A DNA stretch of 43,547 bases from a bacterium (GTDB lineage: Bacteria; Hydrothermota; UBA3073; JACQXS01), in assembly GCA_030592575.1 (NCBI GenBank), contig JAUVIV010000008.1:1-43547 (forward strand), in the 5' to 3' direction. This document shows, one piece after another, positions 1-43,547 of this stretch; position 1 is the stretch's first letter, and each line of letters begins with the position of its first letter. The notes under the pieces are model-generated. The model worked only from the letters and a program-made list of their open reading frames with translations, did not search any database and was not told the DNA's origin. The position numbers and the translations under genes were made by a program.

Positions 1-690
1 ACTATACTCACCAGCTACATACGCAAGAGTATCAACTACATAGACACCACATGCATAACCACCTATATCATAAAATCCTACTTCTATCGGTGAAGCTGGA
101 TTTGCAACATTTATAATACGAAGTCCCGCCCAGCCATCTGCTACATACGCAAGAGTATCAACTACATAGACACCGTATGCATAATTACCTGTATCATAAA
201 AACCTACTTCTACCGGTAAAACTGGATTTGCAACATTTATAATGCGAAGCCCACCATAGTAATCTGTTACATACGCAAAAGTATCAACTACATAAACACC
301 CCCTGCAGAATTACCTGTATCATAAAAACCTATTTCTACCAGTGAAGCTGGTGTTGCAACATTTATAATGCGAAGCCCACCACTCCCATCTGCTACATAC
401 GCAAGAGTATCAACTACATAGACACCACTTGCATAACCACCTGTATCATAAAAACCTATTTCTACCGGTGAAGCTGGTGTTGCAACATTTATAATGCGAA
501 GCCCACCATCTGCCACATACGCAAGAGTGTCAACTACATAAACACCATATGCATTGCCACCTGTATCATAAAACCCTATTTCTACCGGTGAGGATGGATT
601 TGCAACATTTATAATGCGAAGTCCATCCCACCTATCAGCCACATAGGCAAAAGTGTCAACTACATAGACATCATGTGCATACTCTATATC
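1..690 (-). repeat. Tandem near-identical ~120-bp DNA repeats encoding LVIVD propeller blades
   Basis: Repeated 'gctacatacgcaagagtatcaactacatagacacc...gcatt/aaccacctgtatcataaaacctatttctaccggtgaagctggtgttgcaacatttataatgcgaagccc'. Confidence 0.85.
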
Positions 691-915
691 ATAAAATCCT
701 ATGAGTCTGCAGTTCAAGCTATCCGCACCATAAAGATTTGTTCCTGCAAGCCACATCACCATTCCGATAAAAACAACATTTAGCGAATTTCTACCCAATT
801 TTAGTTGAGTTTTAAATGAATTTAATTTTTTAAAACCCCGCACTAAAGCATACCCTGAGCAAAGCCGAAGAGTACGGTAAAATCGTAAACTGTTAATCGT
901 AAGTCGTTTTAACAT
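1..915 (-). CDS. Secreted LVIVD-repeat beta-propeller protein; C-terminus runs off the left edge
   Basis: Absent from the ORF track because it is open at the edge. On the minus strand an AAGGAGG SD precedes ATG at 915; 305 codons stay open to position 1. Units like '[40 protein letters not shown]' repeat about 6 times, and a hydrophobic signal-like stretch ([18 protein letters not shown]) precedes them. Confidence 0.85.
   Translation of the reverse strand, partial: [305 protein letters not shown]
839..904. repeat. Dispersed palindromic repeat, copy 1 (CCCTGAGCRAAGCCGAAGRG family), inside the LVIVD CDS N-terminus
   Basis: 'cgcactaaagcataccctgagcaaagccgaagagtacggtaaaatcgtaaactgttaatcgtaag' aligns over its length with 4670-4735. 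Confidence 0.75.
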
Positions 916-971
916 CTTGACCTCCTTGATACCAATTTTTTCTTTCCCAACTAAAAAACATTACAAAATTT

Positions 972-1745
972 TTATACTAATCCTTTTTCTTTAAACATAG
1001 CTGCTGCTTTTGCTCCGGTTTCATCAGGAGAGCCATCAAAGATTTCTGCTCGCTTTCCCACAGGTGGCGGAAATAAAGTATCTATATTTAATCTAAGAGT
1101 TGGCTCTTCAATTCCCAATTCCTCTTTTTTGAGTACCTTAATTTCTTTAGCCGCCGCTCTTCTTATAGCTATAAGAGAAGCATATCTTGGTTCATTAATC
1201 CCTGTCTGAACAGCACATACTGCCGGAAGCTTTAGCTCAATAACCTCAATTAGCCCACCTTCAAGTTCACGATGGATTGTTGCTTTACCATCTGCTACAT
1301 CAACTTTTGTAACGAGAACACCATGTGGAACTTCAAGCATCTCAGCAAGCACAGGTCCTACTTGAGAATAACCATCATCCGTTGCCATACATCCGGTAAA
1401 AATAAGGTCAAATTCAAGTTTACTAATCACAGATTTAAGAATTTCTGAGGTCTTAGCACTATCAAGCTCTCCAAATTCACTTGAATCTATTCTTATTGCA
1501 GAATCAGCTCCTTTTGCAAGCCCCATCCGAAGCACTTCCTCGCATTCAGATTCTCCGAGAGAAACAAGAGTAACCTGTCCACCGAGCTTCTCTTTAAGAA
1601 GAACTGCTTCCTCAAGTGCATAATTATCAGATTCGTTAATATCAAAAGTCAATCGTTCTTTTATTATATCGTGACCTGAACTATCTACTTTAATTTCTGC
1701 TTCGGCAGTCTCGGGAACTCTTTTTATGCAAACGACTATATTCAT
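972..1745 (-). CDS. etfB: Electron transfer flavoprotein beta subunit
   Basis: MNIVVCIKRVPETAEAEIKVD..., ETF adenine-nucleotide domain with 'LIFTGCMATDDGYSQVGPVLAEMLEVPH'. Confidence 0.9.
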   Translation of the reverse strand: MNIVVCIKRVPETAEAEIKVDSSGHDIIKERLTFDINESDNYALEEAVLLKEKLGGQVTLVSLGESECEEVLRMGLAKGADSAIRIDSSEFGELDSAKTSEILKSVISKLEFDLIFTGCMATDDGYSQVGPVLAEMLEVPHGVLVTKVDVADGKATIHRELEGGLIEVIELKLPAVCAVQTGINEPRYASLIAIRRAAAKEIKVLKKEELGIEEPTLRLNIDTLFPPPVGKRAEIFDGSPDETGAKAAAMFKEKGLV

Positions 1746-1795
1746 AATTACCTCCTTATCTTAAATCTATTATTGTCAAATATTGTCAAAAAACT

Positions 1796-1845
1796 AACCA
1801 CAGAGAACACAGAGAACTAACTTCCCCTCTGTGACCTCTGTGTTT
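1796..1845. repeat. Intergenic inverted repeat of the 'AACCACAGAGAACACAGAG...CCTCTGTGACCTCTGTGTT' family
   Basis: Left arm aaccacagagaacacagag, right arm cccctctgtgacctctgtgtt; related copies at 6396-6475 and 6641-6727. Confidence 0.75.
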
Positions 1846-1903
1846 ATTCCATATTCTTTCATAGCTTAATTTGACATTACCTTAAATTTCAATAATAGTT
1901 TCT

Positions 1904-3244
1904 CTAATGTTCTGTTACTCCTGTAAAATTCCAATCCTTTATCTTCAATGCCGGAACTTTCACACCATAAGAAAAAGGTGCACCATAATGCGAAACAGAT
2001 GGCACAAACGTAGGACAAGAAAGCTCTAATACATTGGAAAAAGCTTCTATAATAGATTGAGTAAATCGCAAATTTCTAAGTGGCTTTACGATTTTCCCAT
2101 TTTCAATTAAATAAGTCCCATCTCTTGTCATCCCTGTGATTGTTACAGTCATAGGGTCTATAAGATTTGTGTACCAAAGTCTCGTAACAAGAATTCCCTT
2201 TTTTACCGAAGATGTTAGTTCTTCAAGAGTAGATTCTCCACCTTGCATAAATAGATTCAATGGTACAGCTCCTGACGAAGGGTCTCCCGTTGAATGACCT
2301 GTAGATTTCTTGCCTTCTTTTTTGGCAGTTGCAGAGTCATAAAGAAGCTCTTTTATCACTCCCCTTTCAATAAGAGAAACCCTTTTCTTCGGAACTCCTT
2401 CAAAATCAAAAGGAAAAGGACAACCTGTCGGGTCAAGTGCATCATCCCATATTGTTATATTCTTTCCTACTACTTTTTTGCCAAGTTTACCACAAAACGG
2501 GCTTCTTCCTTCTTGATGTCTGAGAGCATTAAATCCCAAATACCCAAGATATGAAAGTAAGTCTGCAGCGGCAAGGTCTTCTAATATAACTTCATATTTA
2601 CCTGTCTCAATACCTACCGGGTTTTGAGCTGATTTTGCTTTTTCTACAGCTTTTTCTATCATTTTTGTATAATTTACTTTAGATGCATTTCTTCCACCTG
2701 CTTCTGCATATCCACTTCCGTTATCTCCCATAATTGTAGTATTTGCAAACGCATTCGTACTTCGGTTATAACAAAAGAGTCCATTTGAATTCGCAATTAC
2801 AAGCTCTAACATATCTGTAGAAAAACTTCCAAAAGCTTTAAGCCCGGAAGTTCTGCGAATAATTGAGTTACATACTTCTGCTCTTTTTAGAGGAGTAAAT
2901 TCATAAGTTTTTGTAATAAAAGTCGTTACATCTTCAATCGGATTTGCCTCCGGGAAACCGGGAAAATCAGGATTCGCAGGAGCTACACGAGATATAGCTT
3001 GAGCACATTCCACTGTTTTTTCAATTTCATTGAATGTATTCGTGCTTGCTTCTCCAATTCGTTTTTCATTTACACATTTCACCACTATAATCACATTTTC
3101 CTCTTCAACATTCTGATGAATATACGAATTTGCAAATCTCGTAAGACCTGACTCCCAAACACTTATAGTTATTTGAGTAGATTCTGAATTTGAACAAGCT
3201 AAAGCCCTATCTGTAAATTCTTTTAATTGATTTTTACCTAACAT
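1904..3244 (-). CDS. TldD/PmbA-family protein (TldE-like modulator of peptidase activity)
   Basis: 446 aa with TldD/PmbA-type central and C-terminal sequence ('SGAVPLNLFMQGGESTLEELTSSVKKGILVTRLWYTNLIDPMTVTITGMTRDGTYLIENGKIVKPLRNLRFTQSI'). Confidence 0.88.
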   Translation of the reverse strand: MLGKNQLKEFTDRALACSNSESTQITISVWESGLTRFANSYIHQNVEEENVIIVVKCVNEKRIGEASTNTFNEIEKTVECAQAISRVAPANPDFPGFPEANPIEDVTTFITKTYEFTPLKRAEVCNSIIRRTSGLKAFGSFSTDMLELVIANSNGLFCYNRSTNAFANTTIMGDNGSGYAEAGGRNASKVNYTKMIEKAVEKAKSAQNPVGIETGKYEVILEDLAAADLLSYLGYLGFNALRHQEGRSPFCGKLGKKVVGKNITIWDDALDPTGCPFPFDFEGVPKKRVSLIERGVIKELLYDSATAKKEGKKSTGHSTGDPSSGAVPLNLFMQGGESTLEELTSSVKKGILVTRLWYTNLIDPMTVTITGMTRDGTYLIENGKIVKPLRNLRFTQSIIEAFSNVLELSCPTFVPSVSHYGAPFSYGVKVPALKIKDWNFTGVTEH

Positions 3245-3531
3245 TTAGCCCCCTTGCTTTTCTTTTTTCTTTCATTTTATACATTTTCTTTCCCCCAAAA
3301 GTACAACTGATTTAGAGAAAGTCAAGGGAAAATAGATATTGAAATAAGAGTAATTCTTGTGGTCATCTACAATAAAAAGGGTAAGTACAAGAGCAAGAGA
3401 ACCGCCTCTACATAATTTATATTATTCAGTACCTTTTTTCTTTTGGAGTGCAAAAGCTTGCTTTTGCCTACCCGATTACAGTATCTTTTGAGAGAGTCTC
3501 CCGTCTTTTATATTGACATCTGTATTTTTTT

Positions 3532-3581
3532 GGAGTGCAACGACTCTGTCGTTGCATGCAAAAACAGAGTTTTTGCACTCC
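3532..3581. repeat. Y-shaped palindromic repeat, GGAGTG/CACTCC outer stem with two inner arms (copy A)
   Basis: GGAGTG-[CAACGAC TCT GTCGTTG]-CATG-[CAAAAAC AGA GTTTTTG]-CACTCC; all stems perfectly paired. Confidence 0.85.
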
Positions 3582-3767
3582 ATATTTTTCCCAATCAATA
3601 CTTCTTGTTTATTCCCGATAAACAAACTCTCCAGTCATGCTCCCGTGGGCGTCCTTCCGTGCTCCCGTGAGCGTCCACGCACACGGTTCCTTTGCGAAGA
3701 CGCAAATGAGAGCAAAAAGAAGAGCAAAAAGGAAAGCAAAAAAGGAGAGCAAGAAACTCTCCCCGAT

Positions 3768-3822
3768 GGGTAGATGAGAGCCTCTGCTCTCATCAGGTTG
3801 AAGCAGAAGCTTCAACCTACCC
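3768..3822. repeat. Y-shaped palindromic repeat with a different outer stem (GGGTAG/CTACCC)
   Basis: GGGTAG-[ATGAGAGC CTCT GCTCTCAT]-CAG-[GTTGAAGC AGAA GCTTCAAC]-CTACCC; all stems perfectly paired. Confidence 0.85.
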
Positions 3823-3890
3823 TTTTAGCACACTAACATCCATCCGACAATACAACCATCCAACTATAAGACAATAAGACTATCCAACTG

Positions 3891-4571
3891 TCATAATTCC
3901 TTAAGCCATTGCTTGACCATTTCTTCTGCACTATCCGGTAAATATTCTTGTTTTTCAAGTGCCTTCTCCCACCATATCCTCGCACTCTTCTCATCACCTT
4001 TTTTCTTATAAGCAAGTCCCATATTCGCCATTGCTTTGGCATCGTTTGAGTCAATCTCTATTGCCTTCGTGAAATTTCGAATCGCAGTATTGTAGTCCTT
4101 CTTCTTAGCATATACTAAGCCCCTATTATTCAAGTTAACAATTATTCCCTTTTTGTCCTGAATTTTTTCTGCCAGTTCCAATGACTCTTGATAATGCGTG
4201 AGTGCTTGGTCAAACTCACTTTGATTACAAAAACAAATCCCAATAAGATTCAAAAGTGCCACCTTCTGATTTCTTTTTGCCTTTGGTAATAACTTGCGGA
4301 AAATCCCAATCGCTTCATTCCATTTCTTCTTGTCCATCGCCAGAACACCATCATCAAACTCCTTTTTTATCGGATGTTTTTTAGGCAAATCAGGAAGACC
4401 ATCAAGATATAGCTGTGGAGGATGAAATTCTACCTTTATGCCATCTTTTATACTTGCCATTATACTTTTCACAGAACCTGTTCGTTGCGGTTTGAGAAAT
4501 TTAAGGACAATAACTATCACAACTACAAGTAATACAATAGTACCTACTATACCAAAGATAAATGCATTCAT
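3891..4571 (-). CDS. Membrane-anchored TPR-repeat protein
   Basis: N-terminal TM helix (FGIVGTIVLLVVVIVIVLKF) and TPR motifs ('AIRNFTKAIEIDSNDAKAMANMGLAYKKKGD'). Confidence 0.85.
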   Translation of the reverse strand: MNAFIFGIVGTIVLLVVVIVIVLKFLKPQRTGSVKSIMASIKDGIKVEFHPPQLYLDGLPDLPKKHPIKKEFDDGVLAMDKKKWNEAIGIFRKLLPKAKRNQKVALLNLIGICFCNQSEFDQALTHYQESLELAEKIQDKKGIIVNLNNRGLVYAKKKDYNTAIRNFTKAIEIDSNDAKAMANMGLAYKKKGDEKSARIWWEKALEKQEYLPDSAEEMVKQWLKEL

Positions 4572-4669
4572 TTTTTTACAAGAATCTTCTTCTACCCGAC
4601 TTTTTGAGCTTGCGAAATCCCGAATACTCGGGAAGTCGAGGGTTTAATGGACTTAAGTCCCCAGAACCC

Positions 4670-4735
4670 TGCACTAAAGCCTGCCCTGAGCGAAGCCGAA
4701 GGGTGCGATAGAAGTATGAATTGTTAATCGTAAAT
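4670..4735. repeat. Dispersed palindromic repeat, copy 2 (CCCTGAGCGAAGCCGAAGGG family), followed by a 'TCATGCTGAACTTGTTTCAGCATCT' hairpin
   Basis: 'tgcactaaagcctgccctgagcgaagccgaagggtgcgatagaagtatgaattgttaatcgtaaat' matches 839-904; GCTGAA..TTCAGC hairpin at about 4741-4763. Confidence 0.75.
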
Positions 4736-4842
4736 TGTCATGCTGAACTTGTTTCAGCATCTAATAAAATCAATGCATCGCAAGCCCCTGAAACGAGTTC
4801 AGGATAACATAAAAACGGTTTCCCAGCTCTCTCTTAGACTTC

Positions 4843-6312
4843 CTAATCATCAAGCTGAGCACGTTGAAGTTTCCCGGAATAATCAATATAAACTGTTTGA
4901 AATTCAGTAAATATTTCGTAAACTGTCCATCCACCTTCACGATGCCCATTACCTGTATTCTTGACTCCACCAAATGGCAAATGACACTCTGCTCCAATCG
5001 TAGGTCCGTTCACATAAGTTATTCCGGCTTCAATTCGTTCAACTGCCTGCATTGCAGCATTTACATCTTGGGTATAAATAGAAGATGATAATCCATACTT
5101 AGTAGAATTGATTACATCAATCGCTTCATTTAAACCACATACTTTAATAACTGCAAGAACCGGTCCGAATATCTCTTCCTGTGCAATCCGCATATTCTTA
5201 TTTACTCCACTGAATATAGTCGGTTCATAGAAAAATCCGCTATCACATTTGTTGTCGGTATAAAAATTTCCACCACATTCAAGTTTTGCTTCTTCTTTGC
5301 CAATCTGCACATATTTATCAATCTTCTCTCTTTGGCTCTTGGAGATAACAGGACCCATTTCCATACCTTCATCAAGTCCATTTCCAATTTTCAATTTTTT
5401 CGCTCTATCTATAAGCATTGCCAAAAACTTATCATGAATCTCCTCGTCTAAAATTAGTCTTGAAGTTGCAGTACATCGTTGTCCTGTTGTTCCAAATGCT
5501 CCCCATAGAACACCATCTATGGCAAGTTCCAGATTCGCATCTCGCATAACAATTTGCCCATTTTTACCACCGAGTTCTAAGCTTACTCTTTTTAACAACT
5601 TTCCGGCAACTTCCGCAATCCTTGAACCTGTTTCAACAGAACCCGTAAAACTCACAACTCCAATATCAGGATGCTTGCTTATGGCTTCTCCAACTATTCC
5701 TCCAGGTCCCTGAACAAGATTCACAACTCCTTTGGGAACTCCTGATTCAATTAAAAGCTCAATAAGTCGTGTAGAAGTCCATGGAGCTTCACGAGATGGT
5801 TTAAGCACAAGCGTATTGCCTGAAAGCAACGCAGGAATCATTTTCCAACAAGGAATAGCAGCTGGAAAATTCCATGGGGCTATCAGTCCGGCAACCCCAA
5901 TAGGACGTTTGAATGTAAGACAAATTTTATTAGGAAGTTCTGATGGGACAGTATGACCGAAAAATCTTGTAGCTTCACCAAACGCATAATAAGCAGTATC
6001 TATGGCTTCTTGCACATCACCTCTTGTTTCCTTGAGCACTTTACCCATTTCTTGAGTTTCTATGCGTGCAAGTTCTTCTTTATGCTCCATCATCAAATCA
6101 CCAAACTTACGCATAATTGCACCACGATCCGGAAGAGGCAATTTACTCCATTTTGGAAAAGCTTCTTTAGCACTTTTCACTGCATCATCTACATCTTCTT
6201 TTCCTGAATATGGAAAACTACCTATCTCTTCACCGGTAGCAGGGTTTATTTTAATAAAATTTTCTCCACTCTTTGCATCTACCCATTTCCCATTTATGTA
6301 ATTCTTATACAT
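4843..6312 (-). CDS. Aldehyde dehydrogenase family protein
   Basis: 489 aa; 'SLELGGKNGQIV', 'GTTGQRCTATSR' (catalytic Cys), 'QEEIFGPVLAVIK'. Confidence 0.93.
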   Translation of the reverse strand: MYKNYINGKWVDAKSGENFIKINPATGEEIGSFPYSGKEDVDDAVKSAKEAFPKWSKLPLPDRGAIMRKFGDLMMEHKEELARIETQEMGKVLKETRGDVQEAIDTAYYAFGEATRFFGHTVPSELPNKICLTFKRPIGVAGLIAPWNFPAAIPCWKMIPALLSGNTLVLKPSREAPWTSTRLIELLIESGVPKGVVNLVQGPGGIVGEAISKHPDIGVVSFTGSVETGSRIAEVAGKLLKRVSLELGGKNGQIVMRDANLELAIDGVLWGAFGTTGQRCTATSRLILDEEIHDKFLAMLIDRAKKLKIGNGLDEGMEMGPVISKSQREKIDKYVQIGKEEAKLECGGNFYTDNKCDSGFFYEPTIFSGVNKNMRIAQEEIFGPVLAVIKVCGLNEAIDVINSTKYGLSSSIYTQDVNAAMQAVERIEAGITYVNGPTIGAECHLPFGGVKNTGNGHREGGWTVYEIFTEFQTVYIDYSGKLQRAQLDD

Positions 6313-6367
6313 TATTATTCCTCCCTTTTCTTATTGATTTTATAGATTTACAAGAATAAAACATCTC

Positions 6368-6770
6368 TGTAAAATATACGATATTATCAAAAACTTAACC
6401 ACAGAGAACACGGAGATACAAATAGATAAAAGATTTACACAATATTTTTATTTCTCCCCTCTGCAACCTCTATAAAACTAATCTCTTTATTCTATCTTTT
6501 AACCTTTTTTTTCACATTAAAACTTATTGATTAAAAACAAGGATTGAAAGAGAATTTAAAGAGTAATAAGACATTTATAGAAAAAAGAATCTCTTCTAAT
6601 CTCTTAAAAATCCCTGTGAAATTACTTAAGTTATTATTTAGAGAACACAGAGGAATCAATTCAAAATTATCAATTAATAATTGCTCATCTTGCATTATTT
6701 CTTTCCCCTCTGTGACCTCTGTGGTTCAAGTGGTTTTCTTTTCATATTCTATTTGACACTATCAAATGTA
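6368..6770. repeat. Composite element bounded by 'tatcaaaaacttaaccacagagaacacgg' and 'cctctgtgacctctgtggttcaag...tttgacactatcaaa'; possible non-autonomous mobile repeat
   Basis: Two inverted CACAGAGAACACAGAG-type modules between genes, and an outer inverted TATCAAA/TTTGACA-like sequence also seen around 1780-1875. Confidence 0.5.
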
Positions 6771-6772
6771 CT

Positions 6773-7729
6773 CTATATCCGAGCTCTCCAGAATTCAAGA
6801 ATATCTCGAAGTGTTTGCTCGAATGGAATTTCCGGCTTCCAACCGGTAAGTTTTCTGAATTTAACACAATCACAAACAAGCACAGGAACATCCGTAGGTC
6901 TTAATCTGGTTGAAGTTTGTTTTATTTCTATGTCATTCACATCAGAAAGTTTAACCAAAGTATCAAGAATATCTTTTATTGTCTCCCCAGTACCTGAACA
7001 TATAGTATAAACGTCTCCGGGCTTTCCTCGTTCAAGCGACAACCAATAAGCTTTCACCATATCACGAACATCGGTAAAATCTCGTATTGCATCTAAATTT
7101 CCTGTATGAATTACTTTTGGTTTTTTGCCACGTTCCATTTGCACAATTTGACGAGCAAAATCCGAACAGACAAAATTAGCAGGTCTTCTTGGACCAGTAT
7201 GATTAAAAGCTCTTGTGCGAATAACTTTGATGCCATAATTCATAAAATACTGATAAGCAAGCATATCTTGACAAACTTTAGAAACTCCGTAAGGAGATAA
7301 CGGTCTTAACGGATTACCTTCTGTAATAGGTAATTCATTTTGATGCACAAGTCCGTATTCTTCCGATGAACCGGCAACTTGAATTAGCGGGTCTATTCCT
7401 ATTTTTCTCACTGACTCAAATATATTAAGTTCTCCCATTATGTTAGTCTCAAGTGTAGAGCTCGGAGAATCCCAACTCGTAGGGACATAAGATTGTGCTG
7501 CAAGATGGAATATACGATCCGGCTTTATTTCTTCCATTGCATTCCTTACCGAAGTTGCATCTCTAATATCACATTCGTATAAAGCAATACGGTCTTCAAA
7601 ATGCTCTATATTCTCCGTTCTTGACCTCCAACGTTTTAGTCCGAATATCTCAACATCCGACATAGTTAAAAGATAGTCAACTAAATGAGAACCAACAAAT
7701 CCCGTTACCCCTGTTACAAGAACTTTCAT
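6773..7729 (-). CDS. NAD-dependent epimerase/dehydratase, GDP-mannose 4,6-dehydratase / RMD-like
   Basis: SDR motifs 'GVTGFVGSHL', 'SSEEYG', 'YGVSK', 'FNHTGPRRPANFV'. Confidence 0.88.
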   Translation of the reverse strand: MKVLVTGVTGFVGSHLVDYLLTMSDVEIFGLKRWRSRTENIEHFEDRIALYECDIRDATSVRNAMEEIKPDRIFHLAAQSYVPTSWDSPSSTLETNIMGELNIFESVRKIGIDPLIQVAGSSEEYGLVHQNELPITEGNPLRPLSPYGVSKVCQDMLAYQYFMNYGIKVIRTRAFNHTGPRRPANFVCSDFARQIVQMERGKKPKVIHTGNLDAIRDFTDVRDMVKAYWLSLERGKPGDVYTICSGTGETIKDILDTLVKLSDVNDIEIKQTSTRLRPTDVPVLVCDCVKFRKLTGWKPEIPFEQTLRDILEFWRARI

Positions 7730-7806
7730 ATTACGCTCCTTTCCATTATTAAAATTGTGTTTATATTCTTTCCAATAATTTTTCTCACAAAAATCATATT
7801 TTAATT

Positions 7807-8532
7807 TTATTTTCCTAACTCAAGCCTTGAAGCTGAAAAATCCGGTAGTTCCGCATCAATTATTTTTTGCTGTGCACCTTTTATATCGTATTTAATTCTT
7901 ACAATTTCTACTTTTTTATTTTTCGAATCATAAATGGCAAATGAAGCACGAGAATCACCATCTCTTGGTTGTCCAACACTTCCCGGATTTATTATATATC
8001 TCGCTTCGTGCTTAAGCACAAATTTTTTATTTTCAATTACGTTATATCGGTTGTCTTGTTCAACGAAACTACACGGAACATGCGAATGTCCTACAAAACA
8101 AATACGATTAGAAAAAATCTTGAATTTCGTAATCGCATCCTTTAGAGATAAAACATATTCCCAATGAGAAGGATCTCCGGGAGAAGCATGAACCATAAGT
8201 TTCCCATTTACTTCCCTGATAAGTGGTAAATTTTCAAGCCAAGTTCTATTTTCCTCAGTAAGAATCTTCCCCGTCCATTGACAGATACCAATTGCTGCTT
8301 TGCCAAAACTTTTCAAACTCGTACGTCCAACTGATCCTGCATCGTGATTACCGAGAACAACATAAGAAGCTGATTTTCTGACTAAATCACAACATTCGTT
8401 TGGACTTGCCGCATAACCGACTATATCCCCCAAACAAATTATTTTTTCAACACCTCTTCGCTCCAATTCATCAAATACAGTTTTACTTGCTTCAAAATTA
8501 GAATGAAGATCACTTACTATTCCGTATATCAT
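7807..8532 (-). CDS. Calcineurin-like metallophosphoesterase (YfcE/MJ0936-like)
   Basis: 'SDLHSN', 'GDIVGYAASPNEC', 'GNHDAG', 'VHASPGDP', 'VGHSHVP', 'INPGSVGQPRDGD'. Confidence 0.93.
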   Translation of the reverse strand: MIYGIVSDLHSNFEASKTVFDELERRGVEKIICLGDIVGYAASPNECCDLVRKSASYVVLGNHDAGSVGRTSLKSFGKAAIGICQWTGKILTEENRTWLENLPLIREVNGKLMVHASPGDPSHWEYVLSLKDAITKFKIFSNRICFVGHSHVPCSFVEQDNRYNVIENKKFVLKHEARYIINPGSVGQPRDGDSRASFAIYDSKNKKVEIVRIKYDIKGAQQKIIDAELPDFSASRLELGK

Positions 8533-8550
8533 ATTTAAATACCTAAATTT

Positions 8551-8985
8551 TTATTCGACGTTTGAACCTTTTAGCTTTTCGGGCATATATTCTTTTGCAA
8601 TCTTATCAAGTATTCCATTCACAAACTTCCCTGATTGCTCGGTTGAGTATTTTTTTGCAAGTTCTATCGCCTCATCTATACTCACCTTAAATGGAATTTT
8701 CGGAAAATAAAAAAACTCGCATACAGCAACTCTCAAAATATTACGATCCATAATAGCAATTCTATCTAACGCCCAATTATCTGCTGTTTTACTAATAACA
8801 CGATCGATCTCTGAAAATTTATCAATCGTCTTTAGAGAGAGTTCATAAGTAAAATCAACCGTTTTTTGAGGAAAAGAATCTCGTGAACATATATCTTTTA
8901 AAATCATTTCGGGTTCCTCTTTCGTCAGTTCTATTCTATAAAGAAATTCCAGAGTAAATTCTCTTGCGAGTCTTCTTTTTTTCAC
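8551..8985 (-). CDS. nusB: Transcription antitermination factor NusB
   Basis: 'REFTLEFLYRIEL...MDRNILRVAVCEFFYFPKIPFKVSIDEAIELAKKYSTEQSGKFVNGILDKI'. Confidence 0.92.
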   Translation of the reverse strand: MKKRRLAREFTLEFLYRIELTKEEPEMILKDICSRDSFPQKTVDFTYELSLKTIDKFSEIDRVISKTADNWALDRIAIMDRNILRVAVCEFFYFPKIPFKVSIDEAIELAKKYSTEQSGKFVNGILDKIAKEYMPEKLKGSNVE

Positions 8986-9150
8986 TGTGAAAATCTCCTA
9001 TACACAAGTAAACCTGAGCCCATTACCCTAACAACTAATCAGCAACACAAACCCTTGCATTATATAAACAATAAACTGTTCACTATAAAATTCTATGTCA
9101 AAGAACACGGGAAAACAATATTTTCCACAAAGCTCTACATTTTTTTGTAT

Positions 9151-9618
9151 TTATTTTTTCTTGTTAATTTTACTTAAAACCCCTATTTGCTCCATTACCG
9201 AAAGTGCCGCATCTGCACCACGATTCCCTTGTTTTCCTCCACCACGCTCAATTGCTTGCTCTAAAGTCTCAGCTGTTACTACACCAAATCCAACAGGAAT
9301 TCCGGACTCAATCCCTATTTCCGCCACACCTCTGGTTACTTCTTGCGAAAGAACATCAAAATGCGAGGTCTCACCTCTTATCAATACTCCGAGACAAATA
9401 ACCCCATCAAATTTACGGATAACCTGATTTAAAAAAGATGGGATTTCAAAAACACCGGGAACCTTAAAGACTTCTATTTTATTAGAATTTGCCCCATGCC
9501 TTACTAAACAATCAATCGCACCACTCAATAATTTATCAGTTACCACACTATTGAATCGTGATACTATGATTCCAAATTCTTTGCCTTCACCACTTATATT
9601 GCCTTCATAAACTTTCAT
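9151..9618 (-). CDS. ribH: 6,7-dimethyl-8-ribityllumazine synthase
   Basis: 'IIVSRFN', 'VPGVFEIP', 'CLGVLIRGETSHFD', 'PVGFGVVTAETLEQAIER'; next to nusB as is common. Confidence 0.95.
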   Translation of the reverse strand: MKVYEGNISGEGKEFGIIVSRFNSVVTDKLLSGAIDCLVRHGANSNKIEVFKVPGVFEIPSFLNQVIRKFDGVICLGVLIRGETSHFDVLSQEVTRGVAEIGIESGIPVGFGVVTAETLEQAIERGGGKQGNRGADAALSVMEQIGVLSKINKKK

Positions 9619-9787
9619 TGACCCTCCGATTTTGCTTACCTTACTATATAGAAAAAACTCCTCTTATCATCAATATATCATTATCATCTTTCTCATCATA
9701 TAATATCCAATTTTCTATATCTTGTCAATAATAATTTTTCCACTTTTATTTTTCTACAATATTATAGTCATACAACTTATATAACAA

Positions 9788-11110
9788 TTAAGCTTGAGGA
9801 GACATTCCCAATCTTGAAAATCTTTTTCTTAACATTATTCCTAAAATAGTTGCATTTGTAAGGTTAGAAATTGAGGCGGCAAGAGCAATTCCTCTAAAAC
9901 CTAAAATCTTCACGAGTATAATTGCAGCACATACATTTACTGCTACAGTAATAAAACTTGCCCGCATTGGTGTTTTCGTATCCTTAACAGAATAAAATGC
10001 AGTTGCTAAAATCTTTGTCATAATTAATCCCGGAATACCAATACAATAAAATTTCAGAGCTCCTGATGTATTAAGAGTATCAAGAACCTTGAAATTTCCA
10101 TGTTGATAAATGATTCTGCATAATGGATTAGCAAGAAAATACAACAAAAGAGCCGTTCCAATACCAAGCAAAACTCCATACAACAAAGAAGTTCTTATAG
10201 TTTGTTTGAATTTCTGATGATTACCCTTTGAGAGCTCTTTTGATGCAAAAGGTAAAGTTACATTAGCAATAGCAACCCCAATAATTCCAATCGGAATCCA
10301 CATAAGCCTAAATGCGTATCCAAGCCAGGAAATTGCTCCATCTTGTAAGAATGAGGCAATAAAAGTATTTACTACTACATTTATTTTTGATGCTCCATAA
10401 CCAAGTGAAATCGGAAGCATTAACAGAAGTACTTTTTTCACATCATTGGTAAGTTTAAATCTGGGAAAAGTCAAATAGCCCTCTTTATGCAACAATGGCA
10501 ATTGATAAGCAAGTTGAAAAGCTCCTCCAATCAATGTTCCGTAAGCAATTGACTGCACTCCTAATTTTTTATAAAACAAAAGCCCTGAGCCAATAATTGC
10601 AATATTAAAGAAACAAGGAGCCATTCCGGTTGTAAAGAAATGATTAAAGAAATTCAAGATTCCCATAACAAGTGCCCCTACACTAACAAGTATAAGAAAC
10701 GGAAACATAATGCGAGCAAGCTCCACAGTGAGTGAGGCTTTTTCCGGCGTAAATCCAAAAGCCACAATTTTTACCCACAAAGGAGCAAATGCTACTCCGA
10801 TTATCGTAATTCCACCTGTGAGCACAAGCATCACTCCAAGTATGAGCGATACAAATCTAACCGCCGTTGCTTTCCCGTAATAAGTATGATAATCTGAGAA
10901 CACGGGTAGAAAAGCCGGTGTAAGCGTTCCTTCGGCTAATAGGTCTCGTAGCAAATTAGGAATCCTGAACGCTACTCGAAAAGCATCCATTAACATCCCT
11001 GCTCCAAATAAATGAGCAAACATTATTTCCCTCACAAAACCAAGTATTCGTGAGATACCGGTTCCGAGAGCAAATCCAAGTGTCCCTCTTGAAAATTTAT
11101 TAAGTTTCAT
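9788..11110 (-). CDS. murJ: Lipid II flippase MurJ (MviN family)
   Basis: N-terminus 'TGISRILGFVREIMFAHLFGAGMLMDAFRVAFRIPNLLRDLLAEGTLTPAFLPVFSDY' and multiple TM segments. Confidence 0.93.
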   Translation of the reverse strand: MKLNKFSRGTLGFALGTGISRILGFVREIMFAHLFGAGMLMDAFRVAFRIPNLLRDLLAEGTLTPAFLPVFSDYHTYYGKATAVRFVSLILGVMLVLTGGITIIGVAFAPLWVKIVAFGFTPEKASLTVELARIMFPFLILVSVGALVMGILNFFNHFFTTGMAPCFFNIAIIGSGLLFYKKLGVQSIAYGTLIGGAFQLAYQLPLLHKEGYLTFPRFKLTNDVKKVLLLMLPISLGYGASKINVVVNTFIASFLQDGAISWLGYAFRLMWIPIGIIGVAIANVTLPFASKELSKGNHQKFKQTIRTSLLYGVLLGIGTALLLYFLANPLCRIIYQHGNFKVLDTLNTSGALKFYCIGIPGLIMTKILATAFYSVKDTKTPMRASFITVAVNVCAAIILVKILGFRGIALAASISNLTNATILGIMLRKRFSRLGMSPQA

Positions 11111-11231
11111 TTTATTATAATCACAAATTACTCTGATTAAAATGAACTAATCGGATATAACGAATAAATCAGATAAATCTGTTCATTTCACTTACTAATT
11201 CGGTAAATTAGTGTAATCTAAAATTCCATCC

Positions 11232-11999
11232 TTATTGACTTGGAAGAGTTAAAATTTGAGGCTCCGAATCCGTAATTACAATTGTGTGCTCAAAATGAGC
11301 AGATAATTTGCCATCACGAGTTACAACTTTCCAGCCATCCGATGAAGTTTTCACTTTCCATGTTCCAATATTTATCATTGGTTCAATTGCAATAGTCATA
11401 CCCGATTCAAGCTTCATACCCCGATGTGGCGACCCGAAATTTAGAACAACGGGTTCCTCATGCAACTGAGTTCCTATGCCATGTCCTGTGAATTCACGCA
11501 CCACAGCAAACCCATTTTTTTCAACATAAGTCTGAATTGCATGCCCAATATCCGAGAGATGATTTCCTTTTCGTGCCTGATTAATTCCCTTGTAAAGAGC
11601 ATCTTGAGTAATTTGCACCAATTTTTGAGTATGAGCATCAATCTTTCCAACTGGAAAAGTATAAGCCGTATCCCCATAATAACCGTTATACAGAGACCCC
11701 ACATCAATTGAAATAATATCCCCATCTTTAAGCACTCGTTGAGATGGGATTTCGTGAACAACCGATTCATTCACTGATGTACAGAGTGTAGCAGGATAAC
11801 CTTTATTGAAGGCAGATACATATCCTTTGAACGCAGGTTTGGCATTTCGAGAGAGTATAAAATCCTCGGCAAATTCATCAAGCTCAAGAGTAGTAATTCC
11901 GGGTTTTATCAATCCTCCAATAGTCTTTAACAAATCACCGAGTATTTTCCCTGCTTCACGCATCAATTCAATTTCATGTGGCGATTTCAAAGTAATCAT
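11232..11999 (-). CDS. map: Type I methionine aminopeptidase
   Basis: 'IELMREAGKI', 'SVNESVVHEIP', 'IDVGSLYNGYYGDTAYTF', 'GHGIGTQLHEEP'. Confidence 0.95.
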   Translation of the reverse strand: MITLKSPHEIELMREAGKILGDLLKTIGGLIKPGITTLELDEFAEDFILSRNAKPAFKGYVSAFNKGYPATLCTSVNESVVHEIPSQRVLKDGDIISIDVGSLYNGYYGDTAYTFPVGKIDAHTQKLVQITQDALYKGINQARKGNHLSDIGHAIQTYVEKNGFAVVREFTGHGIGTQLHEEPVVLNFGSPHRGMKLESGMTIAIEPMINIGTWKVKTSSDGWKVVTRDGKLSAHFEHTIVITDSEPQILTLPSQ

Positions 12000-12195
12000 T
12001 ACTTACAATTTATTACAAAAATTTACTTTGTCAATACATATTAGTTATGAAAAATTTTTCTGTAAAACAAAGCTAACTCCACTTATTTTCCCCATTTTTT
12101 CTCATTTTTTATTTATTTTATGTAAAAGGGCTTGACATTCTGATATTTTATGATTTTCTTTTACCTAAGTTATCTTGCAAATAAATGAAGACAAG

Positions 12196-12969
12196 ATGGA
12201 ACTAAAAAACTTAATTGTCGAAATAGATAACAAAACCGCAGTAGTACAAATAAACCGCCCACAAGTCTTAAATGCAATGAACTCAGAGACTATGCTTGAG
12301 ATTGAGTCTCTAATGCATCAACTCAACGAAAACAACGAAGTAAGAGTCATAATAATTACAGGCGAAGGCAAAGCATTTATAGCAGGCGCTGACATACAAG
12401 AATTATCAACATTCAACTCCCTTGAAGCACGAGAATTTGGAAAGCTTGGAAGAAGGGTTCTTTCATATATTGAGAATATGGAAAAGCCCGTAATCGCAGC
12501 TATTAACGGATATGCATTCGGCGGTGGCTGTGAACTTGCACTTGCTTGCGATATAAGAATAGCGGGAGAGCGTGCAAAATTCGGGCAACCGGAACTCAAA
12601 CTCGGAATTATTCCCGGATGGGCAGGAACTCAACGATTATCAAGATTGGTCGGTATGGGAAAAGCAAAGGAAATTATATTTACAGGAGACCCCTTAAATG
12701 CGTCAGAAGCGTTGAGAATTGGTCTTGTAAACAAAGTAGTACCTGATGAAAATTTAATGGATGAAGCAAAGAAGTTTGCCGAAAAAATGTTACAGACGGG
12801 TCCCACAGCATTAAAGCTTGTAAAAACAGTTATGAATCGTGGGCTTGATTCAAATTTCACAACAGGCGAATCTTATGAATCCGAAGTATTCGGAATATGT
12901 TTTTCCACTCCGGACGTCAAAGAAGGAATAGATGCTTTTCTTAATAAGCGTAAGCCAAAGTGGGAGTAA
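12196..12969 (+). CDS. Enoyl-CoA hydratase/isomerase (crotonase) family protein
   Basis: 'AFIAGADIQEL', 'GYAFGGGCELALACDIRIAGERAKFGQPELKLGIIPGWAGTQRL'. ATG at 12196 preferred over the TTG at 12175 in the track. Confidence 0.93.
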   Translation: MELKNLIVEIDNKTAVVQINRPQVLNAMNSETMLEIESLMHQLNENNEVRVIIITGEGKAFIAGADIQELSTFNSLEAREFGKLGRRVLSYIENMEKPVIAAINGYAFGGGCELALACDIRIAGERAKFGQPELKLGIIPGWAGTQRLSRLVGMGKAKEIIFTGDPLNASEALRIGLVNKVVPDENLMDEAKKFAEKMLQTGPTALKLVKTVMNRGLDSNFTTGESYESEVFGICFSTPDVKEGIDAFLNKRKPKWE

Positions 12970-12972
12970 ATT

Positions 12973-13728
12973 ATGGAAAAGAAATTAGACGTAATAGGTG
13001 AAATCAAAAAAGCAAGTAAATCAGTTACTACGGGAATTGACGAGAAAGATATAGAATATTGGGTTGAAATTTATATTATGGGAAAGGGCTATAAAGTTCC
13101 GGCAGCCCTCACAGTTATGCAGGCAATGGAATACGCCGGATACAGATTCACAAGAGCTTGTGGATGCAGAGCCGGATTTTGCGGTGCTTGTTCTACAATA
13201 TATAGGATGAAAGGAGAATATAAACTCTTAACCTGTATGGCTTGCCAGACAAGAGTTGAGGATGGGATGTTCCTTGTGCAAATTCCATTTGCACCGGCAG
13301 ATAAACCATCTTATGACCTTGATAAAGAATCCGCAGACCCCAGTATATTTTTAAAATATTTCCCGGAGATTGCAAGATGTGTCAGTTGCAACACTTGCAC
13401 AAAAGCTTGCCCACAGGATTTAGAGGTTATGGATTATATACAGTCGGCTCTTCGCGGTGATTTCAAGGCAGTAGCAGAGGAGTCATTTGATTGCATCCAA
13501 TGTGGACTTTGTGCTATGAGATGCCCGGCTGAGATTGTTCATTACAATGTTGCACAGCTTGGGAGAAGAGTTTACGGGAAATTCCTTAACCCTCCGGAGA
13601 AAAGTGTTGAGGCTCGTGTAAAGGAAATAGAAGAAGGCAAATTCAATAAAGATAGAGATAATTTTTTAAAGGTTTCCGAAAAGGAAATGCGGAAACTTTA
13701 CGCGGAACGAGTAAGAGAAGCGGACTGA
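12973..13728 (+). CDS. SdhB/FrdB/TfrB-like iron-sulfur protein (one 2Fe-2S and two cysteine-rich cluster motifs)
   Basis: 'ACGCRAGFCGACSTIYRM...LTCMACQTR', 'CVSCNTCTKACP', 'CIQCGLCAMRCPAEI'; real TGA stop. Confidence 0.87.
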   Translation: MEKKLDVIGEIKKASKSVTTGIDEKDIEYWVEIYIMGKGYKVPAALTVMQAMEYAGYRFTRACGCRAGFCGACSTIYRMKGEYKLLTCMACQTRVEDGMFLVQIPFAPADKPSYDLDKESADPSIFLKYFPEIARCVSCNTCTKACPQDLEVMDYIQSALRGDFKAVAEESFDCIQCGLCAMRCPAEIVHYNVAQLGRRVYGKFLNPPEKSVEARVKEIEEGKFNKDRDNFLKVSEKEMRKLYAERVREAD

Positions 13729-13819
13729 AATAAATGCAAAATTTAAAATGCAAAATGATAAAATCCTTTTGCTGATTTTCTTGGGAGTAGGTGTGTTTTT
13801 GTGAAAAAGAAGATATAAA

Positions 13820-14650
13820 ATGGCTAATAAAGGAACTAAAAAGAAGAAATGCTTTATTATTGCACCAATTGGTGAAGAGGGAAGCGACACAAGAAATCGT
13901 TCTGATAAAGTATTGAAGCATATAATAAGACCAGCTGTTAAAGAATGCAATTACGAACCTATCCGGGCTGATAAGATAGCTGAACCTGGAATTATTACCT
14001 CGCAAGTTATCCAGCGTTTACTCAATGACGATCTCGTAATCGCTGACCTTACCGAAAAAAATCCGAATGTGTATTATGAGCTTGCTGTCCGGCATGCTGT
14101 GAATAAACCATTCGTTCAAATTATTGAAGAAGGCGAATCTATCTCTTTTGATATAGCTGGAATGAGAACCATTTCAGTAAATCATCACGATTTAGATAGT
14201 GCAGACAATTGCAAACAGGAGTTAATAAAACAAATTCATTTTGTAGAGAAGGATATGAGTAAGGTTGATACTCCAATATCTGTTGCAATTGACTTAGAAT
14301 CTCTTCGCAAAAGTAAAAATCCTTTGGAAAAAAGTACTACCAAGATTATCTCAATGCTTCAAGATATTCGTTCAGAAATTGGTGAAATAAGTAGTGTTTC
14401 CCGACATTCCAGATTCTCTTCTAGTACGTTTGAAGAATTAACTTTGAATCTTGCTCGTTTATCTTCTGTTCTGGATTTGCCAAAAGATGAAAAAATGAGC
14501 AGAGAACAATTAGACCGTGCTCAACATTCTCTTTATCGTATTACGAGAACTCTTGAAATGTTTATGATGGAATCCGACTTTCCTCCTGATATGATTAGAC
14601 ATTTTCTTCGTCGCATACGACGAAATAAACCAGGGCTAAGAATAATATAA
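13820..14650 (+). CDS. Nucleoside 2-deoxyribosyltransferase-like / TIR-like domain protein of unknown function
   Basis: N-terminal 'KKCFIIAPIGEEGSDTRNRSDKVLKHIIRPAVKECNYEPIRADKIAEPGIITSQVIQRLLNDDLVIADLTEKNPNVYYELAVRHAVNKPFVQII' has the NDT-like DLT-x-NPNVYYELGxRHA signature; helical C-terminal half. Confidence 0.65.
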   Translation: MANKGTKKKKCFIIAPIGEEGSDTRNRSDKVLKHIIRPAVKECNYEPIRADKIAEPGIITSQVIQRLLNDDLVIADLTEKNPNVYYELAVRHAVNKPFVQIIEEGESISFDIAGMRTISVNHHDLDSADNCKQELIKQIHFVEKDMSKVDTPISVAIDLESLRKSKNPLEKSTTKIISMLQDIRSEIGEISSVSRHSRFSSSTFEELTLNLARLSSVLDLPKDEKMSREQLDRAQHSLYRITRTLEMFMMESDFPPDMIRHFLRRIRRNKPGLRII

Positions 14651-14698
14651 TTCTATGAAAATTTTAAAGAACTACGTGAATGGGTGTGTAGAGACACG

Positions 14699-14716
14699 AT
14701 TTATCGTGTCCGATTC
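14699..14716. repeat. Perfect hairpin GACACGATTTATCGTGTC inside a repeat island
   Basis: 'gacacgat tt atcgtgtc' read directly; boundaries approximate to a few bases. Confidence 0.6.
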
Positions 14717-14745
14717 GGATAAGAAACCTTTCCCACAAAAAGTAT

Positions 14746-14795
14746 GGAGTGCAACAACGATGTTGTTGCATGCAAAATCACCGATTTTGCACTCC
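14746..14795. repeat. Y-shaped palindromic repeat, GGAGTG/CACTCC outer stem (copy B)
   Basis: GGAGTG-[CAACAAC GAT GTTGTTG]-CATG-[CAAAATC ACC GATTTTG]-CACTCC; same architecture and length as copy A at 3532-3581, with different but perfectly paired arms. Confidence 0.85.
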
Positions 14796-14814
14796 AAAAA
14801 GGAATGAATAATTT

Positions 14815-14890
14815 AAAGCAGTTTACTGCTCTTACGGGCGTCCTCGCACGCAAACCTTTGCGAAGACGCAAAGGAGAGCTTTTGAAGAAG
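14815..14890. repeat. Dispersed repeat 'gggcgtcc..cgcacgc..cctttgcgaagacgcaaaggagagc'
   Basis: Similar module at about 3645-3725 ('gagcgtccacgcacacggttcctttgcgaagacgcaaatgagagc') and a truncated start at 43531-43547 ('cgtaagcatccacgcac'); contains CCTTTGCG-AAGA-CGCAAAGG. Confidence 0.65.
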
Positions 14891-15064
14891 AGTTTTTGAT
14901 GATGGGTATATACGAAAGTGCCGAAGTTGAAAATCCTCGGCAAATGAGGAGGGAGATAAACTCCCTCGCTACAGGAAATGTATAAAAAATATATAATAGA
15001 AAGAATGAATGATTTAGGAAGGTTTACAGAAAAAATAGTTAGTAGTTAAGAAAAAATAATGTTT

Positions 15065-15225
15065 AGAAATGTCATTCCGAACCCTGAAAGTGTCATTCTG
15101 AACTTGGTTCAGAATCTCTTCAGGACAGGCTTGTTTCGGAATCCTGAAATAAATTCAGAACAGGTTCTCAAAGGGAGAAAGTCTTTATTAGATGCTGAAA
15201 TAAATTCAGCATGACAATTTAAGGA
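15065..15225. repeat. Cluster of 'GTCATTCTGAACTTGGTTCAGAATCT' / 'AGATGCTGAAATAAATTCAGCATGAC' palindromic repeats
   Basis: CTGAA..TTCAG hairpins in both orientations; related to about 4738-4765. Confidence 0.7.
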
Positions 15226-15342
15226 GATAAGTGTGTTTATATTTTTTAGTAAACAGATTGAGGAAATTGAGCGGTTTTATCCGTTAAATCCGCTTACTTT
15301 AGAAAGAAATTTATTTGTTTGTGTTTACATTAGGAGGAGATA

Positions 15343-17037
15343 ATGGCAGAACTTAAACTTGTTGGAGGTTATCCGGAATATATGAGGAAATCCATTGAGG
15401 CAGTAAATAACACAAGAGAAGAAAGAAGAAATTATACACCTCCTTCAATGACAGCAGAACAAAGAACAGAAATATTATCAAAATATCATCCTGATTTTGT
15501 ACCCGGTGGTAAAAGAAAAATAAAAATAGGGCAGAATAAAGGTGATATGGCTCCAAGTGAGGTAACTGACCTTCTTGAAGCATATCCATTAATAGATCCC
15601 AAAAAAATTAAACTGAATGTAGATTATGAAACCGACATTCTAATAATAGGCAGTGGACTCGCAGGTTTATCAGCAGCTATATTGGCAAATGATTGCGGAA
15701 TTCCAAAAGAAAAAATCCTCTTAGCTACTAAATTAAGAGTAGGGGACTCGAATTCTATGATGGCAGAAGGAGGAACCCAAGCAGCAGATAGACCTAATGA
15801 CAATCCTGCAATTCATTTCCTTGATGCATACGGAGGCGGACATTTCACCAATAAACGAGATGTTCTATGGGGTCTCGTAGAAGATGCCCCTCTTGTAATT
15901 AAATGGCTTGAGAATCTCGGAACTATGTTTGACAAGAATCCGGATGGATATTTTGAAGAAAAATGGGGTGGTGGAACTTGCAGGAAAAGAATGCATGCTT
16001 GTCGGGATTATACAGGACTTGAAGAACTCCGAGTTGTAAGAGACGAGTTCAGAAGCAGGGAAATCCCAACCCTTGAGTTTTATTCGGCTATTGAACTACT
16101 TACAGATATGTGCGAGGACGACGCCCACAAGAGCAAAGGGAGTAAAGAGAATAAGGTAACTGGGGCAGTATTATGGAATATGGAAACACAAGAATATAAG
16201 ATTGTGCGAGCCAAAGCAACGATTATTGCTACAGGAGGTTTTGGAAGATTACATATTCGTGGGTTTGCTACCACAAATCACTATGGAGCTACCGGCGATG
16301 GATTAGTTCTTGCTTACAGAGCAGGTGCAAAACTAAGAGATACGGATACTGTTCAATATCATCCAACCGGAGCGGCATATCCGCAACAAATAGTAGGACT
16401 TCTTTTAACAGAAAAACTCAGAAGCACAGGAGCACAGCCAATAAATAAAACCGGAGAAGCATTTGTATTTCCGCTTGAGCCAAGGGATATTGAGGCAAGT
16501 TCGTTTATAAGAGAGTGCTACGAACGAGATAATGGAATTACAACACCTACCGGAATGAGAGGTGTATGGCTTGATACTCCACGAATAGACCAGATTAACG
16601 GAAAAGGATATATCGCAAAGTCTTTCCCGGGAATGGTTAGAATGTTTGAACGATTTGGAATAGATATGATAAAGGACCCTGTTTTAGTGTCCCCGACTCT
16701 TCATTATCAAAACGGAGGTATAGAAACAGACCCCAAAGGCAAGACAAATATAGAAGGACTTTTCGTTGCAGGAGAAGTCTCCGGAGGAGTGCACGGGAAA
16801 AACCGGCTTATGGGTAATTCAACTCTTGATTGTATTGTTTACGGAAGACGTTCAGGGATTTATGCAGCAGAGTATGTTAATAAGGTCGCTAAATTGAACA
16901 CCCCTACATTAAAACATATAGAAAAATATATTAAGATGTTAAAAGATGCTAAAATAAAAGAGGAAAGAAAATCACCTATACTTTTACCTGATTATAGAGG
17001 AAAGGCAACTCTTGCGAGGATGGTTGATATTTTTTAA
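15343..17037 (+). CDS. SdhA/FrdA/TfrA-like FAD-dependent flavoprotein subunit
   Basis: 'DILIIGSGLAGLSAAILAND', 'MMAEGGTQAA', 'HPTG', 'GLFVAGEVSGGVHGKNRLMGNSTLDCIVYGRRSG'; unusual ~80-aa N-terminal extension. Confidence 0.88.
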   Translation: MAELKLVGGYPEYMRKSIEAVNNTREERRNYTPPSMTAEQRTEILSKYHPDFVPGGKRKIKIGQNKGDMAPSEVTDLLEAYPLIDPKKIKLNVDYETDILIIGSGLAGLSAAILANDCGIPKEKILLATKLRVGDSNSMMAEGGTQAADRPNDNPAIHFLDAYGGGHFTNKRDVLWGLVEDAPLVIKWLENLGTMFDKNPDGYFEEKWGGGTCRKRMHACRDYTGLEELRVVRDEFRSREIPTLEFYSAIELLTDMCEDDAHKSKGSKENKVTGAVLWNMETQEYKIVRAKATIIATGGFGRLHIRGFATTNHYGATGDGLVLAYRAGAKLRDTDTVQYHPTGAAYPQQIVGLLLTEKLRSTGAQPINKTGEAFVFPLEPRDIEASSFIRECYERDNGITTPTGMRGVWLDTPRIDQINGKGYIAKSFPGMVRMFERFGIDMIKDPVLVSPTLHYQNGGIETDPKGKTNIEGLFVAGEVSGGVHGKNRLMGNSTLDCIVYGRRSGIYAAEYVNKVAKLNTPTLKHIEKYIKMLKDAKIKEERKSPILLPDYRGKATLARMVDIF

Positions 17038-17045
17038 ATACATTG

Positions 17046-17280
17046 AACCACAGATGAACACAGATAGACACAGATTAGAAGATTCAAAAATTACAAGATT
17101 AAAGATTGAGTCTTTTAATTCTCTGCGGCATCCGCGGTTAAAAAAGCTAAACAATGAAAAGATATACTTCAACCGCAGATTACGCGGATAGCACGGATAA
17201 AATGAAATTACTTTATGAGAAATTCACTAAAAATAAGAAACAAAAATCTGTTTTATCTGTGAGAATCTGTGTGCTAATGT
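17046..17280. repeat. Intergenic repeat of the 'CCACAGATGAACACAGATAGACACAG / CCGCGGTTAAA / CCGCAGATTACGCGGATAGCACGGATAAAA / TCTGTGAGAATCTGTGTG' family
   Basis: Mixed direct and inverted modules between ORFs; related modules at 18540-18615 and 20757-20880. Confidence 0.65.
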
Positions 17281-17335
17281 TTTACGTTTTTATATTTTAA
17301 AATTTGTTCGTGATAAGTTCGTGTTTAAAAATAAA

Positions 17336-18529
17336 ATGAAAACAAATTCAAAAATTCTTACAGGCACTCATAATCTCAGTGGCAATGAAGCTTGTGTTGA
17401 AGGAGCTATAGCTGTCGGTTGCCGATTTCTTAGCGGATACCCGATTCAACCTGCAATTAAAATTATGCAAAGGTTTCTTTCCAGAGCATATAAAGTAGAT
17501 GCTACTTATGTGCAGATGGAAGATGAAATATCAGCTCTTGCTGCTTTAATAGGTGCAGTTTGGACAGGCAAAAAGGGAATAACTGCAACCTCCGGCCCAG
17601 GACTTTCTCTTATGATGGAGCATATTGGGCTTGGTGTTATGCTTGAAACTCCTTGCGTAATAGTAGATGTGCAAAGAGTAGGACCATCCATCGGTATTCC
17701 CGATCATCCCGGACAAGGTGATATGATGCAAGCAAGATGGGGCTCGCATGGAGATTATGAAATTATAGCACTCTCTCCAAGTTCCCCACAAGAAATGTTT
17801 GACTTTACGATTAGAGCGTTTAACCTTTCTGAACGATATCGTACTCCTGTCGCATTAATGGCAGATGAGTATGTTGCTCATATAAAGGAAAAAGTGATAA
17901 TTTCTCCTGAAAAAGAGATTAAAATTGAACCGAGAAGATATTATAAAGGGCCAAAGGATAAATATTTACCATTCAAAAGAGATAAGGATTTTATTCCTCG
18001 CATGGTAGATATAGGGGATGGTTATAAATTTCATGTTACGGGATTAACTCACGATGACCGTGGCTATCCTGTTATGAATGAAGAATGTCAGGAATATAAT
18101 GTTCATCCTCTGATATGGAAAATTCGCAACTATGTAGATGATATTATTGATATTAAGGAGACAAAAATTGATGATGCCGAAATCGTGATTGTTTCTTATG
18201 GAGCACCTTCACGAATTGCAATCAAGGCAATGAAAGAAGCAAGAAAATTGGGAATAAAGGTAGGCAGTCTTAAGCTTAATACGGTTTGGCCATTTCCTGA
18301 GAAACGAATAACTGAACTTGCAAGAAAAGTCAAAGCTTTCGTAGTTCCTGAAATGAACTACGGTCAGATTGTTTTAGAAGTTGAAAGATGCAGTTATGGA
18401 AATGCAAATGTTGTGTTTGTTTCCTATGCAGAAAAAAATGTTGATAACGTAGATGATTTATTATCCGCAATCAAGCAAGTTATAAAAGAGAAAGAGATTA
18501 AAAAAGAAATTATTGAATATCATACATAA
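17336..18529 (+). CDS. 2-oxoacid:ferredoxin oxidoreductase alpha subunit, divergent paralogue (alpha-1)
   Basis: KorA/PorA-like; 'GYPIQPA' where the adjacent paralogue has 'GYPITPS', and 'GPSIGIPDHPGQGDMMQARWGSHGDYEII'. ATG at 17336; track start GTG at 17321 also possible. Confidence 0.85.
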   Translation: MKTNSKILTGTHNLSGNEACVEGAIAVGCRFLSGYPIQPAIKIMQRFLSRAYKVDATYVQMEDEISALAALIGAVWTGKKGITATSGPGLSLMMEHIGLGVMLETPCVIVDVQRVGPSIGIPDHPGQGDMMQARWGSHGDYEIIALSPSSPQEMFDFTIRAFNLSERYRTPVALMADEYVAHIKEKVIISPEKEIKIEPRRYYKGPKDKYLPFKRDKDFIPRMVDIGDGYKFHVTGLTHDDRGYPVMNEECQEYNVHPLIWKIRNYVDDIIDIKETKIDDAEIVIVSYGAPSRIAIKAMKEARKLGIKVGSLKLNTVWPFPEKRITELARKVKAFVVPEMNYGQIVLEVERCSYGNANVVFVSYAEKNVDNVDDLLSAIKQVIKEKEIKKEIIEYHT

Positions 18530-18539
18530 ACAATGTCAA

Positions 18540-18615
18540 ATGATTATCACGAAGACACGAAAAAACGAAATCTTTCTTTCGTAATTTCTGAACTTCTTGA
18601 TTTTCATGATTAAAA
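18540..18615. repeat. Intergenic repeat of the 'CACGAAGACACGAAAAAACGAAA...TTCGTAATTTCTGAACTTCTTGATTTTCATGATT' type
   Basis: Repeat-like sequence resembling the other intergenic units in the island. Confidence 0.45.
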
Positions 18616-18640
18616 AAGTATGAACAAGGAGAACATATAA

Positions 18641-19501
18641 ATGAGCACATTGAAGACTATTAAAAGCAATGAAGTTGCTCACCCAATGGAGAATTTACTC
18701 CGTATGGATAGGATACCTCATATTTGGTGTCCTGGCTGTGGAATTGGTACAGCTGTTACTGCCTTTGCATCAGCTCTTGACAAGTCAAAAGTTGATTTAG
18801 ATAAAGTGTGCGTAGTTTCTGGTATAGGTTGCACCGGTAGAGTTGCAGGTTATGTAAAACTTGATTCATTTCACACAACTCATGGTCGTGCCATTGCATT
18901 TGCAACAGGAATTACACTTGGAAATCCGGATCTAAAAGTAGTTGTTTTTTCAGGTGATGGAGATTTAATATCAATTGGAGGAAATCATTTTATTCATGCA
19001 GCAAGAAGAAATGTCAATATGCTCGTAATATGTGTGAACAATTTCATCTACGCAATGACAGGAGGTCAGGTAGCTCCAACGACTCCACTTGCTACTTATG
19101 CTACAACTTCACCATTTGGGTGTGTTGAGCCTCCATTCAATATTCCATACATAGCAGATTCATCAGGTGCCGTATATGTGGCAAGATGGACAGCTCTCCA
19201 TGTTCGAAGACTTACTAACTCTATAACCGAAGCACTCAATAAACCAGGATTCTCGGTAATTGAAGTTATTTCACCTTGTGCGATGTATTATTCAAGAATT
19301 AACAAACTTGGAGACGGACTTGATATGATGAAATTTTATCACGACAATTCGAAAATAAAACACGGAGAAGATACAAAAAACCTTGATATTGGATTCCAAA
19401 CACCAATTACAGTAGGTAAATTTGTCGATAGAGAAAGACCTACTTATACTGAATCGTATAAAAAATGGCTGTCTGATATTAAAAAGGAAAAAACAAAATG
19501 A
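18641..19501 (+). CDS. 2-oxoacid:ferredoxin oxidoreductase beta subunit, canonical (beta-1)
   Basis: 'IWCPGCGIG', 'SGIGCTGR', TPP motif 'GDGDLISIGGNHFIHAARRNVNMLVICVNN', 'ISPC'. Confidence 0.93.
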   Translation: MSTLKTIKSNEVAHPMENLLRMDRIPHIWCPGCGIGTAVTAFASALDKSKVDLDKVCVVSGIGCTGRVAGYVKLDSFHTTHGRAIAFATGITLGNPDLKVVVFSGDGDLISIGGNHFIHAARRNVNMLVICVNNFIYAMTGGQVAPTTPLATYATTSPFGCVEPPFNIPYIADSSGAVYVARWTALHVRRLTNSITEALNKPGFSVIEVISPCAMYYSRINKLGDGLDMMKFYHDNSKIKHGEDTKNLDIGFQTPITVGKFVDRERPTYTESYKKWLSDIKKEKTK

Positions 19502-20751
19502 AAGCTGAGCCCAAAAATGTAAATACCGGTATATATTACATAGATGGTGATGTTGCTGCCGGTCAAGGTGCTCTGGCAGCAGGATGTAGATTTATAGGTG
19601 GCTATCCAATTACACCATCAACTAAAGCAGCAGAAACATTTGCAGAAATAGCTCCAAAAGCCGGAGCTGTTTTTATCCAAATGGAAGATGAACTTGCTTC
19701 TATAGCAACTATAATAGGTGCATCTTATGCAGGGGTTAAGACAATGACAATCACATCCGGACCAGGTTATTCTCTTATGATGGAGACTATCGGATTTGGT
19801 GCAATGTTAGAAGCACCTTTTGTGATATTAAACGTTCAGCGAGGAGGACCTTCTACCGGTTCGCCAACTAAAACAGGACAAGCAGATATGATGCAAGCAA
19901 GGTGGGGCTCACATGGAGATTATGAAATTATAGCCATAGCACCGGAATCTCCTCAAGAAATGTTTGATTACGCAATCAAAGCATTTAATTTAGCAGAAAA
20001 ATATCGCTGTCCGGTAATGATAATGGCAGATGAATGCGTTGGTCATATGACTGAAAAAGTAGTTATTCCAAAAGCTGATACAATTGAACTTGCAACAAGA
20101 AAATTCTATAAAGGGCCAAAAGATAAGTATTTACCATTTAAGCCTGACAAAGATTTAATTCCGCCAATGGCAAAAGCAGGTGATGGTTGTAATTTATACA
20201 TAACCGGAGATACTCACAATGAAAAAGGATATCCAATATCAAGTCAAAATTTAAAAACAAAAACTCATAAATCAACTACAAGAAGGTTAATTGATAAAAT
20301 CAAACTCAATGCCGATAAAATCATTGAACTAAAAGAAGAAGGTATTGAAGATGCTGATATTATTGTTGTTTCCTATGGGATATCATCCAGAGTCGCTGTA
20401 AAGGGGATTGAACTTGCAAGAGAAAAAGGAATAAAAGTAGGAAGTCTCAGACTTATTACCGTATGGCCATTTCCTGATAAAAAAATAGCCGAACTTGCAA
20501 AAAATATAAAAGCATTTGTAATACCTGAAATAAATTATGGACAGGTTGTTTTTGATGTTGAGAGATGTGCTCACGGTGAGGCAAATGTTGTTCTTATTCC
20601 TCACGGTGGAGCAGGAGTTCATCATCCGGAAGATATATCCGATGCAATTGAATATGCTGATAGAGAAAATAAAAAAATTGAAAAAATTATTGAATGGAAA
20701 ACAAAACTTGAAAAATTGATTTTTGAAAAAGGATTTAAATTAAAAGAATAA
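19498..20751 (+). CDS. 2-oxoacid:ferredoxin oxidoreductase alpha subunit, canonical (alpha-2)
   Basis: 'GGYPITPSTKAAE', 'QMEDELASIATIIGAS', 'TSGPGYSLMMETIGFG', 'GGPSTGSPTKTGQADMMQARWGSHGDYE'; ATGA overlap with beta-1. Confidence 0.93.
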   Translation: MKAEPKNVNTGIYYIDGDVAAGQGALAAGCRFIGGYPITPSTKAAETFAEIAPKAGAVFIQMEDELASIATIIGASYAGVKTMTITSGPGYSLMMETIGFGAMLEAPFVILNVQRGGPSTGSPTKTGQADMMQARWGSHGDYEIIAIAPESPQEMFDYAIKAFNLAEKYRCPVMIMADECVGHMTEKVVIPKADTIELATRKFYKGPKDKYLPFKPDKDLIPPMAKAGDGCNLYITGDTHNEKGYPISSQNLKTKTHKSTTRRLIDKIKLNADKIIELKEEGIEDADIIVVSYGISSRVAVKGIELAREKGIKVGSLRLITVWPFPDKKIAELAKNIKAFVIPEINYGQVVFDVERCAHGEANVVLIPHGGAGVHHPEDISDAIEYADRENKKIEKIIEWKTKLEKLIFEKGFKLKE

Positions 20752-20756
20752 AAATA

Positions 20757-20880
20757 ATGGGACGCAGATTTTCCGCAGATATTGGGCAAGGCACAAAGCT
20801 ACTAAGATTAAAAAAAATTCTTCTTTGTGTCTTTGAGACTTTGTGGTTAATAAAATCTGTGTGTATCTGCGTGCAATATA
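20757..20880. repeat. Intergenic repeat ('GGGACGCAGATTTTCCGCAGAT...GGCACAAAG...CTTTGTGTCTTTGAGACTTTGTGGTTAATAAAATCTGTGTGTATCTGCGTGC')
   Basis: Inverted GCAGAT/ATCTGC and CACAAAG/CTTTGTG modules lying directly upstream of the truncated beta-2 ORF. Confidence 0.65.
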
Positions 20881-20884
20881 AAGA

Positions 20885-21664
20885 ATGAACCCAATTATAA
20901 CTGCTTTTGCAAAAGGAATAAAAAAGTCAGGGATTAAGCCGTCAAGAATTTCTGTACCATCTGATATTCCATTTGAGCCGGAAATCGTAAATCAATTAGG
21001 AATTGATTTTTTCCATACTATCAGAGGACGAGCTATTGCTTTTGGAACTGGATTAAAACTTGGTAATCCTGATCTAATAGTAGTTCCATTCATTGGTGAT
21101 TTAATGACAATCGGTGGAAATCATTTCGTGCATTCAGGAAGAAGAAATATGGATTTACTCGTTATATGTGTAAATAATTTTCTTTACAGAGAAATAAACG
21201 GAAAATCCGCTCCTATACAAAAGCATGAAAATGAACAAATAACCACACAAAAATTTTCACCATACTCAACCTTTGAAAAACCATTTAATGCCACTCACCT
21301 TGCCAACTCTTGTGGTGCAGTATATACAGCAAGATGGACAGCTTTACATACTGATGAACTCGCAGATTCTATTGCCGAAGCATTAAACAAACGAGGATTT
21401 TCTATGATTGAAGTTCTATCACCTGGCCCTAATTATTATACAGGCATTAAAAAAATAGAATCCGATTTACTAAAATTTTACTATGAAAATTCAGTAATAA
21501 AAAATGGCGAGTCTCCACGAAATGTAACAATTAATTCTGATGAAAAAATTGTAGTAGGTAAATTTACAGAAAAAGAACAACTCACGTTTATTGAACAATA
21601 TAATCTTCAACTTGGTAAAGTATTAGGTAGTAAATTCACCCCACATGGAGGAAGAAATGGCTGA
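20885..21664 (+). CDS. Divergent 2-oxoacid:ferredoxin oxidoreductase beta-subunit paralogue lacking Fe-S cysteines and the GDG TPP motif (beta-2)
   Basis: Collinear with beta-1 ('HTIRGRAIAFGTGLKLGNPDLIVV..IGDLMTIGGNHFVHSGRRNMDLLVICVNNF'), but no CPGC, no GxGC, SPC changed to SPG, and GDGD replaced by IGD. Confidence 0.85.
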   Translation: MNPIITAFAKGIKKSGIKPSRISVPSDIPFEPEIVNQLGIDFFHTIRGRAIAFGTGLKLGNPDLIVVPFIGDLMTIGGNHFVHSGRRNMDLLVICVNNFLYREINGKSAPIQKHENEQITTQKFSPYSTFEKPFNATHLANSCGAVYTARWTALHTDELADSIAEALNKRGFSMIEVLSPGPNYYTGIKKIESDLLKFYYENSVIKNGESPRNVTINSDEKIVVGKFTEKEQLTFIEQYNLQLGKVLGSKFTPHGGRNG

Positions 21665-22193
21665 AATTAGATTTGCAGGTTATGGAGGTCAGGGTATTGT
21701 TAGGGCGGCAATCATTGCTGGGAAAGCAGCTACTATTTTCGAAAATAGGTTCGCTACTATGAATCAATCATTTGGACCGGAGGCAAGAGGAGGAGCCTGT
21801 AGCTCTCAATTGATATTATCAGATAATGAAATACTTTATCCCTATATTATTACATCAGCTGTTCTCGTTGCTATGTCTCAGGAAGGTTATACTGTATTTG
21901 AGCCCGAATTAAATGAGGGAGGAATACTCTTGATAGATGAGGATTTAGTAAAACCCAAACCACCTCGTAGTAAAATCAAGATTTTCTCTGTTCCTGCTAC
22001 ACAAATTGCTGAAGACTTAGGAAATAGAATTATCGCAAATGTAGTTATGCTCGGTTTCTTCACTGCCATCACCAAACTGGTTTCAAAAGAAGGAATGGAA
22101 AAAGCAGTAGCTGATTCCGTACCACCAAGATTCAAAGAACTCAATCTTACAGCATTCAATAAAGGATTCCAGCACTACAAAGCAAGTAAGTAA
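21657..22193 (+). CDS. 2-oxoacid:ferredoxin oxidoreductase gamma subunit
   Basis: 'IRFAGYGGQGIVRAAIIAGKAA...NQSFGPEARGGACSSQLILSD'; GGAGGA SD upstream of ATG at 21657. Confidence 0.92.
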   Translation: MAEIRFAGYGGQGIVRAAIIAGKAATIFENRFATMNQSFGPEARGGACSSQLILSDNEILYPYIITSAVLVAMSQEGYTVFEPELNEGGILLIDEDLVKPKPPRSKIKIFSVPATQIAEDLGNRIIANVVMLGFFTAITKLVSKEGMEKAVADSVPPRFKELNLTAFNKGFQHYKASK

Positions 22194-22237
22194 CTCAACA
22201 CTAAACTTATCACTAAATTCAGAGTGATATTTTTATT

Positions 22238-22495
22238 ATGAAATATTGGAGAACACCATACAACATAAATGAAATAGAAATTCCACAAGGTGAAGTTCAC
22301 ATAATAAAAGATAGGTGCAAAGGATGTAGCTTCTGTGTAGAATATTGTCCAAAAGATGTACTCGAAATGTCAAAAGAATTTAATTCTAAAGGTTGTCATC
22401 CTCCTCAAGTTAAAAATCCGGAAAATTGTGTGAATTGCGGACTTTGTGAAATGCTTTGTCCGGAATTTGCTATATGGTCAACTCTTAAAAAATAA
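22238..22495 (+). CDS. 2x[4Fe-4S] ferredoxin / delta subunit of the 2-oxoacid:ferredoxin oxidoreductase
   Basis: 'CKGCSFCVEYCPKDVLEMS', 'CVNCGLCEMLCPEFAI'. Confidence 0.92.
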   Translation: MKYWRTPYNINEIEIPQGEVHIIKDRCKGCSFCVEYCPKDVLEMSKEFNSKGCHPPQVKNPENCVNCGLCEMLCPEFAIWSTLKK

Positions 22496-22505
22496 AGATT
22501 AAGAA

Positions 22506-24455
22506 ATGCAAAAACTCACTTCAGATATTCAAAATATACTTGAGTCAAAAAAAGTACATCTTTGCTTCCCTCAAATAAATTCTAATAAATATGCTATTGA
22601 GAAGGTAGGAACATCCAAATGTAAATCTGCTTGCCCAATAGATACAGATGTTAAAGCTTATCTTGGTTTTATCTCCACTAAAGAATTTGACAAAGCATTG
22701 GAAATAGTTAAACGTGATAATCCTTTGCCGGGAATATGCGGAAGAGTATGTTTTCACCCTTGTGAAGCTGAATGTTCAAGAAATGAAATTGACCAACCAC
22801 TCGCTATTTGCTCTCTTAAAAGGTTTCTTGCTGATTACGAACTTAAGAACGAGAGAACAAACATTTTGCCTATCCAAAAATCAAGAGAGGAAAAAATTGC
22901 TATTATCGGTTCAGGTCCCGCCGGTTTGACTACTGCCAATAACCTTATCAGATTGGGATACAAAGTTACCATATTTGAGAAATTGCCCGTTGTCGGAGGA
23001 ATGTTATATACCGGTATTCCGGAATACAGACTTCCGCGAAACATTATAAAAACAGAAATTGATGCAATAGAAAAACTCGGTGTAGAAATCAAAACAAACA
23101 CAAAAATTGACAATCTGGATAAACTACGAAAAGAAGGATATAATGTTATATTCATTGCCATAGGTGCACATAAAGGTTTAAAACTCGGGATCCCAGGGGA
23201 AGACAAATTAGAAGGTTTTATCGATTGTATTACTTTTCTCCGAACAGTGAACCTTGCTTCTCTCCGTCATTCTGAGACAAAACCGAAGAATCTCAAAATT
23301 GGAAAAAAAGTTATTGTAATTGGAGGTGGGAATGCTGCGATTGATTCAGCAAGAACAGCTCTAAGGTTAGGATCTGATGTGCATATTCTTTACCGACGAT
23401 CAAGAGAAGAAATGCCTGCAAGTAAATGGGAAATTAAGGAAGCAGAAAAAGAAGGAATAAAAATTCATTACCTTGCTTCTCCAGTTAAAATACTCGGAGA
23501 AAAAGGAAAAGTAGTAGCTATAAAATGTATCAAAAATAAATTGGGACCATCAGATGCCAGTGGTAGAAGGCGACCAATTTCTATCAAAGATTCTGAGTTT
23601 AAAATAGAAGCTGATACAATAATCCCTGCTATTAGCCAACAACCCGATATTTCATGGTTACCGACTAACCATAAACTTGAAATTTCCAAATGGAACTCAT
23701 TTGTAATAAACGAAGAAACTCTTGCAACAAATGTAGAAGGTATTTTTGCCGGTGGTGATTGTGTAACCGGACCTAAAACTGTAATTGATGCTATAGCCGC
23801 AGGTCACAAAGCATCAAAATCAATTGACAGATACCTAAACCCAGAAGCAAGAAGCAAGAAACAAAGAGCAAAAGTAGAGTTTGAAGTTGTAGTTAACCCC
23901 AAAGAGAAGAAAGAAAGAATTCTTATGCCTGAACTCCCTATAGATAAGAGAAGTAATTTCAAAGAAGTAGAGTTAGGATTTACCGAAGAAATGGCAATAG
24001 AAGAGGCAAAAAGATGTCTAAGATGCGGCTTTTGTGCTGAGTGCAGTGAATGCATATCTAATTGTACTAAAAAATTGATAAGTCTGTCAATACAAGGAGA
24101 AACATCAGGAATATTATTAAGAGTTCCACTTGACACAAATCAATTTCCTTTAAATAATACTTTACAAGGAAAACTTTACGGAACTAATTCAAAAGAAATT
24201 CCTGTAACAGTAGAATCTATAACCGCCAGAGTAATAAGTGATTTTTGTCGTGGATGTGGTAATTGCGTGGAAATTTGCGAATATTCCGCTCCCAAATTAA
24301 AAGAAAATGGAGTCCAAATTTGCAGTATTGATGAAGCATTATGTAAAGGATGTGGAGTATGTATATCGGTCTGCCCATCCGGTGCAATAACATTAGGACA
24401 TTTTACAGACAATAATATTAACAAACTAATGGAAGTAGCTCTCCAGACTGATTAG
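22506..24455 (+). CDS. GltD/NfnB-like FAD/NAD(P) oxidoreductase with a C-terminal HdrA-like dicluster ferredoxin domain
   Basis: 'CKSACPIDTDVKAYLG', 'CGRVCFHPCEAECSR', 'IIGSGPAGLTTA', 'GGGNAAIDSAR', 'GIFAGGDCVTGPKTVIDAIAAGHKA'; then 'CRGCGNCVEICEYSA...CKGCGVCISVCPSGAITLGHFTDN'. Confidence 0.9.
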   Translation: MQKLTSDIQNILESKKVHLCFPQINSNKYAIEKVGTSKCKSACPIDTDVKAYLGFISTKEFDKALEIVKRDNPLPGICGRVCFHPCEAECSRNEIDQPLAICSLKRFLADYELKNERTNILPIQKSREEKIAIIGSGPAGLTTANNLIRLGYKVTIFEKLPVVGGMLYTGIPEYRLPRNIIKTEIDAIEKLGVEIKTNTKIDNLDKLRKEGYNVIFIAIGAHKGLKLGIPGEDKLEGFIDCITFLRTVNLASLRHSETKPKNLKIGKKVIVIGGGNAAIDSARTALRLGSDVHILYRRSREEMPASKWEIKEAEKEGIKIHYLASPVKILGEKGKVVAIKCIKNKLGPSDASGRRRPISIKDSEFKIEADTIIPAISQQPDISWLPTNHKLEISKWNSFVINEETLATNVEGIFAGGDCVTGPKTVIDAIAAGHKASKSIDRYLNPEARSKKQRAKVEFEVVVNPKEKKERILMPELPIDKRSNFKEVELGFTEEMAIEEAKRCLRCGFCAECSECISNCTKKLISLSIQGETSGILLRVPLDTNQFPLNNTLQGKLYGTNSKEIPVTVESITARVISDFCRGCGNCVEICEYSAPKLKENGVQICSIDEALCKGCGVCISVCPSGAITLGHFTDNNINKLMEVALQTD

Positions 24456-24473
24456 ATTTACGACTATGAAATA

Positions 24474-24839
24474 ATGGCAAATAATAAAATAATTGTATTC
24501 GCCTGCAACTGGTCTCATAATATTACAAAAGATATAGAACAAATTGAAGAAACTAATATAATTAGAGTTATGTGTTCCGGTCGTATTACTACTGCACTCA
24601 TTCTAAAAGCTTTTGAATTAGGAACCGATGGAGTACTTGTTCTTGGCTGTCCTGATGGAGAATGCCATTATAATTTTGGAAACAAGCAAGCAAAAAAACA
24701 ATTTGAAATCACCAAAAATTTAGCTAATGTTTTAGGAATAGAGCCAGAAAAAATACAGTTTGAATCTATACCAAAAGATGAAGAAATGTTTACCGAATGC
24801 ATAAAGAAATTTGCGAATAACATTAAGAAAAATGGCTAA
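24474..24839 (+). CDS. MvhD/FlpD-like hydrogenase iron-sulfur (delta) subunit
   Basis: 'IIVFACNWSHNITKDIEQIEETNIIRVMCSGRITTALILKAFELGTDGVLVLGCPDGECHYNFGN'; same architecture as the C-terminus of the HdrA fusion. Confidence 0.87.
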   Translation: MANNKIIVFACNWSHNITKDIEQIEETNIIRVMCSGRITTALILKAFELGTDGVLVLGCPDGECHYNFGNKQAKKQFEITKNLANVLGIEPEKIQFESIPKDEEMFTECIKKFANNIKKNG

Positions 24840-25083
24840 AATCTTTACAAAAAAGTGCCCCGATTGTGACGGTAAACTCGTGAGATCAAGAGGACACAGT
24901 GCAGGCTATGCTATGTATTTCTGGACAAAACCATGGGACAAAACCTTTATAAAGGGGCTAACAGGAAACTCAAAAGTTTATCCATGGTTATGTATGAATT
25001 GTGGAAGAGTATTTCTTTATGTAGATGAAAAAGAACAAGAGTCTATCAAGCGAGAGTATGAGAAAAAAAAGATGAAAATATAA
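24832..25083 (+). CDS. Small zinc-ribbon protein
   Basis: 'CPDCDGK' and 'CMNCGR' CxxC pairs; ATG at 24832 overlaps the mvhD-like stop (track start TTG at 24811). Confidence 0.7.
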   Translation: MAKIFTKKCPDCDGKLVRSRGHSAGYAMYFWTKPWDKTFIKGLTGNSKVYPWLCMNCGRVFLYVDEKEQESIKREYEKKKMKI

Positions 25084-26264
25084 TGAATTTACGTATTAAG
25101 GAAATTATAAACAAAACAAAAGCATATAACTGTCTGGACTGTGGAAAATGCACATCGGTATGTCCTATTTCGCTACTCAAAGAAGATTATTCGCCGAGAC
25201 TCACTGTCCAAAAAGCTTTATTAGAGAACCCTGAATCTCTCTTAAAGGACGAACTTCTCTGGTGGTGTTTGAGTTGTGGTATGTGTGATGAAATATGCGA
25301 GTCCGATGTTCATTATACAGAATTTATTAAGGATTTACGAATAGAAGCACACAAAATTGGGCAGGAGGGTATTTACACTCATAACGGGACAATGCAATCT
25401 ATAATGAAAATGATGTCCCTCTCCCCTACCCTCAAACAAAATCGCCTTGATTGGCTTACAAAAGATCTCAAAGTAAAAGTATATCCGCCTACTCCTTCAA
25501 CTTTTGAACTCACCGACTCAACAGATATAATATATTTTGTGGGTTGTCTTCCTTATTTTGACAGTTTTTTTACCCATCTGGACTTAAATACTATAAATAT
25601 TGCAAAAAGTACAATAAAAATACTTAACCATCTGGATATAGAACCTGTTCTATTGTCTAATGAAAGATGCTGTGGACACGACCTCTTATGGACGGGAGAT
25701 GTTGAGAATTTCAAAAAACTTGCCCAATGTAATATTGAGGAAATCAAAAAAACAGGTGCAAAAAAAATAGTATTCTCTTGTGCGGAATGTTATCAAACTT
25801 TCAAACAAGAATATCCCAAATACATAGGAACATTAGATATTGAAGTAATTCATATATCCGAACTCATTGCCGAAAATCTCTCAAAACTCACAACTTGCGA
25901 CTCACAACTCACAACTAAGGTAACCTATCAAGACCCTTGCAGATTAGGCAGATTTTGTGGAATCTACGAAGAACCGAGACAAATTATGAGTGCTGTAGGA
26001 ATTGAGATTAAAGAAATGATGCGAAACAGAAAGAGTTCGGTTTGTTGTGGAACATCTGCATGGATAAACTGCGGCACTTGTTCCAAACAAATTCAAGTAG
26101 CAAGATTAAAAGAAGCAAAAAATACAGGTGCAGACCTTTTGATTACAAGTTGCCCAAAGTGTCAGATTCATTTCAAATGTGCAATGAAAGATGAAAATAC
26201 ACCTAAGGAAGCAAAGATTGAGATTCAAGATTTAACAACTTTAATTGCAAATCAATTAAAATAA
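25083..26264 (+). CDS. HdrC-HdrB fusion (HdrD-like: dicluster ferredoxin plus CCG domains)
   Basis: 'CLDCGKCTSVCPISL', 'WWCLSCGMCDEICES', CCG-type motifs 'NERCCGHD', 'SSVCCGTSAWINCG'. Confidence 0.9.
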   Translation: MNLRIKEIINKTKAYNCLDCGKCTSVCPISLLKEDYSPRLTVQKALLENPESLLKDELLWWCLSCGMCDEICESDVHYTEFIKDLRIEAHKIGQEGIYTHNGTMQSIMKMMSLSPTLKQNRLDWLTKDLKVKVYPPTPSTFELTDSTDIIYFVGCLPYFDSFFTHLDLNTINIAKSTIKILNHLDIEPVLLSNERCCGHDLLWTGDVENFKKLAQCNIEEIKKTGAKKIVFSCAECYQTFKQEYPKYIGTLDIEVIHISELIAENLSKLTTCDSQLTTKVTYQDPCRLGRFCGIYEEPRQIMSAVGIEIKEMMRNRKSSVCCGTSAWINCGTCSKQIQVARLKEAKNTGADLLITSCPKCQIHFKCAMKDENTPKEAKIEIQDLTTLIANQLK

Positions 26265-26365
26265 ATACCATCAGTCTTGGTTATAAGACTACATCTTATA
26301 CTATGAAAAAAAATCAGCTTGACAAATGGGGTCAAGTCAGTAGTAAGAGTACAAGGAGGTATAAA

Positions 26366-28048
26366 ATGTATAAATGGTTATTTCTTGTAATAAGTTTGGG
26401 AATCAGTAATATTCAGGGGTTTGCATTATCCAATATTATTGCATCAACCACGAATAGTATATATTGCCTAAATAGCGATGGTACTTTTAGATGGAGTTTT
26501 GCTTACTCAAATAACGATATATCCGGCGCTGCTATCGGTAACATAGATAATACCGGATATCCGGAAATTTTTGTAGGTGCAAACAAATTTTACTGCCTTG
26601 AACATGATGGAACTTTGAAGTGGTCATATCCTATAACAACCGGTCAGTGTTCTCCCACAATAGCTAACATAGATAATGCCGGAAATCCTGAAGTGCTTAT
26701 AGTAGATACATCTTCTGCACTCTATTGCTTCAACAATGACGGCACAGTAAAATGGTCTTGTGGAATATCAGGCTCTGGAACTCATCGTTCTTCAGTTACT
26801 GTAGCAAGTGTAGATGGTATTGGGACACCTGAAATTCTTGTAGCTATAAATTCAAAAGTATATTGCATAAATAGCGGTGGAACTATAGACTGGTCGTATG
26901 GAATAACTAATAATTTTCATTTCTGCCCGGGAGTAGCAGTAGCTGATATAAATTTAGATGGCACTCCGGAAATCATAGTAAGTGGTTTTGATAGGATATA
27001 CTGCATACAAGGAAATGGCAATCTGAAATGGTCACATCTACCTATGGCAGGAGCAGAAATATCTCAACCGGCTATAGCTGATATCGATAGTGATGGTAGA
27101 ATTGAGATTGTTATTCATCAATATAGTCAAACAGTCTTTCCTAGATATATAACAGCTTTTGAAGAAAATGCAGCAGGCAATGGACTTGATAGAGACTGGA
27201 TGGTTCAGTGTTGGGATAAAAGTGGTGGTTCTGCCGCGGCTCCTGTAATATGTGATATTGATGGGGACGGTGATAAAGATGTTATGTGGATTGGATGCAC
27301 AGGTGGAGGAGGTAGTACTCAAACAGGATTACTGTATATAATGAATGGCACTAATGGGGGACATCCTGATAACTCAGGGCCACCTTGCTACACAAATTCT
27401 AACTTTGCCAGTGGAACCCTCTATGAACGTGGAGTGGCAGTAGCAGATATAGATGATGATGGGCATATCGAAATAGTTGGAATTAAGTGTGGAGATGGAG
27501 CAATGGGAGGAGTAGCTGTACTTGGATGTAATACATGGGCAGACGGTAGAGATTTATTCACATCCCATCTTTATCATATTACTGAGATAAATGATAATTT
27601 AACAATACCTGTGACTGAACCGAATAACTGGGGAAGTCATAATACCTGGCTTACACAATTGACTACCGGAGGAACCAGTTTCGGTACTCCTACAATAAAA
27701 TGGATATATAATACAGATATGGGTTGGATTACTCATTCTATAGCGATAGCTAACTTAGACACCCCTCTGGAAGTTGAAGAAAATAACCTCTCACCTAAAG
27801 CTTCTGATTTAAAAGTACTTTACAAAAATGGTAGAAGAGTAATTGTTTTCACCCTATCTAAAAGCGAAGAAGTCTGCTTTCATGTTTTTGACATAGTTGG
27901 AAGAAAAAAAGAAACTCTTAATATGGGAACAATGAATGCAGGAACACATGAGATACCGATGGAATCAAATAACATCAAGAACGGAGTATATTTCATTAAA
28001 GCACACTTAGGAAACAGAGTATTGAATTATAAAACTATAATACTTTAG
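26366..28048 (+). CDS. Secreted FG-GAP/PQQ-like beta-propeller protein with a T9SS-type C-terminal sorting domain (paralogue 1)
   Basis: AAGGAGG SD before ATG at 26366 (track start 26303 lies upstream); signal peptide MYKWLFLVISLGISNIQGFAL; repeats 'AIGNIDNTGYPEIFVGAN'; C-terminal 'HVFDIVGRKKETLNMGTMNAGTHEIP..GVYFIKAHLGNRVLNYKTIIL'. Confidence 0.85.
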   Translation: MYKWLFLVISLGISNIQGFALSNIIASTTNSIYCLNSDGTFRWSFAYSNNDISGAAIGNIDNTGYPEIFVGANKFYCLEHDGTLKWSYPITTGQCSPTIANIDNAGNPEVLIVDTSSALYCFNNDGTVKWSCGISGSGTHRSSVTVASVDGIGTPEILVAINSKVYCINSGGTIDWSYGITNNFHFCPGVAVADINLDGTPEIIVSGFDRIYCIQGNGNLKWSHLPMAGAEISQPAIADIDSDGRIEIVIHQYSQTVFPRYITAFEENAAGNGLDRDWMVQCWDKSGGSAAAPVICDIDGDGDKDVMWIGCTGGGGSTQTGLLYIMNGTNGGHPDNSGPPCYTNSNFASGTLYERGVAVADIDDDGHIEIVGIKCGDGAMGGVAVLGCNTWADGRDLFTSHLYHITEINDNLTIPVTEPNNWGSHNTWLTQLTTGGTSFGTPTIKWIYNTDMGWITHSIAIANLDTPLEVEENNLSPKASDLKVLYKNGRRVIVFTLSKSEEVCFHVFDIVGRKKETLNMGTMNAGTHEIPMESNNIKNGVYFIKAHLGNRVLNYKTIIL

Positions 28049-28070
28049 TAAAAATATAAGGAGGTATAAA

Positions 28071-29762
28071 ATGTATAAATGGTTATTTGTTGTAATCAGT
28101 TTAGGAATCAGCAGTATCCAGGGTTTTGCATTGTCTGAGATTGTTATATCAGCTCATAAAGGTATATATTGCCTGAGTAGCAATGGTGTTCTTAGGTGGA
28201 GTTTCCCTTATCAAGACAACAAAATATCTGGTGCTGCTATCGGTAATATAGATAATGTCGGGTATCCTGAAGTTCTTATTGGTGCAGAAGATAGATTTTA
28301 CTGTCTTGAGTATGATGGAACTCTGAAATGGTCATATCCTATATCCACTGAATGCTGTTCCCCTGTAATAGCTAACATAGATAATGCCGGAAATCCTGAA
28401 ATACTTATAGCAGATTCATCTTTCACTCTTTATTGTTTCAACAATGATGGTACCGTAAAATGGACATACGGAATGTCAGGAAGTGGTTGGTTCACTGCCT
28501 CTGCAATCACTGTAGCAAATGTAGATGGTATTGGAACACCCGAAATCCTTGTATCCACAAATTCACATGTATATTGCATAGATAACAATGGAATTCTGGA
28601 TTGGTCGTATGCATTATCAGGTGCTCTTTTCTCTGCAGTGGGAGTAGCAGTAGCTGATATAGATTTAAATGGTAATCCGGAAATCCTTATAGGTAGTGAT
28701 TCTTATATCTACTGTCTGGAATGGAATGGTATTGAAAGATGGATATATACTGGAAAATCAGAGATCTCTCAACCGGCTATAGCTGATATTAATAATGATG
28801 GTAAAATTGAAATTGTTGTTCATCAGCTCTCCGCAACAACTGCTCCTCGTGAAATAATAGCTCTTCAAGAGAATGCAACAAGCACTGGACTTGATACAGT
28901 CTGGATAGCTCAATGTACAGATAAAAGTGGTGGTTCTGCTGCAGTTCCTGTAATATGCGATATTGATGGAGACGGAGATAAAGATGTTATGTGGATTGGA
29001 TGCACAGGTGGAGCAGGTACTACTATGGTAGGACTATTATATATCTTTAATGGTATTGATGGTAAACATCCTGATAATTCAGGTGCACCTTGTTACACAA
29101 ATTCTAACTTTGCCAGTGGAACTCTCTATGAACGTGGAGTAGCCGTAGCAGATATAGATGATGATGGACATGTTGAAATAGTTGGAATTAAATGCGGAGG
29201 TGGAACATCCGCACGTGCCGGAGTGTCTGTACTTGAATGTAATACTTGGGCAAATGGCAGAGATTTGTTCACATCCCATCTTTATCATATTACTGAAATA
29301 AATGATAATTTAACGATACCTACTACTGAGCCGAATAACTGGGGAAGTCATAATACCTGGCTTACACAATTAACTACCGGAGGAAGTGGTTTTGGTAGTC
29401 CTACAATAAAATGGACATACACAAATCCTGCAATGGATTGGATTACTAATTCCATAACAATAGCTCCTATATATAATCCGGCAGGAATTGAAGAAAACAA
29501 TTTCACACCTAAGCCATCTGACTTGAAAGTACTTCACAAAAATGGTAGAAGAGTAATTGTTTTCACCTTATCTAAAAGTGAAGAAGTCTGCTTCCACATT
29601 TTTGACATAGTCGGAAGAAAAAAAGAAACTCTCAATATAGGAACAATGTCTGCAGGAACACATGAGATACCTCTGGAATTAAACAACATTAAGAGCGGAG
29701 TATATTTCATTAAAGCACACTTAGGAAACAGAGTATTGAATTATAAAACTATAATATTGTAA
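28071..29762 (+). CDS. Secreted FG-GAP/PQQ-like beta-propeller protein with a T9SS-type C-terminal sorting domain (paralogue 2)
   Basis: Tandem paralogue of 26366-28048 with a near-identical signal peptide and C-terminus. Confidence 0.85.
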   Translation: MYKWLFVVISLGISSIQGFALSEIVISAHKGIYCLSSNGVLRWSFPYQDNKISGAAIGNIDNVGYPEVLIGAEDRFYCLEYDGTLKWSYPISTECCSPVIANIDNAGNPEILIADSSFTLYCFNNDGTVKWTYGMSGSGWFTASAITVANVDGIGTPEILVSTNSHVYCIDNNGILDWSYALSGALFSAVGVAVADIDLNGNPEILIGSDSYIYCLEWNGIERWIYTGKSEISQPAIADINNDGKIEIVVHQLSATTAPREIIALQENATSTGLDTVWIAQCTDKSGGSAAVPVICDIDGDGDKDVMWIGCTGGAGTTMVGLLYIFNGIDGKHPDNSGAPCYTNSNFASGTLYERGVAVADIDDDGHVEIVGIKCGGGTSARAGVSVLECNTWANGRDLFTSHLYHITEINDNLTIPTTEPNNWGSHNTWLTQLTTGGSGFGSPTIKWTYTNPAMDWITNSITIAPIYNPAGIEENNFTPKPSDLKVLHKNGRRVIVFTLSKSEEVCFHIFDIVGRKKETLNIGTMSAGTHEIPLELNNIKSGVYFIKAHLGNRVLNYKTIIL

Positions 29763-29795
29763 TTGAATTAAAAGATTTGAAAGGAGGTGATTGGA

Positions 29796-32219
29796 TTGAA
29801 AGCAAAAAAGCAAAAATCAAAAGATAAAAACCAATCACGAATAGGCGTATTCGTTTGCGAATGTGGGATAAATATCTCGTCCACTGTGGATTGCGACGAA
29901 CTCACAAAATGGGCTAAAACTTTGCCTGATGTTGTCTGCTCGGTCAAAAATAGATATACCTGCTCAGAGCCGGGGCAACAAGAGATAAAAAAGTATATAA
30001 AAGAGGAGAAACTAAACCGTGTAGTTGTTGCAAGTTGCACTCCTCGTATGCATGAACCGACTTTTAGGCAATGCTGTGCGGATGCCGGACTTAACCCTTA
30101 TCTCTTTGAGATGGCTAATATCAGAGAACACTGCAGTTGGGTGCATTCGGATATAAAGAAAGCTACTCAAAAAGCAAAAGATACCGTAAAAATCGCAGTG
30201 GCAAAGGCAAAACTACTTCAGCCACAAGAGGAAATTGAAGTACCGGTTACCCAGTCTGCTCTCGTAGTAGGAGGCGGTATAGCAGGAATGCAAGCATCAT
30301 TAGACCTTGCTAATGCAGGTTATCAAGTTTATCTCGTAGAGAAGGAGCCAACAATTGGTGGACTGATGTCTCATATCAATAAAACCTTTCCTACAATGGA
30401 CTGAGCAATATGAATCCTCGGTCCGAGGATGATGGATGTCGGTCGGCATCCTAAGATTAAACTGCTTACTTATTCAGAAGTAGAGAAAGTTACAGGATAT
30501 ATTGGCAACTTTCATATAAAAGTCCGCAAAAAGGCAAGATACGTGGACGAGGAAAAATGCACTGCCTGTGAGGAATGTCTTAAAGTATGTCCGGAGGTAG
30601 TACCTAACGAACATCAAATGGGACTTGCAACAAGAAAAGCTATCTATATACCGTTTGCACAAGCTGTTCCTGCTGCCTATATTATCAATATGGACGATTG
30701 TCTTGGAAACAATCCAATCGCTTGCGGTAAGTGTGCGGAAGTTTGTGACCCGAAATGCATAGATTTTGACCAACAAGATAAGTTTGTAGAATTTGATGTA
30801 GGGGTCGCTATCGTTGCCACGGGAATGGATGTATATGACCCTACTATACTTGACGAATTCCATTACACTAAATATGAAAATGTTATCACATCATGGGAAT
30901 ACGAGATACTCACTGGTCCAGGTTATGTTACAAAAGGGGAACTGCTGAGACCAACAGACCGTAAACTCCCAAAGAGCATTGCTTTTATTCAGTGTATTGG
31001 CTCAAGGTCTGAAAAACGTGGTAATCCATATTGCAGTAATATTTGTTGTATGAATACGGTTAAAGATACTCTGTACCTCAAAGACCATCACCCGGAAATG
31101 GAATGCGTGGTCTTTTATATGGATATAAGGGCATTCGGAAAAGGGTATGAGGATTTGTATAAACGCAGTAAAATTCAGGGAGTAAAATATATAAGAGGTA
31201 TTCCTGGAAATATTGTTGAAGACCCTGAGACAAAGAACTTAATTGTTACGGTAGAGAATACGACTACCGGAAAGATTGAACGTCACGAATTTGAAATGCT
31301 CGTACTTTCTGTAGGAGTTATTCCAAGACCCGAAACCACGCAAATTCAGAGAGCTCTTACACTTTCAAAAACCCCTGACGGCTTTCTTATGGAAAGTCAT
31401 TATCAGTTAAATCCAATTGATGCACCTACCGGAGGTGTATTCCTTGCCGGATGTTGTGAATCTCCAAAAGATATTAAATCATCTGTTATTCAAGCATCAG
31501 GTGCAGCAGGAAGAGCCGAAACATTGCTCTCTACCGGTAAAGTTAAAGTAGAAGCGATTACTTCTACAATTACTTCTGATTTATGCAAATCTTGCGGTAT
31601 ATGTGCTGATGCCTGTCCTTATGGCTCAATAACCGTTGATATAAAGGCAAAGACTCCGGCAGTAATCATTGACGCCGCTTGCAAAGGATGTGGAACTTGT
31701 GGTGCTGAGTGTAGATTTGATGCTATTGAGATGAAACACTTTACTGATAACCAGATACTCGCAATGATAGATTCAATATTTGAGGAAAAGCAAGAAGAAA
31801 AAATTTGTATCTTTGCCTGTAACTGGTGCTCTTATGGTGCTGCTGACCTTGCAGGACTCTCAAGAATGCAATATCCACCAAATGGCAGAATAATAAGAAC
31901 GATGTGCAGTGGAAGAGTGGACGAAAAGTTTATCTGGCATGCTTTCAAAAAAGGAGCTCCTGTTGTGCTTGTCTCTGGTTGCCATTTTGTTGATTGTCAT
32001 TATATTGATGCAAACAGATGGACACAAAAGAGAGTTGAGAAAATATGGAACCAGATGGAACGTAAGGGAATAAGACCCGAGAGATTGCAACTTGAGTGGA
32101 TATCCGCCGCTGAGGCAGTAAAATGGACAAAGGTAATGCACGCAGTTGAAAACATACGAAAAGCAGTAACCAAAAAGGAGATAGAAGAAACCAAGAAGAT
32201 ATTGTCAGAGAAGAAGTAG
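29796..32219 (+). CDS. hdrA: HdrA-MvhD fusion (CoB-CoM heterodisulfide reductase subunit A-like), predicted to contain two selenocysteines (TGA at 30402-30404 and 30411-30413)
   Basis: Track ORFs 29787-30404 and 30429-32219 share a frame. The intervening codons give TFPTMD-[TGA]-A-I-[TGA]-ILGPRMMDVGRHPKI, where HdrA homologues have a CxxC. Complete HdrA and MvhD domains on both sides. Likely TTG start at 29796 after GGAGGTGAT. Confidence 0.85.
30414..30430 (+). promoter_or_regulatory. Candidate bacterial SECIS element 1
   Basis: AUCCUCG-GUC-CGAGGAU: 7 bp with a 3-nt loop, or 6 bp with a GGUCC loop. GGU starts 15 nt after the first UGA. Apical GGU resembles the E. coli fdhF SECIS loop (AGGUCU). 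Confidence 0.65.
30434..30451 (+). promoter_or_regulatory. Candidate bacterial SECIS element 2
   Basis: GGAUGUC-GGUC-GGCAUCC: 7 bp including one G-U wobble, loop GGUC. GGU starts 27 nt after the second UGA. Confidence 0.6.
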
Positions 32220-32304
32220 GGGCAGGTCTTGCTGAACTTGTGAAATCTCGATATAACGGGACACCTGCCCTTTTGTTCGGAGCAACCGCAAGGGTTGCCC
32301 CTAC
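32216..32304. repeat. Branched palindromic repeat, GTAGGGGCA/TGCCCCTAC outer stem, overlapping the hdrA stop codon
   Basis: GTAGGGGCA(32216-32224) pairs with TGCCCCTAC(32296-32304); inner CAACC-GCAAG-GGTTG and GGCAGGT..ACCTGCC arms. Confidence 0.7.
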
Positions 32305-32377
32305 CATAATAATTCTAATTTGGCGGTATAATCCGAAAGATTGAATTTTTAAAAGTGTTGAGAAAAAATAGGAGGGC

Positions 32378-32602
32378 TTGTGGTTTTTTGCTATTATATC
32401 CATAATTTTGGGGACGTTAAGTTTTATAAGTACTGTGCCAGCTGCATTGCCAGTAATTGGATTGGCTTTTGGAGTGAATGCTCTTCTGAAAGAGAAGAAA
32501 AAAGAAATTAAGAAAAAAACCATACTAACGATAGCTACAATAGCAAGTATATTGAATGGTTTTATAACTCTAATATTCATATTAAAAGGTTTTTCAAAAT
32601 AG
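32378..32602 (+). CDS. Small membrane protein (DUF4190-like)
   Basis: Two TM segments: 'IISIILGTLSFISTVPAALPVIGLAFGVNAL' and 'ILTIATIASILNGFITLIFIL'. Confidence 0.5.
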   Translation: MWFFAIISIILGTLSFISTVPAALPVIGLAFGVNALLKEKKKEIKKKTILTIATIASILNGFITLIFILKGFSK

Positions 32603-32748
32603 ACTTATAAAATAAGTGGTTACCTTTACTTCAGATATCATACCAAATAAAGCATATCCAAACTTCGTATATAAAGAAGTTATTGGTTGCTTCACCCAAA
32701 TTGTTCTAACAGACAACTTCAGATATGCTTGGAACGTTATACGAAATT

Positions 32749-32959
32749 ACAAAGCTGGGGGTACAACTTTTGGAGCGTAACCTTACAAGTTCAGAGTCAG
32801 AGAGCGATTTTGTCATTGCGAACCCTTCTTCTGTCATTCTGAATGAAATGAGAAGAATCTTGCGGTTGTCAGGGCAAGCTCCGTGAAGCAATCTCAATGG
32901 GATTTTGCCACGCCCTGATAAATCTGGGCTCGCAATGACCATTGTTGCACTCCATAATA
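32749..32959. repeat. Direct repeat, left copy, flanking the gene at 33133-34431
   Basis: 'acaaagctgggggtacaacttttggagcgtaaccttacaagttcagagtcagagagcgattttgtcattgcgaacccttcttctgtcattctgaatgaaatg...cacgccctgataaatctgggctcgcaatgaccattgttgcactccataa' matches 34441-34635. Confidence 0.85.
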
Positions 32960-32960
32960 A

Positions 32961-33129
32961 AAAATTAAATAAAAAAAGGAAATGTTTGAGATGTGGGTAT
33001 GAGTATAAGAGGACTATACGATAGGAAAGTTTCAAAAGAAAAAGAATATCCCAAGTGTGGAAGTAATAGTCAGCATCCAGAACTACAAAATATGTGTCTC
33101 AATCATTATAGGATGACCTTAACTCTGTA
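32961..33129 (+). pseudogene. Possible decayed zinc-ribbon fragment
   Basis: 'KCLRCGYEYKRT' in one frame, then 'EYPKCGSNSQHPELQNMCLNHYR' in another; looks like a CxxC...CxxC ribbon broken by a frameshift. Confidence 0.3.
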
Positions 33130-33132
33130 AAT

Positions 33133-34431
33133 ATGTTTTACGCAATATTCATTTTAATTCACTTAACAGCCCCCATTACCCCGTTTTTGGTGCAAAACGA
33201 CATATCTGTAACGGATAGTACAAATGGCAATGAAATTGACACATCTCCACAGGATTCTATAAAAAATATGAGAAATTACGCCCCACGAGTCTTCCTTGAT
33301 TGCAAATATTGTGATAAAAAGTATATCAAGACAGAGATTACCTTCATAAATTATGTACGAGAATGCAAAGAAGCACAGATTCATATTTTGGTCACCAGAG
33401 AATCAACCGGAAGTGGCGGTACCAAATACACTATCTCCTTCATCGGACAAAAGGATTTCGCTGACCTCAATTATACAATAGAGTATGTTACTAAAAGTAC
33501 TGCTACCGCTGATGAAATTAGAAAGGGTCTAACACACACTTTCAAGATGGGATTGATGCCATATATAGCAAGGTCTCCTCTTGCTAATTATATTTCCATA
33601 TTATTTCAACAAGTAACTAAACCTACTTTAGTGAAAGATAGATGGAATAACTGGGTATTCAATATCGGACTCTCCGGATATTTGAACGGAGAGGAACAAT
33701 CAAAGTCCATCTCATTATACGGGAATCTTTCAGCTTCCCGTATTACATTGGATAGCAAAATTAGATTGAGAGCATACGGGAATTACTATGAAAACCGCTT
33801 CACGATAAGTGATAAAATTATAGCCAGTACTTCCCGTGGACAAGGATTCAGCAGTCTTTATGTCCTGAGTTTAAACAATCATTGGTCAGCCGGTGGACGG
33901 TGTTACATTAACTCAAGTACATTTAGGAATGAAGAACTTTTGGTGTCTGTGGCACCAACTATTGAATACAACATTTTCCCTTATTCGGAATCCACAAAGA
34001 GACGATTACTATGTCGTTACCAAATTGCCGTAAATTACAATGATTATTTTGAGGAAACAATTTACGATAAAACCTCCGAGCAACTCTTTAGTGAAATGCT
34101 TTCCATTTCACATTCAACAACACAAACATGGGGCTCTATTTATACCTCACTAATAGGTTCTCACTATTTTCACGATTTTTCGAAAAATAACCTGAGTTTT
34201 TACACAAGTCTGTCTCTCCGATTACTCAAAGGTTTTTCTTTAACCCTTGGTGGTAACGTTTCAATAATTCATGACCAACTTTCGCTTCCCAAAGGCGGTG
34301 CTACTGAAGAAGAAATACTTCTTTCTCGCAAACAACTTGCTACCCAGTACAGATACTATGGAAGAATTGGTATAAATTATACCTTCGGCTCAATATACAG
34401 TAATGTTGTTAATCCAAGATTCGGATATTAG
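33133..34431 (+). CDS. Exported protein with an N-terminal domain of unknown function and a probable outer-membrane beta-barrel C-terminus
   Basis: N-terminal hydrophobic leader, 'RVFLDCKYCDKKYIKTEITFINYVRECKEAQIHILVTRESTGSGGTKYTISFIGQKDF', then alternating beta-strand-like sequence ending 'YGRIGINYTFGSIYSNVVNPRFGY'. Confidence 0.65.
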   Translation: MFYAIFILIHLTAPITPFLVQNDISVTDSTNGNEIDTSPQDSIKNMRNYAPRVFLDCKYCDKKYIKTEITFINYVRECKEAQIHILVTRESTGSGGTKYTISFIGQKDFADLNYTIEYVTKSTATADEIRKGLTHTFKMGLMPYIARSPLANYISILFQQVTKPTLVKDRWNNWVFNIGLSGYLNGEEQSKSISLYGNLSASRITLDSKIRLRAYGNYYENRFTISDKIIASTSRGQGFSSLYVLSLNNHWSAGGRCYINSSTFRNEELLVSVAPTIEYNIFPYSESTKRRLLCRYQIAVNYNDYFEETIYDKTSEQLFSEMLSISHSTTQTWGSIYTSLIGSHYFHDFSKNNLSFYTSLSLRLLKGFSLTLGGNVSIIHDQLSLPKGGATEEEILLSRKQLATQYRYYGRIGINYTFGSIYSNVVNPRFGY

Positions 34432-34440
34432 CCAAAAACG

Positions 34441-34635
34441 ACAAAGCTGGTAATACAACTTTTGGAACGTAACCTTACAAGTTCAGAATCAGAGGGCGAT
34501 TTTGTCATTGAAAACCCTTCTTCTGTCATTCTGAATGAAATGAAGAATCTCGCGATGCTCCGTGAAGCAATCTCAATAGAATTGCCACGCCCTGATAAAT
34601 TGGGACTCACAATGACCATTATTGCACTCCATAAA
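34441..34635. repeat. Direct repeat, right copy, flanking the gene at 33133-34431
   Basis: 'acaaagctggtaatacaacttttggaacgtaaccttacaagttcagaatcagagggcgattttgtcattg...ccacgccctgataaattgggactcacaatgaccattattgcactccataaa'. Confidence 0.85.
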
Positions 34636-34825
34636 AACAATTAAAACTCATCAATTTCTTTTATCCGCAAATAATTCTTTAAAATTACACCTTCAAGAAA
34701 AGGAAACCAATAGAAACAAAGAAATAAGAAAATTATTTTCATCTAATTTTATTTTATAAGTTTTTTCTCCAGACTGTGTGGAATCACCAACTATCATCGT
34801 TAATAAGTTTAAAGTTCTTTTTTAC

Positions 34826-34853
34826 TTGACAGGTATAACTGAAAATGTATAAT
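34826..34853 (+). promoter_or_regulatory. Sigma70-type promoter for tRNA-Leu
   Basis: TTGACA (34826-34831), 16-bp spacer, TATAAT (34848-34853), about 50 bp upstream of the tRNA. Confidence 0.8.
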
Positions 34854-34906
34854 GACGAAGATTTGGATTTTTAAAGTTAATGTTTTGGTTCTTTGAGCTT
34901 CAAGGA

Positions 34907-34989
34907 GGGCAGGTGGCGGAACTGGCATACGCGCTAGATTTAGGATCTAGTCCCCAAAAGGGATGCGGGTTCAAATCCCGCTCTGCCCA
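34907..34989 (+). tRNA. tRNA-Leu (anticodon UAG)
   Basis: GGGCAGG/TCTGCCC acceptor, CTAGA-TTTAGGA-TCTAG anticodon arm, variable arm TCCCCAAAAGGGA, GCGGG-TTCAAAT-CCCGC T arm; CCA not encoded. Confidence 0.95.
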
Positions 34990-35028
34990 AATTCTGCTAA
35001 TCCTTGACTCGTTTAAACTTATTTAAAA

Positions 35029-36267
35029 ATGAAAATAAAAGTTGAAGAAACAGGTTCTTGCGAGAGAGCATTAGAAATCACGATGCCTCCCGAACAAGTA
35101 AAAGAAAGAATAACCAAGCTTTATACTCATTACCAGCACACTGCGGATATAAAAGGATTCAGAAAAGGCAAAATTCCTATGGATATAATAAAAAGCAGAT
35201 TTGAAAAGACTATACGAGATGAAGCAATAAATGATGTTATCGGAAAAGCTTATAAAGAAGCTCTTAAAGAAAAAAACTTTTCTCCAATATCACAAGGTAT
35301 CGTAAAAGACACTAACTTTAAAGAGGAAGAAGGGCTTTCTTTTAAAGTTATGTTTGAGATTGCACCTGATATAAAATTATCGGATTATAAAGGCATTTCA
35401 GTTAAATCCCCATCAACCGAGCCAAGCAAAAAAGAGATAAAAAATTCTCTTTCAATGTTACAAAATTCCAAAGCAATGTATATTCCTGTAAGCACAAGAG
35501 GTGCAAAAGACGATGATATGATTTTAGCAGACTATGAAGTATTAAAAGAAGAACGAGGAGTACTCAGAAAAAACAAAGTATCAAATTACACAATTTTACT
35601 TGATAACCCGGAACTTCCAAAAGAAATTAAAGATAAGCTTATTAATGCAATGCCAGGAGATAGTCGCAAGGCTTCTTTAAGATACCCCTCGGATTTCAAA
35701 GATGAAAGTCTTCGTGGACAATTGATTGAATATACTTTTTCAATTAATGAAGTAAAAGAAAAAAAACTTCCCCCTGTAGATGACGAATTTGCACGCAATT
35801 TTGGGCTTAAATCTCTATCTGAGCTGGAAACTCAAACAAAAGAAATGCTTAAAAAAGAGAAAGAAAAAGATTCAAAAGCTAAAATAGATACTCAAATTAT
35901 AAATTCACTAATAAAAGATAATTCATTTGACCCTCCTCGTATAATTGTCGGTGCATATTTAGAACCTTTAATTAAACGAGTAGGAAAAGAAATGGATGAC
36001 AAGACAAGAAAAAATCTTGAAGAAATTGCAATCTGGAGAGCAAAGCGAGAAATTCTACTTGATGAGATTGCAAAGGTTGAAAAAATTGAACTTAAGGAAG
36101 AAGAAATAAAATCTCGCCTTATGGAAAATGAAGAATGGAAGCATATGGGTTATGACAGTGCTGTAAAAGAATTAAAAAAAGACGGATTTTATACTTTGTT
36201 AGTTGAGGAATTCGGAAGAGAGAAAGTTCTTGATTTCCTAAGAAGTCAGGTAAAGGAGGGCAAATGA
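35029..36267 (+). CDS. tig: Trigger factor
   Basis: '[50 protein letters not shown]'; upstream of clpP with an ATGA overlap. Confidence 0.93.
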
Positions 36268-36869
36268 CTCACTTAATCCCAATGGTAATTGAAAAAACTG
36301 CTCGCGGAGAACGTGCTTATGATATATTCTCACGATTATTAAAAGAACGAATAGTTATGATTGGAGGAGAAATAAATGAGGCTGTAGCCACCACAACAAT
36401 TGCTCAATTTCTCTTTCTTGAGTCAGAAGCCCCTGATAAAGACATTCATTTATACATTAATTCTATGGGAGGAATGGTTTCCGCCGGACTTGCTATTTAT
36501 GATACAATTCAGTATATAAAACCTGATGTTTCGACAATATGTATGGGTATGGCAGCATCAATGGCAGCTATTTTACTCACAGCAGGTACAAAAGGAAAAC
36601 GTTATGTACTTCCACATTCTCGTTTATTGATACATCAACCAATGGGTGGAATATCAGGACAAGCAACTGATATTGCTATTCATGCTGAAGAAATAGTGAA
36701 AAGAAGAGAAGAGTTAAATAATATACTCGCATATCACACAGGACAACCTCTTGAAAAGTTAAAGAAAGATACTGACCGTAATTTCTGGATGTCACCGGAA
36801 GAAGCAAAAAAATACGGGCTTGTTGACAAAGTTATAAGCAAAAGAATAGATATTAGCAAAGCAAAATAA
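36264..36869 (+). CDS. clpP: ATP-dependent Clp protease proteolytic subunit
   Basis: '[31 protein letters not shown]', 'GMAASMAA', '[12 protein letters not shown]'. Confidence 0.97.
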
Positions 36870-36937
36870 GCAGAGATTTATAGAAATTTATTGTAACAGA
36901 CATCAATAACTTACTATCAAAGTCTCTTTAAAAACAA

Positions 36938-37093
36938 ATGAAAGGAACTTATAATCCATCCAGACTACGTAGAAGACGTTCTCACGGATTTAGGCTAAGG
37001 ATGAAGACTCAAGCAGGAAGACTTATCCTTTCGCGCCGTAGGAGAAAAGGAAGAAAGAGACTTACCGTCTCCGACATAACAAGATCAGAATAA
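36938..37093 (+). CDS. rpmH: 50S ribosomal protein L34
   Basis: Below the ORF-track length cut-off: [51 protein letters not shown]. Confidence 0.97.
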
Positions 37094-37110
37094 AAACTTC
37101 CAGCACGAAG

Positions 37111-37473
37111 ATGAGTACAAAATCTGCTGAGAGTTTTTCATCTGATGAGAAAGTCAAGAAGAGAAAAGACTTTGAGTACCTATTTAAAGTCGGTAAGCGG
37201 ATTCAAGGAAAAAATATTACTCTTATTTCTACTAAATTGTCCAACCAAGAAGAAACCATTGAAAGAAGAGTAGGGATTGTTATTTCTCGTCGTATAAAAG
37301 GCTCAATAATACGAAACAAACTTAAACGTAGGTTACGTGATATATATCGCAGACACAAAGAAAATTTCAAAGGAGAATATATTATTCTTGCATATTCTGG
37401 CGCTGAATCTATGAGTTTTATGGAATTAAAAAAAGAAACGTTAAAATTAACTAACTCTTTTATCCGTAATTAA
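37111..37473 (+). CDS. rnpA: Ribonuclease P protein component
   Basis: '[23 protein letters not shown]...[31 protein letters not shown]'. Confidence 0.94.
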
Positions 37474-37475
37474 TA

Positions 37476-37685
37476 ATGAAAAACTTTTTTATTCTCATAA
37501 TTAAAATTTATCAAAAATTTATATCTCCATTTCTACCGGAAGGATGTAGATTTTATCCAAGTTGTTCAGAGTATTTAGCTTGTGCAATAAAAAAATACGG
37601 AATCCTAAAAGGACTTGGATTGGGAATATGGAGAATATTACGTTGTAACCCATGGAATACTGGTGGATACGATCCAGTACCATAA
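37476..37685 (+). CDS. yidD: Membrane protein insertion efficiency factor YidD
   Basis: '[61 protein letters not shown]'. Confidence 0.95.
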
Positions 37686-37699
37686 ACTAATTATATTAA

Positions 37700-38452
37700 A
37701 TGGATAATATTATATTTCTCGGTACCGCCGGAGCAAGATTTGCTGTCTTCCGTCAAATCAGAGCATCCGGTGGAATATGGATTACCCTATCTGATACACA
37801 GATTCTTTTAGACCCAGGTCCTGGTGCTCTTGTTAAGTGCTTGAAAAATCGTTCCGAACTTGACCCTACTAAGCTTGACGGAATTATTTTATCACATCGG
37901 CATTTGGATCATTCGGCAGACATAAATGTAATGATAGAAGCAATGACACAAGGTGGATCTAAACCACATGGAGTAATTTTCGCACCGGAAGATGCCTTGG
38001 AAGAAGACCCTGTAATATTTCGATATCTTAGGAAATATGTAAAACGAATAGAGATTCTAAAAGAAAAAGGAGAATACCAATTAAAAAACATAAAATTCAA
38101 TACACCTATAAGACATCAGCACTCATCGGAAACTTACGGAATAAATTTTTCAGGAGAAAAAAACACTATTTCTTATATAGCAGACACAAAATATTTCCCC
38201 AAGCTTGAAAGTTATTACAAAGGAGATACACTTATAATAAATGTAGTACGACTTGAGCCATCAAATATTGAGCACTTATGTTTGCAAGAAGCAAAACGAA
38301 TTATTTTAATAAATAAACCGAAACTTGCAATTCTCTCCCATTTTGGTCTAACTATGATTAAAGCAAAACCTTGGGAACTTGCAGCTAAATTACAAAAAGA
38401 AACTGGAGTTGAGGTACGTGCTGCATCTGATGGAATGCGAATAGAGCTTTAA
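37700..38452 (+). CDS. MBL-fold metallo-hydrolase
   Basis: 'LGTAGARFAVFRQIRASGGIWI', 'LLDPGPGALVK', 'ILSHRHLDHSADINVMIEAMT', 'YIADTKYF'. Confidence 0.88.
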   Translation: MDNIIFLGTAGARFAVFRQIRASGGIWITLSDTQILLDPGPGALVKCLKNRSELDPTKLDGIILSHRHLDHSADINVMIEAMTQGGSKPHGVIFAPEDALEEDPVIFRYLRKYVKRIEILKEKGEYQLKNIKFNTPIRHQHSSETYGINFSGEKNTISYIADTKYFPKLESYYKGDTLIINVVRLEPSNIEHLCLQEAKRIILINKPKLAILSHFGLTMIKAKPWELAAKLQKETGVEVRAASDGMRIEL

Positions 38453-38498
38453 AAACATACCTATAAACAATACAAATAATCAGCTTTGGGATAGTTTT

Positions 38499-39002
38499 TT
38501 GAACAATAGGAAAATGAAATTTAATCGTTTACACTCATCTATGATTTCTTCGAAAGAGGTAAAAATTGAAGGAGAACTTTTAATCAGTTGGGAATACACA
38601 CCTCCAAAATACAAGAAAACTATACGTTCTTTACTTCCAAGCTTACTAATTATTGCTTGGATTGCTTTTTCTTTTTTCTTTAATAAATGGACAAAGCATC
38701 TCGGTTCTGCGTGGACAGTGTTGATGATGTTTCTTGTTGGAGTTGCTATGAAGAAATTCAAATCACAAAAATACCAACTTACCACTCGTGGAGTTTTTGT
38801 ATTTGACCAGAACAAAAAACGATGGAACAAACTCGGTTATTGGGAAGAATTCATAGATTATGAAAGAAGCGAAAATCGTATAAAACTTAGAAAAAGAGAA
38901 TTATTTGGAGAAAAGAATCTTTATTTCAATAAAAATTTTGAAAACTTTTTCAAAGTCATTGAAACCATTAACGAAAACATCTTCAAGCATAAAACTATTT
39001 AG
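38499..39002 (+). CDS. Membrane protein of unknown function (PH-like domain possible)
   Basis: Paired hydrophobic segments 'LLPSLLIIAWIAFSFFF' and 'AWTVLMMFLVGVA', then a YQLTTRGVFVFD beta-rich region. Confidence 0.5.
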   Translation: MNNRKMKFNRLHSSMISSKEVKIEGELLISWEYTPPKYKKTIRSLLPSLLIIAWIAFSFFFNKWTKHLGSAWTVLMMFLVGVAMKKFKSQKYQLTTRGVFVFDQNKKRWNKLGYWEEFIDYERSENRIKLRKRELFGEKNLYFNKNFENFFKVIETINENIFKHKTI

Positions 39003-39245
39003 AAAAGACCACATCCTTTGAATTACTTCAAATAAGTAATACCCCTTAAGACTACCAAAAAATTATATTTTTTAGAACTCTACGTTTTATGAGAATTAAA
39101 AGATTGGATTAATCAGTTTAAAGCTTTTTTAAATTAATATAGGTATCTCGGAAAAAGTTTCGGCAATCAGAACTCCTGAAAATTTTAAAACATTTTCACA
39201 AGCAACACATCTGATGTTATTTAAAAGATATGTACTTCTTATTGG

Positions 39246-40265
39246 CTAAAACATAGATTTTTGATTATCCGAATTTCGTAAAGGTTTTTTGCCTAAGTAC
39301 TTATAAGCAAGTGGAGTTACTTCTCTTCCTCGTGGGGTCCGCTTTATAAATCCTAACTGTAGTAAATACGGCTCAAAAATCTCTTCTATTGTTTGAGGAT
39401 CTTCTGATATAGATGCAGCTATTGTCCCAAGCCCGACAGGACCGCCTTGATATTTATCTATTATTGTGTTTAAAATACGCTTATCCATCTCATCAAGTCC
39501 CTGTTCGTCAACGTTAAGCTGTGAAAGAGCATATTTGGTTATTTCCAGAGTTATTACTCCTTTTCCTTTTACCTGTGCATAATCTCGAACACGTTTGAGA
39601 AGACGGTTTGCAATTCTTGGAGTCCCTCTTGAACGACAAGAAAGTTCAACAGCACTTTCATCGTCAATAGAAACAGCAAGAATCTTTGCGGAACGTAGTA
39701 TTATCTCTTTAAGCTCTTCCGGAGAATAAAAATCAAGCCTGAACGTCAGTTCAAATCTTGATCTAAATGGAGATGATAAAAGACCGGAGCGAGTTGTAGC
39801 CCCTATCAATGTAAATGGACTTAAGTTAAGCGAAACAGCTCTTGCGTTGGGTCCCTGATCAAGAAGCACCTCAATTTTGAATTCCTCCATTGCAGGATAA
39901 AGATATTCTTCCACTGTCTTTTTAAGCCTATGGACTTCATCTACAAAAAGAGTATCTTTAAAATCAAGCTTTGTCAAAATCCCTGCCAAATCTCCCGGAC
40001 GCTCAATCACAGGTCCTGAAAGAGTAGTTATACTTACGTCCAGTTCTCTTGAGATAATATATGCGAGGGTAGTTTTTCCAAGACCGGGTGGTCCGAAAAA
40101 AAGAATATGTGCAAGTGCCTCGTTTCGTTTCTCAGTAGCTTCAATAGAAATTTTAAGTATCTCTTTTATCCTTGATTGACCAATGAAATCAGAAAGCATA
40201 CGAGGTCGCAAAGTAGCCTCAACATCTTCTTCTCCTTTTAACTTTTCCGGTGTAGTCATTCTCAT
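39246..40265 (-). CDS. ruvB: Holliday junction branch migration ATPase RuvB
   Basis: 'LRPRMLSDFIGQSRIKEILKISIEA', 'FFGPPGLGKTTLA', 'LFVDEVHRL', 'GATTRSGLLSSPFRSRF'. Confidence 0.97.
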   Translation of the reverse strand: MRMTTPEKLKGEEDVEATLRPRMLSDFIGQSRIKEILKISIEATEKRNEALAHILFFGPPGLGKTTLAYIISRELDVSITTLSGPVIERPGDLAGILTKLDFKDTLFVDEVHRLKKTVEEYLYPAMEEFKIEVLLDQGPNARAVSLNLSPFTLIGATTRSGLLSSPFRSRFELTFRLDFYSPEELKEIILRSAKILAVSIDDESAVELSCRSRGTPRIANRLLKRVRDYAQVKGKGVITLEITKYALSQLNVDEQGLDEMDKRILNTIIDKYQGGPVGLGTIAASISEDPQTIEEIFEPYLLQLGFIKRTPRGREVTPLAYKYLGKKPLRNSDNQKSMF

Positions 40266-40496
40266 TTCCTAATAGATAGTGTAAATCTCAAAGTATGTCA
40301 AGAAAAAATGCTTTCATTTTCCTGATAACTTTTTACGCTCTAAATAGAAAACCCATAAAACAAAATTTCGATTGGCATTTTTCTCTTAATATTGATACTT
40401 ATGCATAAAATTTATTGCTAAATATTTTGTATAATTAACCACATACAATAAAATTAAAACTTGACTTTTTGTAAATCACTTGTTTAATAAAATCAG

Positions 40497-41150
40497 ATGA
40501 AAGAAAATTTCCGATTTTTTACAGAAGTTGGAGTTGTTAGCTGGACAGGATTTATTGCAGATTCTTTATACTCCCTTTTGAAAGGACTTCAATATATTCC
40601 GGGTTCCTCTATTTTTTATCATTTGCACCATGCTCTATTTCATAGACAAAGGATTAATCTTCATTACACGATGAATGATTTCGCTCGATGGACCAATAAC
40701 ACGTTGGGAGAAAAACCATTGGCAGAAAAGCTGGCTTCGGTTGACCCATTACAATTTAATTCAATAAGAGATGGAAGAGAAAAACTTATTCGATATATAG
40801 AAAATTATATTGGAGAAATTCAAGTTTTCCCTCGTGTTCCGAAAGTACGAGAATTTTACTTTATGGAATTAAGAAGTTTTGTCATCCCAGCTAACATAGA
40901 AGCAGAAAATTTAAATGACTTTATCAACGGATTACAAAAACTTGGGCGAGGAACTATGTTACATCATTTCATTGAAGCACGATTTAGACAAAACGGAAAG
41001 TATCATAACGATTTTTCTAAATGGTTTGAAAAATATGGTGAAAAAGAAATAGCTCAAAAATTAGACAAATTAAATCCTTATCTCTACGACCTTGATACCT
41101 TAAGAAAGATGATAATAGACATATTAAAGGAACATCGTGAAAAAAATTAA
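40497..41150 (+). CDS. DUF5752-like protein linked to trehalose-type genes
   Basis: 'FRFFTEVGVVSWTGFIADSLYSLLKGLQYIPGSSIFYHLHHALFHRQ...DFARWTNNTLGEKPLAEKLASVDP'; family name from memory. Confidence 0.65.
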   Translation: MKENFRFFTEVGVVSWTGFIADSLYSLLKGLQYIPGSSIFYHLHHALFHRQRINLHYTMNDFARWTNNTLGEKPLAEKLASVDPLQFNSIRDGREKLIRYIENYIGEIQVFPRVPKVREFYFMELRSFVIPANIEAENLNDFINGLQKLGRGTMLHHFIEARFRQNGKYHNDFSKWFEKYGEKEIAQKLDKLNPYLYDLDTLRKMIIDILKEHREKN

Positions 41151-42375
41151 ATTAGAAGATTACATTCCATTAGTAGGTGAATCACTCGTAATGGAAATCA
41201 AACTTTTGGCACAACAGCTAAAAGGAGCTCGGATCCAGCACATTAACTCTACCAAAACAGGAGGTGGAGTTGCAGAACTACTAAACCAGCTCATTCCTCT
41301 TATGAATGAAGTAGGATTAGAGACAAATTGGACTGTAATTGAAGGAACTGAAGAATTTTTTGATTTAACAAAATCTTTCCACGTCGCTCTTCATGGTACA
41401 AAAACACGAATTACTCAAAAGATGTTCCAGTTCTATAAAAAGACACAAATAGCTAATCGGGAAAAAATTGACAAAAATGCGGATTTTGTGATTCTTCATG
41501 ATCCTCAACCTTTAGGGCTTTCAGAATTTCGTCAAAAAGGAAAAAATAAATGGATATGGTGCTGTCATATTGATATTTCAGAAGCAAGTATTCGATTATG
41601 GAGATTTTTATCTCCACTTGTTGACCTTGTTGATGGTGCTATTTTTCACATTCCACAATTCACCAAAGCTGATTTAGATATTCCTCAATATGTAATGCCT
41701 CCTTTTATTGACCCGTTTTCTGAAAAAAACAAAGATTTAACAAAAGTTGAAATTTCTAAATATTTAAAGAAATATGGATTCTCAATAAATGAGCAATTCA
41801 TTTTACAAGTTAGCCGATTTGATAAACTTAAGGATCCTTTAGGAGCTCTTCAAGCATTTAAAATAGTGCAAAAATCTTTTGATATTCCTTTTGTATATAT
41901 TGGAAATTTCGCTCCGGATGACCCACCAGGAGAAAGAGTCTATAAAGAATTTATTCAAGAAGCGAATAAAGTTCCGGGAGTTACAGTTATTGCAAATCCT
42001 GACCCAAATGACCTTGTAGTAAATGCCTTCCAAAGAAGTGCTAGCGTTGTATTGCAAAAATCAATTCGTGAAGGATTTGGATTAGTAGTTACAGAAGCAA
42101 TGTGGAAAAAGAAAGCCGTTATCGGAGGTAATACCGGAGGTATTCGTTATCAGATAATTGACGAAAAAACCGGATTCTTGGTCAACACTGTAGAAGGAGC
42201 TGCTTTTTGGTCTCGTCAGCTTTTATCAAATCCAAAACTTGCCACTCTTTTAGGCGAACAAGCTTATAATAGAGTAAAATCAAATTTCTTACTTCCTCAT
42301 TATTTACGACATTTACTTTGTGTTCTTCTTTCCACAAAACACCCCGGTCGAGGTGTAACGTATCTCAATAAATGA
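41137..42375 (+). CDS. GT4-family glycosyltransferase, TreT-like (trehalose glycosyltransferring synthase)
   Basis: 'IQHINSTKTGGGVAELLNQLIPLMNEVGLETNWTVIEG', 'SRFDKLKDPLGALQAF', 'SIREGFGLVVTEAMWKKKAVIGGNTGGI'. Confidence 0.82.
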   Translation: MKKIKLEDYIPLVGESLVMEIKLLAQQLKGARIQHINSTKTGGGVAELLNQLIPLMNEVGLETNWTVIEGTEEFFDLTKSFHVALHGTKTRITQKMFQFYKKTQIANREKIDKNADFVILHDPQPLGLSEFRQKGKNKWIWCCHIDISEASIRLWRFLSPLVDLVDGAIFHIPQFTKADLDIPQYVMPPFIDPFSEKNKDLTKVEISKYLKKYGFSINEQFILQVSRFDKLKDPLGALQAFKIVQKSFDIPFVYIGNFAPDDPPGERVYKEFIQEANKVPGVTVIANPDPNDLVVNAFQRSASVVLQKSIREGFGLVVTEAMWKKKAVIGGNTGGIRYQIIDEKTGFLVNTVEGAAFWSRQLLSNPKLATLLGEQAYNRVKSNFLLPHYLRHLLCVLLSTKHPGRGVTYLNK

Positions 42376-43163
42376 GATATCTCTTTGACGAAACAAAAGA
42401 GATAAATAAAAAAATTCTAAAAGCAGATAAAGTTTTTTTGTTTTTAGATTATGATGGTACTCTTGTTCCAATCAAGTCTCGTCCAGAACTGGCAGTATTC
42501 CCTCTTTCCACAAGAAAATTACTAAAGAAACTTTCAAGTTCTATAAAGATTTATCTATCCATCGTCACAGGCAGATCGCTTAAAAAAATCCAAAGATTAA
42601 TTGACATCAAAGAAATTATCTATGTAGGAAATCATGGTCTTGAAATAAAATGCAAAGAGAAATATTGGATTCACCCAACAACTTCTCAAACCAAGTCCTT
42701 AATTAAAAAAATTGCCTCAGATATAAAGAAATCTACCAAACAAATTCCTGGAATTTTAATAGAAGATAAAGAATTAATTGTGGGTATTCATTATCGATTA
42801 GTTACTGAAAAATCTGGCGGAGAAATAAAAGATATAATATCTAAAATAATAAGTCCTTATGGTAAAATGTTCTGCATTGGCAAAGGGAAAAAAGTTTATG
42901 AAATAAGACCATCTATTGACTGGAACAAGGGGAAAGCTATCCTAAAAGTATCTGAGTTACTTGGCATTACCGATAAATCCTTGAAAATTTATATTGGGGA
43001 TGACGTTACCGATGAAGATGCTTTTAAGGTTTTAGGGAAAGAAGAAGTATCAATATTGGTAGGGCATAAAAAAAATTCAATGGCACAATATTTTTGTAAG
43101 AGTTCAAGTGAAGTACATAAATTTTTATCAAATTTATCTTCCACTTTAGACACAATAAATTAA
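42372..43163 (+). CDS. otsB: Trehalose-phosphatase (HAD superfamily)
   Basis: 'FLFLDYDGTLVPIKSRPELA', 'IVTGRSLKKIQRLI', 'YVGNHGLEI', 'YIGDDVTDEDAFKVL'; ATGA overlap with the upstream gene. Confidence 0.88.
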   Translation: MRYLFDETKEINKKILKADKVFLFLDYDGTLVPIKSRPELAVFPLSTRKLLKKLSSSIKIYLSIVTGRSLKKIQRLIDIKEIIYVGNHGLEIKCKEKYWIHPTTSQTKSLIKKIASDIKKSTKQIPGILIEDKELIVGIHYRLVTEKSGGEIKDIISKIISPYGKMFCIGKGKKVYEIRPSIDWNKGKAILKVSELLGITDKSLKIYIGDDVTDEDAFKVLGKEEVSILVGHKKNSMAQYFCKSSSEVHKFLSNLSSTLDTIN

Positions 43164-43351
43164 ATATTTCCTCTCAATCTCATTTATCATAATAGATACC
43201 AAATTCAAACTAAGAAGTCATGTTTTTTGTGTGAAGAGAGACTGTTGATTTTCATGCAGTTTTTTAACAGCATACGCTTAAGATAATTTTCCGTAAAAAG
43301 TTACAGAAGGGTATACCATTTTTTCTACCTGGTAATTCCATTTTCTTTTTT

Positions 43352-43409
43352 TGTAGGAGCAATTTTAAATTGCGATTTTATATTATCGCAGATAGAATCT
43401 GCTCCTACA
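43352..43409. repeat. Cloverleaf palindromic repeat (TGTAGGAGC/GCTCCTACA outer stem with three inner arms)
   Basis: TGTAGGAGC-[AATTT T AAATT]-[GCGAT TTTATATT ATCGC]-[AGAT AGA ATCT]-GCTCCTACA; every arm pairs. Confidence 0.8.
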
Positions 43410-43547
43410 CAAGTTATTCGGTATCTTTCTTTTGGAGTGCCTTTTGTGGGAAAAGTTTCCAAACCTTGAAAATCTATCGAGACTGGGAAGTCTCTACCAC
43501 ACTGAAGACCATTTTTTATACAGTCGTTCCCGTAAGCATCCACGCAC

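Follow-up and report, generated by a model that had tools for sequence, protein, structure and literature searches.

The DNA analysed here (the window, 43,547 nucleotides) contains a gene cluster for a 2-oxoacid:ferredoxin oxidoreductase (OFOR) in which the alpha and beta subunits are each encoded twice. On the basis of the sequences and of analogy with known systems, we consider it probable that the product is an obligate asymmetric heterotetramer, (alpha-2 beta-1)(alpha-1 beta-2), together with gamma and delta, in which one site is live and the other is dead. Alignment shows that the degeneration of the paralogous subunits is complementary, and that it is fixed in all of the orthologues.

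All of the genes in this paragraph are on the forward strand. The order is alpha-1 (KorA-like, 17336-18529), beta-1 (18641-19501), alpha-2 (KorA, 19498-20751), beta-2 (20885-21664), gamma (KorC, 21645-22193) and delta (KorD, with two 4Fe-4S, 22238-22495), the last two being identified by profile matches and being the sole copies in the cluster. The canonical alpha (alpha-2), beta (beta-1), gamma and delta required for a whole OFOR are encoded together. Profile matches and neighbourhood comparison place an FrdA/TfrA-like flavoprotein (15343-17037) in linked context upstream, and a set of electron-transfer genes (22506-26264) downstream, comprising a GltD-like flavoprotein, an MvhD-like protein, a small zinc-ribbon-like protein and an HdrCB/TfrB-like protein. 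The substrate is probably 2-oxoglutarate, as predicted from the family and from the neighbouring fumarate-reductase-like gene.

It is worth adding some observations on this neighbourhood. The GltD-like flavoprotein carries extra Fe-S domains, and in some relatives (loci L039 and L040) GltD and MvhD are apparently fused. The Kor-GltD-MvhD-HdrCB set also adjoins single-copy Kor genes, in Zixibacteria, Acidobacteria and Phycisphaerales. Just 3' of the Hdr-like gene (26303-28048) there is what, from inspection of the translation by eye, is probably a secreted FG-GAP/VCBS-type repeat protein with a C-terminal sorting-type domain.

The beta-2 subunit and its cofactor motifs

The first-pass annotation described beta-2 as a full-length ORF related to KorB, and this is borne out. 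The ORF starts with ATG and encodes 259 amino acids. The reading frame is open for 260 codons only, the ATG being at about the first codon past a stop, and a three-frame check of the 133-base spacer 5' of the gene found no CxxC and no remnant of CPGC in any frame, so the missing N-terminus is not the result of a wrongly picked start. The protein matches Pfam TPP_enzyme_C (E 2.4e-17; score 63.6 bits, cut-off 21.9) and also PorB_KorB (E 9.9e-33), yet here it is under the curated cut-off of 261.9 bits. AlphaFold2 gives a confident single-chain model (pLDDT 85, pTM 0.87), for which the top solved structures identified by Foldseek are beta subunits of 2-oxoacid:ferredoxin oxidoreductases from Sulfolobus, Magnetococcus and H. 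pylori (E about 1e-15). Beta-2 is thus a member of the KorB/PorB group both in sequence, through TPP_enzyme_C, and in fold, through its similarity to KorB chains. A pseudogene, a frameshift and a wrong start are all excluded, by the open frame, the spacer check, the presence of 27 orthologues, and the dN/dS values given below.

To score the motif positions, which are numbered here as in beta-1, 122 KorB proteins were aligned. The canonical positions Cys30, Cys33, Cys64, Cys213 and Gly105-Asp106 are kept in all of the beta-1 (25-27) and single-copy KorB (67-68) sequences that cover them. Beta-1 of the window has CPGC (18728-18739), GIGC, GDGD (18953-18964) and SPC. Taken by itself, beta-2 falls short of a catalytic KorB on two defining points. 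All four cysteines of the proximal [4Fe-4S] cluster, including those of the N-terminal CPGC and GxGC, have gone from 27/27 beta-2 sequences, one misaligned Cys aside, as has the Mg-TPP GDG, and no such loss occurs in the approximately 95 beta-1 and single-copy KorB sequences. No beta-2 (0/27) could therefore hold the cluster with four cysteines, and none has the combination of GDG and Asn that defines the Mg-TPP site. In the window, SGIGC is replaced by SDIPF (20960-20974), the cluster Cys being Phe, Tyr or Trp in all orthologues; the fourth cluster Cys is lost by replacement of SPC with SPG (21419-21427); and the GDGD loop is reduced to IGD (21092-21100) by a two-residue deletion. Misalignment of the motifs, which the first-pass annotation had named as a possible refutation, is excluded because the losses hold on the 122-sequence alignment.

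The original statement that every cofactor motif has been lost was nevertheless slightly too strong. It is correct for the four cysteines (with SPC becoming SPG) and for the GDG, but the Mg-ligand Asn of the VNNF motif (equivalent to Asn118-beta of StOFOR1) is retained by every beta-2 (27/27), and the former GDGD site still has a GD pair. Overall, of the 113 sites that are conserved in single-copy KorB, beta-2 retains 48 and beta-1 retains 99.

We note that the same genome encodes a second, different TPP-less KorB paralogue (L054:7719-10871, corresponding to G000 contig C85:15718-18870), also found in relatives (L165, L167, L168). This has kept all four cluster cysteines, with LNDTD replacing GDGD, and is flanked by genes for a KorD-like ferredoxin and an HdrA2-like flavoprotein; neither alpha nor gamma is adjacent. 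Its features suggest a [4Fe-4S] adaptor that feeds HdrA.

Reciprocal losses in the other subunits

The two alpha subunits were mapped to StOFOR1 of Sulfolobus via phmmer alignments, the numbering of which reproduces the published Thr256, Arg344, Thr349 and Asp468. In StOFOR1, single mutants of the YPITP residues and of Arg344 are inactive or strongly impaired (PMC5020499). Alpha-2 has an intact YPITPST (19603-19623) and QRGGPSTG, whereas alpha-1 has YPIQP (17438-17452), with Gln in place of Thr256. This essential substrate Thr is kept in 27/27 alpha-2 and 63/63 single alphas, and is replaced in 23/23 alpha-1 by one of six residues (Q, V, M, A, E or P). Ser40 and Thr41, beside the YPITP Thr, together with Thr119 and Thr123, are also lost or variable in alpha-1, and are all kept in 27/27 alpha-2. 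The substrate Arg (equivalent to Arg344) is kept in 27/27 alpha-2 and lost in 8/24 alpha-1, although it is still present in the alpha-1 of the window. Alpha-1 does retain the Glu of MEDE that activates TPP (23/23). Loss of the Thr349 equivalent from alpha-1 is weak as proof, because the StOFOR1 mutant T349L is similar to wild type (PMC5020499).

The opposite pattern is found in a loop that is expected to act between protomers. In StOFOR1, Asp468 of alpha projects into the active-site pocket of the other protomer (PMC5020499). In alpha-2 the corresponding region, HVTGLTHD..GYP...CQ, has decayed, whereas it remains conserved in both alpha-1 and the single-copy alphas. The alpha-1 loop HVTGLTHDDRGYPVMNEECQ (18032-18091) contains the Asp468 equivalent and has its key residues kept in 24/24 sequences, while the alpha-2 loop YITGDTHNEKGYPISSQNLKTKTHKSTTR (20197-20283) is both decayed and lengthened. 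His233, Thr238 and the Asp468 equivalent (Leu237) are each present in 24/24 alpha-1 and 66/66 single alphas, the figures for alpha-2 being 2/28, 6/28 and 20/28, respectively. The single-copy enzymes have 135 conserved alpha sites; of these, 16 are lost solely in alpha-1 and 7 solely in alpha-2. Losses in the cis motifs are 7:0 (alpha-1:alpha-2) and in the trans loop 3:0 (alpha-2:alpha-1), for which the Fisher p of 0.008 is descriptive, since only ten sites enter the test and the segments were delimited with the motifs already in view.

The beta subunits differ in a similar way at their C-termini. The tail of beta-2, LGSKFTPHGG (21623-21652), is missing from beta-1: the motif is present in 26/27 beta-2 and 65/68 single-copy KorB, and in 0/27 beta-1. 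The one beta-2 that lacks it is cut off by a contig end. The gene for gamma overlaps the end of beta-2, but the tail core LGSKF sits 5' of the gamma start, so the overlap does not explain why the tail has been retained. In StOFOR1, the C-terminal end of beta covers the other protomer (PMC5020499).

Given that beta-2 is unable to bind TPP and that alpha-1 is without the substrate Thr, a complete site is possible only in alpha-2/beta-1. Judged from the sequences, alpha-2/beta-1 is the sole possible live site and alpha-1/beta-2 is the dead site.

Distribution, selection and history

Relatives, a set with a single genome for each GTDB species, and 147 genomes from the phylum of the window were scanned, which yielded the 27 aligned beta-2 orthologues. 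These are mostly from the candidate phylum WOR-3, to which the window itself belongs; the NCBI titles of its relatives there read WOR-3, Stahlbacteria or Caldifarciminota. The four-gene form is likely to be confined to WOR-3; the titles of some MAGs, as Cloacimonadota and Armatimonadetes, disagree with this. Co-occurrence of canonical and degenerate KorB pairs in related genomes, proposed as a check, is seen throughout: a strong beta-2 match was found in about 25 WOR-3 genomes of the 147 scanned, and beta-1 is present in every one of them. The gene order alpha1-beta1-alpha2-beta2-gamma is observed wherever the contigs are long enough, with one delta in a variable position. In the same context, FrdA-alpha-beta-gamma, just one alpha and one beta are found in related genomes, which in some cases are of the same family. 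Two such loci (L171 and L172, in genomes G109 and G114) are in the same genus as four-gene genomes, which suggests loss, or replacement by transfer.

Beta-2 is a maintained protein under purifying selection. The pairwise dN/dS (NG86) is 0.06-0.20, similar to alpha-1 and somewhat higher than beta-1, and there are 57 invariant columns among 21 sequences. Relaxed selection, which had been named as a sign of a pseudogene, is thus not seen. Nor are the frequent frameshifts that had been named along with it: there is a single broken copy, an orthologue in genome G003 additional to the 27 (L041:9061-9810, reverse strand), with one in-frame TAG that is either an assembly error or a recent nonsense change. 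The possibility that beta-2 is a decaying duplicate, retained only through its position in the operon, could draw on this TAG and on the rate of evolution of beta-2, which is about twice that of beta-1 (mean distance 0.479 vs 0.235). We regard it as very improbable, because it is contradicted by the dN/dS values, by the rarity of broken copies among the orthologues seen, by the invariant columns and by conservation of the C-terminal tail.

Beta-1, beta-2, alpha-1 and alpha-2 are each monophyletic (SH-aLRT 99-100) in trees built from 72 beta proteins and 70 alpha proteins. This fits a single tandem duplication of an alpha-beta pair, followed by largely vertical descent. The first copy (alpha-1/beta-1) retained the working beta and the second (alpha-2/beta-2) the working alpha. 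A mirror-tree analysis (partial distance correlation) of which alpha pairs with which beta did not single out alpha-1/beta-2, for which partial r was 0.28, as against 0.55 for beta-1/beta-2.

A proposed asymmetric enzyme and its alternatives

We propose that the tandem duplication came first, and that the complementary degeneration followed and led to an obligate heteromer. Binding of the substrate, of TPP and Mg and of the proximal [4Fe-4S] cluster would be restricted to the interface between alpha-2 and beta-1. The other protomer, alpha-1/beta-2, would be catalytically dead and would complete the live protomer in trans: by homology with StOFOR1, the TGLTHD...CQE loop of alpha-1 is expected to enter the live pocket, as the Asp468 loop does, and the tail of beta-2 to cover the other protomer. 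The reciprocal elements, namely the alpha-2 loop and the beta-1 tail, would serve the dead site only, and may have decayed for that reason. The trans role is assigned to loop and tail by homology with StOFOR1. If alpha-2 beta-1 formed a homodimer, the trans loop would have to come from alpha-2 itself, where it has decayed, and a mixed tetramer is therefore favoured. Some observations speak against this reading: the TPP-activating Glu persists in alpha-1, the Mg-ligand Asn in beta-2 and the substrate Arg in the alpha-1 of the window, and the mirror-tree analysis gave no preference to alpha-1/beta-2 as a pair. Beta-2 would then be a prozyme-like partner subunit, neither an isozyme nor a relic. 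This agrees with the first-pass annotation in seeing beta-2 as a cofactor-less structural subunit, for which the losses fixed in 27/27 sequences, the purifying selection and the constant presence of beta-1 provide support; that annotation overlooked the degenerate alpha-1 and the inter-protomer losses in beta-1 and alpha-2.

A different pairing is conceivable, in which alpha-1 beta-1 is live on another substrate and alpha-2 beta-1 carries out the 2-oxoglutarate reaction, with beta-2 as a side product. Either alpha could be a partner for beta-1, the TPP-activating Glu is kept in alpha-1, and oxalate oxidoreductase (YPIRP) has Arg at the same Thr and is still active (PMC5020499). However, alpha-1 does not have the YPIRP signature, the residue being Q, V, M, A, E or P and never R (n=23), and the use of six residues at this site, together with loss of the Arg in 8/24, is as expected for an absent substrate rather than for one new substrate. 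We consider this pairing unlikely; alpha-2 beta-2, with no TPP site in beta-2, cannot be live at all. It is also quite improbable that beta-2, with or without alpha-1, is a transient regulatory or assembly factor, or that it docks the GltD/MvhD/HdrCB electron-transfer module. Hdr-like genes are indeed linked in many clusters, but they also adjoin single-copy Kor in several phyla, so beta-2 is not required for them, and the retained inter-protomer tail and loop are a better fit to a permanent partner in a tetramer. Returning to the asymmetric tetramer, we suggest more tentatively that the ancestral homodimeric symmetry has been broken on both subunits at once, with the cis residues kept in one alpha and in the beta of the other pair, and the trans elements in the opposite copies. 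The dead protomer might then provide a one-sided surface, possibly docking a single GltD/Hdr electron-transfer module or removing communication between TPP sites.

OFORs are regarded as symmetric, with two equal TPP sites, between which alternating-site reactivity has been suggested. The cluster belongs to this known family. The symmetric enzymes StOFOR1/2 (5b46-5b48), Magnetococcus OGOR (6n2n) and H. pylori OorDABC (8ys5) have the subunit folds and the alpha-2/beta-1 catalytic motifs in common with it, StOFOR also sharing the inter-protomer loop and tail, and OorDABC the gamma and delta partners. They are built from a single type of alpha and a single type of beta, each present twice, and have two equal sites, whereas here the sequences indicate complementary live and dead versions. 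The closest sequence relatives are single-copy korDABC clusters (WOR-3, TA06, Zixibacteria, KSB1, Acidobacteria and others), which often share the neighbours FrdA, GltD, MvhD and HdrCB; in these, one alpha and one beta bear all of the motifs, which the four-gene form splits between copies. Thermococcales have tandem KGOR/XOR clusters with two adjacent 2-oxoacid oxidoreductase gene sets, each thought to be a complete enzyme. A parallel in principle is the prozyme system of trypanosomatid deoxyhypusine synthase, in which an impaired paralogue and a dead one form an obligate heteromer that is activated about 3000-fold upon assembly (PMC3663545). As is characteristic of prozyme-type pairs, the dead paralogue of the present cluster is conserved together with the live one under purifying selection, but the trypanosomatid enzyme is unrelated, and here both subunits have been duplicated and have degenerated reciprocally. 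In the literature searched, outside which most subscription papers lie, we found no report of degenerate OFOR subunits, of duplicated korAB or of a live/dead split in an OFOR, and a term search of a WOR-3 survey that counts korABCD (PMC12542636) returned no mention of the duplication.

Genome annotation scores such clusters as two Kor enzymes, where there is most likely one. The cluster would be a clear case in which duplication, degeneration and complementation have made an obligate heteromer out of a homodimer, and cis- and trans-acting elements can be told apart, tentatively, from the pattern of decay alone. If the proposal is correct, a natural OFOR in which only one of the two sites is live would provide a direct test of communication between the sites.
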